Source: Embleya scabrispora DSM 41855 (lineage in GTDB: Bacteria > Actinomycetota > Actinomycetes > Streptomycetales > Streptomycetaceae). From it: a stretch of 64,000 nucleotides of DNA. Position 1 is the first letter of the stretch. The number at the start of each line of letters is the position of its first letter. The notes under the pieces were generated by a model. It did no database searches. It was not told the origin of the DNA and saw only the letters and a list, made by a program, of their open reading frames with translations. Below are positions 1 to 64,000 of this stretch, in pieces. Position numbers and translations under genes: made by a program. The stretch is taken from contig NZ_KB889607.1 in assembly GCF_000372745.1 (NCBI RefSeq), positions 62,001-126,000 on the forward strand, in the 5' to 3' direction.

Positions 1-1
1 C

Positions 2-808
2 TCCGCGTTGATCACGGGTGAGGATCGACGGGTGTCGGGCGACGCGGACTTCGTCTTCTTCAACCAGCTCCGCGCCCCCGGGGTGCACTTGGGCGGGGAC
101 ACCGTCACGGTGGACCCGAGCGGCCTGCGGGCGGGCGCCACGCGCGTGACGGTGGTGATCAGTCCGGCCGACACCACGCACACCCTGGGCGAGTTGCCGC
201 CGCCGGCAATGACGCTCACCGGCGCCGGCGGCACGCTGCTGGCGCGGTTCACCCCGCCGCGACCGCGCACCGAGACGGTGCTGTTGTTGGCGGAGATCTA
301 CCGGCGCGGCGCGGCCTGGAAGGTACGCGCGCTGGGTCAGGGCTATGCGGACGGGCTGGCCGGGATCGCTCGGGACTTCGGCGTCGAGGTCGAGGAGGAG
401 ACGCAAACCCCGTCGGGGCTCACCGAGTTCCAGCGCGGGGTGGTCGAGCTGACCAACGTCGAACGGGTCCGGCACGGCCTGCGCCCGCTGACCTCGCAGC
501 CACAACTGACCGCGTGTGCACAGGCGTTCAGCGCGGACATGATCAGTCGGGCGTTCTTCTCGCACACCGATCCGGACGGCCGCGAACCGTGGGACCGGGC
601 GATCGCGGCGGGCTACCTGTACAGCCGGATCGGGGAGAACATCGCCTGCGGCCAGCAGAGCCCGGCCGAGGTGGTGCAGGGCTGGATGGACTCCCCCGGC
701 CATCGCAAGAACATCCTCACCCCGGAGTTCACCGAGATCGGTGTCGGGTATGTCACCGGGGGCACCTACGGCACCTCGTGGACCCAGGTCTTCGGCACCC
801 CGCGCTGA
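2..808 (+). CDS. TerD-CAP domain fusion protein, 5' end outside window
   Basis: The visible part opens in the middle of a TerD domain (roughly residues 1-125, with the DADFVFFNQ signature) and continues into a CAP/SCP domain (about 138-265, with FSHTDPDG, GENIACGQ and SPGHRKNIL). TerD domains bind calcium and belong to tellurite and stress-response modules. CAP domains are usually extracellular and are found in pathogenesis-related proteins. The frame is open to base 2 and the start of the TerD fold is missing, so the true start lies upstream; the first in-frame TTG at position 8 is inside the domain. Two cysteines in the CAP part (TACAQ, IACGQ) could pair. No signal peptide can be judged from the fragment. 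Confidence 0.85.
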   Translation, partial: SALITGEDRRVSGDADFVFFNQLRAPGVHLGGDTVTVDPSGLRAGATRVTVVISPADTTHTLGELPPPAMTLTGAGGTLLARFTPPRPRTETVLLLAEIYRRGAAWKVRALGQGYADGLAGIARDFGVEVEEETQTPSGLTEFQRGVVELTNVERVRHGLRPLTSQPQLTACAQAFSADMISRAFFSHTDPDGREPWDRAIAAGYLYSRIGENIACGQQSPAEVVQGWMDSPGHRKNILTPEFTEIGVGYVTGGTYGTSWTQVFGTPR

Positions 809-1013
809 CGCCCCCGGAGCCGGTAGCGGCAGTCGGCGGTCGGCTAGAATTGGCCCGAATGGGTACAAAAGCGAACCCGGCGCCGACGCCGACCGGAATG
901 TTGTCGTTCGGCTACGGGTACCGGGCCACCCAGCCGCGCCGAACCGGCAACCGGGTGCGAGGGGCCTCGTTGACGGTGCGCCATACTCGGTTGTTCGAGG
1001 CGAGGGAGATCAC

Positions 1014-1505
1014 GTGCAGCTTGAGTTGGATCCGCCTTACGGCGTAGGGCCGATCAAGATCGGCATGTCCATGGACGAGGCAGAGGCGGCTCTGCGCGAA
1101 CTCGGAGGAGATCTGTCGGGACGCACTCGTGGGTTCGCCCACTTCGGTGCGGACCTCTCGATTCATGTGGTGAGCGACAAGGACGGGCTGGTCGAGGCGA
1201 TCGAGGTGCACCGGTCCGAGGACGACTTCGCGGACACGGTGTTGTGTCTGGGCGTCGACGTCTTCGGTACGCCGGCCGTCGACGTCACCCGACTGCTCGG
1301 TGAACTGACACCCGTGCGGGTGGAGACCGAGGGCGCGTCGCTGGTGGCCCCTGACCTGCTGGTGGCCCTGTGGCAACCGTTCGTGCCCGGCCACGGCAAC
1401 AACAACGGCGTGGTCGGCGAGGGCCTGTACTTCCGCACCGCGCTGGTGGCCGGTCCCGGCTACTACGACAAAAGCGGTGCGCATCGGGCGATCCAGGCCG
1501 GATGA
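1014..1505 (+). CDS. hypothetical protein, 163 aa
   Basis: I chose the GTG at 1014, which follows a GAGGGAG ribosome-binding sequence; the same frame is open further upstream but that part reads as Arg/Pro-rich noise. The product is a soluble acidic protein with a repeated amphipathic pattern (VGPIKIGMSMDEAEAAL, then a beta-rich middle and a GLYFRTALVAGPGYYDKSG tail). No catalytic motif, membrane segment or signal peptide is visible and I do not recognise the family. It converges on the fah operon across a strong hairpin at 1609-1641. Confidence 0.6.
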   Translation: MQLELDPPYGVGPIKIGMSMDEAEAALRELGGDLSGRTRGFAHFGADLSIHVVSDKDGLVEAIEVHRSEDDFADTVLCLGVDVFGTPAVDVTRLLGELTPVRVETEGASLVAPDLLVALWQPFVPGHGNNNGVVGEGLYFRTALVAGPGYYDKSGAHRAIQAG

Positions 1506-1608
1506 CCCGAAACAGATGATCTTGGACGAACGACCCGAAAGGGATGACTCGGATCGGCGCGGGCGCTCCGCGTGACGTGGGGCCGAAGCGCGGTCGCGGC
1601 ACGGCGCA

Positions 1609-1641
1609 ATGCCGGCTCCCGCAAGTTGCGGGAGCCGGCAT
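1609..1641. terminator. bidirectional terminator hairpin
   Basis: Sixteen-base perfect inverted repeat (1609-1624 with 1626-1641) sitting just past the fah stop codon and 104 bases past the stop of the convergent 163-aa gene. It is well placed to end transcription from both sides, though there is no long U tract, as is usual in actinobacteria. Confidence 0.75.
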
Positions 1642-1645
1642 CGAG

Positions 1646-2866
1646 TCAGCGCGCCGTCAGGATTCGCCCGCTTACCTCGCCGAATCCGATACGAGTGCCG
1701 TTCGGACCGGGGGCGGTAGCGGTGATCGTGACCTCGTCGCCGTCCTCCAGATAGGTCCGGATGGACCCGTCCGGGAGCTTGAGGGGGTTCTCGCCGTTCC
1801 AGGTGATCTCGATCAGCGCGCCGCGCTGGTCGGCCTCGGGGCCGCTGACCGTGCCGGAGGCGAACAGGTCGCCCGGGCGCAGCGCCGCGCCGTTGACGGT
1901 CATGTGTGCGAGCTGCTGTGCGGCGGTCCAGTACATCGCCGAAAACGGCGGCCGGGAGATCAGGTGTCCGTTGAGCCGGACCTCCAGGGCCAGGTCCAGG
2001 CCCCACGGTTCGCCGGCGCGGTCGTCCAGGTAGGGCAGTGGCTCGACGTCGCGCGCGGGGGGTGCCACGCGCGCGACGCCGAGTGCTTCGAGAGGGACGA
2101 TCCACGGCGACACCGACGTGGCGAAGGACTTGCCCAGGAACGGGCCGAGCGGGACGTACTCCCAAGCCTGGATGTCCCGGGCGGACCAGTCGTTGAGCAG
2201 GCAGACGCCGAACACGTGCTCGGCGAAGTCGCCCAGGCCCACCGGCGTGCCGAGTTCGGAGCCGGCGCCGACCACGAAGCCGACCTCGGCCTCGATGTCC
2301 AGTCGGCGGGTGGGCCCGAACGAGGGTGCCGCGTCGGTGGGCGCCTTGCGCTGCCCGCTGGGTCGCACGATCGGCGTGTGCGAGACGACCACGGTGCCGG
2401 CGCGGCCGTGGTAGCCGATGGGCAGGTGCTTCCAGTTGGGCGTCAGCGGCTCGGAGCCTGGCCGGAAGATCTTGCCCAGGTTGCTCGCGTGGTGCTCGGA
2501 GGCGTAGAAGTCGACGTAGTCGGCGACCTCGAACGGCAGTCGCAGCACCACTTCCCGACGCGGGATCAGGTGCGGTTCGACGCTCGCCCGCAGGTCCGGG
2601 TCGGTCAGCCAGGTGGTGAGCGAGGCGCGCACCGCGCTCCACGTCGCCCGGCCGGCCGCCATCAGCCCGGTCAGGCTCGGCGCGTCCAGCACGTCGACCG
2701 GTGCGCCCACCGCGTGCGCCGCCGCGCCGGCGTCCAGCACGAAGTCGCCGATCGCCACCCCCACGCGCGGCCGATCCGGCTCGCGGTCGGTGGTGAACAC
2801 GCCGTACGGCAGGTTGTCGACGCCGTACACCGTGTCGGTCGGCAGCGGGACCCAGGTGGTGGGCAT
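1646..2866 (-). CDS. fah: fumarylacetoacetase
   Basis: Last step of tyrosine breakdown: hydrolysis of fumarylacetoacetate to fumarate and acetoacetate. The 406-residue product has the two-domain layout of the family, with an N-terminal SH3-like part (PTTWVPLPTDTVYGVDNLPYG) and the FAH catalytic domain carrying FYASEHHASN, the metal-site region DIEAEVGFVVG and NDWSARDIQAWEYVPLGPF. The ATG at 2866 is chosen because MPTTWVPL matches normal family N-termini; the longer frame adds only unrelated residues. It is the last gene of a leftward hmgA-unknown-fah group, 22 bases after the preceding stop. Confidence 0.95.
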   Translation of the reverse strand: MPTTWVPLPTDTVYGVDNLPYGVFTTDREPDRPRVGVAIGDFVLDAGAAAHAVGAPVDVLDAPSLTGLMAAGRATWSAVRASLTTWLTDPDLRASVEPHLIPRREVVLRLPFEVADYVDFYASEHHASNLGKIFRPGSEPLTPNWKHLPIGYHGRAGTVVVSHTPIVRPSGQRKAPTDAAPSFGPTRRLDIEAEVGFVVGAGSELGTPVGLGDFAEHVFGVCLLNDWSARDIQAWEYVPLGPFLGKSFATSVSPWIVPLEALGVARVAPPARDVEPLPYLDDRAGEPWGLDLALEVRLNGHLISRPPFSAMYWTAAQQLAHMTVNGAALRPGDLFASGTVSGPEADQRGALIEITWNGENPLKLPDGSIRTYLEDGDEVTITATAPGPNGTRIGFGEVSGRILTAR

Positions 2867-2888
2867 GGCGTGGGGCTCCTCGATCGGA

Positions 2889-3761
2889 TCAGTCGCGGTG
2901 ATGCGGGGGTTCGCCGAGCAGACCAAGCGTGAGCGCGTCCTGGAGCGGCTCGGCGACGCTACAGGTGCCGTACGAGGTCAGGTAGCCGCGCAGGCGGGTG
3001 CGCTCGGTCAGGGTCAGATCGTGCGCCATCCGGGTGAGTTCCGCGCTGTCGCGGAGCGCGAGTACGTCCGCGATCGCGTCGGGTTCGGCGCCGGCGACGG
3101 CGTGGTGGGTGGCGAGCATCAGGTTGAGGTAACCGTGGTGCTCGAAACCCGTGGTCGGGTCGGTGTGCCGCACGGCGTTGTGCAGCCCGGCCGTGACCTT
3201 GAACGGCAGTTCGCGGATCCGGCACGCGTACACGAACGCGGCCAGCTCGGCCTCGTCGGGGAACGCGTGCGCGGCGGTCCCGCCGGTGCGGAACTTGGGC
3301 CGCCCGTACGTGCCGGCGAGATTGTCCAGGTCTGCGTCGAGGCCCGCGCCTTTGAGGACCTCGACGTAGCCCGCCGTCATCTCCGGCAGGTGTTCGTGCA
3401 GCGCCGCGACCGCCTTGCCGATCTCGCCGTCGCCGGCGACCTCGATGCCCTCCAGGAACAACCCGGGGGTGTCCAGGATGGTGCGTACGGCGGTCCCCAC
3501 GGTGGCGGGGCCGCCGGGAGCCACGAGCACGATCCGCAACGGCGCGTCGGGATCGGCCAGGGCGAGCAGGTCGGGCACGTGTGCCGCGCCGACCAGGAAG
3601 TTGCGCACGAACGGCGCGAACCACTCGGCGCGGTACAGCCGGTGCGCGGGCACCGCCTCGGCCATCGGCGCGTTGCCGGGCGGGAACAACGCCGCGTCGT
3701 CCCACAGTCCGGTGAACAGCGCTTGGTACAGGGTCTCGGGGGCGTCGGTGGCTGCGTTCAT
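2889..3761 (-). CDS. conserved protein of the homogentisate operon, function unknown
   Basis: A 290-residue soluble protein between hmgA and fah. Its ATG overlaps the hmgA stop codon as ATGA, so it is translationally coupled to a known tyrosine-pathway enzyme. Recognisable stretches are DAALFPPGNAPMAEAV near the N-terminus, GLFLEGIEVAGDGEIGKAV, KFRTGGTAAHAFPDEAELA and GLHNAVRHTDPTTGFEHHGYL. The last two look like a barrel with conserved Lys, His and Asp, but I cannot assign a catalytic class. There is no signal peptide or membrane helix. Position alone suggests a role in homogentisate or maleylacetoacetate handling; a maleylacetoacetate isomerase is otherwise missing from the operon. Confidence 0.85.
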   Translation of the reverse strand: MNAATDAPETLYQALFTGLWDDAALFPPGNAPMAEAVPAHRLYRAEWFAPFVRNFLVGAAHVPDLLALADPDAPLRIVLVAPGGPATVGTAVRTILDTPGLFLEGIEVAGDGEIGKAVAALHEHLPEMTAGYVEVLKGAGLDADLDNLAGTYGRPKFRTGGTAAHAFPDEAELAAFVYACRIRELPFKVTAGLHNAVRHTDPTTGFEHHGYLNLMLATHHAVAGAEPDAIADVLALRDSAELTRMAHDLTLTERTRLRGYLTSYGTCSVAEPLQDALTLGLLGEPPHHRD

Positions 3762-4960
3762 GGTCGAGGCGCCTTCCCGGCCCAGGTCCACGCGTAACCC
3801 GGGTCCTCGCTCGCGAGGCCGCCCTCGCCGACGCCCAGCGGTCGGAAGGTGTCCACCATGACCGCGAGCTCGTCGAAGAACTCGATGCCGATGCTGCGCT
3901 CGTAGGCACCGGGCTGCGGTCCGTGCGAATGCCCGCCCGGGTGCAGCGAGATCGAGCCCTGGCCGATCCCGGACCCCTTGCGGGCCTCGTAGTTGCCGCC
4001 GCAGTAGAACATGACCTCGTCCGAGTCCACGTTGGAGTGGTAGTACGGCACCGGGATCGACAGCGGGTGATAGTCCACCTTGCGCGGCACGAAGTTGCAG
4101 ATCACGAAGCCCTGCCCCTCGAACACCTGGTGCGCGGGCGGCGGCTGGTGGACTCGGCCGGTGATCGGCTCGAAGTCGGAGATGTTGAACACGTACGGAT
4201 ACAGGCACCCGTCCCAGCCGACCACGTCGAACGGGTGGGTGGGGTACACGTAGCGGGTGCCGGCGATCTCGCCGCCCAGGCCGCGGTGCTTGACCAGCAC
4301 CTCGACGTCGGTGCCCTCGGCCAGCAGCGGCTGGACCGGCCCGCACAGGTCGCGTTCGCAAAACGGCGCGTGTTCGAGAAGTTGGCCGAACCGGGACATG
4401 TAGCGCTTGGCGGGCGTGATGTGCGAGTTGGCCTCGATGCAGTACGCGCGCAGCGGCTCCTCGGTGCCGGGGACCCACCGGTGGGTGGTGGCACGCGGCA
4501 GGATCACGTAGTCGCCCGGGCCGACGGTGAGCGCGCCGAACACGGTCTCCACCGTCCCGGAGCCGGACTCGATGTACGCACACTCGTCGCCGAGCGCGTT
4601 GCGGTACAGCGGGGAGGGGCTGCCCGCGACCACGTAGGAGATCCGTACGTCGCCGTTGCCCAGCACCAGCCGGCGGCCGGTGACCGCGTCGACCGCCTTC
4701 CACTCGTTGTCCGCGAACAGCTCGTGCAGCTTGAGATGGCGCGGCTTGAGCGGATGGTTGGCGGTGACGCTCTGGTCGGGGACCTCCCACACGCTCGCGT
4801 CGGCGATGGCCGACGGGATCGCCCGGTGATAGAGCAGCGAGGAGTCGGAGGAGAAGCCCTCCTCCCCCATCAGCTCCTCGTAGTACAAGCCGCCGTCCGG
4901 GCGGCGGTGCTGGGTATGCCGCTTCGGCGGCACCTCGCCCACGCTGCGGTAGTACGCCAT
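3758..4960 (-). CDS. hmgA: homogentisate 1,2-dioxygenase
   Basis: Fe(II)-dependent ring cleavage of homogentisate to maleylacetoacetate. The 400-residue product is full length for the actinobacterial form. It shows the cupin-type core with HPFDVVGWDG, the conserved VICNFVPRKVDYHP, the metal-binding region YYHSNVDSDEVMFYCGGNYE (His and Glu ligands) and SLHPGGHSHGPQPG (His ligand). The start at 4960 gives the usual MAYYRSVGEVPPKRH N-terminus. It lies 112 bases after hpd on the same strand and overlaps the next gene by 4 bases. Confidence 0.96.
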   Translation of the reverse strand: MAYYRSVGEVPPKRHTQHRRPDGGLYYEELMGEEGFSSDSSLLYHRAIPSAIADASVWEVPDQSVTANHPLKPRHLKLHELFADNEWKAVDAVTGRRLVLGNGDVRISYVVAGSPSPLYRNALGDECAYIESGSGTVETVFGALTVGPGDYVILPRATTHRWVPGTEEPLRAYCIEANSHITPAKRYMSRFGQLLEHAPFCERDLCGPVQPLLAEGTDVEVLVKHRGLGGEIAGTRYVYPTHPFDVVGWDGCLYPYVFNISDFEPITGRVHQPPPAHQVFEGQGFVICNFVPRKVDYHPLSIPVPYYHSNVDSDEVMFYCGGNYEARKGSGIGQGSISLHPGGHSHGPQPGAYERSIGIEFFDELAVMVDTFRPLGVGEGGLASEDPGYAWTWAGKAPRP

Positions 4961-5001
4961 GACTGCCCGACTCCTCCGTCTGCTCCCCGTGCCGCCCTGC
5001 C

Positions 5002-5020
5002 GGCCCGCCGTCCGCGGGCC
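5002..5020. terminator. possible terminator/attenuator between hpd and hmgA
   Basis: GGCCCGC-5 nt-GCGGGCC hairpin in the 112-base gap downstream of hpd. It is short, with no U tract, so it may only reduce read-through into hmgA. GC-rich gaps produce such stems by chance. Confidence 0.35.
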
Positions 5021-5072
5021 GCCGCGCGCGACGGCCGGCCCGCGACCTGGATCCTGTCCTCCCGGACGGGAC

Positions 5073-6335
<1,263 letters not shown>

Positions 6336-6352
6336 CTAGGTGAGGCGGCCAT

Positions 6353-6886
6353 ATGCGGGACGATCTTCAGGATTCGCGCAGCACGCTCGACGAACTGGAC
6401 GTGCGTCTCATCCGAGCGGGCCGGCAACACCCACGCGCGGGCATGTTGGAACTGTCCCGGGTGATCGGGGTGTCCCGCGCCACGGTCCAGGCACGCCTGG
6501 AGCGCATGGAGGCCGCCGGAGTGATCACCGGCTACGGCCCCGAGGTCGACCTGGTGGCCGCCGGATACCCGGTTCTGGCCTTCGTCACACTGGAGATCGC
6601 CCAGGGCGGTCTGTCCGGCGTGGCCACGGCCCTGAGCGCGGTCCCCCAGGTGCTGGAGGCCTACGGCACCACCGGCATCGGCGACGTGCACTGCCGCATC
6701 GCCGCCACCTCCAACCAGGACCTGCAACAGATCCTGATCGACATCAACCGCATCCCCGAGGTGGTCCGCTCCACCAGCGTGATCGTCCTGTCCGAGGTCG
6801 TCCCGATGCGTACCCTCCCCCTCCTCGAAGCCCAAAAACGCCCCCGCCCCAGCCGCGTCCCGGCCTTGCGCGAGGACCCGGCGTAG
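6353..6886 (+). CDS. Lrp/AsnC family transcriptional regulator
   Basis: A 177-residue regulator with an N-terminal winged HTH ([28 protein letters not shown] followed by [19 protein letters not shown]) and a C-terminal RAM ligand-binding domain ([15 protein letters not shown] to [21 protein letters not shown]). The start at 6353 has an AGGTGAGG site 6 bases upstream. Divergent placement to hpd suggests it senses tyrosine, phenylalanine or an aromatic 2-oxo acid and controls the homogentisate genes. The ligand is inference. Confidence 0.92.
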
Positions 6887-7055
6887 CGGCCGGCACGTGC
6901 GGCATCGGTGCGGTTCATCCACCGATAGCCCGATTCCGGCACCTGTGCGCACGCACGGCATCGCCCGACTCGGATCAGAAGCCCACGCGGGCATTCCCGC
7001 ACCACGCGCCCCTGCTGCACGACAAACGTGGGCGAGCCCGGGAGAATGCCGGGGC

Positions 7056-9611
7056 ATGGTTGGTGATGAGGTGGATCGGGACGTGACGATGTCGGTGTCT
7101 GGGCAGCAGGGTTCGGAGCAGGTCGCGCAGTGGGACGTGCATCGGCGGATCGCCGAGGAGCTGGGGGTTCGGGAGGGGCAGGTCAGGGCCGCGGTCGAGT
7201 TGCTCGACGGTGGGGCGACCGTGCCGTTCATCGCCCGGTACCGCAAGGAGGTCACCGGGACCCTGGACGACACGCAGCTGCGTAATCTGGAGGAGCGCCT
7301 GCGCTACCTGCGGGAGCTGGAGGAGCGCCGCACCGCCGTGCTCGCCGCAATCGAGGCGCAGGGCAAGTTGGACGACCCGCTGCGGGCGCAGATCCTGGCG
7401 GCCGACTCCAAGGCCCGACTGGAGGACATCTACCTCCCGTACAAGACGAAGCGGCGGACCAAGGCGCAGATCGCCCGCGAGGCCGGTCTGGAACCGCTCG
7501 CGCTCGGCCTGCTGGGCGACCCCTCACGCGACCCGGTCGCCGCGGCCGAGGCGTTCGTCGACGCGGACAAGGGCGTCGCCGACGCCCAGGCGGCACTGGA
7601 CGGCGCGCGCTCCATCCTGGTCGAGAAGTTCGCCGAGGACGCCGACCTGATCGGCGCACTGCGCGAGAAGATGTGGACCCGCGGACGGATCGTGGCCAAG
7701 GTGCGCGGGGGCAAGGAGGAGGCGGGCGCCAAGTTCGCCGACTACTTCGACTTCGCCGAGCCGTTCACCCGACTCCCCTCGCACCGGATCCTGGCCATGT
7801 TCCGCGGCGAGAAGGAGGACGTGCTCGACCTCACCCTCGCCCCCTCGGCGGACGAGGAGGTCGACGGCCCGACCGAGTACGAGCGCTCGATCGCGCACAC
7901 TTTCGGCATCGTCAACCGCGACCGCCCGGCCGACAAGTGGCTCGCGGACACGGTGCGTTGGGCCTGGCGTACCCGGATCCTGGTGCACCTGGGCATCGAC
8001 CTGCGCGGTCGGCTGCGGCAGGAGGCCGAGGACGAGGCGGTCCGGGTGTTCGCGGCCAACCTGCGCGACCTGCTGCTCGCGGCGCCGGCCGGCACCCGGG
8101 CCACGATGGGCTTGGACCCGGGTCTGCGTACCGGGGTCAAGGTCGCGGTGACCGACGACACCGGCAAGGTGGTCGCCACCGAGACGATCTACCCGCACGA
8201 GCCGCGCCGCCGGTGGGACGAGTCGATCGCCACGCTCGCGAAGCTGGCCGCCGCGCATCGGGTGGACCTGATCGCGATCGGCAACGGCACCGCCTCGCGC
8301 GAGACCGACAAGCTGGCCGCCGAACTGATCGCCAAGCACCCGGAACTGGGCCTGACCAAGGTGATGGTGTCCGAGGCGGGCGCGTCGGTGTACAGCGCCT
8401 CGGCCTTCGCTTCACAGGAACTCCCGGACCTGGACGTGTCGTTGCGAGGTGCAGTCTCCATCGCCCGCCGACTCCAGGACCCGTTGGCCGAGTTGGTCAA
8501 GATCGACCCGAAGTCGATCGGCGTCGGCCAGTACCAGCACGACCTCTCCGAACTGAAGTTGTCCCGCTCGCTGGACGCGGTGGTCGAGGACTGCGTGAAC
8601 GCGGTCGGCGTCGACGTCAACACGGCGTCCGCGCCGCTGCTCACCCGGGTATCCGGGATCGGCGCGACGCTGGCCGAGAACATCGTGCAACACCGGGACG
8701 CCAACGGCCCGTTCAAGACCAGGCGCGATCTGAGGAACGTCGCGCGGCTGGGTCCGAAGGCGTTCGAGCAGGCGGCGGGCTTCCTGCGGATCCCGGCGGG
8801 CGACGACCCGCTGGACTCGTCCTCCGTGCACCCGGAGGCGTACCCGGTGGTGCGCAAGATCGCCGCGGCGGCGGGTGGTGACGTGCGGACCCTGATCGGC
8901 GCGGCGCCCAGGCTGCGCGCGCTGGACCCGAAGGCGTTCACCGACGAGAAGTTCGGCCTGCCGACGGTGACGGACATCCTGCGCGAGTTGGAAAAGCCGG
9001 GACGCGACCCGCGACCGGCGTTCAAGACGGCGACCTTCAAGGAGGGCGTCGAAAAGTTGTCCGACCTGCAGCCCGGGATGCTCCTGGAGGGTGTGGTCAC
9101 CAACGTGGCCGCGTTCGGCGCGTTCGTGGACGTCGGCGTGCACCAGGACGGCCTCGTGCACGTCTCGGCGATGTCGAAGACGTTCGTGAGCGACCCGCAC
9201 GACGTGGTCAAGTCGGGCGATGTGGTCCGGGTCAAGGTGCTCGACGTGGACATCCCGCGCAAGCGGATCTCGCTGACGCTGCGGCTGGAGGACGAGGCGG
9301 AACAGCGCGGGGCGCGTCCCGACCGCGGGGACCGCGCCGACCGGGGCCCGCGTCCGGAACGCGGGTCGCGCGAGGGCCGGCCGCAGGGCGACGGGCGGCG
9401 GGGTGACGGCCGGTCGGGAGACGGCCGGTCGGGAGACAGGCGCCAGGGCGGTGCGCGCCAGGGCGGCAACGGTGGCGCGGGGGCCGGGGGTGGCGGTGGC
9501 CAGGGACGACGGGCCGCCACGCCGCCGAAGCAGTCCCGGGGTCCGCAGGGGCCGGCCGGGGGCGGCGGGGCGATCGCGGACGCGCTGCGGCGGGCCGGGC
9601 TGGTGGAGTGA
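7056..9611 (+). CDS. tex: Tex family RNA-binding transcription accessory protein
   Basis: Cytoplasmic nucleic-acid-binding protein of about 851 residues. In order: N-terminal helical Tex domain ([39 protein letters not shown]), YqgF/RNase H-like domain ([16 protein letters not shown]), helix-hairpin-helix region ([20 protein letters not shown]) and S1 domain ([29 protein letters not shown]). After the S1 domain comes a roughly 100-residue Arg/Gly/Asp-rich tail ending [13 protein letters not shown]; short tandem DNA repeats encode part of it (near 9410-9440). The ATG at 7056 is preferred, but the ATG at 7089 is also reasonable because the upstream residues are not conserved. Confidence 0.93.
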
Positions 9612-9910
9612 GGTCGGTGGTCGCGGTCGCGTGAGGGGTGGGTTCACGGAGCGGCCGGGCGTCGTGGGCGCGGGGTGCCGGTGCGGGGTACCGGTGCGGG
9701 GTGCGAGTGCACCGGGCGGGTCGGGGATCGGGCGAAGGCGCGGTCCATGGCCTGGTCCGGCCGGAGCGGGTGAATCCGATGTGGCCGGGGCGGCGGCGCG
9801 GTCGGTACTGCGCGGACGTCGGCCCGGCCGCTCCGCCGACGTGACCCCGGCACACCCGGCGGGCGCGAGCGTGAAGCGGCCCCGGCCGGCCGCCGGACGA
9901 GGGTGCCTGG
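9612..9910. other. 299-base intergenic region with 13-base tandem repeat
   Basis: No convincing gene lies between the convergent tex and Clp-N-domain genes. The only structure seen is a tandem repeat at 9670-9708 and scattered GC-rich stems. Confidence 0.5.
9670..9708. repeat. three tandem copies of a 13-base unit
   Basis: GCGGGGTGCCGGT is repeated at 9670, 9683 and 9696 with one and three mismatches. It looks like a slippage product in noncoding DNA. Confidence 0.7.
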
Positions 9911-10483
9911 TCAGCCCGCCTGGGCCCTGGGCGCCAGCGCACCCAGTACCGCCGTGTGGGTGACGCCGTACTCCGCGAGCAGGTCCGCGACCACCCCCGG
10001 CCGGGCCGTCAGCGCGAGCAGGATGTGCTCGTCGCCGATGTGCCGCTGACCGCGCGCGACCGACTCGCGCAGCGACTGCTCCAGCACCTTCTTGGCGCCC
10101 GGCGTGAACGGTACGTGCCCCGTCCGACCGCCGAAAGGCCACAACCGCCGGGTCCGCCGAGCCGGCGCCAACGCGCCCTCGCCGTGCGTCTGTTCGACGC
10201 GCGCGACGATCTCGCCCACGTCGATCCCGAGGTCGGCGAGCGCGGCCTCGTCGGCCTGCGAGATGCCGCCGCGGCGCCGGGCCCGGGCCAACCCGCGTTC
10301 GATCTCGTCGCGGCTCGCCACGAAGCCGATCGTGGCGAGCGCGACCGAGGTCCGCGTACCCTCCGCGTCCAACAGCGCCGCAAGCATGTGCCTCTCCTCC
10401 ACGCAGGCGTCCCCGGCGCGCCGCGATTGCTCGATGGACCCGTAGACCACGCCTCGGGCACTGTCCGTGAACCTCTCGAACAT
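9911..10483 (-). CDS. Clp N-terminal-domain protein without AAA+ module
   Basis: The 190-residue product contains two Clp-N repeats, MFERFTDSARGVVYGSIEQSRRAGDACVEERHM-like at the start and FTPGAKKVLEQSLRESVARGQRHIGDEHILLALT at about 125-160, joined by an Arg-rich linker. There is no Walker A or AAA+ domain, so it cannot unfold substrates itself. Proteins like this may act as adaptors or decoys for ClpC-type ATPases. Its ATG shares a base with the TGA of the upstream HTH gene (TGATG), so the two are co-translated. Start chosen at MFERFT, the normal family N-terminus. Confidence 0.9.
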   Translation of the reverse strand: MFERFTDSARGVVYGSIEQSRRAGDACVEERHMLAALLDAEGTRTSVALATIGFVASRDEIERGLARARRRGGISQADEAALADLGIDVGEIVARVEQTHGEGALAPARRTRRLWPFGGRTGHVPFTPGAKKVLEQSLRESVARGQRHIGDEHILLALTARPGVVADLLAEYGVTHTAVLGALAPRAQAG

Positions 10484-10692
10484 CAGTTCCTCCCGTGCTT
10501 CTTGTGCACTGCCTGCCGGCTCACCCCGAGCTCCGCGGCGATCTCCTGCCACGACCAGCCCTGCACGCGCGCACTACGCACCTGCACGGCCTCGAGCTGT
10601 TCGAGCAGCCGGCGCAGCGCGGCCACGGCCCGTAGGCCCACCCGTGGATCGCGATCCCCCGCCCGACTGGCGAGGTCCGTTGCTTCGGTCAT
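10483..10692 (-). CDS. small HTH regulator coupled to Clp-N protein
   Basis: A 69-residue protein with a helix-turn-helix at its C-terminal half (VQGWSWQEIAAELGVSRQAVHKKHGRN) preceded by a helical segment of two Leu/Ala-rich helices (AVAALRRLLEQLEAVQVRSAR). The ATG at 10692 lies 4 bases downstream of a perfect 16-base palindrome, so the gene probably represses itself and the downstream Clp-N gene. Related actinobacterial pairs have this order. The inducing signal is unknown. Confidence 0.88.
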   Translation of the reverse strand: MTEATDLASRAGDRDPRVGLRAVAALRRLLEQLEAVQVRSARVQGWSWQEIAAELGVSRQAVHKKHGRN

Positions 10693-10696
10693 GACT

Positions 10697-10712
10697 GTCA
10701 ACCTACGTTGAC
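10697..10712. promoter_or_regulatory. operator 1, GTCAAC-N4-GTTGAC
   Basis: Perfect 6-4-6 inverted repeat immediately upstream of the HTH gene start. A second copy with the same half-sites and spacing lies 28 bases away at 10725-10740, which makes a chance origin unlikely. Confidence 0.7.
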
Positions 10713-10724
10713 GCAAGCCTGCCT

Positions 10725-10740
10725 GTCAACTGTGATTGAC
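10725..10740. promoter_or_regulatory. operator 2, GTCAAC-N4-ATTGAC
   Basis: Same 6-4-6 architecture as operator 1 with one changed base; read with flanks it is also CTGTCAA-N6-TTGACAG (10723-10742). Centre-to-centre spacing of 28 bases is close to three DNA turns less three bases. It could also affect the divergent epimerase gene at 10811. Confidence 0.65.
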
Positions 10741-10810
10741 AGACACTCGGACCCCATGGCGCGCCCGGACCCCCGCGGCGCCGCCGTCCGACCCGGTACG
10801 GTCGCGAACC

Positions 10811-11767
10811 ATGCGAATTCTTGTACTCGGAGGCACCGCATTCGTGGGTCGAGCGATCGTCGAGGACGCGCTGCGCGAGGGCGCCGACGTCACCCTGTTC
10901 GGCCGAGGCAGGACCGGCACCGATCTCTTCCCGGACGCGACCCGACGGATCGGCGATCGCGACACCGGCGACTACACGGCGCTGCGCGAGGGCGAGTGGG
11001 ACGCGGTGGTGGACGTCAGCGGATACGTACCGCGCCACGTCGGACAGGCGATGGCGGTACTCGGCGACCGGATCGGTCGGTATCTGTTCCTCTCCAGCCA
11101 CGCGGTCTACGTCCGGTCCGGGATCGACCCCGGCTCGGACGAGGACACCCCCCGACGCGCACCGGTTCGCGACACCGAGGTGCTCGACGACGACACCTAC
11201 GGACCGTGCAAGGTCGCCTGCGAGGACGACGTGCTCGCCCGGTACGGCGACCGCGCGACGATCGTCCGGCCGGGCAAGGTGGCCGGGCCGCACGACGTGC
11301 AGGACACCTTCACGTACTGGTCCCGCCGAGCCGCGCGCGGCGGACGGGTGGCGCTGCCGGGTCGGCCCGAACAGCCGATCCAGGTGGTCGACTCGCGCGA
11401 CCTGGCCCGCCTGGTCACCCGACTGCTGATGGACGACCGACCGGGCGCGTTCCACGCGGTGGGCCCGGCCGAACCGACCACGCTCGCCGGCCTGATCGGC
11501 GTCTGCGCGCAGGTGGCGGGCACCGAGGTGGAGATCGTCCCGGTCCCGCCCGACGCGGTACCCGGCCCGTTCCCACTGGTCTGCCCCGAGAACCAGTGGC
11601 CCGCCCGGCAACGGGACGCCGGGCGCGCCCGCGCCGCCGGAATGCCGGCCACGCCGCTGTCGGTCACCGCCGCCGACGTACTCGCCTGGGACCGCGCTCG
11701 GGGCGAACCACCCTTGTCCGTCGGACTGTCGGCGAAGGAGGAGGCCCGGTTGATCGAGGAGGCGTGA
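10811..11767 (+). CDS. NAD(P)-dependent epimerase/dehydratase family protein
   Basis: A 318-residue extended-SDR protein. The nucleotide-binding start MRILVLGGTAFVGRAIVEDAL has the GGTxFVG glycine motif, and VVDVSGYVPRHV and YLFLSSHAVY follow the Rossmann pattern. Instead of the classic YxxxK there is YGPCKVACEDDV, which still has Tyr and Lys at the expected spacing. The C-terminal part (AVGPAEPTTLAGLIGVCAQ) is the substrate-binding domain. It resembles reductase or epimerase paralogues of unknown substrate. It is transcribed away from the HTH/Clp-N pair. Confidence 0.88.
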   Translation: MRILVLGGTAFVGRAIVEDALREGADVTLFGRGRTGTDLFPDATRRIGDRDTGDYTALREGEWDAVVDVSGYVPRHVGQAMAVLGDRIGRYLFLSSHAVYVRSGIDPGSDEDTPRRAPVRDTEVLDDDTYGPCKVACEDDVLARYGDRATIVRPGKVAGPHDVQDTFTYWSRRAARGGRVALPGRPEQPIQVVDSRDLARLVTRLLMDDRPGAFHAVGPAEPTTLAGLIGVCAQVAGTEVEIVPVPPDAVPGPFPLVCPENQWPARQRDAGRARAAGMPATPLSVTAADVLAWDRARGEPPLSVGLSAKEEARLIEEA

Positions 11768-11837
11768 GCCGCGCTCCGCGCGGTCGAGGCGTGAGCCGTG
11801 CTCGTGCGGTCGAGGCGTGAGCCGCGCTCCCGCGGCC
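11759..11837. repeat. three tandem copies of a 26-27-base unit at the 3' end of the epimerase gene
   Basis: Units begin GAGGCGTGAG at 11759, 11786 and 11812. The first contains the gene's stop codon, so the array lies at the junction of coding and noncoding DNA and each unit carries a TGA in the same phase. It looks like a recent slippage duplication. Confidence 0.75.
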
Positions 11838-11926
11838 GTGGACGGGGACCGGAACGGAGACGGTAACAGGACCACCCGGCACCGGAGTTCCCTCCGGCAC
11901 CGGGCGTCCCGGGCGTCCCGCGCCGA

Positions 11927-12799
11927 TCAGTCCCGCGCCACCCACTCCGGCGCGACCATCCCGCCGCCGCCGTACGCCGGCAGTCGCAGCTTCGCGCCGT
12001 CCTTCGCGATCTGGGTCCACGGCCGGTTGAGGCCCGCCGAGCCGAACCGGCGTACCCGCGTGACCGCGTCCAGGTCGAGCGCGTCCACCAACACCTCCTC
12101 GCCACCGCCCGCCTGTTGCCGAACCATCCCCTCGGGGTCGACGATCAGGCTCTCCCCGACTCCGGCCGGATCGGCGATGTTCAGGTTGACCACGTACACC
12201 TGGTTGCTGAACGCGTTGGCCCGCGCGCAGACCCGTTCCATCTCCCGGTCGCGCGTCGTGGTGAGCACCGGTTGCAGGATCACCTCGGCCCCCATCCACG
12301 CCAACTGCCGCACGGTCTCCGGGAACGAGCCGTCGTAGCAGATCGCCAGCCCGATCCGGCCCACGTCCGGGATGTCGAACACCTCGAAGCAGTCGCCCGG
12401 TTCGGCGTCCTCGTAGGGCTGCCAGGTGAAGACCTTGCGATACGCGGCGACCACCTCACCCGTCGGCGAGACCGCGATCGCGGTGTTGAAGATCCGTTCG
12501 TCCTCGGCACGTTCGAAGAACGAGCCCGGCACCAGCCACAGGCCGGTCTCCCGGGCCAGCTCCCGAACCCGGCGCACCGTCGGTCCGTCGATCGGCTCGG
12601 CGGTGTCGGTCATCCAGGACGCGGGCGTGTCCCACATCGACCCGGGGGCGGCGAGCAACAGCTCCGGCGCGAGCACGAGTTGCACGTGTGGAAAGAGCTT
12701 CCGCACGGTGCGTACCTGCTCGGCGAAGCGGGTCCAGGTCGCTTCGACGTCGAGGGGCACGGCCGTGGTCTGGATCGCGGCGATGTTCAGAATGCGCAT
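11927..12799 (-). CDS. carbon-nitrogen hydrolase (nitrilase superfamily)
   Basis: A 290-residue cytoplasmic amidohydrolase with the Glu-Lys-Cys triad visible: E46 in APELLLAAPG, K122 in AYRKVFTWQP and C154 in LAICYDGSFPE. The family cleaves nonpeptide C-N bonds in amides, carbamoyl compounds or omega-amino-acid amides. It lies downstream of an APC permease on the same strand, about 150 bases away with a hairpin between, so uptake followed by hydrolysis of an amide is a reasonable guess. Exact substrate is not predictable here. Confidence 0.9.
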   Translation of the reverse strand: MRILNIAAIQTTAVPLDVEATWTRFAEQVRTVRKLFPHVQLVLAPELLLAAPGSMWDTPASWMTDTAEPIDGPTVRRVRELARETGLWLVPGSFFERAEDERIFNTAIAVSPTGEVVAAYRKVFTWQPYEDAEPGDCFEVFDIPDVGRIGLAICYDGSFPETVRQLAWMGAEVILQPVLTTTRDREMERVCARANAFSNQVYVVNLNIADPAGVGESLIVDPEGMVRQQAGGGEEVLVDALDLDAVTRVRRFGSAGLNRPWTQIAKDGAKLRLPAYGGGGMVAPEWVARD

Positions 12800-12840
12800 G
12801 AGGTTCCCTGATGCTGTGGGAGAAGGGGCGTCGACGGATG

Positions 12841-12885
12841 GGCGGTCGGCACTTCGTTCACTGATCGAACGGCACACCGACCGCC
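12841..12885. terminator. possible terminator after the APC permease
   Basis: GGCGGTCGG (12841-12849) pairs with CCGACCGCC (12877-12885), with a weaker GTTC/GAAC stem inside the loop. It lies downstream of the permease stop and before the hydrolase start. Confidence 0.45.
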
Positions 12886-12948
12886 TCGTGAATCGGGTCG
12901 TGGGCCGGGCGGCGAGTCGAGTACTCGGCTGGGGGCGTCGCGTCGGGC

Positions 12949-14505
12949 TCAGCCCGCGAGCGCGTCTTCGGTCACCGTCACCCGGGCGACCTCCGTCCGG
13001 CCGGACGCGAAGAAGCGCCGAGCCCTGGGCCGGTAGGCGAGCATCACCACCACACCGAGCAGGATCGAGCCGATCCCGAGCAGGAACACCCCGCCCACCC
13101 CGAACATCGAGGTGTGCCCATAGTCCGGCTGCCACATGTCGTACGCGCTGCGCCCGAACGCGGCGAGCATCATGGTCGCGCCGATCAGCGGCAGCACGCC
13201 CTTGAAGAGCAGTTCGCGCGGCCCGTCGCGCAGGTCGCGCCGGAAGTACCAGACACAGGCGTAGCCGGTGATCGCGTAGTAGAACGCGATCAGCAGGCCG
13301 ACCGAGCCGATCGCGTCGCCGAGGAAGTGCCCGGACAGCGCCGACAGCACCACCAGCGCGAGCGCGGCGGCGATACCGAAGAACGCGGTGCCGAACCCGG
13401 GTGTGGCGTACCGAGGGTGGATCCGGCCGAACCGCGCCGGCGCGGCCCCGTGCGCGGCCATCGACAACGTCCCGCGCGACGTGGAGACGCCGCAGGTGAG
13501 CAGCGCGGCGACGGCCGAGATCGCCACGGACAGCTTCAGTACGGCGGCGAGACCGGAGCCGACCAGCCCCGGCGCGAGTGTCGCGACCACGTCGGCCGCG
13601 TTGTCCTCGTTGCCCAGCCCCAGCGCGTCGGTGCCGACGCCGGCGTACGAGATCGCGGCGTACGCGGTGAACAGGTAGGTCGCGAGCAGTACAACGGTGG
13701 AGATGACGGCGGCCTTGCCAGGCGTGTTCGCGCTGTCCTTGGTCTCCTCGTTGACCGTGATCAGCGCGTCCCAGCCCCAATAGATGTACAGGCACAGGAG
13801 TACCGCCTGCGCGAACACACCCCAACCGTCGAACCCGAGCGGATTGAGCCAGGACAACGACGGCGACAGCGCGCCGGTCGCCTCGCCGTGCTGCGCGAAC
13901 GCCGCGATGCCGAAGGTGAGCAGCGCCGCCAGTTGCAGGCCGAGCAGGAAGTACTGGATGCCGGCGGCGATCGAGATGCCGCGATAGGCGATGACGGTGA
14001 CCAGCGCCAGGATCAGTACGCCGGTGCCGGCCACCGCCCACGTGTCGTCGGTGAACGCGTCCAGTCCGACCACGTCGAGCAGATAGGCCGAGGCGACCTG
14101 GGCAAGCGCGGTCATCGCGATCACCGTGCAGACCTGCACGACCCAGCCGCCGGACAGCCAGCCCAGGTAGGGACTGAACGCGCGTGTCCCCCACACGAAC
14201 GTCGTGCCGCAGTCCGGCATCGACCGATTGAGCTCCCGGAAGGCGAACGCGGTGAGCAGGATCGGTACGAAGCCGACCAGCAGGGCGGCGGGGGCGAGGT
14301 CTCCGGCGACCAGGGTCACGAAGCCGAGGGTGACGGCGATGCTGTAGGCGGGCGCGACCGACGCCAGGCCGAGCGCGACGGTGCCGAGCAGGCCGACCGA
14401 TCCGGACCGCAGACCCTTGGCGGAGGCTTCCGGCGCCACGGGTGTTCCCGGGGGTTCGGCCGCTCCGGATGCTCCGGGCGCTCCGGGCGCTTGGGCCGTG
14501 CTCAT
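12949..14505 (-). CDS. APC family amino acid/amine permease
   Basis: A 518-residue inner-membrane transporter with about 12 hydrophobic helices. The family signature is in the first helices (GSVGLLGTVALGLASVAPAYSIAVTLG) and in FRELNRSMPDCGTTFVWGTRAF, with YIYWGWDALITVNEETKDSANTPGKA mid-protein. The N-terminal 30 residues are a Pro/Ala-rich low-complexity leader. Substrate is probably an amino acid or amine. It is divergent from the TetR gene at 14750, with an 18-base palindrome 91 bases before its start, suggesting repression by that regulator. Confidence 0.92.
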   Translation of the reverse strand: MSTAQAPGAPGASGAAEPPGTPVAPEASAKGLRSGSVGLLGTVALGLASVAPAYSIAVTLGFVTLVAGDLAPAALLVGFVPILLTAFAFRELNRSMPDCGTTFVWGTRAFSPYLGWLSGGWVVQVCTVIAMTALAQVASAYLLDVVGLDAFTDDTWAVAGTGVLILALVTVIAYRGISIAAGIQYFLLGLQLAALLTFGIAAFAQHGEATGALSPSLSWLNPLGFDGWGVFAQAVLLCLYIYWGWDALITVNEETKDSANTPGKAAVISTVVLLATYLFTAYAAISYAGVGTDALGLGNEDNAADVVATLAPGLVGSGLAAVLKLSVAISAVAALLTCGVSTSRGTLSMAAHGAAPARFGRIHPRYATPGFGTAFFGIAAALALVVLSALSGHFLGDAIGSVGLLIAFYYAITGYACVWYFRRDLRDGPRELLFKGVLPLIGATMMLAAFGRSAYDMWQPDYGHTSMFGVGGVFLLGIGSILLGVVVMLAYRPRARRFFASGRTEVARVTVTEDALAG

Positions 14506-14595
14506 GCGTACTCCAGGGTGCCGGGGACGTGATGGGACGGAGTCGAAGGGCGCGCCGCGACGCGTGTCGCGGGCCGTGTCGCAGCGACCGGTTTC

Positions 14596-14613
14596 TTTGA
14601 ACGCACATTCAAA
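14596..14613. promoter_or_regulatory. candidate TetR operator TTTGAA-N6-TTCAAA
   Basis: Perfect 6-6-6 palindrome between the divergent permease and TetR genes. It stands out as an AT-rich island in GC-rich DNA. A related TTCAA(A/G)GAA direct repeat lies at 14685-14705. Confidence 0.65.
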
Positions 14614-14684
14614 TAACTCACATCCACCCGGTCAAGACCCGTTTCCTGGACCGACGCAGCACCCTCTGTAGTAATCTGAAGAAC

Positions 14685-14705
14685 CTTCAAAGAATCTTCA
14701 AGGAA
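14685..14705. repeat. direct repeat CTTCAAAGAA/CTTCAAGGAA
   Basis: Two 10-base copies at 14685-14694 and 14696-14705, an 11-base period, 45 bases before the TetR start. They share the TTCAA core with the palindrome at 14596 and could be secondary regulator sites. Confidence 0.45.
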
Positions 14706-14749
14706 CCACCAAGGAACCCGTCCTCCCAGGACAGGGAAGAATCGACCTC

Positions 14750-15367
14750 ATGGCCAGACGCAAGGACCAGGAGGGCCGCCGGGCCCAGATCGCCGCAGCC
14801 GCCGAACGCGCCGTCCTCAATCGAGGCCTCGCCGATCTCCGCCTGCGCGACATCGCCGATGAGGCCGGCCTCACCTCGGGCGCGGTCCTGTACTACTACG
14901 AGGCGGTCGAGGACCTCCTCCAGGAGACCTACCGCAACGCCATCGACCGCTTCTGCCACCAGCGCGAACAGGCCGTCGAGCAACTCGGGGACGCCCGCGA
15001 CCGCCTGCGCACGGTCATCTCCACCGGCGTCGCCACCGGCCCCGAGGACACCCTCCCCCGCCTTCTCTTCGAGTTCTGGCCGATGACCCTGCGCGATCCC
15101 CGGGTGGCTGCCCTCGACAACACCCTCACCGAACGCCAGATCGCGGTCTACTACGGCGTCTTCGTCCTCGGCGAGGCCCAGGGCCACTTCCACCTGACCG
15201 ACAGCGCCCGCCTACTCGCGGAAAACTTCGTCGCCCTCGAGGACGGCCGCCAGATGGACGTCCTCTCCGGCCGCCTCACCCGAATCCAAATCCTCCGAGC
15301 CCTCCACAGCCAAGCCAAGTCCGTCACCGGTTGCGACCTGCGCCCACCCCTGCCCCTGCCCGGGTAA
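14750..15367 (+). CDS. TetR/AcrR family transcriptional regulator
   Basis: A 205-residue one-component regulator. The N-terminal HTH is clear: QIAAAAERAVLNRGLADLRLRDIADEAG then LTSGAVLYYYEAVEDLLQETY. The C-terminal helical domain (ATGPEDTLPRLLFEFWPMTL onward) resembles BetI-like members that bind small amines or acids. Divergent transcription from the APC permease and the palindromic site between them support local control of permease and hydrolase. Confidence 0.93.
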   Translation: MARRKDQEGRRAQIAAAAERAVLNRGLADLRLRDIADEAGLTSGAVLYYYEAVEDLLQETYRNAIDRFCHQREQAVEQLGDARDRLRTVISTGVATGPEDTLPRLLFEFWPMTLRDPRVAALDNTLTERQIAVYYGVFVLGEAQGHFHLTDSARLLAENFVALEDGRQMDVLSGRLTRIQILRALHSQAKSVTGCDLRPPLPLPG

Positions 15368-15433
15368 GCCCCCACCTGGATCTTTGATATGGTTCTCCAC
15401 GTCGCCGCACGGAACACCAGCGGAGACCACCCA

Positions 15434-15517
15434 GTCCGGGTGGCGGAATTGGCAGACGCGCTAGCTTGAGGTGCTAGTGCCCGAAAGGGCTTGGGGGTTC
15501 AAGTCCCCCCTCGGACA
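15434..15517 (+). tRNA. tRNA-Leu (anticodon GAG, reads CUC)
   Basis: All arms fold: acceptor 15434-15440 with 15510-15516, anticodon stem CTAGC/GCTAG around the loop TTGAGGT (anticodon GAG at 15468-15470), long variable arm GCCC-GAAA-GGGC typical of class II Leu tRNAs, and T stem GGGGG/CCCCC. Discriminator base A at 15517. CCA is not encoded. Confidence 0.97.
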
Positions 15518-15529
15518 CAGACCATAACC

Positions 15530-15865
15530 CCAACGTGTGCGGGTCGAGGATTGCCTCGACTCGCACTTTTTGGTTTTCGGGCTCGTAGGTGGGTTTCAGT
15601 CCGAGTGCGCTGTAGGTGTCGGCCCTGGGCTGCGGCTCGGCCTCACCGAGTGCCTTTTTGATGTTCCCGATGTCCTTCACGAGGACTTCGATCTCTTCCT
15701 TGTCCAGGCGGCGACGGTCGTTGACCACGCGGGTGCGGGCGATGTGTCGGGGGTGGGCTGCGAGGCGTACATCCGGTCGATGGTGTCGGCCAGGCGGTCG
15801 GGGGCGAAGGCGGCGATCCAGCGGTCGAGGGGCTTGAGGAAGTCGCGCTCGGCCCATCGACGCTC
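15530..15865 (-). pseudogene. C-terminal remnant of a serine recombinase next to tRNA-Leu
   Basis: Read leftward, one frame gives a segment like PLDRWIAAFAPDRLADTID and another gives KEEIEVLVKDIGNIKKAL and ADTYSALGLKPTYEPENQKV. These are the late coiled-coil and C-terminal region of actinobacterial large serine recombinases (usual form ADPADKAEVYRQLGLRLTY). The reading frame shifts between the two parts and everything before is missing, so it is a dead fragment. Its last codons run into the 3' end of tRNA-Leu, consistent with a lost element that once used or neighboured that tRNA. Family call rests on pattern memory. Confidence 0.65.
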
Positions 15866-15879
15866 CGGAAACGATCGAC

Positions 15880-16333
15880 GTCACCGAGCCGTACCGTGAC
15901 CGGGCGTTGTGGTTCCCGGGCTTGGCCCACCTGCACATGGGCGACACCACGACCGGCGGCGAACTGGTCCGATCGCGCGCTGCACGGGTTCCGCGCATCC
16001 GACGATGCGTAGGGCATCGCGGCGGCGCTCGGCACCGGATCGCCCTGTTGTGCGGCGACTTCGACCTCGCACGTGGGCCTGACGGCGGCGGAGGCGGGTG
16101 CCGACCCCCGGGCGAAGACTCTGGCGCCCGAGGGCCTCGCCGGCGCGGAGGCCCCGGCGGGCGACGCGACGCGGGCCGCCCACCTGTTGGGCCGGGCAAC
16201 CGCTCTGCGCGCATCCGTCGGCGCGCCGCTCCCGGAGGGGGAACGCGGCGACGTGACCCGCATCGAGGCGGCGGCCCGCGCGGGATCGACCGAGGCGGAC
16301 AGCGCGGGTTTCGCCGCAGGCGTGGGCTCCTGA
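15880..16333 (+). pseudogene. remnant of a LuxR/AfsR-like ATPase-TPR regulator
   Basis: Three pieces in different frames fit the tail of a large transcriptional regulator: PYRDRALWFPGLAHLHMGD, then a frame with ALHGFRASDDA and GIAAALGTG separated by a TAG where Trp is usual, then the clean 86-codon end (16073-16333) AAHLLGRATALRASVGAPLP. Such TPR-type ends are common in STAND-ATPase LuxR and AfsR relatives. Frameshifts and an in-frame stop mark it as decayed. Confidence 0.5.
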
Positions 16334-16434
16334 GACGGTGCGTCCCAGTGCCCGAGAGGGCTTCCCGCGGTGCCCGTACCCTGATCGCGGCGCGGCCGCG
16401 ACGGGCGTGCCCAAACCACTACCGGGGGATTCAC

Positions 16435-18546
16435 GTGGAAGGTCTGCTCCTCGACGGCCGCTACCGCTGCGTCGTGTGTATCGGCAGCGGCGGGATGGGC
16501 GATGTGTGGCGTTGCCGCGACGAGCGCATCGGGCGGGATGTCGCGGTCAAGCTGCTGTCGTACGCCGCGAACTCCGGCGGCGCACCCGACCGCTTCGAGC
16601 GCGAGGCGCGCATCGTGGGTGCGCTGGGCAGCCCGGCGATCGTGACCGTGCACGATTTCGGACGGGCCGAGGTCGGCGGGCGGATGACGCCATACCTGGT
16701 GATGGAACTGCTCGCCGGCACCGCGCTGAATGCCCGTCTCATGACCGGAGTTCCGGTGCCGGTCGCCGACGTGGTGGCCTGGGGCAGCGCGGTGTGCATC
16801 GCGCTCGAACACGCGCACGCGCGCGGCGTGGTCCACCGCGACATCAAACCCGCCAACGTCTTCCTGTGCGCCGACGGGTCGGTCAAGGTGCTCGACTTCG
16901 GCATCGCCCGGATCGTCGAACCGGACGCCGGGCACACGCCGATGACGGTCACCGGCGCGATCCTGGGCACCCCGCACTACATGTCCCCGGAGCAGGCGGG
17001 CGGCGAGAAGGCGGACCACCGCAGCGACCTGTACTCACTGGGCTGCCTGCTGTACGCCCTGGTCGACGGGCAGCCGCCGTTCCACGCCGAGTCCATGTAC
17101 GGCATCGCCATGCAGCACCTTACCGCGCCGCCCCGCCCGCCGGGTCTGGAACGTCGGGAGCTGCCGGAGGACTTGCGGCAGCTGATTCTCGCGTTGCTGG
17201 CCAAGGCGCCCGAGGACCGGCCGCAGAGCGCGGTGGAGGTACGCGAACGCCTGGCCGCCATCGGGGCCGACAGCAGTGCCGGGGGTGGTGCCCCTGGCGG
17301 TATCCCGGCACCTCCGCGCGTGCCTCCGATGATGCCGCCGGCCCCTGTCTTGCCCGGCTCGGCGCCCGCGCCCGAGCCGGCAGCCCGGCGCCGCACGTTC
17401 GTCATCGGCGCTGTCGCGGCCGTTGTCGCGCTGGCACTTGCGATCGCCCTCGCCGTCCGGTGGACGGACGGCGACGGCTCGGGGAACAAAGGCAAGGGCG
17501 CCGCAGGCAGCCGGTCGGGCTCGAGTACGAACCCCGGTGCCGACCCGAACGCGAAACAGGACTCGACCTCACCCGCTGCCCCGCCCGCCGGCGGATCCGG
17601 GGCGAAAGCCGACGCGGTCCCTGCCACCTTCAAGGAAGCCGAGGCCCGCGAGGCGACCGTCCCGCTCATGTCGCAGATCCGGGCGACCGACCCCTGCGCG
17701 ATGCTCGACCGTGAGTTCCCGAAGCGTTTCGGCCCGGTCGTCGTCGAGACGGCACGCCAGGCCCAGAAGTTCACCGAGTGCCAGATCGTGGCGAGCAACG
17801 GCGGTGCGACCGACCTCAGTGTGCGGTTCCGGGTGGAGTTGGGCGTCCTGCTCACGGCCGAGGAACGCGCCAAGCTGACGCCCGTCACGGTGGACGGCGT
17901 CGCACTCTTCCAGGATCAGGTGTCCGCGTCGGCCAACACCTGCACGGTCACCCTCCCCTTCGGGAACACCGGGTTCGGGGCGGCGGTGCAGGTCAACCAG
18001 CACTACCCCAACAAGGGGTCGGACCAGGCACCGTGGACCGAGGGCTGCGCAACGGCCAAGTCGTACGCGGTCCTCATCGCCCCGAAGGTCACCAAGCCGG
18101 CACCGCGCGCGACGGCCCCGACCGGACACACGCTCATCGGCAAGGACCCGTGCAACGCGATCGACGCGTCGGCGCCCAGGGTCCAGGGTTGGACATACCA
18201 CGGCATCAGCCGCAACCTGCCCTACCGCTGCTCGGTCAAACTGGTGAACGGCGACTCGACCTACACCGTCGCGATCAGCTACAAGCGCGACGCCGAGCAG
18301 GTGGCCGCGGACGCCAAGCCGATCTCGGTGCGCGGCATGAACGGCATCGAACTGTCCGACGCTGGAAAGACGTCGTTCTGCATCGCGTCGCTGACCTACG
18401 TCCGCGAGACATCCGGCACGGCGTGGGACGCCCAACTCATCAGCGTGGACGTCAACCAGGAGTCGAACAAGGGCGGCGCCACGCTGGACACCTGCGCCTT
18501 GGCCGACACCGTCTTCAAACTGGTGACCGACGGGCTCGGTGGCTGA
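16435..18546 (+). CDS. transmembrane serine/threonine protein kinase with two extracellular repeats
   Basis: A 703-residue PknB-like kinase. The GTG at 16435 follows GGGGGA and gives the normal start MEGLLLDGRYRC; the same frame is open further upstream over noncoding remnants. Kinase motifs: G17SGGMG loop, K39 in VAVKLL, HRDIKPANVF, DFGIAR and GTPHYMSPEQ. A Pro-rich linker leads to one membrane helix (FVIGAVAAVVALALAIALAVRW). The outer part holds two related Cys-containing segments, each starting DPC (ATDPCAMLD, GKDPCNAID) with a later ECQI or YRCSV Cys, suggesting a duplicated sensor domain with one disulfide each. No substrate gene is adjacent. Confidence 0.93.
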   Translation: MEGLLLDGRYRCVVCIGSGGMGDVWRCRDERIGRDVAVKLLSYAANSGGAPDRFEREARIVGALGSPAIVTVHDFGRAEVGGRMTPYLVMELLAGTALNARLMTGVPVPVADVVAWGSAVCIALEHAHARGVVHRDIKPANVFLCADGSVKVLDFGIARIVEPDAGHTPMTVTGAILGTPHYMSPEQAGGEKADHRSDLYSLGCLLYALVDGQPPFHAESMYGIAMQHLTAPPRPPGLERRELPEDLRQLILALLAKAPEDRPQSAVEVRERLAAIGADSSAGGGAPGGIPAPPRVPPMMPPAPVLPGSAPAPEPAARRRTFVIGAVAAVVALALAIALAVRWTDGDGSGNKGKGAAGSRSGSSTNPGADPNAKQDSTSPAAPPAGGSGAKADAVPATFKEAEAREATVPLMSQIRATDPCAMLDREFPKRFGPVVVETARQAQKFTECQIVASNGGATDLSVRFRVELGVLLTAEERAKLTPVTVDGVALFQDQVSASANTCTVTLPFGNTGFGAAVQVNQHYPNKGSDQAPWTEGCATAKSYAVLIAPKVTKPAPRATAPTGHTLIGKDPCNAIDASAPRVQGWTYHGISRNLPYRCSVKLVNGDSTYTVAISYKRDAEQVAADAKPISVRGMNGIELSDAGKTSFCIASLTYVRETSGTAWDAQLISVDVNQESNKGGATLDTCALADTVFKLVTDGLGG

Positions 18547-18567
18547 GCCATCACGCCGCATCCCCCG

Positions 18568-18586
18568 CCGGCGCGTCCGGCGCCGG
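18568..18586. terminator. possible kinase terminator
   Basis: CCGGCGC-5 nt-GCGCCGG stem 22 bases after the kinase stop codon. It is short and GC-only, so the support is modest. Confidence 0.4.
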
Positions 18587-18688
18587 TGCCCGAGTAGGGC
18601 GCCTGCTCCGGACCGTGGGTACCGAATAATCCATCCGTGCAGGTCAGGCAACATGTCGGTACCTGTGGAGCCGGGACTGCGGGGGCGT

Positions 18689-19382
18689 TCAGTGGCGTCG
18701 GGCCGCGGCGGGGAAGGTGATGACAACCATCAGGACACCTATGGTCGCGAGCGCGGCGATGACGGCGGCCACCCCGATGTACGGCGCGGCCGGCGGCAGG
18801 AGCAGGACGGCCGCCGCGCCGCACAGCGCCGCGAGGGGACGGATGACGTGCCCGGCCAGGACGGCTGTGTGGATCAGCCGCAGCAGCACGACGAAGACGG
18901 CGTGCGGGACGGCCACGGCGTAACAGATCGCGAGCGGCGCGGCCGCGACGTCGTTCCGGCCTGCTCGACCGCGACCTCCAGGCCGGCGCCGAGGGCAGCG
19001 AGCCCCGCGAAGAGGCCGTAGTGGCCGTATCCCCAAAGGACGGGAGTTGGGCCGGGGACGGCAGGGCGTCCGCTTCGGCCAGGACCAGACGCAGGATCCA
19101 GCCCGCCTCCAGGAGCGCGATGCCCGCGGCGTACCGCAGGGCGGTGCGGCGGCCCGCCGGGTGCTCGGCGGCGGCCCGCAGCCATTGCGCGACGAGCGCG
19201 ACGCGCATGACCAGGTAGCCGGTGGTGATGAGCCGGTAGTCGGAGTCGGCGGCGGTGGCCGGCACGCCGGCGGCAAGCACCAGCACACCCGCCATCTGCA
19301 CCATCGTCAGCAGCCGGTAGGCGACATCGTCGGTGTCGTACGACGAGGCGAACCAGGTGAAGTTCATCCACGCCCACCACAC
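18689..19382 (-). pseudogene. ltrA: frameshifted low temperature requirement protein A
   Basis: Three consecutive frames on the minus strand give parts of one membrane protein: WWAWMNFTWFASSYDTDDV to LRLVLAEADALPS (19382 to about 19040), WGYGHYGLFAGLAALGAG (about 19035 to 18975), and ICYAVAVPHAVFVVLLRL to GVLMVVITFPAAARRH (about 18960 to 18689). The order and spacing match LtrA-family proteins, with two frameshifts. The first roughly 50 residues and first helix are missing. Two independent shifts plus the lost start favour real decay over sequencing error. It appears nonfunctional. Confidence 0.75.
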
Positions 19383-19432
19383 GGCGAAGAAGACCGGACA
19401 TTTCGATCCGCGGCAAGAAATTTCGGCGGAGC

Positions 19433-19459
19433 TGTCACAGCCGCTCGGGGTGTGCGGTC
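19433..19459 (+). promoter_or_regulatory. ECF41-like promoter before NmrA-type reductase
   Basis: TGTCACA at 19433-19439, a 16-base spacer, then GGTC at 19456-19459. The published ECF41 sigma-factor consensus is TGTCACA-N16-CGTC, so 10 of 11 positions match. It lies 52 bases before the reductase start. ECF41 targets are typically oxidoreductases, epimerases and carboxymuconolactone decarboxylases, which fits. No ECF41 sigma gene is in the window. Confidence 0.6.
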
Positions 19460-19510
19460 TTAGCTGTCGACCGGGCGACGACGAAGTCCCGGCAATCGGA
19501 AGGACCTGGC

Positions 19511-20260
19511 ATGAGGATCGTGGTCATCGGGGGTACCGGGCTGATCGGCTCGAAGCTCGTGACGAAGCTGGGCGAGCACGGACACGAGGCGGTCGCGGCC
19601 GCGCCGAACACCGGCGTGAACACCCTCACCGGCGAGGGGCTGGCCGAGGTGATGCAGGGCGCGTCCGTGGTCGTCGACGTGTCGAACTCCCCGTCCTTCG
19701 AGGACGCCGCGGTGCTGGAGTTCTTCACCACCTCCACCCGCAACCTGCTGGCCGCCGGGAGGGAGGCCGGTGTGGGCCACCACGTCGCGCTGTCGGTGGT
19801 GGGCAGCGAGCGGCGTCCCGACATCGGCTACTTCCGGGCGAAGATCGCCCAGGAGCAGCTGATCAGGGAGTCGTCCATCCCGTTCTCGATCGTGCACGCG
19901 ACGCAGTTCTTCGAGTTCGCCCGGCGGATCGCCGACGAGGCGACGACGGGCGACGAGGTCCACATCGCCCCGGTCGCCTTCCAGCCGATCGCGGGCGACG
20001 ACGTCGCGCGGTACGTGGGCAGGACCGCGGTGGGCACGCCGCTGAACCGGACGATCGAGATCGCCGGCCCCACCCGGTACCGGATGGACGAGTTCTTCCG
20101 GGAGGCCCTCGCGACCTGGGGCGATGCGCGCCGGGTGGTCACCGACCCGCACGCGCACTACTTCGGTGCCGAACCCGACGAGTCCACGCTCGTGCCGGGT
20201 GACGGCGCCGTCCTCGGCGAGATCACCTACAAGGACTGGCTGCAGGCGTCCGGCGCCTAG
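19511..20260 (+). CDS. NmrA-like NAD(P)-binding oxidoreductase
   Basis: A 249-residue atypical SDR beginning MRIVVIGGTGLIGSKLVTKL with the GGTGLIG dinucleotide motif. HHVALSVVGSERRPDIGYFRAKIAQEQLI follows, where Tyr and Lys of the active site are in YFRAK. The substrate domain ends FREALATWGDARRVV and YKDWLQAS. Members act on small carbonyl compounds or quinones or only bind NADP. The gene stands alone, preceded by an ECF41-like promoter and followed by a very strong hairpin, so it is a single-gene unit. Confidence 0.9.
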   Translation: MRIVVIGGTGLIGSKLVTKLGEHGHEAVAAAPNTGVNTLTGEGLAEVMQGASVVVDVSNSPSFEDAAVLEFFTTSTRNLLAAGREAGVGHHVALSVVGSERRPDIGYFRAKIAQEQLIRESSIPFSIVHATQFFEFARRIADEATTGDEVHIAPVAFQPIAGDDVARYVGRTAVGTPLNRTIEIAGPTRYRMDEFFREALATWGDARRVVTDPHAHYFGAEPDESTLVPGDGAVLGEITYKDWLQASGA

Positions 20261-20278
20261 GGCCCGGGACACCCGTGC

Positions 20279-20330
20279 CGACGCCGGGGGATGCGGCGGA
20301 GCCGTCCACGCGCCGCATCCCCCGGCGTCG
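20279..20330. terminator. strong terminator hairpin, 20-base perfect stem
   Basis: Bases 20279-20298 pair without mismatch with 20311-20330 around a 12-base loop, 19 bases past the stop of the reductase gene. Confidence 0.85.
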
Positions 20331-20552
20331 ACCTCTTGCGCGTCGCGTCGGCGCACGGCTTCGAATCGGCGTCCGACCGCCGAGGACACGGCGCCGCAGA
20401 CCCGGGGAAGGGTCCGCCATGACCGCCGTGGCGACGGGAGCCGAGTTCCGGTCGGCGCGGTCCGAGATGTGGACGGCGTGCACGGTCGGCCGACGTCCCG
20501 GCCGTCCGCGCCGGTGAGAACCAGCCCTTCGATCGGTGAAACGAGAGCAGCT

Positions 20553-20744
20553 GTGAATCATTCGGCACAACAGCGACCCGAAGGCGTTCCCATCGCGGCG
20601 GCGCGGATCGGCACGCTCGAAGATCTGCGCGAACACCTCCAATGGGCAATCGAGTTGGAGCACGCGACCCTGCCGCCGTACCTGTGCGCCCTCGCGAGGT
20701 GCACCGCGCGGACGAAAGGCCCCTGGAGCCCCGTAACCGGATGA
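20553..20744 (+). pseudogene. truncated ferritin-like domain protein
   Basis: The GTG at 20553 opens a 63-codon frame with GTLEDLREHLQWAIELEHATLPPYLCALARCT. This is the start of ferritin-like proteins that carry a diiron helical bundle, normally over 200 residues. After CALA the sequence departs from the family and stops. The break falls directly against a CDGSH iron-sulfur tail, so a deletion probably removed the rest of this gene and the front of the next. Confidence 0.65.
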
Positions 20745-20854
20745 CCCTGTGCCGATGCGGCCACTCCTCCGGCAAACCGTTGTGCGACGGAACCCACCGG
20801 GCGATCGGCTTCCACGAGGAGCCGACCACCGCGGAGAAGGAAGAGACACCGTGA
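20741..20854 (+). pseudogene. CDGSH iron-sulfur domain remnant
   Basis: A 37-codon frame starting at the ATG that overlaps the ferritin-like stop as ATGA. It keeps the complete 2Fe-2S binding motif CRCGHSSGKPLCDGTH. Complete CDGSH proteins are about twice as long, and the residues before the ATG in the same frame (DERPLEPRNR) still look like the family, so this is more likely the tail of a truncated gene than a new start. The metal site itself is intact, so a short functional product cannot be excluded. Confidence 0.6.
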
Positions 20855-20875
20855 CCCTCATGGCCCGGCGGCGGA

Positions 20876-22423
20876 TCAGCCGAGCGGCGCGGGCGCTCCG
20901 CCGCGTAGCCGTTCCAGGTCCGAGGCACGTACCTGGATGACGAACAGGGCGATCACCGCGGCGATCACCGCGAAGACGGCGGCCGTCACGAAGGCAGCGG
21001 AGATCCCGGTGGTCAGGATCTGGTGGCTCCAAGGGGCAGGTAGGTCGCCGGTGCGTTCGAAGGCGGCCCGCTCCGCCGGGGTGGCCTGGGCGAGGAAGGC
21101 GGGGACCTGGTCCTTGGCCTCGTTGCGATTGGCGGTGCCGAAGACGGTGACCAGGATGGACAGGCCGAGGGAACCGCCCACCTGTTGGGTGGCGTTGAGC
21201 AGGCCCGAGGCGGCACCCGTTTCGTGGACGGCGACGCCGGAGACGGCCATCAGGGTCAACGACACGAATTGCATGCCCATGCCGACGCCGAAGACCAGCG
21301 TCGGGCCCAGGATGCTGCCGGCGTACGTGCTGTGCACGTCGGTACGCGTCAGCCAGGCGAGGCCGGCCGCCGCGAGGAGGGCGCCGACGACCATGAAGGG
21401 TTTGGGTCCGTAGCGCGGCAGCAGTTGCGATGTGGCACCGGCGCCGAGCGCGATCACCGCGCTGATCGGGAGGAAGGCCAGACCGGCCTCGATCGGACTG
21501 AAGCCGAGGACGTCCTGAACGAACAGGGTCAGGAAGAAGAACATCCCGAAGATCGCCGCGGCCAGGCACAACATGATGCCGTACGTGCCCGCTCGGTTGC
21601 GGTCCGCGAACATCGCCAGCGGAGTGATCGGCTGCCTGGATTTGCGCTCGATGGAGAGGAACACCGCCAGCAGGACGATGGCCGTCGCGAACGCGGCGAT
21701 GGTCAGGCTGTCCCGCCAGCCCTCCTGGGCGGCCCGGATGAAGCCGTACACGAGCGAGCCGATGCCCAGCGTGGAGGTGAGTGCGCCGAGCAGGTCGAAG
21801 TGGCCGGGATGGCGCTCGGACTCCCTGATGTAGCGCGGCGTGGCCAGCGCGATGAGCACGCCGATGGGCACGTTGACGAAGAACACCCACCGCCAGTCGA
21901 GCCATTCGACCAGGATGCCGCCGGCCAGCAGCCCGATCGCCCCGCCGCCGGCGGAAACCGCCGCGAAGACGCCGAAGGCCCGGTTGCGGGCCGGGCCCTC
22001 GGCGAAGGTCGTGGTGATCAGGGCGAGTGCGGTCGGGGAGGCGATGGCGCCACCGACGCCTTGCAGCGCCCGGGCGGCGAGCAGTTGCGGCGCGCTCTGG
22101 GCGAGTCCGCCGAGTAGAGAGGCGATCACGAACAGCAACACGCCGAAGATGAACACCCGCCTGCGGCCCAGGATGTCTCCCACCCGCCCGCCGAGCAGCA
22201 GCAGACCACCGAAGGTGAGCGTGTACGCGTTGAGCACCCAGGACAGGCTGGTGGTGGAGAACTCCAACGAGCGCTGGATGTGTGGCAGCGCGATGTTCAC
22301 GATGGTGATGTCCAGAACCACCATCAGCTGACACGAGGCGATCACCGCGAGCGCGGCGGCGTTCCCGCCGCTGCTTTTCGGTCCGTCGGCGGTCTGCGAG
22401 GGTGTCGCGTGAGGATTCGCCAT
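20876..22423 (-). CDS. MFS drug exporter, DHA2 (14-helix) family
   Basis: A 515-residue proton-driven efflux protein. It has the DHA2 signature in the first helix (QLMVVLDITIVNIALPHIQRSL), motif A region GGRVGDILGRRRVFIFG, and motif C-like AVSAGGGAIGLLAGGIL, with about 14 hydrophobic segments. The start at 22423 (MANPHATPSQ) is chosen; the long upstream extension is not family-like. Nearest leftward neighbours are remnants, and no regulator is adjacent, so its substrate is unknown. Confidence 0.92.
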   Translation of the reverse strand: MANPHATPSQTADGPKSSGGNAAALAVIASCQLMVVLDITIVNIALPHIQRSLEFSTTSLSWVLNAYTLTFGGLLLLGGRVGDILGRRRVFIFGVLLFVIASLLGGLAQSAPQLLAARALQGVGGAIASPTALALITTTFAEGPARNRAFGVFAAVSAGGGAIGLLAGGILVEWLDWRWVFFVNVPIGVLIALATPRYIRESERHPGHFDLLGALTSTLGIGSLVYGFIRAAQEGWRDSLTIAAFATAIVLLAVFLSIERKSRQPITPLAMFADRNRAGTYGIMLCLAAAIFGMFFFLTLFVQDVLGFSPIEAGLAFLPISAVIALGAGATSQLLPRYGPKPFMVVGALLAAAGLAWLTRTDVHSTYAGSILGPTLVFGVGMGMQFVSLTLMAVSGVAVHETGAASGLLNATQQVGGSLGLSILVTVFGTANRNEAKDQVPAFLAQATPAERAAFERTGDLPAPWSHQILTTGISAAFVTAAVFAVIAAVIALFVIQVRASDLERLRGGAPAPLG

Positions 22424-22595
22424 GATGGGTCCCGCGGTTGCCGAGAGCCACGCCACGTGGCGCCGTCCGGCGGAAATCGACGGTGCCGGGCCGATCCGGT
22501 GCGGTTCGGCGGTCCCCGACGATCCGGCGTGCGCAAGCGGTCCCCGGCGGTTGGGCGGTGGCGCGCCCGGCCGGGCGAGTCCGCTCACTCGTTCG

Positions 22596-22675
22596 ACCGT
22601 AAGCCCGGACCGGAGCCGGTACCACTCGGGCGCTGGTCCCACGCGCCGAAGGACGCGGTCGGGTCCGGGCTTACG
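22596..22675. repeat. 14-base perfect inverted repeat, about 52-base spacer
   Basis: CGTAAGCCCGGACC (near 22596-22609) and its reverse complement (22662-22675) flank a 52-base insert in the gap between the MFS gene and the hydrolase. It could be a long-loop terminator of the hydrolase or a small mobile-element trace. No coding potential lies inside. Confidence 0.5.
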
Positions 22676-22705
22676 AAGGCGATCCGCAGGCGGCTCGGTC
22701 GCGGG

Positions 22706-24037
22706 TCAGGCCGTCTTCGGTGTGGCGCGTACGCCCATGTGAACGTACCGCGAGCCGTCGGCGAGTTCGTAGAAGACCACGCTGTCCCACAGCGGGCTGC
22801 CCTCGCGGCGACCCACGAACGTGGTCGCGTCGACGGGTATCAGGTCCCAGTCCATCGGCGGCGAGATGTCGGCCAGCGCGCCGGTGACCTCGATGTGCAG
22901 GTGCAGCTTGCCGTCGTCGTTGACGCTCACCGTGGAGAGGCAGCCCACGCGCTCGTACGTCCCGACGTGCCCCGCGACGTCCACGTCCACCGGCGTCTCG
23001 GGCGGGCCGAGCAGCTCCGGCATCTCGACGTCCGCGAGCGCGGCGAACAGCTCGCGGCCCAGATCGCGCTGAATCGCGCCGGACTCGCCGCCGTTGACCA
23101 GCAGGCAGATCACCGTGCCGGTGTCCGGCATGACCCAGAGCATCGCGGACTGGCCGATGGTGTTGCCCGCGTGCATGATCACCCGGTGCCCGGCCCACTC
23201 GTCGAGGATCCAGCCGATCCCCCACTCCGGCGCGAGCGTGTACGGGTTCGGCAGACGCACCTGCGGCGCGGTCATCGCGCCCGGGGCGGCCAGCAGTTCG
23301 GTGCCCAGGTGGGCCCGGCCGAACGCCACCACGTCGCTCGCCCGCGCGCAGATCAGCCCGGCCGGCCCCATCGCCCGCGGCAGGCCCCACACCGGGGTCG
23401 GGTTGCCGTCCTCGACATGCCCCGTCGCCGCGCTGAAGCGCAGCACGTCCTCCGGCAGCGTCCAGGTGTGGGTCAGGCCCAGGGGTTCGCATATCTGCTC
23501 GCGCAGCGCCTCGTCCCAGGACTTGCCGGTGAGCCGCTCGATGATCCGCCCCGCGATCACGAAGCCGGAGTTGCAGTACGAGAACGACTCGCCGATCGGG
23601 TGGTTCTGGGTCAGCTCGGCACAGGCCGCGACGTACTTCTCCAGACAGTCGTCGCCGCGTCCGGTGTCCAGGAACAGGTCGCCGTCGATGCCGGAGGTGT
23701 GCGTCAGCAGGTGCCGCACGGTCACCGTCTTGGTCACCTCGGCATCGGCGACCTTGAACTCGGGCAGCAGGTCGACGACCGGCGTGTCCAGCGTGAGCCG
23801 GCCCTGTTCGGCGAGCAGCATCAGCTGGGTCGCCGTCCAGACCTTGGACACCGAGCCGATCTGGAACAGTGAGTCGGTGGAGACCGGCGTCCCGGTGTCC
23901 TTGTTGAGCACTCCGGCGGCGAAGGAGTGCACCTCACCCTCGTGCAGGAAAGCCAGGCTCGCGCCCGGCACCTCGTATTCGGCGATCAGCTCGGCGAGGC
24001 GGGCATTCCAGTACGCGGGTTCGACGATTGCGGTCAT
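22706..24037 (-). CDS. serine hydrolase of the beta-lactamase class C/esterase fold
   Basis: A 443-residue protein with the SxxK motif in QIGSVSKVWTA (nucleophile Ser and Lys), the Tyr motif in SFSYCNSGF, and HAGNTIGQ at the place of the KTG-like element. A C-terminal beta-barrel extension (about 340-440) resembles that of D-aminopeptidases or EstB-like esterases. There is no signal peptide, so it is cytoplasmic, arguing against antibiotic hydrolysis in the envelope. It starts MTAIVEPAYWNARLAEL. It stands alone on its strand between the kinase-HTH fusion and the MFS exporter. Confidence 0.9.
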   Translation of the reverse strand: MTAIVEPAYWNARLAELIAEYEVPGASLAFLHEGEVHSFAAGVLNKDTGTPVSTDSLFQIGSVSKVWTATQLMLLAEQGRLTLDTPVVDLLPEFKVADAEVTKTVTVRHLLTHTSGIDGDLFLDTGRGDDCLEKYVAACAELTQNHPIGESFSYCNSGFVIAGRIIERLTGKSWDEALREQICEPLGLTHTWTLPEDVLRFSAATGHVEDGNPTPVWGLPRAMGPAGLICARASDVVAFGRAHLGTELLAAPGAMTAPQVRLPNPYTLAPEWGIGWILDEWAGHRVIMHAGNTIGQSAMLWVMPDTGTVICLLVNGGESGAIQRDLGRELFAALADVEMPELLGPPETPVDVDVAGHVGTYERVGCLSTVSVNDDGKLHLHIEVTGALADISPPMDWDLIPVDATTFVGRREGSPLWDSVVFYELADGSRYVHMGVRATPKTA

Positions 24038-24195
24038 GGGACCTCTTTCGCAGGTGGGCCGGGCGGGTGTACCGGCACGCTACGCCGACCGGGCGCTCCG
24101 GCTCATGGCCGTGACGACGAACCCCGGAGCCACCCTTGGTGCGAACGCACAAGTGGCCGCACAACCACGGGCACACCGCCACCAACCCGTCGGCG

Positions 24196-25776
24196 TCAGC
24201 GCGCCGCGGTGGTGTGGCCGACCCGCACCAGGCCGGTTTCGTAGGCCATCACCACGGCCTGGGCGCGATCCCGAAGCGCCAGCTTGCCCAGCAGCTCGCT
24301 CTCGTACCGCTCGACCGCCGCGCCGTCCACCCGCATCGCGTGGGCGATCTCGCCGGTCGCCTTGCCCGCGGCAACCAGGCGCAGCACCTCGATCTCGACC
24401 GGGCTCAGGCGGGTGAGAGCGGCGGGAACGGCCCCGACCACCGGCTTCCCGACCGACTCCGCCACCGACCTGCCCACCGGCTCCCCCGCCGACCCGGCGT
24501 CCGCCCCCGCGATCGGCTCCACGGCCGACTCCACCGTCGACACCGGGCGGCTCGTCACCGGAATGCTCGCCGCGACCCGGAATCCGCCGCCCGCGACATG
24601 CCCGGCCTCGAACGCCCCGCCGTGCACGGCCACCCGCTCGCGCATCCCGAGCAGCCCGTGCCCGCCGCCGGTCATCGCGTAGCCGGAGCCGACCCGGTCG
24701 CCGCCGCCGTCGTCGCGGATCTCGATGGCGACCGCATCCGGCAGGTACTCCAGCCGCACCAGCGCCATGGCCGCGCTGCCGGCGTGTTTGCGGGCGTTGG
24801 TGAGTGCCTCCTGGGTGATCCGGTACAGCGCGAGCCCGACCGGCAGCGACAACTCGCGGCGCGTGCCGGCCACCTGGAGCTCGGTCGGGAGGCCGGCCAG
24901 GCAGGATTCGGCGATCAGCCGGTCGAGGTCGTCGACGCCGGGCTGCGGAGCCGACGGCGCGGTTTCCGGATCCTTGTCGCTGCGCAGTACGCCGAGCAGC
25001 TGGCGCATCTCGTCGAGCGCGAGCCGGCCCGATGCCTCCAACGTGAGCAGCGCGCCGCGCGCGCCGTCGAGGTCGCGTTCGAGACTGGCCCGGGCGCCGC
25101 CGGACATCAAATGCATCGTGGTGATGTGGTGCGCCACGATGTCGTGCAGCTCGCGGGCGATCCGCCGGCGCTCCTCGGTCAGCGCCCGCTCGGCCAGCAG
25201 CTCCCGGTTGACCTCGACCTGGTCCTGCCAGTGCCGCACCGCCGCGCTCGCGCCCACGACCAACGCGGTCGCCACGAGGTCGCCGCTGATGCTGTAGAAG
25301 AGCGGCACGTCCGCGTCGCGGTAGCCGGAGGTCTGGGCGGCCATGGTGAGCACCGCGGCCGCGGCGATCGTCCTGGGCCGACAGGACAGCCCGACGGTGT
25401 ACAGCGCGATCGCCAACGTGAAGCCGAAACGCTGCCCGATGTCGCTGGACAGGTTCAATCCCACCTGGAGGACGAGCACCAGCAGCAGCACCCGGACCGG
25501 GGCGCGCCGACGCGCGATCAGGCACAGTGCCGACGCGACCAGGAACGCGATGTTGCCCGCGGTCTCGCCGGGGCCGGGACCGCGGACGGTGACCGCGTAG
25601 CCGAGCAGGTCGACGGCCATCGCCACGAGCACGACCAGGACGTCCGCCCGATTGCGGCCCCGGAAGACCCGACGCGCACGGGACGACCCGAATGCTCCCG
25701 CGGAATCCGTGGCGGGCAGATCACGACCGGTGATCGCCTTGCCGAGCGTGGCCATGGACTTGGGCACGAAGCCCAT
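24196..25776 (-). CDS. NarL-type histidine kinase fused to LuxR/GerE HTH
   Basis: A 526-residue protein. The ATG at 25776 has AAGGAGG 6 bases upstream. Order: four or five membrane helices (about 45-180), HisKA_3 dimerisation helix with phospho-His in RELHDIVAHHITTMHLM, HATPase with ITQEALTNARKHA and GGGHGLLGMRERVAVHGG, a Val/Ala/Ser linker, then LTRLSPVEIEVLRLVAAGKATGEIA-type HTH ending RDRAQAVVMAYETGLVRVG. Normally the HTH belongs to a separate response regulator with a receiver domain, which is missing here. The recognition helix is atypical (DGAAVERYESELL instead of TVKTHVS-type), so DNA binding may be weak. No receiver gene is nearby. Confidence 0.92.
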   Translation of the reverse strand: MGFVPKSMATLGKAITGRDLPATDSAGAFGSSRARRVFRGRNRADVLVVLVAMAVDLLGYAVTVRGPGPGETAGNIAFLVASALCLIARRRAPVRVLLLVLVLQVGLNLSSDIGQRFGFTLAIALYTVGLSCRPRTIAAAAVLTMAAQTSGYRDADVPLFYSISGDLVATALVVGASAAVRHWQDQVEVNRELLAERALTEERRRIARELHDIVAHHITTMHLMSGGARASLERDLDGARGALLTLEASGRLALDEMRQLLGVLRSDKDPETAPSAPQPGVDDLDRLIAESCLAGLPTELQVAGTRRELSLPVGLALYRITQEALTNARKHAGSAAMALVRLEYLPDAVAIEIRDDGGGDRVGSGYAMTGGGHGLLGMRERVAVHGGAFEAGHVAGGGFRVAASIPVTSRPVSTVESAVEPIAGADAGSAGEPVGRSVAESVGKPVVGAVPAALTRLSPVEIEVLRLVAAGKATGEIAHAMRVDGAAVERYESELLGKLALRDRAQAVVMAYETGLVRVGHTTAAR

Positions 25777-25989
25777 CCAGGGCCTCCTTCCATGGAGAAC
25801 GGCGTGCCAGTATTCCACCGCGACGATCATTGGTCGAAGCGGGCGAATCGACCACCACCGACGCGCCGGATCCCGCTCGGCATCGGCCCCGACGCGCCGG
25901 CCCCCGGTGGCAACCGGCCCAGCCGCTCAGCCCCCGCCGTCCCCCGCGCCATCCCCGTACAGTCCACGCTTGGCCGCCCCGACCGGGTC

Positions 25990-27113
25990 CGTCCCCGCCG
26001 TGCTCGTCGCCGCGAAGCGCATGGTCGCCCTCGTACGCCTCGCCGGCTCGCGCGCCGAACGACTCGGCGAAGCGCGCCTGGACCTGGTCGGCGGTGGCGT
26101 TCGCGTACATGTCGTCGGCGCCGAACGCGAAGCCGGCCTCGTCGGCCGTCCAGCCCAGCAGGATGTCCGGCTCTCCATCCCCCGCCGATCGGCCTCCGCT
26201 CGGTCGGCCGCCCCGTCGATCAGCGCCGCCAGCGCATGCCGGGTCATGGTCGAGCCGTCGATCAGCGGTACGAACGGCACCGGCCACCGGCCCCAGCGGG
26301 CCTGCACGCCGAACATCGCGATCGTGGCCTCGACCAGCCGCTCCCACGGCAGCGCGCGCAGTTGCGCGATGTCGGCGACGCCGGCCACGTCCAGCAGCGC
26401 GGCCGTGGTGCGCAGCGACTGCGCCCGATCGGGTGTGGCCACGCCGAACGGTGGGCTCTGCAGGATCGCGCGCCGAAAGAGGCCGCGTCCTTCGGGGTGC
26501 ACGGCCGGCGCCGCCGTGGAGAAGGCACCGCCCGATTGGCCGGCGACGGTGACGTCGTCCGGGTCGCCGCCGAAGGCCGCGATGTTCTCCCTGACCCAGC
26601 GCAACGCGGCGAGCTGATCGGTCGGCCAGAAGTTGCCGCACTCCTCCTCGGCGCCGACGCAGAGGTAGCCCAGCGCGCCGATCCGGTAGGAGATGCTCAC
26701 CACGACCAGGTCGCCGTCGCGCGCGAAGGTGTCTCCCGCGTAGATCGGCAGCGTGCCGGAGCCGCTGACGAAGCCGCCGCCGTGGATCCAGACCAGGACC
26801 GGGCGTCGGGCGTCGTCCGGCCCGGCGTCCAGACGTTGAGCGTGAGGCAGTCCTCGTCGAACGGCGGTGCGCCGTGGCCGCCGAGGACCGCGTCGGCGCG
26901 CCCGATCTGCGGCGCGCTCGGTCCGTACCGGGCCGCGTCCCGCACGCCGTGCCGACCCGGATGCGGCCGGGCCGGTCGCCGGCGCAGGTCGCCGACCGGG
27001 GCAGCCGCGTACGGGATGCCGCGAAAGACCGCGAGGCCGTTCTCGGTGCGACCGCGCAGCGTGCCGGCGGTCGGCTTCACCACGGGATCGCGGTCGCCCC
27101 GGCCCGGGGTCAC
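25990..27113 (-). pseudogene. frameshifted, truncated type B carboxylesterase
   Basis: The GTG at 27113 overlaps the stop of the maleate isomerase gene (GTGA). The first frame gives AGTLRGRTENGLAVFRGIPYA and EDCLTLNVWTPG. Near 26820 the frame shifts to VLVWIHGGGFVSGSG and VVSISYRIGALGYL, with the catalytic-Ser elbow VAGQSGGA (GQSGG in place of the usual GESAG). Near 26185 it shifts again to ILLGWTADEAGFAFGADDMY. The last 150 or so residues, including the His region, are missing. It would have hydrolysed an ester or amide substrate for the operon. Confidence 0.75.
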
Positions 27114-27925
27114 GTCACCGAGCCCTGGTCGGCCGAGGCGCCGTCCGGGAATGCGGCCAGGGGCGCGTCCGCGAACTTCCCGGACAGCAGGTGTCCGGCG
27201 CCCGGCGCGAAGGCCGGCAGGTCCAGCGCGCGGAGCATCTGGTGCACGGTGCACACCGCGGCCGAGACGACCGGCTTGCCCAGCCGCTGCTCGGCCTCCT
27301 CGATCGCGGCCAGCGATGGCATCTGCACGCACGCGGAGAGCACCACCGCGTCCGCGTCCGCGTGTTCGAGCCGCTCGGCGATGCCCGGCAGGCGCAGCGG
27401 GTCGTGCGCGGCCACATCGAGGTTGTCCGGGATCTCCAGCGCCTCGAAGTCGAGCACCTCGATCCCTTCGTGGCCCAGGTACTCCACGACGGTGCGGGTC
27501 AGCGGCAGCATGTACGGCGCGACCAGGGCGACCTTGCGCGCGCCGATCGTGTGCAGCCCGTGCACGAGCGCGCCGGCGCTGGTGACCACCGGCGCCGGCG
27601 CGCCGTTCTCGACGGTGCGGCTGTGCAGTCGTTCCTCAGAGACCCGGTGGTAGCCCAGGCCCATGCTCATGATCGCCACGAGGCACGCGTAGCCGAGCAC
27701 GTCCACGCGCGCGTCGGAGAGTTCGACGGCGCAGCGGTCGGAGTCGGCGTCCATCGCCTTGAGTTGCTCGGGGGTGACGTGTGTCATCCGCATCCTGCTG
27801 GAGTGGAACGTGAAGCGCTCCGGCGCGACCGTCTCGCGCGCCCGCAGGATCGCGGGTACCTCGGTTTCCATCGTGACGTTCGAGCTCGGCACGATCTGGC
27901 CGATGCGGTAGGGGTGTTGGCGCAC
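27110..27925 (-). CDS. maleate cis-trans isomerase
   Basis: A 271-residue member of the Asp/Glu racemase superfamily. It converts maleate to fumarate through two active-site cysteines, seen in VLGYACLVAIM and VLSACVQMPS. The N-terminal IGQIVPSSNVTMETEVPAIL and FTFHSSRMRMTHVTPEQL are very close to maleate isomerases of nicotinate and gentisate pathways. The GTG at 27925 has AGGAGG 6 bases upstream. It follows the FAH-family hydrolase by 50 bases, which would supply its substrate. Confidence 0.9.
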   Translation of the reverse strand: MRQHPYRIGQIVPSSNVTMETEVPAILRARETVAPERFTFHSSRMRMTHVTPEQLKAMDADSDRCAVELSDARVDVLGYACLVAIMSMGLGYHRVSEERLHSRTVENGAPAPVVTSAGALVHGLHTIGARKVALVAPYMLPLTRTVVEYLGHEGIEVLDFEALEIPDNLDVAAHDPLRLPGIAERLEHADADAVVLSACVQMPSLAAIEEAEQRLGKPVVSAAVCTVHQMLRALDLPAFAPGAGHLLSGKFADAPLAAFPDGASADQGSVT

Positions 27926-27975
27926 GGAGGTCCTCCTGCTGAATACCGGAAACGAGAGTGGGGACGAGCCGCGCG

Positions 27976-28881
27976 TCAGCGGGCGTCGATCACCGGGTTG
28001 GACAGGGTGCCGATCCGCTCCACGGTCGCCTCGACCACGTCGCCGGGCTGGAGATACTGCGGCGGGACCTGGGCCGCGCCGACGCCGGACGGCGAGCCGG
28101 TGGAGATCACATCGCCCGGCTCCAGGGTCATTCCGGAGGAGATGTCGGCGATCAGGCGCGGGATGTCGAAGAGCATGTGCCGCGTGTTGGACTTCTGCTT
28201 GACGTCGCCGTTGACCCGCAGCGACAGGTCGAGCGCGTGCGCGTCCGGGATGTCGTCGGCGGTGACCACCGCGGGGCCGAACGGGGCGTAGGAGTCCTGG
28301 CCCTTGGAGAAGAACCACTGCCCGGAGCGGCGCTGGTCGCGGGCGCTGATGTCGTTCATGATGCTGTACCCGAACACGTGGTCCCACGCGTCGGCCTCGC
28401 TCACCTTGTAGGCGGTCCGCCCGATCACGACGGCGAGTTCGCACTCCCAGTCGAGCTGCCGGGTCAGGTTGCCGTTGTGCAGGATGGGCGCGCCGGGGCC
28501 GGTCACGGCGGTGGCGGGCTTGCCGAACAGGACAGGGCGTTCCGGGAGTTCCTTCGCCGTGTCCAGGGTGCGGTTGGATTCGGCCACGTGCTCGACGTAG
28601 TTGAGCCCGATGCCGATCACCTTCCCGGGCCGCAGCGGCGCCAGCAGCCGAACGTCGGTGCTCGCGTGCACGGCGTCGGCGGGTCGGCCCGCCGGGTCGC
28701 CGCTCAGCAGGTCCCGCGCGGTGTCGAACGCCTCGGCACCGGCACGGATGAACGACAGCAGATCGCCGGGGAGTTCGCTGCCCGAGGCGGCGGCAAGCGC
28801 GACGAGGTCGATCACGTGGGCGCCGTCCTCGGCGCCCAGGCGGGACGACGAACCGTCGACGGTGTAGGTGACCAGGCGCAT
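27976..28881 (-). CDS. fumarylacetoacetate hydrolase family protein (probable maleylpyruvate hydrolase)
   Basis: A 301-residue FAH-fold enzyme. The catalytic part starts IGIGLNYVEHVAESN and has the metal-binding set in DWECELAVVIG, NDISARDQRRSGQWFFSKGQDSYAPFGP and PGDVISTGSPSGVG. Family members hydrolyse maleylpyruvate, fumarylpyruvate or related acylpyruvates. Between a gentisate-type dioxygenase and maleate isomerase, direct hydrolysis of maleylpyruvate to maleate and pyruvate is the natural role. Inference from context. Confidence 0.9.
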   Translation of the reverse strand: MRLVTYTVDGSSSRLGAEDGAHVIDLVALAAASGSELPGDLLSFIRAGAEAFDTARDLLSGDPAGRPADAVHASTDVRLLAPLRPGKVIGIGLNYVEHVAESNRTLDTAKELPERPVLFGKPATAVTGPGAPILHNGNLTRQLDWECELAVVIGRTAYKVSEADAWDHVFGYSIMNDISARDQRRSGQWFFSKGQDSYAPFGPAVVTADDIPDAHALDLSLRVNGDVKQKSNTRHMLFDIPRLIADISSGMTLEPGDVISTGSPSGVGAAQVPPQYLQPGDVVEATVERIGTLSNPVIDAR

Positions 28882-28905
28882 GGGGGTGTCCTCACTGTCC
28901 TTGCG

Positions 28906-28933
28906 CCCGGGCGGCGCACTCGCGGCGCCCGGG
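28906..28933. terminator. intra-operon hairpin
   Basis: CCCGGGCG (28906-28913) pairs with CGCCCGGG (28926-28933) in the 111-base gap between the dioxygenase and the hydrolase. It may attenuate or stabilise the mRNA. Confidence 0.35.
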
Positions 28934-28993
28934 TCGTCATGGGGGTCGGGAATCTTGGGTCGACGATCGGCGCTCGCGCGGGCCGACCGGGGA

Positions 28994-30103
28994 TCACGGG
29001 GTCGGCTGGTGGCCGTCGTTGTCGACGTACGCCTCTTCCCGGTGGAAGCCGAGCGAGCGCATCACCGGGAAGTCGTTGAACGAGAACAGCACCGCGTCAT
29101 CGGACGCCTCCAGGTTGGCGTGTTCGTGCCAGGCCCAGGCCGGGACCGCGAAGACGTCGCCCTCGCGCCACTCGAAGCGCTGCCCGCCGACGATCGACAC
29201 GCCGTGGCCCTTGGCCGCCGTGTAGAGGACCGAGCCGGTGTGCCGGTGTGCCTTGGTCGCCTGTCCGGCGCGCAGGAGTTGGATGTGCGCGCTCATCGTC
29301 GGCATCACCGAGCCGCCGGTGGCGGGGTTGGTGTACTCCATGATCACGCCGTCGTAGGGCGAGCCCTCGCTCGCCTTCGCCAGGTCGAGCAGGGCCTGGT
29401 AGGTGGGCTCCCACGGCCAGGCCAGCAGCGGTGAGTAGGGCCGGGTCCACCGCTCCGTGCCGTACGGCACCAGGTTGCCGCCGTAGGTCAGGACCGAGTT
29501 GTTCACCACCTTGCCGGGCACCTGGTACACGTCGGGGTGCACCTCATAGAAGCCCGCGTCCAGCGCGTTGACCAGCGGGATGTCCAGGCCGTCCTGCCAG
29601 ATCACCGGCGCGTCGTCCGCCTCGTTGCCGTGCTCGTGCCAGGTCCCGTTCGGGGTGATCGCGAAGTCGCGGGCGCCGACCTTCAGCTTCTCGCCGTCCA
29701 CGATGGTCCAGGCACCGGTGCCCTCCAGCACGAACCGCAGTGCGGCGGCCTGGTGTCGGTGTGCGGTCATCGACTCGCCCGGTCCCATGATCTGTAGACC
29801 CGTGTACAGCAGACCCGCCGCCGCACTGACGTCGCGTCGCCCGGGGTTGACCAGCATCACCACCCGGCGGCCCGCGTCGTCGGCCTTGACCAGGTCGAGC
29901 GCCTTGCGTACCAGTGGGCGCAGTTCGGCGTAGCGCCACAGCGTGGGCACCGACTTGGGCTGCGGATACCACGGCTCGATCTCATTCGCCACGGTCCACA
30001 GTGCACCGGCCTCGCGCGCGGCCAACTCGGCGTAGTAGGCGCTCAGTTCCGGGGTGTCGGCGACTCGGGCCCGGCCGAGCATGTTGTCGTCCTGGGTGGT
30101 CAT
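28994..30103 (-). CDS. gentisate 1,2-dioxygenase-type cupin enzyme
   Basis: A 369-residue bicupin. First cupin: MTAHRHQAAALRFVLEGTG with the His ligands, then ITPNGTWHEHGN. Second cupin: AGQATKAHRHTGSVLYTAAKG and FAVPAWAWHEHANL, ending LFSFNDFPVMRSLGFHREE as in gentisate dioxygenases; YTNPATGGSVMPT is also typical. It opens the ring of gentisate or a near relative such as 5-hydroxyanthranilate. Its ATG overlaps the nitrilase stop by 4 bases. Confidence 0.88.
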   Translation of the reverse strand: MTTQDDNMLGRARVADTPELSAYYAELAAREAGALWTVANEIEPWYPQPKSVPTLWRYAELRPLVRKALDLVKADDAGRRVVMLVNPGRRDVSAAAGLLYTGLQIMGPGESMTAHRHQAAALRFVLEGTGAWTIVDGEKLKVGARDFAITPNGTWHEHGNEADDAPVIWQDGLDIPLVNALDAGFYEVHPDVYQVPGKVVNNSVLTYGGNLVPYGTERWTRPYSPLLAWPWEPTYQALLDLAKASEGSPYDGVIMEYTNPATGGSVMPTMSAHIQLLRAGQATKAHRHTGSVLYTAAKGHGVSIVGGQRFEWREGDVFAVPAWAWHEHANLEASDDAVLFSFNDFPVMRSLGFHREEAYVDNDGHQPTP

Positions 30104-31149
30104 TTCTCCTCCTCGGGGGCGGGTGCGACGGGCGTGCGGGCGTCCTCGTGGGTGAACGTGATCGGCGATCTGGGCCGGTTGTCGACGTTCAGCCGGAAGA
30201 TGTCGAAGCGGTTGTAGTGGCCGACGATGTCGTGCATCTGCTTGGGCTGGATGCACTTGGCGAGGTCGATGTCGGCGTAGACGATGCCCTCGTCGTCGAT
30301 CAGCGGCTCGGTGACCGGGCGGCCGTCCGGGCCGAAGATGCCGGACAGCGCGCTGCGTTCGCGGCCGAGCTGTTTGCGCACCTCCGCGTCGTCGCCGGCG
30401 ATGGCGTCGACGATCTCGGGCGAGATGGTCGAGCACGCGACGACGGAGAACACCTTGCCCTCGAAGCTGTGCGCGGCGGTGCGTACCGCGATGGCGTCCG
30501 CCATGTCGTAGTCGGCGGGCGCGACCGGGAGCGCGATGTAGCTCGCCGCGTGCACGAGTTCGCCCTGGGCCAGCAGGGTGAAGCGGGCCAGCGTGTTGGT
30601 GTTCTCGCCGCACGCGAGCACGCCGAGCGGGCCGATCCCGGTCGGGTGCACGCGCAGCGAGCTGCCGTCCCCGCCGGTCCAGGTCAGCTTCTCCGCCCAG
30701 GTGGGCACCAGCTTGCGATGCACCCCGATCAGTTCGCCGTCCGCGTCGATGGTCAACATCGTGTTGTAGAGCACGCCCATGCTGTGCGGGCCGCGCTCGT
30801 TGACGCCGATCACCACCACCGCGCCGGCCGCCCGGGCGGCGGCGCGCAGCGCCTCCACGTGCGGGCCGGGCACGTCGACCGAGGAGCGGTACAGGCGTTC
30901 GAACCAGGGCGAGCCCTGGACCGGGTTCATCGTCCAGTTCCAGTACGGGTACCCGGGCACGAACACCTCGGGGAAGACGACCAGCTCGGCGCCGTTGGCG
31001 GCGGCTTCGCGGATCAGGTCGACCGCCTTGGCCACGGTGGCGGCCGCGTCCAGGTAGACCGGCGAAGCCTGCACGGCGGCGGCCTTGAACCTCGGCGGGT
31101 TGTCGCGCTGTTCGCTGGTCAACACGATCGGCGGGGTGGGACTGTCCAT
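30100..31149 (-). CDS. nitrilase
   Basis: A 349-residue nitrilase-branch enzyme (R-CN to R-COOH). The triad is visible: E61 in VVFPEVFVPGYPYW, K146 in HRKLVPTW and C180 in VLACGENTN. The length, the YPYWNW loop and CGEN match true nitrilases rather than amidases. It lies 22 bases after the aryl-CoA hydroxylase and overlaps the dioxygenase, so it probably feeds an aromatic acid into the pathway from a nitrile. It could alternatively act on a ring-cleavage intermediate of an amino-substituted substrate. Confidence 0.9.
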   Translation of the reverse strand: MDSPTPPIVLTSEQRDNPPRFKAAAVQASPVYLDAAATVAKAVDLIREAAANGAELVVFPEVFVPGYPYWNWTMNPVQGSPWFERLYRSSVDVPGPHVEALRAAARAAGAVVVIGVNERGPHSMGVLYNTMLTIDADGELIGVHRKLVPTWAEKLTWTGGDGSSLRVHPTGIGPLGVLACGENTNTLARFTLLAQGELVHAASYIALPVAPADYDMADAIAVRTAAHSFEGKVFSVVACSTISPEIVDAIAGDDAEVRKQLGRERSALSGIFGPDGRPVTEPLIDDEGIVYADIDLAKCIQPKQMHDIVGHYNRFDIFRLNVDNRPRSPITFTHEDARTPVAPAPEEEK

Positions 31150-31171
31150 GTCGGGCTCCTCGTGGTCCGGG

Positions 31172-33562
31172 TCAGCGCCGGCCGGGTACGGTCACCAAAG
31201 GGGAATCGCACTTCGGTCGCCAGCGCCGCGGCACCGCTTCGACGCTTTCGCGCAGCAGGTGCAGTCGGGGCGGCACGCGGTCGCTGCCCGCGCCGGGCGG
31301 CTTGCGGCTGCCCGGGCGCCACGCGTTCGGCCACGGAGCGGCGCTTCCGGTGTAGCCCTGTTCGGCAGCGGCGTGCAGCGTCCACATCGGGTCGTACAGG
31401 TGCGCGCGGCCGACCGCGCACAGGTCGGCGCGGCCCGCGAGCAGGATCGAGTTGACATCGTCGTAGGTGGAGATCGCGCCGACCGCGATGGTCGGCACCC
31501 CGGTCGCGTTGCGGATCAGATCGGCGAACGGGGTCTGGTAGCCGCGCCCGTAGGCGGGCCGCTCGTGCGGCACGACCTCGCCGGAGGACACGTCCATCGC
31601 GTCCGCGCCTGCCGCCGCCAGCGCCCGGGCGATCGCGACCGCGTCGTCCTCGGTGGTGCCGCCCTCGGCCCAGTCGCTCGCCGAGATCCGCACAACCAGC
31701 GGCTTGTTCGTCGGCCACACCGCGCGCACCGCGGACAGCACCTCGATCGGGAAGCGCAGCCGGCCGGCGAGCGAGCCGCCGTACTCGTCCTCGCGCAGGT
31801 TGGTCAGCGGGGACAGGAAGCCGGACAGCAAGTGGCCGTGTCCGTATTGGAGTTCGAGCGCGTCGAAACCGGCCCGGTCGGCCCGCGCGGCGGCGGCGGC
31901 ATACCCGGCGGTGATCGCGTCCAGGTCCGCCCGGTCCGCCTCGCGCGGCCGAAAGTCGCTGTCCGCGTCCCAGGAGATCGCCGACGCGGCCACCGTCGGC
32001 CAGCCGCTCGGGCCCAGCGGCACGCTCCGGCCGTCGGCGTCCGGCACGGTGGTCGCCGCGCGGCGCCCGGCGTGGCTGAGCTGGATGCCCAACAGCGGTC
32101 CGTCCGGCGCCTGTTCCTTGACCCGGGTGACCACGTCGCGCCATGCGGCCTCGTGCGCGTCCGACCACAGGCCCGGACACGCCTCGGTGGCCCGGCCGTT
32201 GGGCAGTACGGCCGTCATGCCCGCGAAGACCAGGCTCGCGCCGCCGAGCGCGAGCGCGCCCAGATGCGCGGACTCGAACGGGCCCGGGACGCCGTCGCGG
32301 GCCGCGTACGTGGCCATCGGCGGCACCACCACGCGGTTGCGCAGTCGGGCCGAGCCGAGCCGGAAGGGCTGGAACATCGGCGCCGCGTCCATCCGGTCCG
32401 GCCGGCCGGCGGTGAACGCCGCGTCCACCCGCGCGACGAACTCGGGGTCGCGCTCCAGCAGGTTGGCGTGGGTGACTCGACGGCTGCGGGTGAGCAGGTT
32501 GAAGGCGAACTGCTCGGGGGCCTGGCCGACCGCGCGGTCGATGTTCTCGAACCATTCCAGGCTGGCCTGCGCGGCGCGCTGGGTGGAGCTCACCACCGGC
32601 TTGCGTTCGGCCTCGTAGGCGGTCAGCGCGGCCGGGATGCCGGCGTGCTCGTTCAGGCAGGCGGCCAGCGCGAGCGCGTCCTCCATCGCCAGCTTGGTGC
32701 CCGAACCGATGGAGAAGTGCGCGGTGTGCGCGGCGTCGCCGAGCAGCACCACGTTCTCGTGGTGCCAGGTGGCGTTGCGCACCGTGCTGAACCTGATCCA
32801 GCGCGAGTTGTTCGGGATCAGCCGGTGGCCGTCCAGGTGTTCGGCCAGCAGCGCCTCGCAGCGCGCGATGCCCGCGTCGTCACTGGCACCGCGTGGCAGG
32901 TCGCGCCCGGCGAACTCGGCGAATCCGCCGCGCCGCCAGGCGTCCTCGGCCAGTTCGACGATGAAGGTACTGCGCCGGTCGTCGAACGGGTAGGCGTGCA
33001 CCTGCACCACGCCGAAGTCGTGCTTGTCCACGATGAAGGTGAACGCGTCGAAGACCTTGTCGGTACCCAGCCACATGTAGCGGCAGCCGCGCTCGTCCAG
33101 GCTGGGCCGAAAGGTGTCGGCGTAGCGCTCGCGCACCGTGGAGCGCACGCCGTCCGAGGCCACCACCAGATCATGGGTGCGCGCGAGTTCGGCCACGTCC
33201 GGCGCCTCGGTGCGGTAGCGCAGGTCCACGCCCAGCGCGGCGCACCGCTCCTGGAGGATGCGCAGCAGTCGCTCCCGGCCCAGGGCGGCGAACCCGTGCC
33301 CCCCGGAGGTGAGGGTGCGACCGCCGTAGCGGATGTCGATGTCGGTCCAGCGGGCGAACCCCTCCGACATCGCGGCGAAGATCTCCGGGTCGGCCTGGGC
33401 GATGCCATCCAGGGTCTCGTCGGAGAACACCACACCGAAGCCGAACACGTCGTCCGGGGCGTTGCGCTCCCACAGGGTGATCTCCGCGGCCGGCGAGAGC
33501 TGCTTGGCGAGGGCGGCGAAGTACAACCCACCCGGCCCACCACCGATGACTGCGATGCGCAC
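31172..33562 (-). CDS. bifunctional salicylyl-CoA 5-hydroxylase / anthraniloyl-CoA monooxygenase-reductase
   Basis: A 796-residue fusion. The GTG at 33562 has GGAGGA just upstream and gives MRIAVIGGGPGGLYFAALAK. The N-terminal half (1-390) is a class A flavoprotein hydroxylase with the FAD motifs GGGPGGL and LLGDAAHTAHFSIGSGT. The C-terminal half (from about 400, MFQPFRLGSARLRNRVVVPPM) is an Old Yellow Enzyme-like oxidoreductase with IQLSHAGRRA, DALELQYGHGHLLSGFLSP and AVGRAHLYDP. This architecture is known from 2-aminobenzoyl-CoA monooxygenase/reductase and the salicylyl-CoA 5-hydroxylase/oxidoreductase family. It hydroxylates the aryl-CoA made by the ligase at 34182. Confidence 0.92.
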   Translation of the reverse strand: MRIAVIGGGPGGLYFAALAKQLSPAAEITLWERNAPDDVFGFGVVFSDETLDGIAQADPEIFAAMSEGFARWTDIDIRYGGRTLTSGGHGFAALGRERLLRILQERCAALGVDLRYRTEAPDVAELARTHDLVVASDGVRSTVRERYADTFRPSLDERGCRYMWLGTDKVFDAFTFIVDKHDFGVVQVHAYPFDDRRSTFIVELAEDAWRRGGFAEFAGRDLPRGASDDAGIARCEALLAEHLDGHRLIPNNSRWIRFSTVRNATWHHENVVLLGDAAHTAHFSIGSGTKLAMEDALALAACLNEHAGIPAALTAYEAERKPVVSSTQRAAQASLEWFENIDRAVGQAPEQFAFNLLTRSRRVTHANLLERDPEFVARVDAAFTAGRPDRMDAAPMFQPFRLGSARLRNRVVVPPMATYAARDGVPGPFESAHLGALALGGASLVFAGMTAVLPNGRATEACPGLWSDAHEAAWRDVVTRVKEQAPDGPLLGIQLSHAGRRAATTVPDADGRSVPLGPSGWPTVAASAISWDADSDFRPREADRADLDAITAGYAAAAARADRAGFDALELQYGHGHLLSGFLSPLTNLREDEYGGSLAGRLRFPIEVLSAVRAVWPTNKPLVVRISASDWAEGGTTEDDAVAIARALAAAGADAMDVSSGEVVPHERPAYGRGYQTPFADLIRNATGVPTIAVGAISTYDDVNSILLAGRADLCAVGRAHLYDPMWTLHAAAEQGYTGSAAPWPNAWRPGSRKPPGAGSDRVPPRLHLLRESVEAVPRRWRPKCDSPLVTVPGRR

Positions 33563-33690
33563 AGCGTCCTCCAATGTTCCCGGCCTACCCGAGCGTATGT
33601 AATAAATTCCACGATCGTCAACAGGGCGCGATATCCGCCGGCGCACCGAGGTCGCCGGCGCGGCGCCCGAGCCCTCGTACCGGCGTGCGG

Positions 33691-34185
33691 TCAGGCGTAC
33701 GACTCCGGCCGTTGCGGGCCGCCCCGGGACAGCGCGGCCCGGATCTCGTCCGGCCAGGGCGAGGCGCCCTTCGCGTCCGGCGGGCAGTGCACCACGGACA
33801 GCCGCCCGGTCGCGGCCACGCCCTGGGTGCCGCGCACCTCGAACGCGTAGTGCAGCGAGCTTGCGCCCACCCGGACGACCCGCAGCGCGGCGTGCACGGA
33901 TTCGCCGAACCACAGGCGCTCGCGGTAGTCCGCCTCGAAGTGCACCCGCGGGATCCGGCCGAACAGTTCGGCCACACCCAGCCGGCGCAGCAGCACCGCC
34001 TCGGCCGCCTCGACCCAGCGCTGCACGGACGAGTAGTGGTAGTGGCCGGCGGCGTCGGTGTCCTGCCATTCGACCCGGCGCTCGATCACCACGGAGGGCA
34101 GCGTCGCCGCATCCGCCGAGTCCTCGGCCGGGTCGACCGGGTCGGTTCGGGTCGGGCGGGATTCCTGCATCTCGTTGCCTTTCAC
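33691..34185 (-). CDS. hotdog-fold acyl-CoA thioesterase
   Basis: A 164-residue 4-hydroxybenzoyl-CoA thioesterase-type protein. VEWQDTDAAGHYHYSSVQRWVEAAE carries the family's Asp-containing first motif, followed by VHFEADYRERLWFGESV. The start at 34185 (GTG) overlaps the ligase stop; an ATG at 34170 is an alternative. In this operon it would release the hydroxylated aryl acid (for example gentisate from gentisyl-CoA) for ring cleavage. Confidence 0.88.
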   Translation of the reverse strand: MKGNEMQESRPTRTDPVDPAEDSADAATLPSVVIERRVEWQDTDAAGHYHYSSVQRWVEAAEAVLLRRLGVAELFGRIPRVHFEADYRERLWFGESVHAALRVVRVGASSLHYAFEVRGTQGVAATGRLSVVHCPPDAKGASPWPDEIRAALSRGGPQRPESYA

Positions 34186-35870
34186 GAGGGCTCCGGGGCA
34201 AGGGAGTTCGAGGTTGCGGCCGGCGGTATCGGCCCGGCCGGAGCCGGTGGCGCGCCGGCCTGGGCCCAGGCGCGCAGTTCACCGCGCCGCAGCTTGCCGT
34301 TGCCGGTACGCGGGAGGGCGGCCACGAACTCGACGGCGCGCGGGTACTTGTACGGCGCGATGGCCTGCTTGACGAAGGTCTGGATGCGGCCGGCGGTGTC
34401 CGCGTCGGCGGGCACCCCCTCGCGCAGCACCACGTACGCCTTGACGATCAGGCCGCGTCTGGGGTCGGGCGCGCCGACCACGCCGCACTCGGCGACGTCC
34501 GGGTGTGCGGCCAGGGCGAGTTCGACCTCGGGGCCGGCAATGTTGTAGCCGGACGAGACGATCATGTCGTCGCTGCGGGCCTGGTACCAGAGGTAGCCGT
34601 CGGCGTCGCGGATGTAGGTGTCGCCCGTGATGTTCCAGCCGTCCCGCACATAGCTGGCCTGGCGCGGGTCGTCGAGGTATCGGCAGCCGGTCGGGCCCTT
34701 GACCGCGAGTTGCCCGGGCGTACCGTCCGGGACCCGCCGGCCGTCGGCGTCGAGCACCACGGCCTCGAAGCCGGGTACCGCGCGACCGGTCGCGCCGGGA
34801 CGGATGTCCTGGTCGGCGGCGGAGACGAAGACGTGCAGCAACTCGGTCGCGCCGATTCCGTCGATCAGCTCGATCCCGGTCGCCGCGTGCAGGTCGTGCC
34901 AGGTCTGCGCGGGCAGGGCCTCACCCGCCGACACGCACCGCCGGACGCCCTTGAGCAGGTCGGCGAGGCCGGCCCCCATGATCGCCCGGTACGCGGTGGG
35001 CGCGGTGAACAGCACGGTGACGCCGTACTCGGCGACGATCCGGGCCAGCCGCTCCGGCGTGGCGTGTTCGAGCAGCAGGCTGGCCGCGCCCACGTGCAGC
35101 GGGAAGACCACGAGGCCGCCGAGGCCGAAGGTGAAGCCCAGCGGCGGCGTGCCCGCGAACAGGTCGTCCGCAGTGGGCTTGAGGATGTGCCGGGCGAAGG
35201 TGTCGGAGTTGGCCAGCACGTCCCGATGGAAGTGCATGGTGGCCTTGGGCCGACCGGTGGTCCCGGACGTGAACGCGATCAGCGCGACGTCGTCGGCCGA
35301 GGTGTCCACCGCCTCGAACTCGCCGCTCTTTTGCGCACAGCGGCCGGTCAGGTCGGTCGCCGCGTCGCCGCCGTAGGCCACGGTGGTCAACCCGGGCACT
35401 CGGGCCGCCGCCAACTCGTCCATGAACCGGTGGTCGCACAGCGCGACCGTGGGTGTGCCGATCTCGCACAGCGTGGTCAGCTCGTGCGCGCGCAGCAGCG
35501 GCATCGTGGTGACCACGACGCCGCCCGCCTTGAGCACGCCGAACCAGCAGGCGACCAGCCACGGGTTGTTGGGGCCGCGCAACAGGACCCGGTTGCCGGG
35601 GACCACTCCGAGGTCCTCGGTCAGCACCCGGGCCACCTGATTCGCCCGAAGCAGCAGGTCACCGTAGGTCCACTGGTCGTCCAGCGTGACCAGACACCGC
35701 CGATCGGGTCCGAGCCGCGCCACGGTGTCGTCCAACAGGACCCGAGCACAGTTGAGCCGAGTCGGATAACGCAATTCCGGTAGTTCAAAACGCAGTTCGG
35801 GCCACAACTCGGCCGGTGGCAGTCGATCACGACAAAACGTGTCGACGTGAGCAGAAGGAAACAGCTCCAT
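34182..35870 (-). CDS. benzoate/2-aminobenzoate-CoA ligase family enzyme
   Basis: A 562-residue ANL-superfamily ligase. ATP-binding motif FTSGTTGRPKATMHFHRD, the A5-like region GIGATELLHVFVS, NITGDTYIRDADGYLWYQARSDDMIVSSGYNIAG, and the C-terminal catalytic Lys region LPRTGNGKLRRGEL are all intact. The MHFHRD and ELLH features match aryl-CoA ligases for benzoate, salicylate or anthranilate rather than fatty-acid ligases. It is first in the leftward operon, behind a promoter-like sequence at 35913-35940. Substrate choice between salicylate and anthranilate cannot be settled from sequence alone. Confidence 0.9.
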   Translation of the reverse strand: MELFPSAHVDTFCRDRLPPAELWPELRFELPELRYPTRLNCARVLLDDTVARLGPDRRCLVTLDDQWTYGDLLLRANQVARVLTEDLGVVPGNRVLLRGPNNPWLVACWFGVLKAGGVVVTTMPLLRAHELTTLCEIGTPTVALCDHRFMDELAAARVPGLTTVAYGGDAATDLTGRCAQKSGEFEAVDTSADDVALIAFTSGTTGRPKATMHFHRDVLANSDTFARHILKPTADDLFAGTPPLGFTFGLGGLVVFPLHVGAASLLLEHATPERLARIVAEYGVTVLFTAPTAYRAIMGAGLADLLKGVRRCVSAGEALPAQTWHDLHAATGIELIDGIGATELLHVFVSAADQDIRPGATGRAVPGFEAVVLDADGRRVPDGTPGQLAVKGPTGCRYLDDPRQASYVRDGWNITGDTYIRDADGYLWYQARSDDMIVSSGYNIAGPEVELALAAHPDVAECGVVGAPDPRRGLIVKAYVVLREGVPADADTAGRIQTFVKQAIAPYKYPRAVEFVAALPRTGNGKLRRGELRAWAQAGAPPAPAGPIPPAATSNSLAPEPS

Positions 35871-35912
35871 GTGCGCGCACCTCATCCTGGTGTCAGCGGG
35901 AGTCGCGGAGCC

Positions 35913-35940
35913 AGTATCTACCAATCCTGACGACAGTCAA
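35913..35940 (-). promoter_or_regulatory. candidate sigma70-type promoter of the aryl-CoA operon
   Basis: On the minus strand, TTGACT (35940-35935), a 16-base spacer and GATACT (35918-35913), 43 bases before the ligase ATG. The region is AT-rich compared with its surroundings. Confidence 0.5.
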
Positions 35941-36090
35941 TGTAACGCGATAGATTTACGGGCAACAACCCCGTGCGCATGCCCGGGATACCTACAATCC
36001 ACGCAAACACGGCGCGGCGACCTCGGGGGATGCAGCGCGGGGACGGCCGGGTGGGGTTCTCCTCGGGCGAGTCGCCGACGTGCACCGGAC

Positions 36091-36139
36091 ATGGGTCGAG
36101 CCCGTCTCCGACTGCCCTGGAGACGGGCTCGACCCATGT
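36091..36139. terminator. glmS terminator, 20-base perfect stem
   Basis: Bases 36091-36110 pair perfectly with 36120-36139 around a 9-base loop, 30 bases past the glmS stop. Together with the promoter at 35913 it fills the 298-base gap before the catabolic operon. Confidence 0.85.
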
Positions 36140-36168
36140 GCGGACCCGAGCGCGGGCCCGCGTTCGCA

Positions 36169-37992
36169 CTACTCGACCGTCACCGACTTGGCGAGGTTTC
36201 GGGGGCGGTCGATGTCTTCGCCGAGAGTGCGGGCCGCGTGGTAGGCGAGGAGTTGGGTGGGGATGGTGAGGAGGATCGGGTCGAGTTCGGGTTCGCTGCG
36301 CGGGACGTCGATGCGGTCGGCGTCGAGGTCGCCCAGGTCCACACCCTTGTGGGTGATCACGGTCAGCCGACCGCCCCGCGCCCGGATCTCGTGTGCCGCC
36401 GCGAGGTTGCGGCCGACCAGGTCGTCGTCCGGAATGATCGCCACCGTCGGCAGGTCCGCGTCGATCAGCGCGAGCGGACCGTGCTTGAGTTCGCTGCTGG
36501 GGTACGCCTCGGCGTGCCGGTAGGTGATCTCCTTGAACTTCTGCGCCGCCTCCCGCGCGACCGGATAGCCCCGTACCCGGCCGATGAAGAACAGGCTGCG
36601 CGCGTCCGCGAGCCGCCGACCCGCGTCGGCGATCAACTGCTCGTCCGCCAGGATCTCGGCGATCCGACCCGGCAGCGCCTGGAGGCCGGCCAGGATCCGC
36701 GCGCCGTCCGCGTGCGACAGGTCGTGCACCCGGCCCAGCGCCAGCGCCAGCAGCGCGAAGCCCACCGACATGTGGGTCAACGCCTTGGTCGAGGCGACCG
36801 AGACCTCCGGTCCCGCGTGCAGGTAGATGCCACCGTCGCACTGGCGAGCGATGGACGAGCCGACCACGTTGACCAGGCCGACCACCCGACCGCCCTTGCG
36901 CTGGATCTCGCGCACCGCGAACAGCGTGTCGGCGGTCTCGCCGGACTGGCTGACCGCGACGTACAACGTGTCCGGCTCGATCACCGGATTGCGATAGCGA
37001 AACTCCGAGGCCGGTTCGGCGTCGGCCGGCACCCGGGCCAGGTCCTCGATCAGCCCGGCCCCCAACTGGCCCACGTAGTACGCCGATCCACACCCGAGGA
37101 TCTTCACCCGACGGAACCCGCGCAGCTCGCGCAGCTCCATCCGAAGACCGTCCAGCCGAGCCGAACCGAACCGGTCGTCGAGGCGCCCGCCCAGCATGCG
37201 CTCGACGGAGGAGGGCTGTTCGTGGATCTCCTTGTGCATGAAGTGCTCGTGGCCCGCGAGTTCGAGTTCCTCGACGGTGAGTTCGACGGTGGTCGGCGTC
37301 TTGGTGACGTCCTGGTGCTCCCGGGTGAAGGTACGAAAGCCGGTCGCGGTGACCGTGGCCAGCTCACCGTCCTCCAGGTGCACGACCGAACTGGTGTGCC
37401 GCACCAGCGCCGAGACGTCGCTCGCGACGAACATCTCCCGCTCGCCGACCCCGATCACCAGCGGCGACCCGTGCCGGGCCACCACGATCCGGTCCGGATT
37501 CGCCGCGTCCACGACGGCGATCGCGTACGTACCGGTCACCTGGGCGAGCGTGGACACCACCGCGGCCTCGAGCGTGTCCTCCGTCGAGCGGGCGATCAGG
37601 TGTGCGAGCGCCTCGGTGTCGGTCTCCGAGGCCAGTTCGACCCCCTCGGCCGTGAGCCTGGCCCGCAGCGCGGCCGCGTTGTCGATGATGCCGTTGTGGA
37701 CGACCTGGATCCGGCCGTCCGACGACGCGTGCGGATGCGCGTTGGCCTCCGAGGGTGCGCCGTGGGTGGCCCAACGGGTGTGCCCGATGCCGACCCGCCC
37801 CGAGGTCTTGGCCGGCACGGCGGCGGCCAGCGCCTGCACCCGGCCCACCCGCCGGAACACCTTGGCCGCACCGCGCGCGCCCGACACCGCGATGCCGGCC
37901 GAGTCGTAGCCTCGGTACTCCAGTCGGCTCAGACCTTCGAGCAGGATGGGGGCGGCCTGCTGCGCGCCGATGTAGCCCACGATTCCGCACAT
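36169..37992 (-). CDS. glmS: glutamine-fructose-6-phosphate aminotransferase (isomerizing)
   Basis: Makes glucosamine-6-phosphate for cell-wall precursors. The 607-residue product starts MCGIVGYIGAQ with the nucleophile Cys2 of the glutaminase domain, followed by RLEYRGYDSAGIA, GIGHTRWATHG and HNGIIDN. Two SIS isomerase domains follow (YVAVSQSGETADTL, SSELKHGPLALID), ending PRNLAKSVTVE. It is full length. As this region is accessory, it may be a second glmS copy attached to a specialised pathway, but nothing here proves that. Confidence 0.97.
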   Translation of the reverse strand: MCGIVGYIGAQQAAPILLEGLSRLEYRGYDSAGIAVSGARGAAKVFRRVGRVQALAAAVPAKTSGRVGIGHTRWATHGAPSEANAHPHASSDGRIQVVHNGIIDNAAALRARLTAEGVELASETDTEALAHLIARSTEDTLEAAVVSTLAQVTGTYAIAVVDAANPDRIVVARHGSPLVIGVGEREMFVASDVSALVRHTSSVVHLEDGELATVTATGFRTFTREHQDVTKTPTTVELTVEELELAGHEHFMHKEIHEQPSSVERMLGGRLDDRFGSARLDGLRMELRELRGFRRVKILGCGSAYYVGQLGAGLIEDLARVPADAEPASEFRYRNPVIEPDTLYVAVSQSGETADTLFAVREIQRKGGRVVGLVNVVGSSIARQCDGGIYLHAGPEVSVASTKALTHMSVGFALLALALGRVHDLSHADGARILAGLQALPGRIAEILADEQLIADAGRRLADARSLFFIGRVRGYPVAREAAQKFKEITYRHAEAYPSSELKHGPLALIDADLPTVAIIPDDDLVGRNLAAAHEIRARGGRLTVITHKGVDLGDLDADRIDVPRSEPELDPILLTIPTQLLAYHAARTLGEDIDRPRNLAKSVTVE

Positions 37993-38173
37993 GATGCTGC
38001 GCTCCTTGCTCCTGGCGGGTCGACATGTTCACTCGCGCCGACGGCTTCCGCGGCCGGTCCGGCGGGCACGACTTCGACCGACGCGGTTCGATGGGCACCG
38101 CCTCGACGCGCGCAGCCGGCCACCTCGATCGCGGCCCGCCGACCGCAACCGGCCACGGGCCGGCCCGATCGGC

Positions 38174-38434
38174 TCAGCCGTAGATGACGCGCCGCAGTTG
38201 GCGTTCGGTCAACTTCGGTGGCGCGACGAGGCGTTCGTTCAGTTCGGCGGCGATCAGGCGATAGATCTGCGCGTTGCGCTTGCCGTAGACCTTGTGGTGC
38301 CGATGCCGCCGCCGGACGTACTCCTCGACCGGCTCGCGGTACCACGCCAGCACGTCCTCGACGATCCGCTCGGCCTCGGCAGGCGCCAGGCCGGTCGTCG
38401 CCGCGATCCGCTCCACCAACTCGCCGTCAGCCAC
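38174..38434 (-). CDS. small conserved helical protein, 86 aa
   Basis: The GTG at 38434 gives VADGELVERIAATTGLAPAE, a hydrophilic helical protein rich in Arg and His (VRRRHRHHKVYGKRN) ending QLRRVIYG. It resembles small actinobacterial proteins of unknown function located near glmS-like genes. No domain recognised. A 26-base palindrome lies 37 bases upstream. It may share a transcript with glmS, 181 bases downstream. Confidence 0.65.
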   Translation of the reverse strand: MADGELVERIAATTGLAPAEAERIVEDVLAWYREPVEEYVRRRHRHHKVYGKRNAQIYRLIAAELNERLVAPPKLTERQLRRVIYG

Positions 38435-38470
38435 CCCACGATCCTGACCTCCACCTCGTACCGACGGCAA

Positions 38471-38496
38471 GAATCTGCCCGATTTCGGGCAGATTC
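38471..38496. promoter_or_regulatory. 26-base palindrome upstream of the 86-aa gene
   Basis: GAATCTGCCCG-ATTT-CGGGCAGATTC, perfect 11-4-11. It lies between the small gene and the truncated reductase remnant at 38526. It could be an operator left from a divergent regulator-reductase pair, or a terminator. Confidence 0.55.
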
Positions 38497-38525
38497 CGGC
38501 CGGACAACACTCAGACGGACGATCG

Positions 38526-38948
38526 GCCCAACTCCCCGGCGTCCTGGCCACCGGCACGATCCTGGGCAGCGCTGCCCCGGACAGCCCACTCGCCACCGCC
38601 CCGCGCGCGGACTACGCCGAGGCCGCCGCAATCGTGCCGGCCAGCACGGGCCACGAACACACGACCTGGGAACTCGCCGGCGACACCGCCTGGACCCCGG
38701 CCGAGTACGCCGACGAGGTGACCCGGCAATCCGGCACGCCCATCACCTACCGACGGCTGCCCGCCGCCGAGTACGGCCGAGCCCTCCTCGCCGGCGGCCT
38801 GCCCGAGTTCATGGTCCCCGTATTCGAGGACACCGAGGCAGCCATCGGACGCGGCGAACTCGGCACCACCACAGGCCACTTGTCCCGCCTGCTCGGCCGC
38901 CCGACCACTCCCCTCGCGGAGACGATCGCCGTCACGCTCACACGCTGA
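38526..38948 (+). pseudogene. C-terminal remnant of an NmrA-like quinone oxidoreductase
   Basis: The frame reads LPGVLATGTILGSAA, ATAPRADYAEAAAIV, then TTWELAGDTAWTPAEYADEV and GHLSRLLGRPTTPLAETIAV. This matches the last 130 or so residues of NAD(P)H:quinone oxidoreductase (QOR2-like) SDR proteins. The whole nucleotide-binding half is absent, and no start or promoter is evident. Confidence 0.7.
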
Positions 38949-39015
38949 GCGCCACGGCCACACGCCGGCCACTTCCGACCTTGTCGCGGGGCGGGCGCGC
39001 GGGCAGGTTGAGGGG

Positions 39016-39576
39016 ATGATCCTCCCGTTCGTACGCGAAGGTAAGACCGGTTCGATCCAGGTGATCGTCGAGCGCGTCGAAGACCCGTCGGCGATCGGAC
39101 AGACCGCCGAGGCCCGGGACTTCCCGTGTCTCACCGCGCGGATCGACTACCCCGCCCGCGGCTACGGCGCGCTGTTCGGGTGGGTGCAACTGGTCCGCTC
39201 CACCGACGGCGCGTCGGCGGGCGCGGAGTTCGAGATGGACCCCTTCTCGCTCTTCACCGACACCGGGTCGCCCTACTGCTACTTCGGCGTCACACCAACC
39301 CTCTTCGACTCGCCGGCCCGGCACACCCGCGTCCCGATGACCTGGCTCGCCCACACCTTCCTGGCCTGGACTCCGATGGCCGAGAGCATCGAACCGCACG
39401 TCATCCCACTCGTCGGCTTCTCCTGGGGCTTCTCCATCGACCGCACCGAGACCGTCGCCATACCCCCGGCCCGACCCCTCACCCCCACCGACTGGACCAC
39501 CCACCTCCCCTACCTCACCAAACAACACCCGGCCTGGACCTTCGCCCCGGTCCTCGGACCCGCACCCGGCGCATGA
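39016..39576 (+). CDS. conserved hypothetical protein, 186 aa
   Basis: Soluble protein MILPFVREGKTGSIQVIVERVEDPS, beta-rich and aromatic (YPARGYGALFGWVQLVRST, SPYCYFGVTPTLFDSPARHTR, MTWLAHTFLAWTP, GFSWGFSIDRTE). No signal peptide, membrane helix or familiar catalytic motif. The pattern of regularly spaced Trp and Phe suggests a single compact domain. It converges on the acetyltransferase at 39585 with only 8 bases between, and I do not recognise the family. Confidence 0.7.
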   Translation: MILPFVREGKTGSIQVIVERVEDPSAIGQTAEARDFPCLTARIDYPARGYGALFGWVQLVRSTDGASAGAEFEMDPFSLFTDTGSPYCYFGVTPTLFDSPARHTRVPMTWLAHTFLAWTPMAESIEPHVIPLVGFSWGFSIDRTETVAIPPARPLTPTDWTTHLPYLTKQHPAWTFAPVLGPAPGA

Positions 39577-39584
39577 CGCGCGGG

Positions 39585-40127
39585 CTACCGTCGGTTCGCG
39601 GTCGGGCACGTGGAGTCGTCGAGGGTGAGGTGAGCCAGGACGCCTCGACCGCCGGCGAAGGTGACGCCCGGGATGGCGAAGTCGCGGGATTCCTCGTGGA
39701 AGCCCAGGGATTCGTGCAGGCGCAGCGAGGCGGTGTTGTGGGCGTTGGTGAAGTACCAGGCGGAATCCGCACGTTCGGCGATCCAGGCGAGGCGGGCCCG
39801 GGTCAGGCACAGGCCCAGGCCGGTGCGGCGGGCGGTGGGGGCGACCACTATTCCGGCCAGGTAGTAGCCGATGGGGGCCGTCGGTGACGGATCGAGGTGT
39901 ACCGCGCGGGCGTAGCCGACCACCGGGTCGGCGGGGTCCGAGGTCTGCGTCGCGACCAGAAAGCAGCCGTCCGGACGGTCGAACCATGCCCTGACGCGCG
40001 CCCGAAGGTCGGGTTCGGCGCCCGCGGGACCACCGTCGTGCAGCGCGAGCAACGCCGCGCACGCGTCGAGATCGGTGGCCCGCACGCTCCGAACGACGAG
40101 GGTTCGCGGTGGCCTCACCCGACCCAC
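39585..40127 (-). CDS. GNAT family N-acetyltransferase
   Basis: A 180-residue acetyl-CoA-dependent transferase. RATDLDACAALLALHDGG opens the fold, and the acetyl-CoA site is YYLAGIVVAPTARRTGLGLCLTRARLAW, followed by AWYFTNAHNTASLRLHESLGF, the usual final strands. Its GTG start overlaps the end of the next upstream gene by 13 bases, so both are one transcript. Substrate unknown. Confidence 0.9.
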   Translation of the reverse strand: MGRVRPPRTLVVRSVRATDLDACAALLALHDGGPAGAEPDLRARVRAWFDRPDGCFLVATQTSDPADPVVGYARAVHLDPSPTAPIGYYLAGIVVAPTARRTGLGLCLTRARLAWIAERADSAWYFTNAHNTASLRLHESLGFHEESRDFAIPGVTFAGGRGVLAHLTLDDSTCPTANRR

Positions 40128-41023
40128 CCCCGCGACACCAGGTATCCCGCCTCCCGGTCGAAGCCCAGGACCGTGGCGCCCTCGTCGAGCAGACCGCCCA
40201 GCACCTCGCGCGCTGCCGCCCGCCAGGATCGGGCCGCCTCGGGGTCCGTACGGCGCATGGCCTCGATGTCAGCCGGCACCGCGACCAGCACGACGTCGGC
40301 CCGGGTGTCCCCGACCACCGGCCACCCGTCCCGCACCGTCAGCGCCGACACGGCATCCGCGGGCGGCTCGATCGGCATCCACTCGCGCCGCACGGCCGCC
40401 CGTACCCTCGGGTCGTTCAACTCCCAGACCACCAGGACCCGGTCACTCGCATCCCCGCTGTTGACGGTGTCCACCATGTCGCCGTAGAAATTCGGCAGGT
40501 ACTCCACGGGTCGCGCGCCCAGCTTGGCCAGGTTGAAGTGGGCGTTGCGGCGGACCAGCGGATCGTACGTCCAGGTGATCCGGCGCAGCCCGCGTGCGAG
40601 CGCCCACTCCCGCTGGTGCGTCTTGAGCGCGAAGCCCACCCCGCTCCCGGTCAGCGCACCGGTGACATGCGAGTGCAACGTCTCGCCGATCGGCGCGCCG
40701 AAGAACGCGACCGCCGCGCCGACCAGCACGCCGTCCCGATAGGCCCCGGCGACGTAGTTCCCGGCATGCGCGAAGGCCCGCAGCAGTTCGATGCCCACCG
40801 GCGGCCCCTGGCCCGGCACGGGTGGCCAGATACCGCCGTACAGGTGCTCGACGTCGCGAAACTCGCCGAGCGTACGCAGTTCCCGCACCTCCACGTCCTG
40901 CGCGCGTGCCCGCGCGGGTGTCTGCGTATCCGGCTGCGTCTCCGGCTGGGTATCCGGCTGCGGCCGCGTGGTCCGCGCCCGTGCCTGCGTGTCGCCCCGC
41001 CCTCGTGCCTTCGAATCGTCCAT
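40115..41023 (-). CDS. GNAT-like acetyltransferase with repetitive N-terminal leader
   Basis: The 302-residue product starts with a low-complexity leader (RPQPDTQPETQPDTQTP) encoded by short DNA repeats. The main domain follows: VRELRTLGEFRDVEHLYGGIW, AGAYRDGVLVGAAVAFFG, HSHVTGALTGSGVGFALKTHQREWALARGLRRITWTYDPLV. The last segment is typical of a GNAT subfamily with an extended acceptor site. I chose the ATG at 41023. It is cotranscribed with the acetyltransferase at 39585. Acceptor unknown. Confidence 0.82.
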   Translation of the reverse strand: MDDSKARGRGDTQARARTTRPQPDTQPETQPDTQTPARARAQDVEVRELRTLGEFRDVEHLYGGIWPPVPGQGPPVGIELLRAFAHAGNYVAGAYRDGVLVGAAVAFFGAPIGETLHSHVTGALTGSGVGFALKTHQREWALARGLRRITWTYDPLVRRNAHFNLAKLGARPVEYLPNFYGDMVDTVNSGDASDRVLVVWELNDPRVRAAVRREWMPIEPPADAVSALTVRDGWPVVGDTRADVVLVAVPADIEAMRRTDPEAARSWRAAAREVLGGLLDEGATVLGFDREAGYLVSRGWVG

Positions 41024-41156
41024 TTCGTCCGCACCGCCCTTCACTCGGCCCGCCCCACGATGTGTGCGATTCTCGCCGGGCCCACCGGGGCCTCGGCTAC
41101 CCCGAGAGCACCCGGTCCGAACGACGCGCACCGATACACAACTCATCGGTAACCAC

Positions 41157-41240
41157 TTTGCGCGCAAACTAAGTCACCTCTGTCGCGTGCATCAGCAAGA
41201 TCTTTGCGTCTTTTCCCCGATATCTCGCAAGGTACTTGCG
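41157..41240. promoter_or_regulatory. three GCAA/TTGC palindromes before the oxidoreductase
   Basis: The 300-base gap 41024-41323 holds TTTGCGCGCAAA (41157-41168), GCAA-N5-TTGC (41195-41207) and CGCAAG-GTA-CTTGCG (41226-41240). They share half-sites with TTGC-N4-GCAA beside hpd and the Lrp-type regulator. No other gene is visible in the gap. Confidence 0.55.
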
Positions 41241-41323
41241 TCCTGACGGCGCCGTTGGTGTGCTTGCCGAACCCCGCCCCCACCCATCCGCCCCCACCCC
41301 ATGGGGCTTCGACGGAGGCTTCC

Positions 41324-44300
41324 GTGCGCACAGATCAGGCTTCGCCTTCGCTTCCGGCTCCCGCATCGCCGCCCCCCGCATCGCCCGCCGCGGCCTCCGT
41401 GTCCTTGGACGACAAGTACGCCGCCGAGCAGGGCCGCGTGCTGATCTCGGGTGTGCAGGCGCTGATCCGGCTGACCCTGGAGCAGCGCCGGCTGGACACC
41501 GAGCGCGGACTGAACACCCGAATCTTCGTCAGCGGGTACCAGGGTTCGCCGCTCGGTGGTGTGGACCTGGAGATGGGCCGCGCCAAGCGATTCCTGGACC
41601 CGGCCGGTGTGGTGTTCCAGGCGGGGCTGAACGAGGAACTGGCCGCGACCGCCGTCGCCGGGACCCAGTTGGTGGACCAGACCCCGGGCGCGCGGTACGC
41701 CGGGGTGACCGGCTTCTGGTACGGCAAGAACCCGGGCCTGGACCGGGCCGCGGACGCCATCCGGCACGCGACGATGGCCGGTACCGCCCCGCTCGGCGGC
41801 GCGGTCGCGTGGATCGGCGACGACCCGGGCAGCAAGTCGTCGACCGTGCCCAGCTCGTGCGAGCCGATGATGGAAAGCCTGTCGATGCCGCTGCTCGCGC
41901 CCGGAACGGTCGGCGAGATCGTCGAGTTCGGCCTGCACGCGGTCGCCATGTCTCGCGCCTGCGGCCTGTGGACCGGCCTGAAGATCGTCGCCGACATCGC
42001 CGACGCGTCGACCACGGTGGACGTGTCCGAGTGGGGCAAGGACATCCCGGTCCCGGTGGCGACCAAGCGCGGCACGCTGCCCACGCTGGTCGGCCCGGCG
42101 GCGCTCGACGCCGAGCACGACCTGATCACCCGGCGGCTCGACCTGGCCCGCGCGTACGCCCGCGAGCACCGCCTCAACCGGATCGTGCACGACGCCCCGG
42201 GCGCCCGCCTGGGCATCCTCGCCGCGGGCGTGTCGTTCTCGGTGGTCCGCCGCGCACTCGCCGACCTCGGCCTGGACTCCGACGACGCGCTCGGCGTGCG
42301 GTTGATCCGCATCGGCATGCCGTTCCCGCTGGACGACGCCGAACTGGCCGAACTCACCGCCGGCTTGGACGAGGTCCTGGTGGTCGAGGACAAGGTTCCG
42401 TTCCTGGAGGCCCGCCTCAAGGAGGCGCTGTACCGCCGGCCGGACGCGCCGCGCGTCGTCGGTCGCCGTGACGACACCGGCCGCCCGCTGCTCACCGCGC
42501 GCGGCACACTCGGCGCGGACGACGTGGCCCGCGCCGTCGCCGCCCGGATCGGCACCGACAACCTGCCCGCGTCCGCGACCGCGTACCTGGCCACGCTCGC
42601 GCCCAAGCGCCCGTCGCGGATCGCGCTGCCGATGCTGGCCTCGCGGACCCCGTACTTTTGTTCCGGCTGTCCGCACAACGCGTCCACCCGCACCGCCGAC
42701 GACACCCTGGTCGGCGTCGGCATCGGCTGCCACGTGATGATCGCACTGGACGGCAAGGGCCGAGGGCATCAGCTCGGACTGACCCAGATGGGCGGCGAGG
42801 GCGCGCAGTGGATCGGCCTGATGCCGTTCACCGACGACAAACACTTCGTACAGAACCTCGGCGACGGCACCTTCCATCACTCGGGCTCGCTGGCGATCCG
42901 GGCCGCCGTCGCGGCCGGCGCCAAGATGACCTACAAGCTGCTGTACAACGACGCGGTCGCGATGACCGGCGGCCAAAAGGCCGAAGGGCGCCTGGACGTA
43001 CCGGCGTTGACCCGCTTGCTCGCGGTCGAGGGGGTGCGCCGGGTGGTGGTCACCACCGACGACCCGCGCAGCTACCGCGGGGTTCGGCTCGACCCGATCG
43101 CCAGTGTCCGACACCGCGACGAACTCTCGGCGGCCGAGGTCGAGTTGGCCGCGCTCGACGGGGTCACCGTGCTGATCCACGACGACCGCTGCGCGGCCGA
43201 GGAGCGCCGACTGCGCAAGCGTGGGCAGTTGCCGACGCCGGCCGAGAAGGTGGTGATCAACGAGCGGGTCTGCGAGGGCTGCGGGGACTGCGGCGACAAG
43301 TCCACGTGCCTGTCGGTGCAGCCCGTGGACACCGAGTTCGGCCGCAAGACGCACATCCACCAGGGCTCGTGCAACTCGGACTTCAGCTGCCTGAAGGGTG
43401 ACTGCCCGTCCTTCCTGCTGGTCGAGCCGGGCACCCGCAAGGCCCGGGAGATACCCGACCTGCCCCTCGAACCGGGCCTGCCGCAACCCCGGTTCGCCGA
43501 CGCCGACCTGCTTGTGCGGATGCCCGGCATCGGCGGCACCGGCGTGGTGACGGTGTCCTCGATCCTCCAGATGGCCGCGCACCTGGACGGGCTGCACGCG
43601 GCCGGCCTGGAGCAGACCGGTCTGGCCCAGAAGGGCGGCCCGGTGGTGTCCGACCTGCGCATCTCGAACCGGCCGATCGACGGCGCCCTGCGCGCCTCGC
43701 GGGCCGGCGCCGACGTGCTGATCGGCTTCGACCTGCTCGGCACCGCGGCGGCGAGCAACCTGGCCACCGCCGACCCGGAGCGCACGATCGCCGTGGTCAA
43801 CACCGCGATCGTGCCGACCGCCGCGATGGTCACCAACCAGATCGCGCTGCCCGGTTCGCCGACCGAGACGCTGGAGCGGATCGACGCGGCCACCCGGCGG
43901 GCCGACAACCTGTACCTGGACGCCCTGGGCCTGTCCGAGGCGCTGTTCGCCGACCACATGCCGGCCAACATGATCCTGATCGGCGCCGCGTTCCAGCACG
44001 GCTGCCTGCCGCTGAGCGCGGACGCGATCGAGCAGGCGATCACCCTCAACGGCGCGGCCGTGGCCAAGAACCTGGCGGCGTTCCGCTGGGGTCGGGCGAT
44101 GGCCGTGGACCCGGCCGCGGTACTGGCCGCCGCCGTCGCGGCGCCGCCGCGCGCGGTGGTCGAGGTCGACGCGGCCTCGATCGCGCTGGCCGACGGCACG
44201 GGCGGCGACGCGGAGCTGCGCGAGGTGCTGGGCACTCGGATCGCCGACCTGACCGGCTACCAGGACACGACCTACGCCCGCCGGTACGCCGACGACGTGC

Positions 44301-44905
44301 GCGCCATCCGGACCCTGGCGGTCGAGCGGGCGGGCGCGGCGGCCGGCGAGCGGGTCGCGGTGGCCTATGCGAAGGCGCTGCACCACCTGATGGCGTACAA
44401 GGACGAGTACGAGGTGGCCCGCCTGCACCTGGACCCGGTGGAACAGGCCCGGCGAGACGCGGAGTTCGGTCCGGACGCGGCGGTCTCGGTGCTGCTGCAC
44501 CCGCCGGTGCTGCGCTACCTGGGAGTGAACCGCAAGATCCGACTGCGCCGCACGGCCGGTCCGGCCTTTCGGGCGCTGCGCGCGGCGCGCGGCCTGCGCG
44601 GGACCCGCTGGGACCTGTTCGGCTACGCCGAGGTGCGTCGGGTGGAGCGCGAACTGGTGCCGCAGTACCGGGGCCTGGTCCGCACGGCGCTGCGCGAGCT
44701 GTCCGCGACCAACGTCGACGCGGTGGTCGAATTGGTGGCGCTGCCGGAGACGATCCGCGGCTACGAGGAGATCAAGCTCGCCCGGGTCGCCGAATACCGC
44801 ACGGCGGCGCGGACCGCGCTGGCCGCGTTGACCGCACCCGCGGCGGTCGCGGACACCTCGGGCTCCTCGGACGCCTCGGACACCGAGCTCGTCGCGGCCG
44901 GCTGA
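41324..44905 (+). CDS. indolepyruvate ferredoxin oxidoreductase family protein (fused)
   Basis: A 1193-residue TPP- and Fe-S-dependent 2-oxo-acid oxidoreductase that decarboxylates aryl pyruvates to aryl-acetyl-CoA. The GTG at 41324 has GGAGG 5 bases upstream. Order: N-terminal pyrimidine-binding region (IFVSGYQGSPLGGVDLEM), TPP-binding region (FCSGCPHNAST, GIGCHVMIALDGKG), a Cys-rich cluster segment (VCEGCGDCGDKSTCLS and SDFSCLKGDCPSF), gamma domain (MPGIGGTGVVTVSSILQMAA), and a long C-terminal helical extension with DUF6537-like features. Followed by an acyl-CoA dehydrogenase. It probably handles phenylpyruvate or indolepyruvate from amino acids. Confidence 0.92.
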   Translation: MRTDQASPSLPAPASPPPASPAAASVSLDDKYAAEQGRVLISGVQALIRLTLEQRRLDTERGLNTRIFVSGYQGSPLGGVDLEMGRAKRFLDPAGVVFQAGLNEELAATAVAGTQLVDQTPGARYAGVTGFWYGKNPGLDRAADAIRHATMAGTAPLGGAVAWIGDDPGSKSSTVPSSCEPMMESLSMPLLAPGTVGEIVEFGLHAVAMSRACGLWTGLKIVADIADASTTVDVSEWGKDIPVPVATKRGTLPTLVGPAALDAEHDLITRRLDLARAYAREHRLNRIVHDAPGARLGILAAGVSFSVVRRALADLGLDSDDALGVRLIRIGMPFPLDDAELAELTAGLDEVLVVEDKVPFLEARLKEALYRRPDAPRVVGRRDDTGRPLLTARGTLGADDVARAVAARIGTDNLPASATAYLATLAPKRPSRIALPMLASRTPYFCSGCPHNASTRTADDTLVGVGIGCHVMIALDGKGRGHQLGLTQMGGEGAQWIGLMPFTDDKHFVQNLGDGTFHHSGSLAIRAAVAAGAKMTYKLLYNDAVAMTGGQKAEGRLDVPALTRLLAVEGVRRVVVTTDDPRSYRGVRLDPIASVRHRDELSAAEVELAALDGVTVLIHDDRCAAEERRLRKRGQLPTPAEKVVINERVCEGCGDCGDKSTCLSVQPVDTEFGRKTHIHQGSCNSDFSCLKGDCPSFLLVEPGTRKAREIPDLPLEPGLPQPRFADADLLVRMPGIGGTGVVTVSSILQMAAHLDGLHAAGLEQTGLAQKGGPVVSDLRISNRPIDGALRASRAGADVLIGFDLLGTAAASNLATADPERTIAVVNTAIVPTAAMVTNQIALPGSPTETLERIDAATRRADNLYLDALGLSEALFADHMPANMILIGAAFQHGCLPLSADAIEQAITLNGAAVAKNLAAFRWGRAMAVDPAAVLAAAVAAPPRAVVEVDAASIALADGTGGDAELREVLGTRIADLTGYQDTTYARRYADDVRAIRTLAVERAGAAAGERVAVAYAKALHHLMAYKDEYEVARLHLDPVEQARRDAEFGPDAAVSVLLHPPVLRYLGVNRKIRLRRTAGPAFRALRAARGLRGTRWDLFGYAEVRRVERELVPQYRGLVRTALRELSATNVDAVVELVALPETIRGYEEIKLARVAEYRTAARTALAALTAPAAVADTSGSSDASDTELVAAG

Positions 44906-45008
44906 CCCGCCGGCTCGTTCGCTCCGGCCGGCCCGCCCGATCCGGGCCGGGCCGGCCGACTTCTCACACCCCCTCATCCCCCCGCCGCCCCCGACCTCCG
45001 GAGCAGCC

Positions 45009-46148
45009 GTGACCGTCGACCGCCTCCTGCCCACTCGGGACGCCGAGGACCTGCTCGATCTCACCCGTACCGTCGCCGACCGCGAACTCGCGCCCGTGGC
45101 CGCCCGACACGAACGCGCGGAGTCCTACCCGGAAGGGTTGTTCGGCGTCCTGGGCGAGGTGGGCCTGCTGGGTCTGCCGTATCCGGAGGAGGACGGCGGC
45201 GGCGGTCAGCCGTACGAGGTCTACCTCCAGGTGCTGGAGGAACTCGCGGCGCGCTGGGCGGCGGTGGCGGTCGCCACCAGCGTGCACACGCTGGCCTGCT
45301 TCCCGGTGGCCACCTACGGTTCGCCCGCCCAGCGCGAGCGGTGGTTGCCGCGGATGCTGGAGGGTCGGCTGATCGGCGGCTACAGCCTGTCCGAACCGCA
45401 CGCGGGCTCGGACGCGGCGGCGATCATCTGCAAGGCGCGCCCGGTCGCCGACGGCTACCGGATCAACGGCACCAAGGCGTGGATCACGCACGGCGGCAAG
45501 GCGGACTTCTACGCCCTGTTCGCCCGTACCGGCGAGGGCAGTCGGGGCATCTCGTGCTTCCTGGCGCCCGGTGCTGCCGAGGGGCTGGCCTTCGGCCGGC
45601 CCGAGGAGAAGATGGGCCTCAACGCGGTGCCCACGACCAGCGCGTTCTGGGACGGCGCGGTCCTGGAGCAGGATCGGCTGATCGGCGCGGAGGGGCAGGG
45701 TCTGGCCATCGCGTTGAGCGCGCTGGACTCGGGCCGGCTGGGCATCGCGGCGTGTGCGACGGGCCTGGCCCAGGCCGCGTTGGACGCGGCGGTGGAGTAC
45801 GCGAACGAACGCACCGCGTTCGGCCGCCGGATCGTGGACCACCAGGGCCTGGGCTTCCTGTTGGCGGACATGGCCGCCGCCGTCGACTCCGCACGCGCCA
45901 CCTACCTGGACGCGGCCCGCCGCCGCGACCTGGGCCGGCCGTACAGCCGGCAGGCCAGCGTGGCGAAGTTGATCGCCACCGATGCGGCGATGAAGGTCAC
46001 CACGGACGCGGTCCAGGTCTTCGGCGGTTGCGGCTACACCCGTGAATTCCCGGTCGAGCGCTACATGCGCGAGGCCAAGGTCATGCAGATCTTCGAGGGC
46101 ACCAACCAGATCCAACGCATGGTGATCGCCCGCCAGTTCGCTCGCTGA
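45009..46148 (+). CDS. acyl-CoA dehydrogenase
   Basis: A 379-residue FAD enzyme oxidising an acyl-CoA to enoyl-CoA. Signatures: YSLSEPHAGSDAAAIICKA (FAD/substrate contact), GTKAWITHGGKADFYALFAR, QVFGGCGYTREFPVERYMREAK and EGTNQIQRMVIAR, whose Glu is in the usual catalytic position of short/branched-chain members. Same strand as the 2-oxo-acid oxidoreductase, 103 bases downstream. Together they suggest branched or aromatic amino-acid catabolism. Confidence 0.95.
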   Translation: MTVDRLLPTRDAEDLLDLTRTVADRELAPVAARHERAESYPEGLFGVLGEVGLLGLPYPEEDGGGGQPYEVYLQVLEELAARWAAVAVATSVHTLACFPVATYGSPAQRERWLPRMLEGRLIGGYSLSEPHAGSDAAAIICKARPVADGYRINGTKAWITHGGKADFYALFARTGEGSRGISCFLAPGAAEGLAFGRPEEKMGLNAVPTTSAFWDGAVLEQDRLIGAEGQGLAIALSALDSGRLGIAACATGLAQAALDAAVEYANERTAFGRRIVDHQGLGFLLADMAAAVDSARATYLDAARRRDLGRPYSRQASVAKLIATDAAMKVTTDAVQVFGGCGYTREFPVERYMREAKVMQIFEGTNQIQRMVIARQFAR

Positions 46149-46196
46149 GCGGAGTCTGCGGGTCACCGGGCGCGGCCGGCGATCACGTGGTCCGGG

Positions 46197-46439
46197 TCAG
46201 AGCGCGACGACTTTGAGCATGGTCACCACCAACACGCCGCTGCTGACCTCGTATTCGGTGATCACGCCCGCGAGGCTCGCCGAGCGGCGGTCCTTGTCGC
46301 CTCGGATGGGGGCGCCGTGGGCATAGGGGTCGCGGGCCATGTCGTTGACGGCGGCATCGAAGCTACGACGTAGCGCGGCGGGCATGGCGTTGTACTCGTT
46401 GCGGGCGCGGTCGGAGTACTGCACGTAGTAGCTGCTCAT
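46197..46439 (-). CDS. putative RelE/ParE-type toxin
   Basis: An 80-residue basic protein, YYVQYSDRARNEYNAMPAALRRSF then ARDPYAHGAPIRGDKDRRSA and VITEYEVSSGVLVVTMLKVVAL. The helix-helix-beta order and the D-P-Y, G-D-(K)-D-R and final VVTMLKV strand match RelE/ParE toxins, which cleave mRNA on the ribosome or poison gyrase. Its ATG overlaps the stop of the partner gene (ATGA), as in type II toxin-antitoxin pairs. The mode of action is inferred. Confidence 0.75.
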   Translation of the reverse strand: MSSYYVQYSDRARNEYNAMPAALRRSFDAAVNDMARDPYAHGAPIRGDKDRRSASLAGVITEYEVSSGVLVVTMLKVVAL

Positions 46440-46729
46440 GGCTGCACCGGGTTTCCGTGAACGTCCACGACGCCGGTGAGGTCGCCGGACCGGATGCGGT
46501 CGGCGTCGGCTTCGATACGGGCGCGCTCCTCGGGAGGGATTGCCCAGTGCACGGCGATGGCGGCGACCAGTCGCAGGGGCGCGTCGCCGATCTCGCGATC
46601 GAACTCGGCGCGCTGGTCCTCGGGGAGGGCGGCGCGGATGTCGTTGAGAGTGCCGGGGAGCTCGGCAGGTCGGCCGTCGATCGTGGTCGTGATCGTGGGC
46701 CGGTCGGGGTCGCGAAGGTCGTCGTCCAT
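46436..46729 (-). CDS. putative antitoxin partner
   Basis: A 97-residue acidic protein upstream of and overlapping the toxin-like gene. MDDDLRDPDRPTITTTIDGRPAELPG is a short beta/linker region, followed by helices PEDQRAEFDREIGDAPLRLVAA and PPEERARIEADADRIRSGDLTG. No ribbon-helix-helix or HTH is obvious, so antitoxin status rests on size, charge, order and overlap. An inverted repeat at 46769-46805 could be its operator. Confidence 0.62.
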   Translation of the reverse strand: MDDDLRDPDRPTITTTIDGRPAELPGTLNDIRAALPEDQRAEFDREIGDAPLRLVAAIAVHWAIPPEERARIEADADRIRSGDLTGVVDVHGNPVQP

Positions 46730-46768
46730 GCCGACAGCGTGGCACCACGGCACCGGCGACCGGTAGCC

Positions 46769-46805
46769 GGCGCACACGGGCGGCGTACGCGACCGGGTGT
46801 GCGCC
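46769..46805. promoter_or_regulatory. inverted repeat upstream of toxin-antitoxin pair
   Basis: GGCGCACAC (46769-46777) and GTGTGCGCC (46797-46805), 19-base spacer, 40 bases before the antitoxin start. Type II systems usually autoregulate from such sites. Confidence 0.5.
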
Positions 46806-46824
46806 GCCCGCTTTCGGGCGCAAG

Positions 46825-46856
46825 CCTCCCCCGATCGCATCGACGATCGGGGGAGG
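46825..46856. terminator. lipase terminator
   Basis: Perfect 13-base stem CCTCCCCCGATCG/CGATCGGGGGAGG around a 6-base loop, 26 bases past the lipase stop. Confidence 0.8.
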
Positions 46857-46881
46857 TCGCGGCGGTCCTGAGGACTTCCGG

Positions 46882-47691
46882 TCAGCCGACCCGGATCCCG
46901 GTGACGGCTTGGAGTTCGGGGAGGTAGCCCTGGCTCTGTCCGCTGCTCGTGGGGTGGTACGACTCGTCCACGGGCAGCGTGACGCCGTGGATCCAGGCGT
47001 TGGACGCGCAGACGCCGTGTCCGGCGAAGCGGGTGCGGACGTCGGCGAAGTCGGCGTGCGCGGCGCCGGCGCGCTGCCTGGTGATGTCGGCCAGCGTGTC
47101 GGCGGCCTGGTCGAGGATGGTGCGCTTGAACTTGCTCAGGCCCAGGAAGCACGAGCCGAGTTCGAACAGGCGTGGGTAACCGAGCACGACCAGGCGGGCG
47201 TTGGGCGCGCGGTTGCGGATCTGCGTGTAGGTGGCGTCGAGGTCGGCGGGAAGTTTGTCGGTGGCGTAGGTCTTGGCCTTGGCGACGGCGATCGAGCAGT
47301 CGTTGTCGGAGGCGAGTACGCAGGTCTTGATGGTGTCGACGAAACCGGCGTCGTTGCCGCCGATGCTGATGGTCACCAGCGAGGTCGCGGAGTTCAGCAC
47401 GGAGAGTTGGCCGGCGCGCACGTCGGCGGTCTTGGCTCCGGAACAGGCCACGAAGGCGAAGCCGCCGGGGTGGCTGCGGTTCCACAGGGCCGGATAGGCG
47501 TTGGCGCTGCGCTTGCAGGCGCCGCTGTCGGAGAGGTAGTTGCCGGCGCCGACGCCGGCGCTGTACGAGTCGCCCAGCGCCGCGTAGTTCGTGGCGGAGG
47601 CGGCGCGGGCGGTCGGCGCGACGAGCGCGGTGCCGGCGATGACGGTGACGGCGACGGCTGTCGCGGACAGGGTGCGGGGCAGCGAGAACAC
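46882..47691 (-). CDS. secreted SGNH/GDSL lipase-esterase
   Basis: A 269-residue extracellular hydrolase. The GTG at 47691 follows GAGGAG and gives a signal peptide (LPRTLSATAVAVTVIAGTAL, cleavage after ARA). Block I is YAALGDSYSAGVGAG with the Ser nucleophile, the oxyanion Asn is in ISIGGNDAGF, and the Asp/His pair is in DESYHPTSSGQ. Six cysteines (SGACK, VACSG, KTCVL, NDCS, GSCFL, HGVCAS) fit the three disulfides of the Streptomyces SGNH lipase family. It degrades lipid or ester substrates outside the cell. Confidence 0.94.
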   Translation of the reverse strand: MFSLPRTLSATAVAVTVIAGTALVAPTARAASATNYAALGDSYSAGVGAGNYLSDSGACKRSANAYPALWNRSHPGGFAFVACSGAKTADVRAGQLSVLNSATSLVTISIGGNDAGFVDTIKTCVLASDNDCSIAVAKAKTYATDKLPADLDATYTQIRNRAPNARLVVLGYPRLFELGSCFLGLSKFKRTILDQAADTLADITRQRAGAAHADFADVRTRFAGHGVCASNAWIHGVTLPVDESYHPTSSGQSQGYLPELQAVTGIRVG

Positions 47692-47910
47692 GAATGGTCT
47701 CCTCGGCGGACGTGGGGACGTCGTCGGAGGCGTCGACGGGCATTGCGCTGCTGCACCCGAATCCGTTGACCCGTCGAACCGCACGAGGCGGAACGCCCGT
47801 TGGACGTCCGGCTCTTCCGCAGTCGTCGCCCTTGGCACTCGATGTGGAGACTCATCGTCCCGCGCCCGAATCACCGCTGTATAGGCGGGTTTCAGCCTGG
47901 CGGCGGACGA

Positions 47911-47985
47911 TCACCCGCCCGCGATCACGGCCTTGAGTTCGGCGAGCGACTCCCGGACGACCGCCGCCGGGTCGCGCTCGCCGGA
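47911..47985 (-). pseudogene. C-terminal scrap of a leftward gene (possible regulator)
   Basis: A clean leftward ending, RSGERDPAAVVRESLAELKAVIAGG, then TGA at 47911. It is a helical C-terminus such as TetR-type regulators have. The sequence to its right immediately becomes a rightward reductase remnant, so its front was lost at about 47985. Family assignment is weak. Confidence 0.35.
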
Positions 47986-48262
47986 TCGGCGCCGGAACAG
48001 GCCCCGGCGGGCTCGATCCTGCACGGGGTCGCCGAGGGGGGTGTCCCGATCCGGCGCATCGCCGAGCTGATCGGCCGACACCTCGACGTCCCGACGGCGG
48101 CCATCGCGCCCGAGCGGGCCGCCGAGCACTTCGGCCGGCTGAGCGCCTTCTTCGCGGCCGACGTCCCCACTTCCAGCGCGCTCACCCGCGAACCGCCGAA
48201 CCGGCGGCCGACCGGCCCCGGCCTGGTCGACGACCTCGACGAGGGCCACTACTTCCACGGTC
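47985..48262 (+). pseudogene. C-terminal remnant of an SDR/NAD-dependent epimerase
   Basis: The frame gives PAGSILHGVAEGGVPIRRIAELIGRHLDV, APERAAEHFGRLSAFFAADV, TSSALTREPPNRRPTGPGLVDDLDEGHYFH, which is the last third of a well-known SDR family of the form ...ADVPASSALTR...PTHPGLLDDLEEGHYF. The Rossmann half is missing, and the frame runs on past its usual end. Together with 47911-47985 it is probably a deletion scar through a divergent gene pair. Confidence 0.7.
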
Positions 48263-48298
48263 CGTCGAACCCCTGCGGCGACCCGGCCGCGGGGCTGC

Positions 48299-49267
48299 TC
48301 AGCGGCGCGTCAGGTCCGGGCGCAGGCGTTGCCAGGTGGGGTTGCGGAGTCGTCCGGTCGTGGTCCGGCCGGAGACGGTGACCTCGGCGACCAGGCGGGG
48401 GTGGACCCACTGGGCGCCGGGGACGTCCACGAAGTCGGCGAAGGGTGTGTCGGGACGGGAGAGCGCGCCCAGGTATTCGCCGAGTTCGCCGCGTTCGGCG
48501 GCGGTCAGGCCGTACTCCACGGTGCCGGCGAAGCGCAGCCCGTCCGGTGCGTCGACACCCACGAGCAGGCTGCCCGGGAGACCGCGCAACTCGCCTCGGC
48601 CCTCGACCCAGCCGCCGATGACCACGTCGTGCGTCTCGATGTGCTTGGCCTTGATCCAGTCCGGTGAGCGCCGTCCGGGCTGATAGTCCGAGGACAGGCG
48701 CTTGGCGACGATGCCCTCGTAGCCGTTGCGCAGGCTCGTCGCCCAGGCGAGTTGCATGTCGCCATCGGTCCACTCGGGCGTCGACCACCGGGGACCGGCG
48801 AGGTCGAGGCCGGCCAGCAACATCCGGCGCTCGCGGTAGGGGGTCGACAGCAGCGACCGGCCGTCCAGATACATCACGTCGAAGAGCATCAGGTGTACCG
48901 GCGCGTCCATGGTCAGCCGGGCCACCTTGCGCGGGTTGACCACGCCCATCCGCTGCCGGAGCAGTTCGCCGTCGGGCCGTCCCCGGTCGTCGAGGACCAC
49001 GAGCTCGCCGTCGAGCACCGCCTGCCGCTGCCCGTGCTGTTCGCCCAGCCCGGCCAGCTCGGGGTAGGTGCGGGTGACGTCGGTACCCTCGCCGGACACC
49101 AGCCGTACGGTCCGGTCGCCCGCACAGTACGCCACGGTACGGGCGCCGTCCCACTGGATCTCGAAACCCCAGTCGAGGTCGTATCCCTCGCCCGGCAACG
49201 GCGCCTCGGTGGCCAGCATCGGCTCGATCTCGGGCAACACCGCGTGAACTTGATCCTGACCGGCCAT
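48299..49267 (-). CDS. ATP-dependent DNA ligase-like protein lacking the active-site lysine
   Basis: A 322-residue LigC/LigD-type ligase core: nucleotidyltransferase domain (about 1-200) and OB fold (about 205-322). Motif III (VLDGELVVLDDRGRPDG), IIIa (LMLFDVMYLDG), IV (YEGIVAKRLSS) and V (SPDWIKAKH) are all present. Motif I, normally KxDGxR with the AMP-accepting Lys, reads GFEIQWDGARTVAY: Q38 stands where Lys is expected, encoded by CAG. Without that Lys, self-adenylation should not occur. It may be a ligase relative with another role or use pre-adenylated nicks. No Ku gene is visible. Confidence 0.85.
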   Translation of the reverse strand: MAGQDQVHAVLPEIEPMLATEAPLPGEGYDLDWGFEIQWDGARTVAYCAGDRTVRLVSGEGTDVTRTYPELAGLGEQHGQRQAVLDGELVVLDDRGRPDGELLRQRMGVVNPRKVARLTMDAPVHLMLFDVMYLDGRSLLSTPYRERRMLLAGLDLAGPRWSTPEWTDGDMQLAWATSLRNGYEGIVAKRLSSDYQPGRRSPDWIKAKHIETHDVVIGGWVEGRGELRGLPGSLLVGVDAPDGLRFAGTVEYGLTAAERGELGEYLGALSRPDTPFADFVDVPGAQWVHPRLVAEVTVSGRTTTGRLRNPTWQRLRPDLTRR

Positions 49268-49434
49268 GCCTCGATCATCGGCGGGGCATCCCGGAGCCGC
49301 CGGCGGAGCCCCCGCCGGGATTCGTACGCCTGTTCGATCCGAAGCTCGCGACCCGCTCGTCCCGGACCGACGCCCCGCCGACGCCGGGAGCCATTCGAGC
49401 GAGCGCGGCGCCGTCGTACCCGGCGCCCGGCCGC

Positions 49435-50205
49435 TCAGCGGGTCCGCGGCCGGTCCGCGGTCGCCGAGATCACCTCGGCGATGCGTGCCGTGACCGCCGC
49501 CTGGTGGTCGGTCAGATAGAAGTGGCCACCGGAAAAGCTGTGCAGGGCGAACGTGCCGTTCGTGTGGTCGCGCCAGGACATCGCCTCGTCCAGGGTGACC
49601 TTCGGATCGGTGTCGCCGGTCAGGACGGTGATCGGGCACTGCAACGGCGCGGCGGGCGTGCAGGTGTACGTCTCGATCGCGCGGTAGTCGGCACGCAGCG
49701 CGGGCAGCACCATCTGCAACACCTCCTCGTTCCCGAGCAGGCTCGCGTCCGTGCCGCTCATCGAGCGCAGCTCCGCGGCCAGCCCCGCGTCGTCCAGCAG
49801 GTGCAGCCGCTCGTCGCGCCGCCGGTCGGGGGCCCGCCGGCCGGAGGCAATCAGCGCGGCCGGCCGCACACGCAGCCGACGGGCCACCTCGAAGCCGATG
49901 ATCGCGCCCATGCTGTGACCGAACAGGACCAGCGGGCGCTCCTCGTCCAGCCATGGGTCCAGGGCGGCGGTGATGTGGTCCGCGAGCGTGCCGATGTCGT
50001 CGATCAGCGGTTCGGCGCGTCGATCCTGGCGGCCGGGATACTGCACACCCAGCACCTCGGCCCGTCCCCTGAGCGCCGCCGACAGCGGGAACCAGAAGCT
50101 CGCCGAGCCGCCCGCGTGCGGCAGGGCGACCAGGCGCGGGAGCGGATCGGGCGCCGGGTGGAATCGGCGGATCCAGGCGTCCGATACGGCGGAGACGGTC
50201 GTCAT
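49435..50205 (-). CDS. type II thioesterase
   Basis: A 256-residue alpha/beta hydrolase of the kind that edits NRPS/PKS carrier proteins. LVALPHAGGSASFWFPLSAAL is the oxyanion region, FGHSMGAIIGFEVARRLR holds the nucleophile Ser98, TGDTDPKVTLDEAMSWRDHT contains the Asp, and FSGGHFYLTDH the His. The SARP regulator upstream on the same strand and the phosphopantetheinyl transferase nearby point to specialised metabolism, yet no synthase is present in the window. Confidence 0.94.
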   Translation of the reverse strand: MTTVSAVSDAWIRRFHPAPDPLPRLVALPHAGGSASFWFPLSAALRGRAEVLGVQYPGRQDRRAEPLIDDIGTLADHITAALDPWLDEERPLVLFGHSMGAIIGFEVARRLRVRPAALIASGRRAPDRRRDERLHLLDDAGLAAELRSMSGTDASLLGNEEVLQMVLPALRADYRAIETYTCTPAAPLQCPITVLTGDTDPKVTLDEAMSWRDHTNGTFALHSFSGGHFYLTDHQAAVTARIAEVISATADRPRTR

Positions 50206-50225
50206 GACGAGCCCTTCTTGATCTT

Positions 50226-50270
50226 GGCTGCCGTGGTCGTGGCTGCCGTGGTCGTGGCTGCCGTGGTCGT
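50226..50270. repeat. three perfect 15-base tandem repeats
   Basis: GGCTGCCGTGGTCGT at 50226, 50241 and 50256, continuing as degenerate GTCGTCGCCGCT-like units to about 50320. It fills the 130-base gap between the SARP stop and thioesterase start. Confidence 0.85.
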
Positions 50271-50335
50271 GGCTGTGGTCGCTGTCCTGGTCGGCGCTGT
50301 CGTCGCCGCTGTCGTCGCCGGCGAAGCGACCGTGC

Positions 50336-51151
50336 TCAGCCGGCCAGCGAGTCCGTACGCGCGCCCAGTGGTTCCACGCCGGTGAGCACCGCGTGCTGGA
50401 CCTCGCGCAGCGCCCGGGAGGGTTCCAGGCCGAGCAGTTCGCGGAGTGCGCCGCGGGTGCCGTGGTACACCGCGAGCGCGTCGCCGCGGCGGCCGCAGTG
50501 GTACAGCGCGACCATCAGGTGCCGGGCGAAGTTCTCGTGCAGCGGATACTCGGCGGTCAGCGCGTACAGCCGGGCGACGCTCTCCCGATAGCGGCCCAGG
50601 GCGAGGTCGGCCTCGACCACCAGTTCCAGACACTCCAGCCGGGACGCCTCCAGGCGCGCGGCGTGCGCCCGCACGATCGGGCCGTGCGCGACACCCGCGT
50701 AGGCAGGCCCCCGCCACAGGTCCAGCGCGCTCGTGAGGGTCTCCGCCGCCTCGTGCTGACGCCCGGCCCGCAGACCGGCCCGGCCCCGGTCGACCAAGCC
50801 GTGGAAGGCGTCCGCGTCCAACCGGTCCGGTCCCGTGTGCAGGACGTACCCGCCGGCACACGTGGCCAACGGGCCGCTGCGCGCGGGCCCCGAGGCACCG
50901 AGCATCGCCCGCAGGCGGGACACGTACACGTGCACCGTGGACTTGGCCCGCTGCGGTCGGGCACCGGGCCAGATCTCGGCGACGATCTGGTCGACCGTCA
51001 ACAACTGGCCCCGGCGCGCGAGCAGGGCGGCCAGGAGGGTCTCCGGCTTGGGCGCCGCGATCGTCCGCGGCTCGGCGCCGTCGACGATCCGCACGGGGCC
51101 GAGAATCTCGTACCGCAACGGCTCTTCCCTCTCTCTGGCAGTCGGGGTCAT
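50336..51151 (-). CDS. SARP family transcriptional activator
   Basis: A 271-residue regulator: winged HTH of the OmpR type (LRYEILGPVRIVDG to STVHVYVSRLRAMLG) plus a bacterial transcriptional activator domain (LDADAFHGLVDRGRAGLRAG to LREVQHAVLTGVEPL). Small SARPs switch on antibiotic clusters. Start ATG 51151 is used; a TTG about 16 codons later, giving MRYEILGP directly, is also plausible. It precedes the type II thioesterase in the same direction, so they probably share control. Confidence 0.9.
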   Translation of the reverse strand: MTPTAREREEPLRYEILGPVRIVDGAEPRTIAAPKPETLLAALLARRGQLLTVDQIVAEIWPGARPQRAKSTVHVYVSRLRAMLGASGPARSGPLATCAGGYVLHTGPDRLDADAFHGLVDRGRAGLRAGRQHEAAETLTSALDLWRGPAYAGVAHGPIVRAHAARLEASRLECLELVVEADLALGRYRESVARLYALTAEYPLHENFARHLMVALYHCGRRGDALAVYHGTRGALRELLGLEPSRALREVQHAVLTGVEPLGARTDSLAG

Positions 51152-51314
51152 GCTCACCGGCAGTCCGGTCTTGCTCACTGACGACGGTGGCATATGGCGA
51201 GCGCGTCGCGTACCCCTCACCAACCCCTACGTGACCTTGCACGGGAATTACGCGGTAACCGCTCTCGGCCGCGTCTGCCTTCCCAGCACCCCTCGACGCG
51301 CTTATGGTCGATCG

Positions 51315-52214
51315 ATGAGCACTGCCCGTTCGCCCGAGCGCGCGTTGTACGCCGTCAGCGACCTCCACGCCGCGATCCCGTCCAACCGCGCACTCGTCGA
51401 CGGCATCCGGCCCGGCACCGACGACGACTGGATCATCGTCGCGGGTGACGTGGCCGAGCACGTCGAGGACACCCGGGCTACCCTTCGGATGCTCGCCGAC
51501 CGCTTCGCGCAGGTGGTGTGGGTGCCCGGCAACCACGAGTTGTGGTCGGCGCCGGACGACCCGGTGCAACTGCGCGGCGAGCGCAGGTACCGGCATCTGG
51601 TGGCGATGTGCCGGGAGTTGGGCGTGCTCACCCCCGAGGATCCGTTCGCGGTCTGGGACGGGCCGGGCGGTTGGGTCACCGTGGCACCGCTGTTCGTGCT
51701 CTACGACTACAGCTGGCGCCCACCGGGCGCGGCCACCCAGCAGGAGGCGCTGGACGCCGCATACGAGGCCGGCGTGGTGTGCAGCGACGAGTTCATGCTG
51801 CACCCCGACCCCTATTCGAGCCGCGGCGAGTGGTGCCGGGCACGGGTGGCGTACAGCGAGGGCCGGCTCGCGGCGGCCGTCGATCCGGCCGCACCGTTGC
51901 TGATGGTCAACCACTTCCCGCTGGTCCGGCAGCCCACGGACGTGATGTGGTACCCGGAGTTCGTCCAGTGGTGCGGCACCGACCTCACCGCGGACTGGCA
52001 TCGCCGCTTCCCCACCGCCGCCGTGGTGTACGGCCACCTGCACATCCCGCGGACCACGTGGTACGACGGGGTGCGCTTCGAGGAGGTCTCCCTCGGATAC
52101 CCGCGCGAGCGCAAGAACGGGCTGCGGCGGCCGATCCCGCGCCGGATCGTGCCCCCCGAGACCGACGGGTCCGCCGGGACCGCCCGCCCGGGCCGGCAGG
52201 CGGGCGCCCGATGA
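51315..52214 (+). CDS. calcineurin-like metallophosphoesterase
   Basis: A 299-residue phosphohydrolase with the five metal motifs: VSDLHAAI, IVAGDVAEHV, VPGNHELW, MVNHFP and VYGHLHIPRTT. In actinobacteria this gene is commonly found beside the phosphopantetheinyl transferase that follows; here they overlap by 4 bases (ATGA). A role in carrier-protein or coenzyme A turnover is possible but unproven. Confidence 0.92.
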   Translation: MSTARSPERALYAVSDLHAAIPSNRALVDGIRPGTDDDWIIVAGDVAEHVEDTRATLRMLADRFAQVVWVPGNHELWSAPDDPVQLRGERRYRHLVAMCRELGVLTPEDPFAVWDGPGGWVTVAPLFVLYDYSWRPPGAATQQEALDAAYEAGVVCSDEFMLHPDPYSSRGEWCRARVAYSEGRLAAAVDPAAPLLMVNHFPLVRQPTDVMWYPEFVQWCGTDLTADWHRRFPTAAVVYGHLHIPRTTWYDGVRFEEVSLGYPRERKNGLRRPIPRRIVPPETDGSAGTARPGRQAGAR

Positions 52215-52891
52215 CCACCTCGAAAGCCGACGCCGGAGGTTCGATGATCGCCCGTGTGCTGCCGCCCGAGGTCTTCGCCGAGGAAAGCTTCGACGACCCC
52301 GACGGGCCGCCGCTGTTCCCGGCCGAGGAGGCGCTGCTGACCAAGGCGGTGGACAAGCGACGCCGCGAGTTCACCACCGTACGCAGGTGCGCGCGACGCG
52401 CGTTGGCCCGGATGGGGGTGCCGGCCGCGCCGCTGCTGCCGGGGCTGCGCGGAGCGCCCGGCTGGCCTGCCGGCGTGGTCGGCAGCATGACGCACTGCGC
52501 CGGATACCGTGCCGCGGCCGTCGCGGACCGGGCCGTGCTGCTGACTCTGGGCATCGACGCCGAACCCGCGTTGCCGCTGCCCGAAGGGGTATTGACGACC
52601 GTCTCCTCGGAGACCGAGCGCAAGCACCTGGCCGACCTGGCCGCGGGCCGACCCGAAATCGCCTGGGACCGGCTGCTGTTCAGCGCCAAGGAGTCGGTCT
52701 ACAAGGCGTGGTTCCCGCTCACCGAACGCTGGTTGGACTTCGCCGAGGCGGAGATCGAGTTCGACCCGGCGGCCGGCACGTTCGCCGCCCGGCTGTTGAT
52801 CGAGGACCGCCCGCTGGACGGGTTCGCCGGGCGCTGGCAGGTCGACGCGGGCATCGCCCTGACCACGATCGCGGTGGCCCGCCGGGACTGA
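52211..52891 (+). CDS. Sfp-type 4'-phosphopantetheinyl transferase
   Basis: A 226-residue enzyme attaching phosphopantetheine from CoA to carrier proteins. The family's motifs are clear: VVGSMTHCAGYRAAAVA, LTLGIDAEP (Mg2+ Asp) and LLFSAKESVYKAWFPLTERWLDF (Glu and Lys). It starts with the ATG overlapping the metallophosphoesterase stop. It probably serves NRPS/PKS clusters elsewhere. Confidence 0.95.
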   Translation: MTTSKADAGGSMIARVLPPEVFAEESFDDPDGPPLFPAEEALLTKAVDKRRREFTTVRRCARRALARMGVPAAPLLPGLRGAPGWPAGVVGSMTHCAGYRAAAVADRAVLLTLGIDAEPALPLPEGVLTTVSSETERKHLADLAAGRPEIAWDRLLFSAKESVYKAWFPLTERWLDFAEAEIEFDPAAGTFAARLLIEDRPLDGFAGRWQVDAGIALTTIAVARRD

Positions 52892-52984
52892 GCCGATCGG
52901 GTGGGGCTCGGCCCGAGGCGTGCCCGCCGGCCCCACCCGGACACGGCGGTCGGTGCCGTCCGCATCCGTTGGTCGGGGCCGCCC

Positions 52985-53372
52985 GAACGCCCCGATCCTG
53001 GTGGGCTATTCGCTGGTGACCGGCGCGGGCCTGGGCTTCGTCGGCGCGCCCGCGATGTCCTCCGTCTTCGGCTCGGTGGCCCCGGAGTCGGTACCCAGCG
53101 CGACAGCGGCGGTCTACCTCGGCAACCAGATCGGCGGCACCCTCGGCATCGCGATCACCGCACTGGTCCTGCAGAACCGCACCGAGAGCCACGCCGTGGT
53201 TCCCGCCTTCCAAGGCACCTTCGGCTACCTGATCGCCATCGCGGTGGTGGTCGGCGCGGTCGGCCTGCTGCTGCGCCGAGCACCGGCCGCGTCCACGCCC
53301 GCCGAGCCGGACGCGGACGCGTTGCCGGCGGAGGGCAGGCTGCTTCCCGAACCGGCCCGCCAAGAGGTCTGA
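52985..53372 (+). pseudogene. C-terminal remnant of an MFS transporter
   Basis: The frame reads PILVGYSLVTGAGLGFVGAPAMSSVFGSVAPESVPSATAAVY, QIGGTLGIAITALVLQNRT and FGYLIAIAVVVGAVGLLLRRAP: the last three helices of a DHA2-type exporter. The preceding eleven helices are absent. It ends with a normal polar tail and stop. The sequence before 52985 is unrelated Arg/Pro-rich noise, so it cannot be an active transporter. Confidence 0.75.
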
Positions 53373-53623
53373 CCGGCCCGGGGCCCGGCCCGCGAACGCC
53401 TCGGCGACACGCGGACCGGGCCTGCGCGCCGGCGGCGTCGCCGGAGGGCGGGAGGCGGGGGCCGGGGCGTTCGTCCGCATCGACTCCGCATGGACTCCGC
53501 GTCGATCCCCGCGTCGATCTCCGCCCGGAAGATTGTTCGAGCGCGAAGCGTGAGGATTCACCGGCCACGGTGTCCCAAGGAGGCGGGATCCGGCGGGGTG
53601 CCGGGCCCACCTCGGGGGGACGC
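53373..53623. other. intergenic region, 251 bases
   Basis: No gene or strong hairpin is seen. It must hold the promoter of the repeat protein that follows, but I could not identify it. Confidence 0.4.
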
Positions 53624-55300
53624 ATGCAGGAAATGGCACACGACCACGATCAACCGGACGGTCATGTTCCGGTTGATCTGCGCAAGAGCCCTTCGGCCGC
53701 GCGGCACGACGACGAACTCCCGGCCCACGACGGACGGACGACGGTTGCCCGGGTGCCGCTCGATCACCCGACGGACCGAGAAGTGACGGACCTTCGGAAG
53801 ACGGACCGTCGCGCGACCGACCAACCGACGACAGGTCGTCAGGCCCCCGCGCGCGCACCGGAACCGACCGGCCTGATCTACGACCTGATCCGCTGGCCGA
53901 TCCGCATCCTCGCGGTGATCGTGTTGTTGCCGATCCGATTGGCCTGGGAACTGCTCAAGGTGCTCGGCCGGGGCACCCGGGACCGGATCCTGTTCCCGGC
54001 AGGTCGGCTTCTGGTGGTGCTGGGACGCGCGCTCAGGTTCGCGGTGCGGAACTGGTTCCTGATCCCGAGCGTGCGGGCGATCCTGGCCATCGGGCGCCGG
54101 CTCGACATATGGGTGTGGGGGCTGATCCTGGTCCCGCTCGCGAAGGGCGTGCGGGTCGGTGTGTTCGCGGTGGGCCGGGGGTTGCGGTGGCTGGCCGTCG
54201 GCGTGTTGTGGCGCGGGCTGCGGCTGTTCGGCCGCTATGCCGTCGTGCTGCCGCTGCGGTGGGTCCGGACCGCGCTGCTGCCTCCGCTCGGCGCCGCGCT
54301 GGTTGCGCTCTCCCGATTCGTGATCCGCGCCGCCCACCTGCTGGGCACCGCGACCGCACGCGCCCTGTACTTCCTTCTCGTGGTGCCCGCCCGGTGGGGT
54401 TGGCGGGCCGCCAGGGTGCTCGGTCGCGGCTTCGGGCGGTGGCTCCACTACGTACTGCTCGTGCCGCTGAAGTGGCTGTGGCGCGGAGTCGTGGCCGGCG
54501 CCCGGGTCGGCCGACGTGGCCTGGTCGTGCTCGGGCGGGGCGTGGGCTTCGTACTCCGGCACGTGGTGCTGACGCCGGCCGGATGGGTATGGCGCAGCCT
54601 GGCCCGCGGAGCCGACCTGATCGGGCGCGGCCTGCGCCTGGGCGCCCGCTTCGGCGCACACGCGCTGTACCTCGGCCTCGTCGTCCCGATCCGCTGGGCC
54701 GGTCGAGGCACCGTGCGCGCGCTGCGGCTCGCCGGGCGCGGCATCGCGATCGTGTTCGAGGTGGCTGTCGCCCGACCGGTGGTCTGGGCCTGGCATCGGG
54801 TCGTCCGCCTCGTCCGCGCACTCGGCCGGGCGCTGCACTTCCTGATCGTGCTGCCGCTGCGCTGGGCCGGCCGCAAGACCGTGCTCCTGGCCCGGCTGAT
54901 CGGTCGGGCGCTGCGCTTGCTGACCGTGGTGCCGGCGCGCTGGGCCGGCCGCGAAACCATGCGCCTGGGCCGATGGGCCGGCCGCAAGACCATATCGGCC
55001 ACCCGGTCGATCGCCCGCGGGCTGCGCTTCACGACGGTCCGACCGGCGATCCGGATCGGGCGCCGCACCGTGCACCTGGGCGGCGCGACCGCTCGGACGC
55101 TGCGCGTACTGATCGGGCGACCGCTGACATGGGCGAGGACGTCGGTCCTGACACCCACCACGCGCGCGATCGCCCACGGTTGGCACGCGACACTCGGCCC
55201 GATCGGCGCGATCTCGCGCACCGTCTGGGCCCAATCCCGCCAGGCCGGCCGCGACGTGCGCCGCGCACTGTCGTTCGGCATGAGGTCGTCCGACAAATAG
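53624..55300 (+). CDS. Arg/Trp-rich amphipathic repeat protein, 558 aa, unknown function
   Basis: After a hydrophilic 75-residue head (MAHDHDQPDG, acidic/basic mixed), the rest is one long set of cationic amphipathic repeats. Each begins with P-x-(R/K)-W-x-x-R, as in VPARWGWR, VPLKWLWR, VPIRWAGR, LPLRWAGRK and VPARWAGRE, followed by R-x-L-G-R-x-L and a short hydrophobic run. Counting from Pro to Pro gives 26, 37, 37, 30, 26, 26, 37 and 26 residues, that is a 26-residue unit often extended by 11. Lys is rare, Arg abundant. There is no signal peptide or enzyme motif. The 11-residue step suits membrane-surface helices. The start is uncertain between 53624 and 53633. Confidence 0.8.
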   Translation: MQEMAHDHDQPDGHVPVDLRKSPSAARHDDELPAHDGRTTVARVPLDHPTDREVTDLRKTDRRATDQPTTGRQAPARAPEPTGLIYDLIRWPIRILAVIVLLPIRLAWELLKVLGRGTRDRILFPAGRLLVVLGRALRFAVRNWFLIPSVRAILAIGRRLDIWVWGLILVPLAKGVRVGVFAVGRGLRWLAVGVLWRGLRLFGRYAVVLPLRWVRTALLPPLGAALVALSRFVIRAAHLLGTATARALYFLLVVPARWGWRAARVLGRGFGRWLHYVLLVPLKWLWRGVVAGARVGRRGLVVLGRGVGFVLRHVVLTPAGWVWRSLARGADLIGRGLRLGARFGAHALYLGLVVPIRWAGRGTVRALRLAGRGIAIVFEVAVARPVVWAWHRVVRLVRALGRALHFLIVLPLRWAGRKTVLLARLIGRALRLLTVVPARWAGRETMRLGRWAGRKTISATRSIARGLRFTTVRPAIRIGRRTVHLGGATARTLRVLIGRPLTWARTSVLTPTTRAIAHGWHATLGPIGAISRTVWAQSRQAGRDVRRALSFGMRSSDK

Positions 55301-55445
55301 CCGTGCGGCCTGCCGCCGCGGCCACGAGAGCGCACACCCGACCTGCACCAATAGCCGTGTATTTACCGCCGAAGAGTCCCGGAACCCACGCCAACCATGG
55401 GGTGTCCATTACCTACAGTGGCTTCTGGAATGGGGCCGAATCTCG

Positions 55446-55886
55446 TTGAATGTCGTCGTGGATACGAATGTGGCGACGATTCGGCGTGTGACGACGGTGG
55501 CGGACGTGATCGCGGCCGGGGACCTCTTCGACGACCCGGTACGTCCGGACTGGGCGGCCCGCTTCCTGGGCGAGGCGGGGCATCACATCCTGCTCGCCTA
55601 CGTGGGCGCCACCCCGGTCGGGATGGTCACCGGCGTGGAGACGACACATCCGGACAAGGGCACCGAGATGTTCCTGTACGAACTGGCCGTCGCCGACGAC
55701 CACCGGCGCCACGGCATCGGCCGCGCCCTCACCGAGGCGCTGGCCGAGCTGGCCCGCAAGCGCGGCTGCTACGGCATGTGGGTACTCACCGAACGCGACA
55801 ACGAGGCCGCCCTCGCGACCTACCGCGCCGCCGCGGCCGACACCGAATCCGACCACGCCATGTTCGCCTGGACCTTCGACACCTGA
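55446..55886 (+). CDS. GNAT acetyltransferase, AAC(3)-I-like
   Basis: A 146-residue acetyltransferase with FLYELAVADDHRRHGIGRALTEALAELARKRGCYGMWV, the acetyl-CoA loop (RRHGIGRAL) in a form shared with AAC(3)-I-type aminoglycoside acetyltransferases, and TERDNEAALATYRAAA at the end. Resistance activity is not implied by this alone. The TTG at 55446 is the longest start; GTG codons at 55458 or 55488 are alternatives. Confidence 0.8.
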   Translation: MNVVVDTNVATIRRVTTVADVIAAGDLFDDPVRPDWAARFLGEAGHHILLAYVGATPVGMVTGVETTHPDKGTEMFLYELAVADDHRRHGIGRALTEALAELARKRGCYGMWVLTERDNEAALATYRAAAADTESDHAMFAWTFDT

Positions 55887-56043
55887 CCGGCGCCCACCCG
55901 TGTCGGGTCGGCCGAATCGGGCACAGATATCCGCGAGCCCGGTCGGCGGGCTCCGGCTCCGGACGCGTCGGCCATCACCCCCCGCAGGGCGCCCGACGAC
56001 CCGGTCGAGCCCCTCCCGACGCCGCAGGAAGCAGGTGCGTGCC

Positions 56044-57561
56044 ATGGCCGAGGTCGTGCGTGAGGTCGAGCGCAAGTATGTCGCGCCGGGCGGGGTCGGT
56101 GTGCCCGACTTCGCCGGGATGTCGGGCGGGGTGCGGGTCGAGGCCGGCAAGACCGTCGAGTTGGACGCGATGTACTTCGACACCCCGGGTCTGGCGCTGG
56201 CCGCGCGCGGAATCACGTTGCGCCGGCGGACCGGGGGCGCGGATGCCGGGTGGCATCTGAAGCTGCCCGCCGGGGTGGACGCGCGGGACGAGGTGCGGGT
56301 GCCGCTGGGCGCGTCCGAGCGGGAGGTGCCGGCCGAGCTCGCGGTGCGGATCCGGGCGTACACGCGCGACGGCGAGCCGGTGCCGACGGTGCGGCTGCGG
56401 ACCGTGCGCGAGGTGCGGCTCGTGCGGGCGGGCGGGCCGACCCTGGCCGAGATCGCGCACGACGCGGTGACCGCCGAGGTGTTCGCCGGGTCGGGCGTGA
56501 CCACGATGTCCTGGACCGAGGTCGAGGTCGAACTGGTGGAGGGTGAGCCGGGGCTGCTGGACGTGCTGGATCGGCGGCTGGTCAAGGGGGGTTGGCGGCG
56601 CGCGGAGACCGCGTCCAAGCTCGGGCACGCGCTGGCCGAGGCGGGCCGGCGGGCCGAGCGCCGGGTGGCGAAGCCGCGTGCCGGAAGCGCCGGCGCGCTG
56701 GCCCTGGACTACGTTCTCGAACAGGTCGACACGCTGCTCGCGTACGACCCCCGGGTTCGGCTCGACGAGCCCGACGCGGTGCACAAGATGCGGGTCGCCA
56801 CCCGGCGGCTGCGCAGCGCGTTCCGGGTCTTCTCGAAGGTGCTCGACGAGCGGGTGACCGGCATCCTGGGCGCCGAACTCAAGTGGCTGGCCGCCGAGTT
56901 GGGTCGGGTTCGGGATCAGGAGGTGCTTGTCGAACGACTGCGCGAACGCATCGCCGCGCTGCCCGCGGAGGCGGTACTCGGACCGGTGGAGGCCCGGCTG
57001 ACCGCCTGGGACGCGCGGCGCACCGCCGAGGCCCGGACCCGCGTCCTCTCCGAACTCGACGGCGCGCGCTACTTCGCCCTCCTGGACGCGCTGGACACCC
57101 TGGTCGCCCGCCCGCCGTTCACCGCCCGGGCCGGCCAACCGGCCCGCCGCCCGGCCGCGGCGGCCCTGCGTCGCAGCGACCGGCGGATCTCCAGGCGGGC
57201 CCGGGTCGCGCTGCGCTCCCCCGCCGGGCGGGCCCGCGACACGGCCCTGCACGAGGTGCGCAAGGCGGCCAAGCGGGTCCGCTACGCCGGCGAGGCCACC
57301 CGCCCGGCGCTGGGCAAACCCGCCAAGCAGCTGACCACGCGGGCCAAGGAGATGCAGGAACTGCTGGGCACGCACCAGGACAGCGTGCAGACCCGCAAGG
57401 CCCTGCGCCGACTGGCCATCGCGGCCCACGCCGCGGGCGAGAGCGCCTTCACGTGGGGGCTGCTCTACGGCGAGGAAGTCGTGTTCGCACAGCGCGTCGA
57501 GACGGAATTCCCGAGCCACTGGCACGACTTCGCCCGCCCCCGGTTGCGCCGGGGGCTGTAG
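56044..57561 (+). CDS. CYTH-CHAD domain protein
   Basis: A 505-residue protein. The CYTH part (1-200) starts VREVERKYVA with the ExExK signature and binds triphosphate or polyphosphate. The CHAD part (about 225-500) has conserved His helices, DAVHKMRVATRRLRSAFRVF and ALHEVRKAAKRVRYAGEA, that bind polyphosphate. CYTH-CHAD fusions are associated with polyphosphate metabolism or granules. ATG at 56044. It lies between the acetyltransferase and the defence-like operon, separate from both. Confidence 0.94.
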   Translation: MAEVVREVERKYVAPGGVGVPDFAGMSGGVRVEAGKTVELDAMYFDTPGLALAARGITLRRRTGGADAGWHLKLPAGVDARDEVRVPLGASEREVPAELAVRIRAYTRDGEPVPTVRLRTVREVRLVRAGGPTLAEIAHDAVTAEVFAGSGVTTMSWTEVEVELVEGEPGLLDVLDRRLVKGGWRRAETASKLGHALAEAGRRAERRVAKPRAGSAGALALDYVLEQVDTLLAYDPRVRLDEPDAVHKMRVATRRLRSAFRVFSKVLDERVTGILGAELKWLAAELGRVRDQEVLVERLRERIAALPAEAVLGPVEARLTAWDARRTAEARTRVLSELDGARYFALLDALDTLVARPPFTARAGQPARRPAAAALRRSDRRISRRARVALRSPAGRARDTALHEVRKAAKRVRYAGEATRPALGKPAKQLTTRAKEMQELLGTHQDSVQTRKALRRLAIAAHAAGESAFTWGLLYGEEVVFAQRVETEFPSHWHDFARPRLRRGL

Positions 57562-57716
57562 CCGAACACCCCTGTCCGCGGCCTCGATCCGAGTGCGGCG
57601 CGGTCACGAGTCGGGCGTTCCGCTTTTGGGTTGCCGGCCCAACCGCTACGGTCGGTCCAGCGCATGGGGCGGGCGCGCGAATGCGCGCACCGAGGGTGTG
57701 GGATGCAGGGGTGGGC

Positions 57717-59246
57717 ATGGACGACTGGCGTTTCGACGTACCTACGAGCGGCAGCAAGCACCTGCCCCCGGATCCCGGGTACATCAAGGGACTGGCCAGT
57801 CAGGGCTACCGCTTCGAGGAGGCCGTGGCCGACCTGGTGGACAACTCGATCGACGCCGGCGCCTCGGATGTCGTCGTGCACTTCCAGCGCAGCGGCGACC
57901 TGCTGACCTCGCTGGTCATCGTGGACAACGGACGCGGGATGACCGAGGCCGAGTTGGACACCGCGATGACCGTGGGCAAGCGGCGCGCGTACGGCGACAA
58001 GGCGCTCGGCATGTTCGGGATGGGCCTGAAGGCGGCGTCCTTCAGCCACGCGGAGAGCGTCACCGTGATCAGCCGGGCCAAGCGGGCCGGCACGGTGGGC
58101 CGGCGCTGGCGTACCGAGCAGGCGCAGGAGAGCTTCCAGTGCGACATCGTCGAGTTGGAGTTCGCCAAGCGTTTCCTGGACCTGTACGACGAATACGTGA
58201 TGTGGAACGGCACCGCGGTGCGCTGGGACGGCGTCCGCGACTTCCCCGCACGCGGCGACGCCGGACAGACCGACATCTACCTCACCAAGACCATGCGTTC
58301 GCTGGCCGACCACCTCGGGCTGCACCTGCACCGCTTTCTCTCCGACGGGCGAATCCGGATCACCATCGCGGTCTCCGGCACCGACGACGCCACGCCGCCG
58401 ATGACCTGGCAGGTCCAGGGCGTGGACCCGTTCGGCTACCCGATCTCCGGCCTCCCCGGCTATCCGCGTACGTTCAGCACCGCCCTGGACGGGGTGGGCC
58501 CGCTGGAGCTGACCGCCCATGTGTGGACGCCGCGCTCCAACGCCGAGCAATTCCGCCTCCCCGGCGGCATCCTGGCCCGCCAGGGCCTGTACGCCTACCG
58601 CAACGACCGACTGGTGCAGGCCGGCGGCTGGCACGGACTGCGCCAGGGCGAGCAGCACCTGTCGCTGGCCCGGATCGAATTCGACCTGCCCGCCGAGTCG
58701 GAACACGCGTTCGGACTCACCGTCAAGAAGGCCGAACTGCAGCCGATTCCGGGCTTCGTGGACGCGGTCGAACGTGCCACCGACGCCGACGGGCGCTCGT
58801 TCCTGGACTTCCTGAAGGACGCCGAGGGGGCGTACCGGCAGGCACGCACCACCACCCGCGAGCGCAAGGCGGTGCTGCCGCCCGGGAGGGGCTTCGCTCC
58901 GGAGCTGCGCGCCGCGATCGAGGAGGAACTCCCGTTCCTGCCCGGCGAGGAGCCGATCGAGGTGCGCTGGGTGCCACTCGGCGGCGACGTGTTCTTCGCG
59001 ATCGAGCGTGAGGAGCGCCGGCTGCTGCTGAACAAGCAGTTCCGCGCCGCGCTGCTCGGCGGCCGACGTGGCGGCCTCAACGACGTGCCGGTGCTCAAGA
59101 CGCTGCTGTACCTGCTGATGAACGAGGCGTTCACGGGTGAGCGGATCGGCCCACGGGTCAAGGACAACCTGGACCTATGGCAGTCGCTGCTGCTGGCCGC
59201 GGTCAAGAGCGAGACCGCCAAGTACGGCTCCGAGGGCACCTCGTGA
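57717..59246 (+). CDS. MutL/MORC-like GHKL ATPase of a Z1/DUF4420 defence-type operon
   Basis: A 509-residue protein. The Bergerat ATP site is plain: N box EEAVADLVDNSIDAGASDV (N43; Asp39 where MutL has its catalytic Glu), G1 box VDNGRGM and G2 box GMFGMGLKAASFS. A transducer-like domain follows, with FGLTVKKAELQPIPGFVDAV and a final NDVPVLKTLLYLLMNEAFTG. It resembles the prokaryotic MORC/MutL-like ATPases described from restriction-modification loci. The ATG at 57717 has AGGGG 5-6 bases upstream. It is the first gene of the operon; its stop overlaps the next start (GTGA). Confidence 0.9.
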   Translation: MDDWRFDVPTSGSKHLPPDPGYIKGLASQGYRFEEAVADLVDNSIDAGASDVVVHFQRSGDLLTSLVIVDNGRGMTEAELDTAMTVGKRRAYGDKALGMFGMGLKAASFSHAESVTVISRAKRAGTVGRRWRTEQAQESFQCDIVELEFAKRFLDLYDEYVMWNGTAVRWDGVRDFPARGDAGQTDIYLTKTMRSLADHLGLHLHRFLSDGRIRITIAVSGTDDATPPMTWQVQGVDPFGYPISGLPGYPRTFSTALDGVGPLELTAHVWTPRSNAEQFRLPGGILARQGLYAYRNDRLVQAGGWHGLRQGEQHLSLARIEFDLPAESEHAFGLTVKKAELQPIPGFVDAVERATDADGRSFLDFLKDAEGAYRQARTTTRERKAVLPPGRGFAPELRAAIEEELPFLPGEEPIEVRWVPLGGDVFFAIEREERRLLLNKQFRAALLGGRRGGLNDVPVLKTLLYLLMNEAFTGERIGPRVKDNLDLWQSLLLAAVKSETAKYGSEGTS

Positions 59247-60295
59247 GCGCCGACCATCGCAGCAGGCATCTGAGCTGCGACGCGCTGCGCGACCACCTCG
59301 ACAACCGGATGCCGATGCTGATCCCGGTCGAGGGCGACCCACCGCTGTACTGGCACCTGGAAGCGGGCGGCCTGCGACCGGCGCTGCGGATCCCGGTCCC
59401 GCCCGGCACGAAGGCGCCGCGCCTGGGGATGCAGGGGATTCGGGCGGTGTGTGTGTTGGACGGGGGTGAGCAGTTCCTGCACGTTTTCATCGAACAGACC
59501 AAGCTGCTCCGTGAGTTCCACATCGTGTGTTGCGAGATCGCGGATCGCATCCAGATGGAGGGCGTCGCGCCGGTGGCGGCGGTGCAGACGACGGTGATGG
59601 CTTGGCGCAAGCTGTTGGCCCGAGGTCGGCAGATGTCACTCGAAGAGGAAATCGGCCTCTTCGGCGAACTGCTCACGCTGATCGGCCTGGCGGCGGCCCG
59701 GGGTTGGCACGCGGCTGTCGACGCGTGGCAAAGCCCGAAGTGCGCCGACCACGACTTCACGGTCGGCCCTTACGACATCGAGGTCAAGACCGTTGGCGGG
59801 CGGGCCCGCGTGCACACGATCCACGGGCTGACCCAGCTCGAGCCGCATCGCGATCGACCGCTGTGGTTCGTCTCGCACATGGTCGAGGAGAGCGACGCCG
59901 GACGCACGGTGCTCGGCCTGATCGAGGGCATCCGCTCGATTATCCGAGTACAGGCACCTGGTGTCCTCGACGACTTCGACGCCCGACGTCTGCTGGTCAC
60001 CGCGGGAGGACACGCGATCCCGCGCGAGCATCGTTGGGCACCGGTCGAAGCCACGCTCGCGTTCCCGGTGGATGCGGACTTTCCTCGACTGACCGAAAGC
60101 ATCCTCGCACCGCTCCCCGAGTCCCTCATGGTGCGCATCGTGGACATCGACTACCGCATCGACGTCGCCGATCTGATCCCCTCGATCGCGCCCTCCCCCG
60201 ACGGACTCGACCACACCGTCGACCTGCGCACGCTCCCGCCTGACGTCGCGTCCGACCTGTCCGAGTCGAACTCCGCTAAGGACGAGCCCCGGTGA
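59243..60295 (+). CDS. DUF4420 PD-(D/E)XK nuclease-like protein
   Basis: A 350-residue member of the PD-(D/E)XK family known as DUF4420. Candidate active-site residues are E142 in EIGLFGELLTLIGLA, D171 in CADHDFTVG and E180/K182 in YDIEVKTVGG, the order expected for this nuclease fold. It starts at a GTG overlapping the ATPase stop by 4 bases and ends overlapping the Z1 gene the same way. In known MORC/Z1 operons it is the probable endonuclease. Confidence 0.9.
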   Translation: MSADHRSRHLSCDALRDHLDNRMPMLIPVEGDPPLYWHLEAGGLRPALRIPVPPGTKAPRLGMQGIRAVCVLDGGEQFLHVFIEQTKLLREFHIVCCEIADRIQMEGVAPVAAVQTTVMAWRKLLARGRQMSLEEEIGLFGELLTLIGLAAARGWHAAVDAWQSPKCADHDFTVGPYDIEVKTVGGRARVHTIHGLTQLEPHRDRPLWFVSHMVEESDAGRTVLGLIEGIRSIIRVQAPGVLDDFDARRLLVTAGGHAIPREHRWAPVEATLAFPVDADFPRLTESILAPLPESLMVRIVDIDYRIDVADLIPSIAPSPDGLDHTVDLRTLPPDVASDLSESNSAKDEPR

Positions 60296-63207
60296 CCGAC
60301 GACCTCGCGCTGCTCGCACTGCATCGAGCCGCCTTCGGCGGCATGGTCACCGGCCCCAGAAACCTGGCGAAGGCGTTGGCCTACCAGGCCGAGGAACACG
60401 GCGGGCCGCTCCCCGACCTCGGCGAGCGGGCACTGCGCCGCCGACTGCACCACGCGCACCCGGACGACCCGTTGCTGATCCTGTGGCGCGACCGGCTCAG
60501 CCGCTGGGACTTCGCCGACGGCGAGACCGTGCCGAACACCGGGGAACGCCGCGCCGCGACGTACCAGGCCCTGGGCCTGGATCCGGCGACCCGCGACCTC
60601 CTGGACCGGCGCTCGCCGTTCGCCCGCGGCAGCGGCGCCGTGGTGATCACCGACGAGAGCTGGGATCCCTGGTACACCCAGGACGTGGCGCAACACCACA
60701 GCCACTACTGGGACGCCTATCGCGCCACCCTGCTCGGCAAGAAATGGGCCCCGGAGGCCGTCGCCGCGCTCGATCGCAACACCACCCGCGTGGTCGAACG
60801 GCTCGCCGACCCGACCTGTGAGCAGCCCTACCAGTCCAAGGGCCTGGTGGTCGGCTACGTGCAGAGCGGCAAGACCGCGAACTTCACCGGTGTCATCGCC
60901 AAGGCGATCGACGCGGGATACCGCCTGGTGATCGTGCTCACCGGCACCATCGAGGCGTTGCGTGCGCAGACCCAGCGCCGGTTGGACATGGAACTGGTCG
61001 GCGTCGAGAACATCTACTACGGCCAGGATCCGGACTCGGGAACCCTCGCGTTTCGCGACTACGACTACCTGGACGACCGGGACCGGCTGGACGGCAAGTT
61101 CCTGCGCCATGGTGCGCTGCCGTCTCGGCTGGGCGGCTTCGACATCGTTCGGCTGACCCGGCATCAGGACGACTACCAGGCACTGCGCCAGGGGCTCAGC
61201 GCAATGGAGTTCGAGAAGGCCGACCGGTTCACTCCGCTGCACGCGCCGGAGAACCTGCACCGAAGTTCGGCCCGGTTGATGGTGGTCAAGAAGAACGCCT
61301 CGGTGCTCAAGAAGCTGGTCAAGGACCTCGGCCGGATCAAGACCGAGCGCGGCGAGATCCCGACGCTGATCATCGACGACGAGTCCGATCAGGCGTCGGT
61401 GAACACCTCGGACCCCAGGAAGTGGGCGCAGGACCAGGTTCAGCGCACCGCGATCAACGGGATCATCTCGGAACTGCTCGGGATGTTGCCGCGCGCCCAG
61501 TACGTCGGTTACACGGCGACGCCGTTCGCCAACGTGTTCATCGATCCGGCCGACGCCGAGGACATCTTTCCCAAGGACTTCGTCATCTCGCTGGATCGCC
61601 CGGACGGCTATATGGGCGTCGCCGACTTCCACGACATCGATTCCACGATTCCCGCCGACGAGCGCACGGTGGCCAACTCGGCCGGTCTGGCCCACGTGCG
61701 CTCGGTCCGGCCGCTGCACGATGACGACGACAGCGACCTGTGCACCGCGATCGACATGTTCGTGTTGACCGGCGCGATCAAGTTGTTCCGCGAGGACCAC
61801 GGCCTCGGCGCCGACCACTTCCGGCATCACACCATGCTCGTGCACGAGTCGGTGAAGACGCATGTACACCGGGACCAGGCCGAGTTGATCAACGCGATCT
61901 GGCGCCGCGCGGGCTACCTCGGCTCGGGCGCGCAGGCACGGCTGCGGCAGTTGTACGAGCAGGACGTGCGGCCGGTCAGCGAGGCGCACGCGGCGGGCGC
62001 GGCGATCCCCGCGTCGTACACCGACATCGCACCGTACATCGGCATCGCCGCGATGCGGATCGAGGACTCGATCGGCAGTCCGGTCGTGGTGATCAACGGC
62101 GACAAGGAGATCGAGCAGCGCACCGCGGACTTCGACCGACAGAAGGTCTGGCGGATCCTGGTCGGCGGCGCCAAGCTCTCCCGCGGCTTCACCATCGAAG
62201 GCCTGACCGTCTCCTACTACCGGCGCAAGACGCTCGCCGCCGACACGCTCATGCAGATGGGGCGCTGGTTCGGGTTCCGGAAGAACTATCGCGACCTGGT
62301 CCGGCTGTACATCGGCCGGGACGAGGGCGGTCGCAACGGCGACCTGTACGAGGCGTTCGAGGCCATCTGTCGCGACGAGGAGGAGTTTCGCGACCAACTC
62401 CGGCTGTACGCCGAACTCGTCGACGGCGCACCGCAGGTGACCCCGGCTCAGATCCCACCACTGGTCACTCAACGGCTGCCGTGGCTCAAGCCGACGGCAC
62501 GCAACAAGATGTTCAACGCGGAGTTGGTGGAGACCCGGTCGCCGGGGTTGTGGGTGGAGCGTTCGGGATATCCGACGAAGGCGGCCGACCTCCGGCACAA
62601 TGTCGGGCAGTTCGGCCCGGTGATCGGCGCACTGGGCCAGGAGCAGGTCGAGCTGGCCTTTCCGGTCGAGGATCGACTGCGTCGGTACCCGGCATACCTC
62701 GGCCGGATCACGAACTCGCGGCTGCTGCCCGTGTTGCGCGAGCTGCGCTGGTCGGATCCGAGTCAGTTCGGTCCGGACCTGGTGTACCTGGAGAACCCCA
62801 GGATCGCCGGTCACATCGAGGATTGGGTTGTGATCGTCCCGCAGCTCCAGGATCCCGATCGTGCCTCGGTGACTTTGCACGGCTTCGGCCCGCTGGCGGT
62901 GGTCAGCCGGAACCGACGCACGGGCACGTTGTTCAACAAGGTCAGTCCTCCACAGCATCGTTACGCAGCCCGGCGAATCGCCGGTAGCGGCCCTTCGATC
63001 GGCGACCCGATCGCCGACGGCCTGGCCGCGCCGCGTCGTGGCTGCCTCCTGGTCTACCCGACCATGGAGCCGGACCGGAACGAACTCGTGATGGCCTTCG
63101 CCCTGGTCCCGCCCAGCAGCGCGATCTCCCCCGATCGCCGCCTCGTCGCCTTCCGAGCCAAGGACTCCTCCCGAGCCGCCTCCGCCATCGTGGCGGCACC
63201 GGCCTGA
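60292..63207 (+). CDS. Z1 domain superfamily-2 helicase-like protein
   Basis: A 971-residue ATP-dependent nucleic-acid enzyme. Walker A VVGYVQSGKTANF (K194), DExx box LIIDDESDQA, motif III VGYTATPFANVFIDP, and motifs V/VI in VGGAKLSRGFTIEGLTVSYY and TLMQMGRWFGFRKNYRDLVRLYI. The family is known as Z1 (endonuclease Z1 domain) and is found only in R-M-like defence loci with GHKL ATPase and DUF4420 partners. The GTG at 60292 overlaps the DUF4420 stop. A strong hairpin follows. Confidence 0.93.
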   Translation: MTDDLALLALHRAAFGGMVTGPRNLAKALAYQAEEHGGPLPDLGERALRRRLHHAHPDDPLLILWRDRLSRWDFADGETVPNTGERRAATYQALGLDPATRDLLDRRSPFARGSGAVVITDESWDPWYTQDVAQHHSHYWDAYRATLLGKKWAPEAVAALDRNTTRVVERLADPTCEQPYQSKGLVVGYVQSGKTANFTGVIAKAIDAGYRLVIVLTGTIEALRAQTQRRLDMELVGVENIYYGQDPDSGTLAFRDYDYLDDRDRLDGKFLRHGALPSRLGGFDIVRLTRHQDDYQALRQGLSAMEFEKADRFTPLHAPENLHRSSARLMVVKKNASVLKKLVKDLGRIKTERGEIPTLIIDDESDQASVNTSDPRKWAQDQVQRTAINGIISELLGMLPRAQYVGYTATPFANVFIDPADAEDIFPKDFVISLDRPDGYMGVADFHDIDSTIPADERTVANSAGLAHVRSVRPLHDDDDSDLCTAIDMFVLTGAIKLFREDHGLGADHFRHHTMLVHESVKTHVHRDQAELINAIWRRAGYLGSGAQARLRQLYEQDVRPVSEAHAAGAAIPASYTDIAPYIGIAAMRIEDSIGSPVVVINGDKEIEQRTADFDRQKVWRILVGGAKLSRGFTIEGLTVSYYRRKTLAADTLMQMGRWFGFRKNYRDLVRLYIGRDEGGRNGDLYEAFEAICRDEEEFRDQLRLYAELVDGAPQVTPAQIPPLVTQRLPWLKPTARNKMFNAELVETRSPGLWVERSGYPTKAADLRHNVGQFGPVIGALGQEQVELAFPVEDRLRRYPAYLGRITNSRLLPVLRELRWSDPSQFGPDLVYLENPRIAGHIEDWVVIVPQLQDPDRASVTLHGFGPLAVVSRNRRTGTLFNKVSPPQHRYAARRIAGSGPSIGDPIADGLAAPRRGCLLVYPTMEPDRNELVMAFALVPPSSAISPDRRLVAFRAKDSSRAASAIVAAPA

Positions 63208-63228
63208 CCGGCGCCCGGCGCGCCGAAC

Positions 63229-63259
63229 GGGGCGGCCCACCTCGCGGTGGCGCCGCCCC
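63229..63259 (+). terminator. terminator of the defence-type operon
   Basis: GGGGCGGC-CCACC stem with GGTGG-c-GCCGCCCC, four-base loop, one bulge, followed by TTT, 22 bases past the Z1 stop. Confidence 0.82.
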
Positions 63260-63273
63260 TTTCATGGCCTCGC

Positions 63274-63297
63274 CCGAGGGCCGGGCCCGGCCCTCGG
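63274..63297. terminator. 24-base perfect palindrome past the small secreted gene
   Basis: CCGAGGGCCGGG and its exact complement directly abutting, 10 bases past the stop of the leftward gene at 63307; it probably ends that transcript. Confidence 0.6.
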
Positions 63298-63306
63298 ATC
63301 GTGGTT

Positions 63307-63537
63307 CTAGTGCACCCAGAGCGACCAGAGGGTGCCGCCGTTGTTGAGACAGAGGTACACCGGGCCGTGCGCCGGTGCGGCCGCGCGGCCGGCCGCGTCA
63401 CAGGACGCCTGCGACGGGTGGTAGCCGTAGAAGATGAAGCTGCCGCCCGGTGCCGGATCCGCCATCGCGGGCTGCGCGGCAGCCCCCACGCCCAACAACG
63501 CCGCGGTCAACGCGACACCCGCCATAGCCTTGCGCAT
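63307..63537 (-). CDS. small secreted protein, 76 aa
   Basis: MRKAMAGVALTAALLGVGAAA is a signal peptide with cleavage after AMA. The mature 50 residues begin DPAPGGSFIFYGYHPSQASC and include two cysteines (ASCDA, YLCLNN) that likely form a disulfide, ending TLWSLWVH. It resembles many short Streptomyces secreted proteins of unknown role. ATG at 63537. Confidence 0.75.
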   Translation of the reverse strand: MRKAMAGVALTAALLGVGAAAQPAMADPAPGGSFIFYGYHPSQASCDAAGRAAAPAHGPVYLCLNNGGTLWSLWVH

Positions 63538-63819
63538 GTGCTCGACTCCATTTCTCGTCCCGAGTGCAACTCGGTTCGCTGGAACGGTAATTCGGGCCCT
63601 GCTGTGGTGCCGGCGCGCACGTTGGAGACGCTAGCCGGTGACCGAGAGCCGGGCAATAGGTCTATACCAATCGAATCGATCCACACGTTTCTCACACGTT
63701 CCGCGGCCGGCTCGACCCATGCCGCCGCGCGCCGCGCCGGAATGGTTCGCCGACCGCGATCGTTGACCGAAGGACGGCCGGCGATACCACGACCGCCGGC
63801 GATACCGGAGGAGACGCGC
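63538..63819. other. divergent promoter region, 282 bases
   Basis: It separates the small secreted gene from the DUF427 gene. AT-rich patches (for example around 63655-63680) may hold promoters, but no clear operator was found. Confidence 0.4.
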
Positions 63820-64000
63820 ATGCCGACACCCCTGCGGGGCCACCACGTGACGACCGTGCACAGCACACAGACCGTGACGGTCGAGATCGACGGCGAGGTC
63901 GTCGCCCGTTCCGAGCGCCCGGTCGTGCTGTACGAGACCGGGTTGCCGATCCGGTACTACCTGCCGCCGGACGACGTGGACCTGACCCGTTTCAAGCCCA
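63820..64000 (+). CDS. DUF427 domain protein, 3' end outside window
   Basis: The ATG at 63820 has GGAGGAGA upstream. The visible 60 residues contain VEIDGEVVARSERPVVLYETGLPIRYYLPPDDVDL, the start of the DUF427 fold (small beta barrel of unknown function, common in actinobacteria). The gene runs off the window. Confidence 0.85.
   Translation, partial: MPTPLRGHHVTTVHSTQTVTVEIDGEVVARSERPVVLYETGLPIRYYLPPDDVDLTRFKP

Follow-up and report, generated by a model that had tools for sequence, protein, structure and literature searches.

The window, a 64,000-nucleotide stretch of Embleya scabrispora DSM 41855, encodes a long and strongly basic repeat protein (P0001), and the question raised by this locus is what such a protein binds and which cellular machinery it serves. 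In the following, G000 is the genome of the window and G001, G002 and G003 are other genomes of the same genus, with L021 and L022 being the loci of the long gene copies in G001 and G002, respectively. The features concerned are as follows.

53624..55300 (+): long repeat protein gene P0001, from codon-position GC and the long copies in G001 and G002 with the same downstream gene order
53624..53869 (+): polar, low-confidence N-terminal tail, residues 1–82 (AlphaFold block pLDDT 40–51; dN/dS)
53870..53974 (+): N-terminal family module [IV]R-x-P-x-R-I ... P-x-R-x-x-W, residues 83–117, from alignments
54233..55222 (+): phase-locked Arg-striped stretch, residues 204–533, with strict 26/37 Pro spacing from residue 255 (Pro spacings, R/K phase)
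54822..54972 (+): DNA tandem repeat with a 78-bp (26-codon) unit, 1.9 copies, 83% matches
55250..55279 (+): C-terminal motif R-D-V-R-R-A-L-S-F-G, residues 543–552, from alignments
55446..55886 (+): GNAT acetyltransferase gene, a conserved neighbour of the long copy (Pfam PF00583, 5e-18; 89–90% identical genes in L021 and L022)
55900..57561 (+): CYTH-CHAD gene of the putative polyphosphate-binding type, its true start probably downstream of 55900 (Pfam CHAD 9e-60, CYTH 1e-12)

Frame, repeats and helical phase of P0001

The gene lies on contig C47 of an 11.4-Mb genome and comprises an open reading frame of 558 residues plus stop (53624–55300, forward strand). GC at codon positions 1/2/3 is 0.70–0.82 / 0.52–0.58 / 0.87–0.91 in the four 300-base bins of 53801–55000, and less clean in the bin 55001–55300 (0.63 / 0.67 / 0.89). 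As this is typical of a translated high-GC gene and homologues align, the frame is taken to be translated and a spurious frame is ruled out; codon statistics that speak against translation would have refuted the earlier note, and those found are normal. Behind the N-terminal tail, the family module ends in P-I-R-L-A-W-E-L and is followed by about 440 residues in which Leu, Arg, Ala, Val and Gly are abundant. Residues 80–540 contain 79 Arg/Lys against 8 acidic residues. The preference for Arg over Lys, to which the earlier note attached weight, is present but partly reflects genome bias, since R/(R+K) is 0.93 in P0001 and 0.78 in 12 other window proteins.

The motif P-x-[RK]-W occurs six times in residues 80–540 (mean 0.17 and maximum 3 in 2000 shuffles) and its extended form P-x-[RK]-W-x-x-R five times (mean 0.03, maximum 2 in 2000 shuffles), and the strongest identity autocorrelation falls at lags 26, 37, 63 and 11. 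Pro spacings are irregular in residues 81–255 (11, 11, 22, 23, 23, 39, 10, 1, 34), and run from residue 255 as 26, 37, 37, 30, 26, 26, 37, 26, 11 and 15. The periodic repeats with a step of 26 or 26 + 11 described earlier are therefore present, but span about 270 residues (255–526) and not about 450, with one exception to the strict rule (the spacing of 30).

The power of Arg/Lys at 3.72 residues per turn is 27.4 (maximum 11.5 in 1000 shuffles), and the phase stays within 40 degrees over ten overlapping 60-residue windows (residues 204–533, about 330 residues; the last one weak), after drifting between residues 84 and 203. At 3.7 residues per turn the main steps lie near whole numbers of turns (11/3, 15/4, 26/7, 37/10), so that the helical reading with an 11-residue step, proposed beforehand, agrees with both the lags of 11, 26 and 37 and the period. 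In the core (residues 250–460), 77% of the positions within the central 40-degree sector are Arg/Lys, all Trp are placed 50–130 degrees from this Arg stripe (matched by 0/1000 shuffles), as expected of the Trp anchors suggested earlier, and all Pro 110–180 degrees from it (2/1000 shuffles). Opposite the stripe, the core has no significant enrichment of Ile, Leu, Val and Phe (0.52 v 0.48; 207/1000 shuffles as high), thus its apolar face rests more on missing charge, together with Pro and Gly/Ala, than on large hydrophobic residues. P0001 accordingly carries an Arg stripe, Trp along both of its edges, and a wide uncharged side with Pro, Gly, Ala and large hydrophobic residues. At the level of sequence, the frame, the repeats, the phase lock and the placement of Trp and Pro are established.

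Homologues share this arrangement to different degrees in the placement tests, which outside the core used several sequences in trimmed form (312 residues of P0001, 177 of L021 and 231 of L090). Ile/Leu/Val/Phe are concentrated opposite the stripe in L027, L090 and L054 (0/1000 shuffles each). Trp placement is not significant in L027 (189/1000 shuffles) and L020 (139/1000), nor is Pro placement in L053 (355/1000) and L054 (100/1000), and L031 has a weaker R/K peak, which is reached by 13/1000 shuffles.

Homologues and the mre-DUF2344-rne neighbourhood

P0001 has no match in Pfam (to E 1), NCBIfam, PHROG, PADLOC or PDB sequences (to E 10), and a known family is ruled out in these collections, in line with the claim that no described family has this pattern. 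Among 65 homologues there were two stray weak Pfam matches, one member each, and none matched NCBIfam or PDB. Origin from a phage or plasmid was considered and rejected, as tblastn of P0001 against phages and of L090 against plasmids gave no match. No description of the repeat gene was found in the literature searched, as far as its accessible text goes, and no paper there was tagged SCO2600, SCO2601, SCO2602 or SCO2604; the S. coelicolor homologue, if present, presumably falls within the range SCO2600–SCO2604.

The same genome encodes a 276-residue paralogue (contig C69, L020:8512-9342). With their own genome counted, 7 of 41 genomes match with P0001 as the query and 17 of 61 with a broader profile. 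A short-copy profile matches 43 of 394 genomes of the class (the own genome and one probable tape-measure protein counted), and a Streptomyces-type profile matches 149 of 199 sampled genomes of a large genus (g9) taken to be Streptomyces, the other 50 showing no gene; both tallies are rough, being taken at E <= 0.001 with 5 and 9 candidates scored per genome, respectively, and a few matches of the 199-genome set lie near 1e-4. The tape-measure-like sequence (L077, genome G385), a weak match to the short-copy profile, resembles phage proteins by sequence and was excluded from later alignments. Beyond the Streptomyces family (f1), homologues occur in four families (f3, f6, f19 and f20), with a weak match in f22. 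A contig scan with P0001 alone gave 49 pattern matches, none of which was confirmed. Among the genomes listed, those of Streptomyces in which no repeat gene was detected look smaller than the carriers (several of 5.5–7 Mb), kinship being ignored.

Members of the family are recognised by an N-terminal module (residues 89–108 in P0001; varied in f6 and f20 members), by a Pro grid with coherent R/K phase (26/37 here, 11/16 in most homologues), and by an end resembling R-x-x-R-R-x-L-F-G (RDVRRALSFG in P0001, RDIRRALFG in L027), which is degenerate in the short copies of the genus. The position directly before the DUF2344 gene is occupied by the paralogue L020:8512-9342 and not by P0001, which lies elsewhere in the genome. 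P0001 is an expanded, faster-evolving paralogue of a family that has no Pfam or NCBIfam model. The earlier note had noticed neither how widespread this family is nor that another copy exists near mre/rne.

Over 72 sequences, the commonest Pro spacings are 11, 16, 38 and 12, corresponding to a 27-residue unit with two Pro. The 26/37 pattern of P0001 is a derived form of this 11/16 grid, in which 15 replaces 16 and the second Pro is lost; homologues therefore keep a periodic Pro grid, but in the 11/16 form, and the 26 + 11 rule is confined to the long copies of one genus. The refuting condition named in the earlier note, homologues lacking the periodic pattern, has thus modified its claim and not overturned it. 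The long copy of G002 has many 26-residue steps and DNA tandem repeats of 66, 78, 99 and 165 bp. Within it, the region L022:9299-9616 consists of very regular 66-, 99- and 165-bp tandem repeats with 92–95% matches. These arrays add blocks of 22, 33 and 55 residues and represent recent repeat growth, and the 78-bp array of the window is a trace of repeat duplication. From such arrays in the long copies it follows that repeat number shifts by duplication, in steps that nearly preserve the stripe.

The presumed ancestral setting is seen on contig C69 of G000, where the neighbours, as named by NCBIfam, are in the order mreB, mreC, mreD, pbp2, rodA, radical SAM, repeat gene, DUF2344, RNase E, rplU and obgE ("radical SAM" being the B12-radical SAM gene TIGR03960 and "DUF2344" the gene TIGR03936). 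G003 has the identical order from mreD to rne around its short copy. Downstream of the short copies of G001 and G002 come DUF2344, rne, rplU and obgE, and the approximately 7–8 kb in view upstream of them contain no radical SAM or mre gene. In these two genomes (loci L025 and L026) other genes replace radical SAM/mre upstream, indicating an insertion or a break of the cluster. The paralogue and its gene order are, like the pattern of P0001, established from genome sequence. The mreBCD-pbp2-rodA-radical SAM-DUF2344-rne cluster holds a copy in G000, G003 and, as far as in view, many Streptomyces.

Eighty loci, the best 80 of 344 relatives (L078–L157), were inspected, 79 of them titled Streptomyces and one 'Actinobacteria bacterium OV320'. 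In all 80 the repeat gene is directly followed by DUF2344, with rne beyond it where in view. Radical SAM is in view upstream in 49 of the 80, at a gap of 64–6417 bp, and not in view in 31. DUF2344 is hence the constant partner, and the mre side is often split off by inserts. Mobile elements are reported to insert at a phage attachment site that lies 74 bp from where SCO2606-like genes end (PMC5311408), and such an integration hot spot would explain the variable gap between radical SAM and repeat gene. The mre cluster with the SCO2606 radical SAM gene is reported as present in morphologically complex actinomycetes and missing from many simple ones (PMC4255298). In family f3 (L027) about 4 kb separate the repeat gene from radical SAM, behind which rodA follows, and in the loci of f6, f19 and f20 mre and DUF2344 genes are not in view. 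The homologue of one f6 locus (L072) lies, by sequence reading only, between a ribosomal-protein/truA-like block and type VII secretion (ecc)-like genes. The link to mre is accordingly loose, given the 31 of 80 loci and the short copies of G001 and G002 without radical SAM in view, the 50 of 199 Streptomyces genomes that show no repeat gene, and the location of f6, f19 and f20 members away from mre as far as in view.

Membrane surface, polyanion binding or membrane crossing

P0001 probably lies on the membrane surface. The fuller reading, that of a peripheral scaffold of the inner membrane leaflet made of one very long amphipathic helix and serving the neighbouring machinery, is our preferred but tentative explanation, to which we give somewhat less than an even chance. 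Here, membrane binding, scaffold role and partner are what we infer, and the helix is what the models predict. The uncharged side of the Pro-punctuated helix would be embedded in the inner leaflet of the cytoplasmic membrane, with Trp at the interface on both flanks, and the continuous Arg stripe would face the headgroups and the cytoplasm, where it could bind anionic lipid in the first place and acidic polymers or proteins as secondary ligands. A gain or loss of 11, 15, 26 or 37 residues would hardly rotate the stripe, so that length would evolve through duplication of repeats. The copy taken as ancestral, flanked by the mre wall-synthesis genes and by DUF2344-RNase E, would most likely organise the membrane for that machinery, and the window copy would be an expanded paralogue outside the mre cluster, beside CYTH-CHAD. 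In Streptomyces, MreB serves mainly for spore walls, and growth proceeds from the tips, which agrees with PMC4255298. Judged from gene order only, the most likely partner is the mre elongasome or a spore-wall complex, a tether of the RNase E side being the second choice.

The Streptomyces homologue L090 is predicted by AlphaFold (65 sequences) as a single helix of residues 25–347 (mean pLDDT 77.8, pTM 0.28), with block pLDDT of 74–94 for residues 31–350 and a dip to 46–64 at residues 141–170. For P0001 the model has long helices at residues 84–464 and 488–557 with short breaks (mean pLDDT 68.3, pTM 0.28). These models lend support to a helix and say nothing on the membrane. A Foldseek search of the L090 model against PDB gave no match, which carries little weight for a single long helix.

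The nearest parallels are the helices of apolipoproteins of the A/E type and of alpha-synuclein, which likewise have 11-residue steps and multiples of them, a long amphipathic helix and a phase near 3.7, and in apolipoproteins also Pro punctuation. In contrast to these, the repeat protein is bacterial, has almost no acidic residues, an Arg stripe in the middle of its polar side, strong Trp flanking and a mixed 11/15–16 step, and the searches of P0001 against Pfam (to E 1) and PDB (to E 10) found no sequence relation. Charged single alpha-helix domains of the ER/K type share the very long uninterrupted predicted helix, but in them acidic residues alternate with basic ones and the helix is polar throughout, whereas P0001 has 8 acidic residues in 469.

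A rather unlikely alternative is that of a soluble or granule-bound polyanion binder, where the uncharged faces would pack against each other, in a bundle or coiled coil, and the ligand of the Arg stripes would be RNA, the RNase E complex or, jointly with CYTH-CHAD, polyphosphate. It would account for the excess of basic residues in P0001 and for the constancy of DUF2344 downstream, with rne beyond, among the best 80 of 344 loci, and CYTH-CHAD is a neighbour in two genomic settings. CYTH-CHAD adjoins the long copy in all three genomes of the genus that have one, the genes of L021 and L022 being 82% identical to that of the window, and lies between rodA and radical SAM in 33 of the 34 loci with rodA in view (best 80 of 344). 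CHAD domains bind polyphosphate through basic surfaces, according to a study (PMC6537752) that also describes a compact double helical bundle. CHAD proteins (phosins) are basic and helical like the repeat protein, but P0001 has no CHAD domain by Pfam. The phosin PptA of Streptomyces is a different CHAD protein, encoded beside ppk (PMC8003754).

Against polyanion binding stands the placement of Trp and Pro, which fits an interface, and L090 is less basic, with 42 basic and 14 acidic residues of 349. The neighbourhood also weakens it. CYTH-CHAD is seen at none of the 11 loci (7–17 kb each) from carriers that do not belong to the Streptomyces family, and is mostly retained where the repeat gene is missing. 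Of 15 Streptomyces genomes in which no repeat gene was detected (11 from the 394-genome set and 4 of the 50 from the 199-genome set), 11 have a strong match to CYTH-CHAD on the contig that carries DUF2344, three have none and one has only a weak match elsewhere. In seven of these genomes no more than 480 bp separate the matches to radical SAM and DUF2344, thus the repeat gene is truly missing, and all seven keep CYTH-CHAD. CYTH-CHAD is therefore the permanent neighbour, and it is the repeat gene that is optional. In the genus of the window, CYTH-CHAD was not seen in the mre cluster; the sole CYTH-CHAD match of G000 adjoins the long repeat copy, and its other CHAD gene matches the CHAD part alone. 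Joint relocation would suffice to explain the pairing with the long copy, without shared function. Polyphosphate, put forward earlier as a testable ligand, is hence a fair candidate by recurrent neighbourhood, yet the idea is weakly supported.

A surface-lying helix has also to be weighed against a polytopic membrane protein with many short Pro-kinked transmembrane helices, which is unlikely. Support for it comes from an octanol-scale test, which passes 11 candidate segments in P0001, 12 in the long copy of G002 and 7–8 in each of four shorter homologues, and from the 26 residues between Pro, a membrane-spanning length. P0001, however, lacks the charge-free hydrophobic segments between polar loops that mark polytopic proteins, having no charge-free run of at least 18 residues (RodA 9, MFS control 12, MreC control 1), and its Arg are evenly spread in one coherent helical phase, the strong peak at 3.72 being absent from the RodA and MFS controls. 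As the CYTH-CHAD control also peaks (3.70, power 10.2), the peak alone indicates only a helix. The hydropathy spread relative to shuffles is z -1.0 for P0001 against +3.1 for RodA, the MFS control reaching only +0.6, and the AlphaFold secondary-structure line has long helices and no visible hairpins. Two Streptomyces homologues tested have 2 and 4 charge-free runs of at least 18 residues, and octanol-scale minima are -12.6 in Streptomyces homologues and -13.5 in L031. The Streptomyces homologues are more hydrophobic, and the case for surface lying is weaker there.

The scaffold reading can be extended to a new class of cytoskeleton-associated scaffold, in which a Pro-bent helix of about 300–480 residues with a convex membrane face would run along the inner hyphal circumference beside MreB and mark or stiffen the membrane so as to serve the synthesis of wall or spore wall, while the window copy would have been expanded and recruited to a second, CHAD-linked site; this we regard as a quite improbable extension. 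Of what had been proposed from the window, the helix, the 11-residue step, the Trp anchors and the absence of a described family hold, but polyphosphate is weakened, the 26/37 span is shorter and the pattern is a derived form of that in homologues. A widespread gene between mre genes and RNase E, with an apolipoprotein-like helix whose length changes by in-phase repeats, is a concrete experimental target, and the family would provide a natural series relating step length and Pro placement to helix shape on membranes.

Divergence and surroundings of the long copies

Between long copies, dN/dS is 0.44 (G001 v G002) and 0.65–0.67 (G000 v either), and for residues 1–79 of P0001 it is 0.79 against G002 and 0.94 against G001. 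Three alignable long copies in the genus with these values imply that constraint is real but loose. That the window copy is a relic, a decaying paralogue with no present role, is very improbable: its high dN/dS against two relatives, the cut-down MFS gene just upstream and the lack of a long copy in G003 would fit, but its 558 codons are open with normal codon-position GC, its R/K power is third among the 13 sequences listed (power grows with length), and the same genes follow it in both relatives.

In G001 and G002 a full MFS gene stands upstream of the long copy, and GNAT, CYTH-CHAD and ATPase genes come downstream, arranged as in the window; no long copy was found in the 1650-contig assembly of G003. 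The MFS transporter upstream in the window (52920–53372, forward strand) is reduced to approximately its last 150 residues, and the full-length MFS genes of L021 and L022 have 497 and 493 codons open. Downstream of CYTH-CHAD, the window (57624–63207, forward strand) contains MZA-type defence genes, namely an MzaB-like HATPase (6e-35), an MzaD-like DUF4420 (6e-13) and an MzaC-like Z1 protein (4e-67), of which the HATPase gene also follows CYTH-CHAD in L021 and L022.
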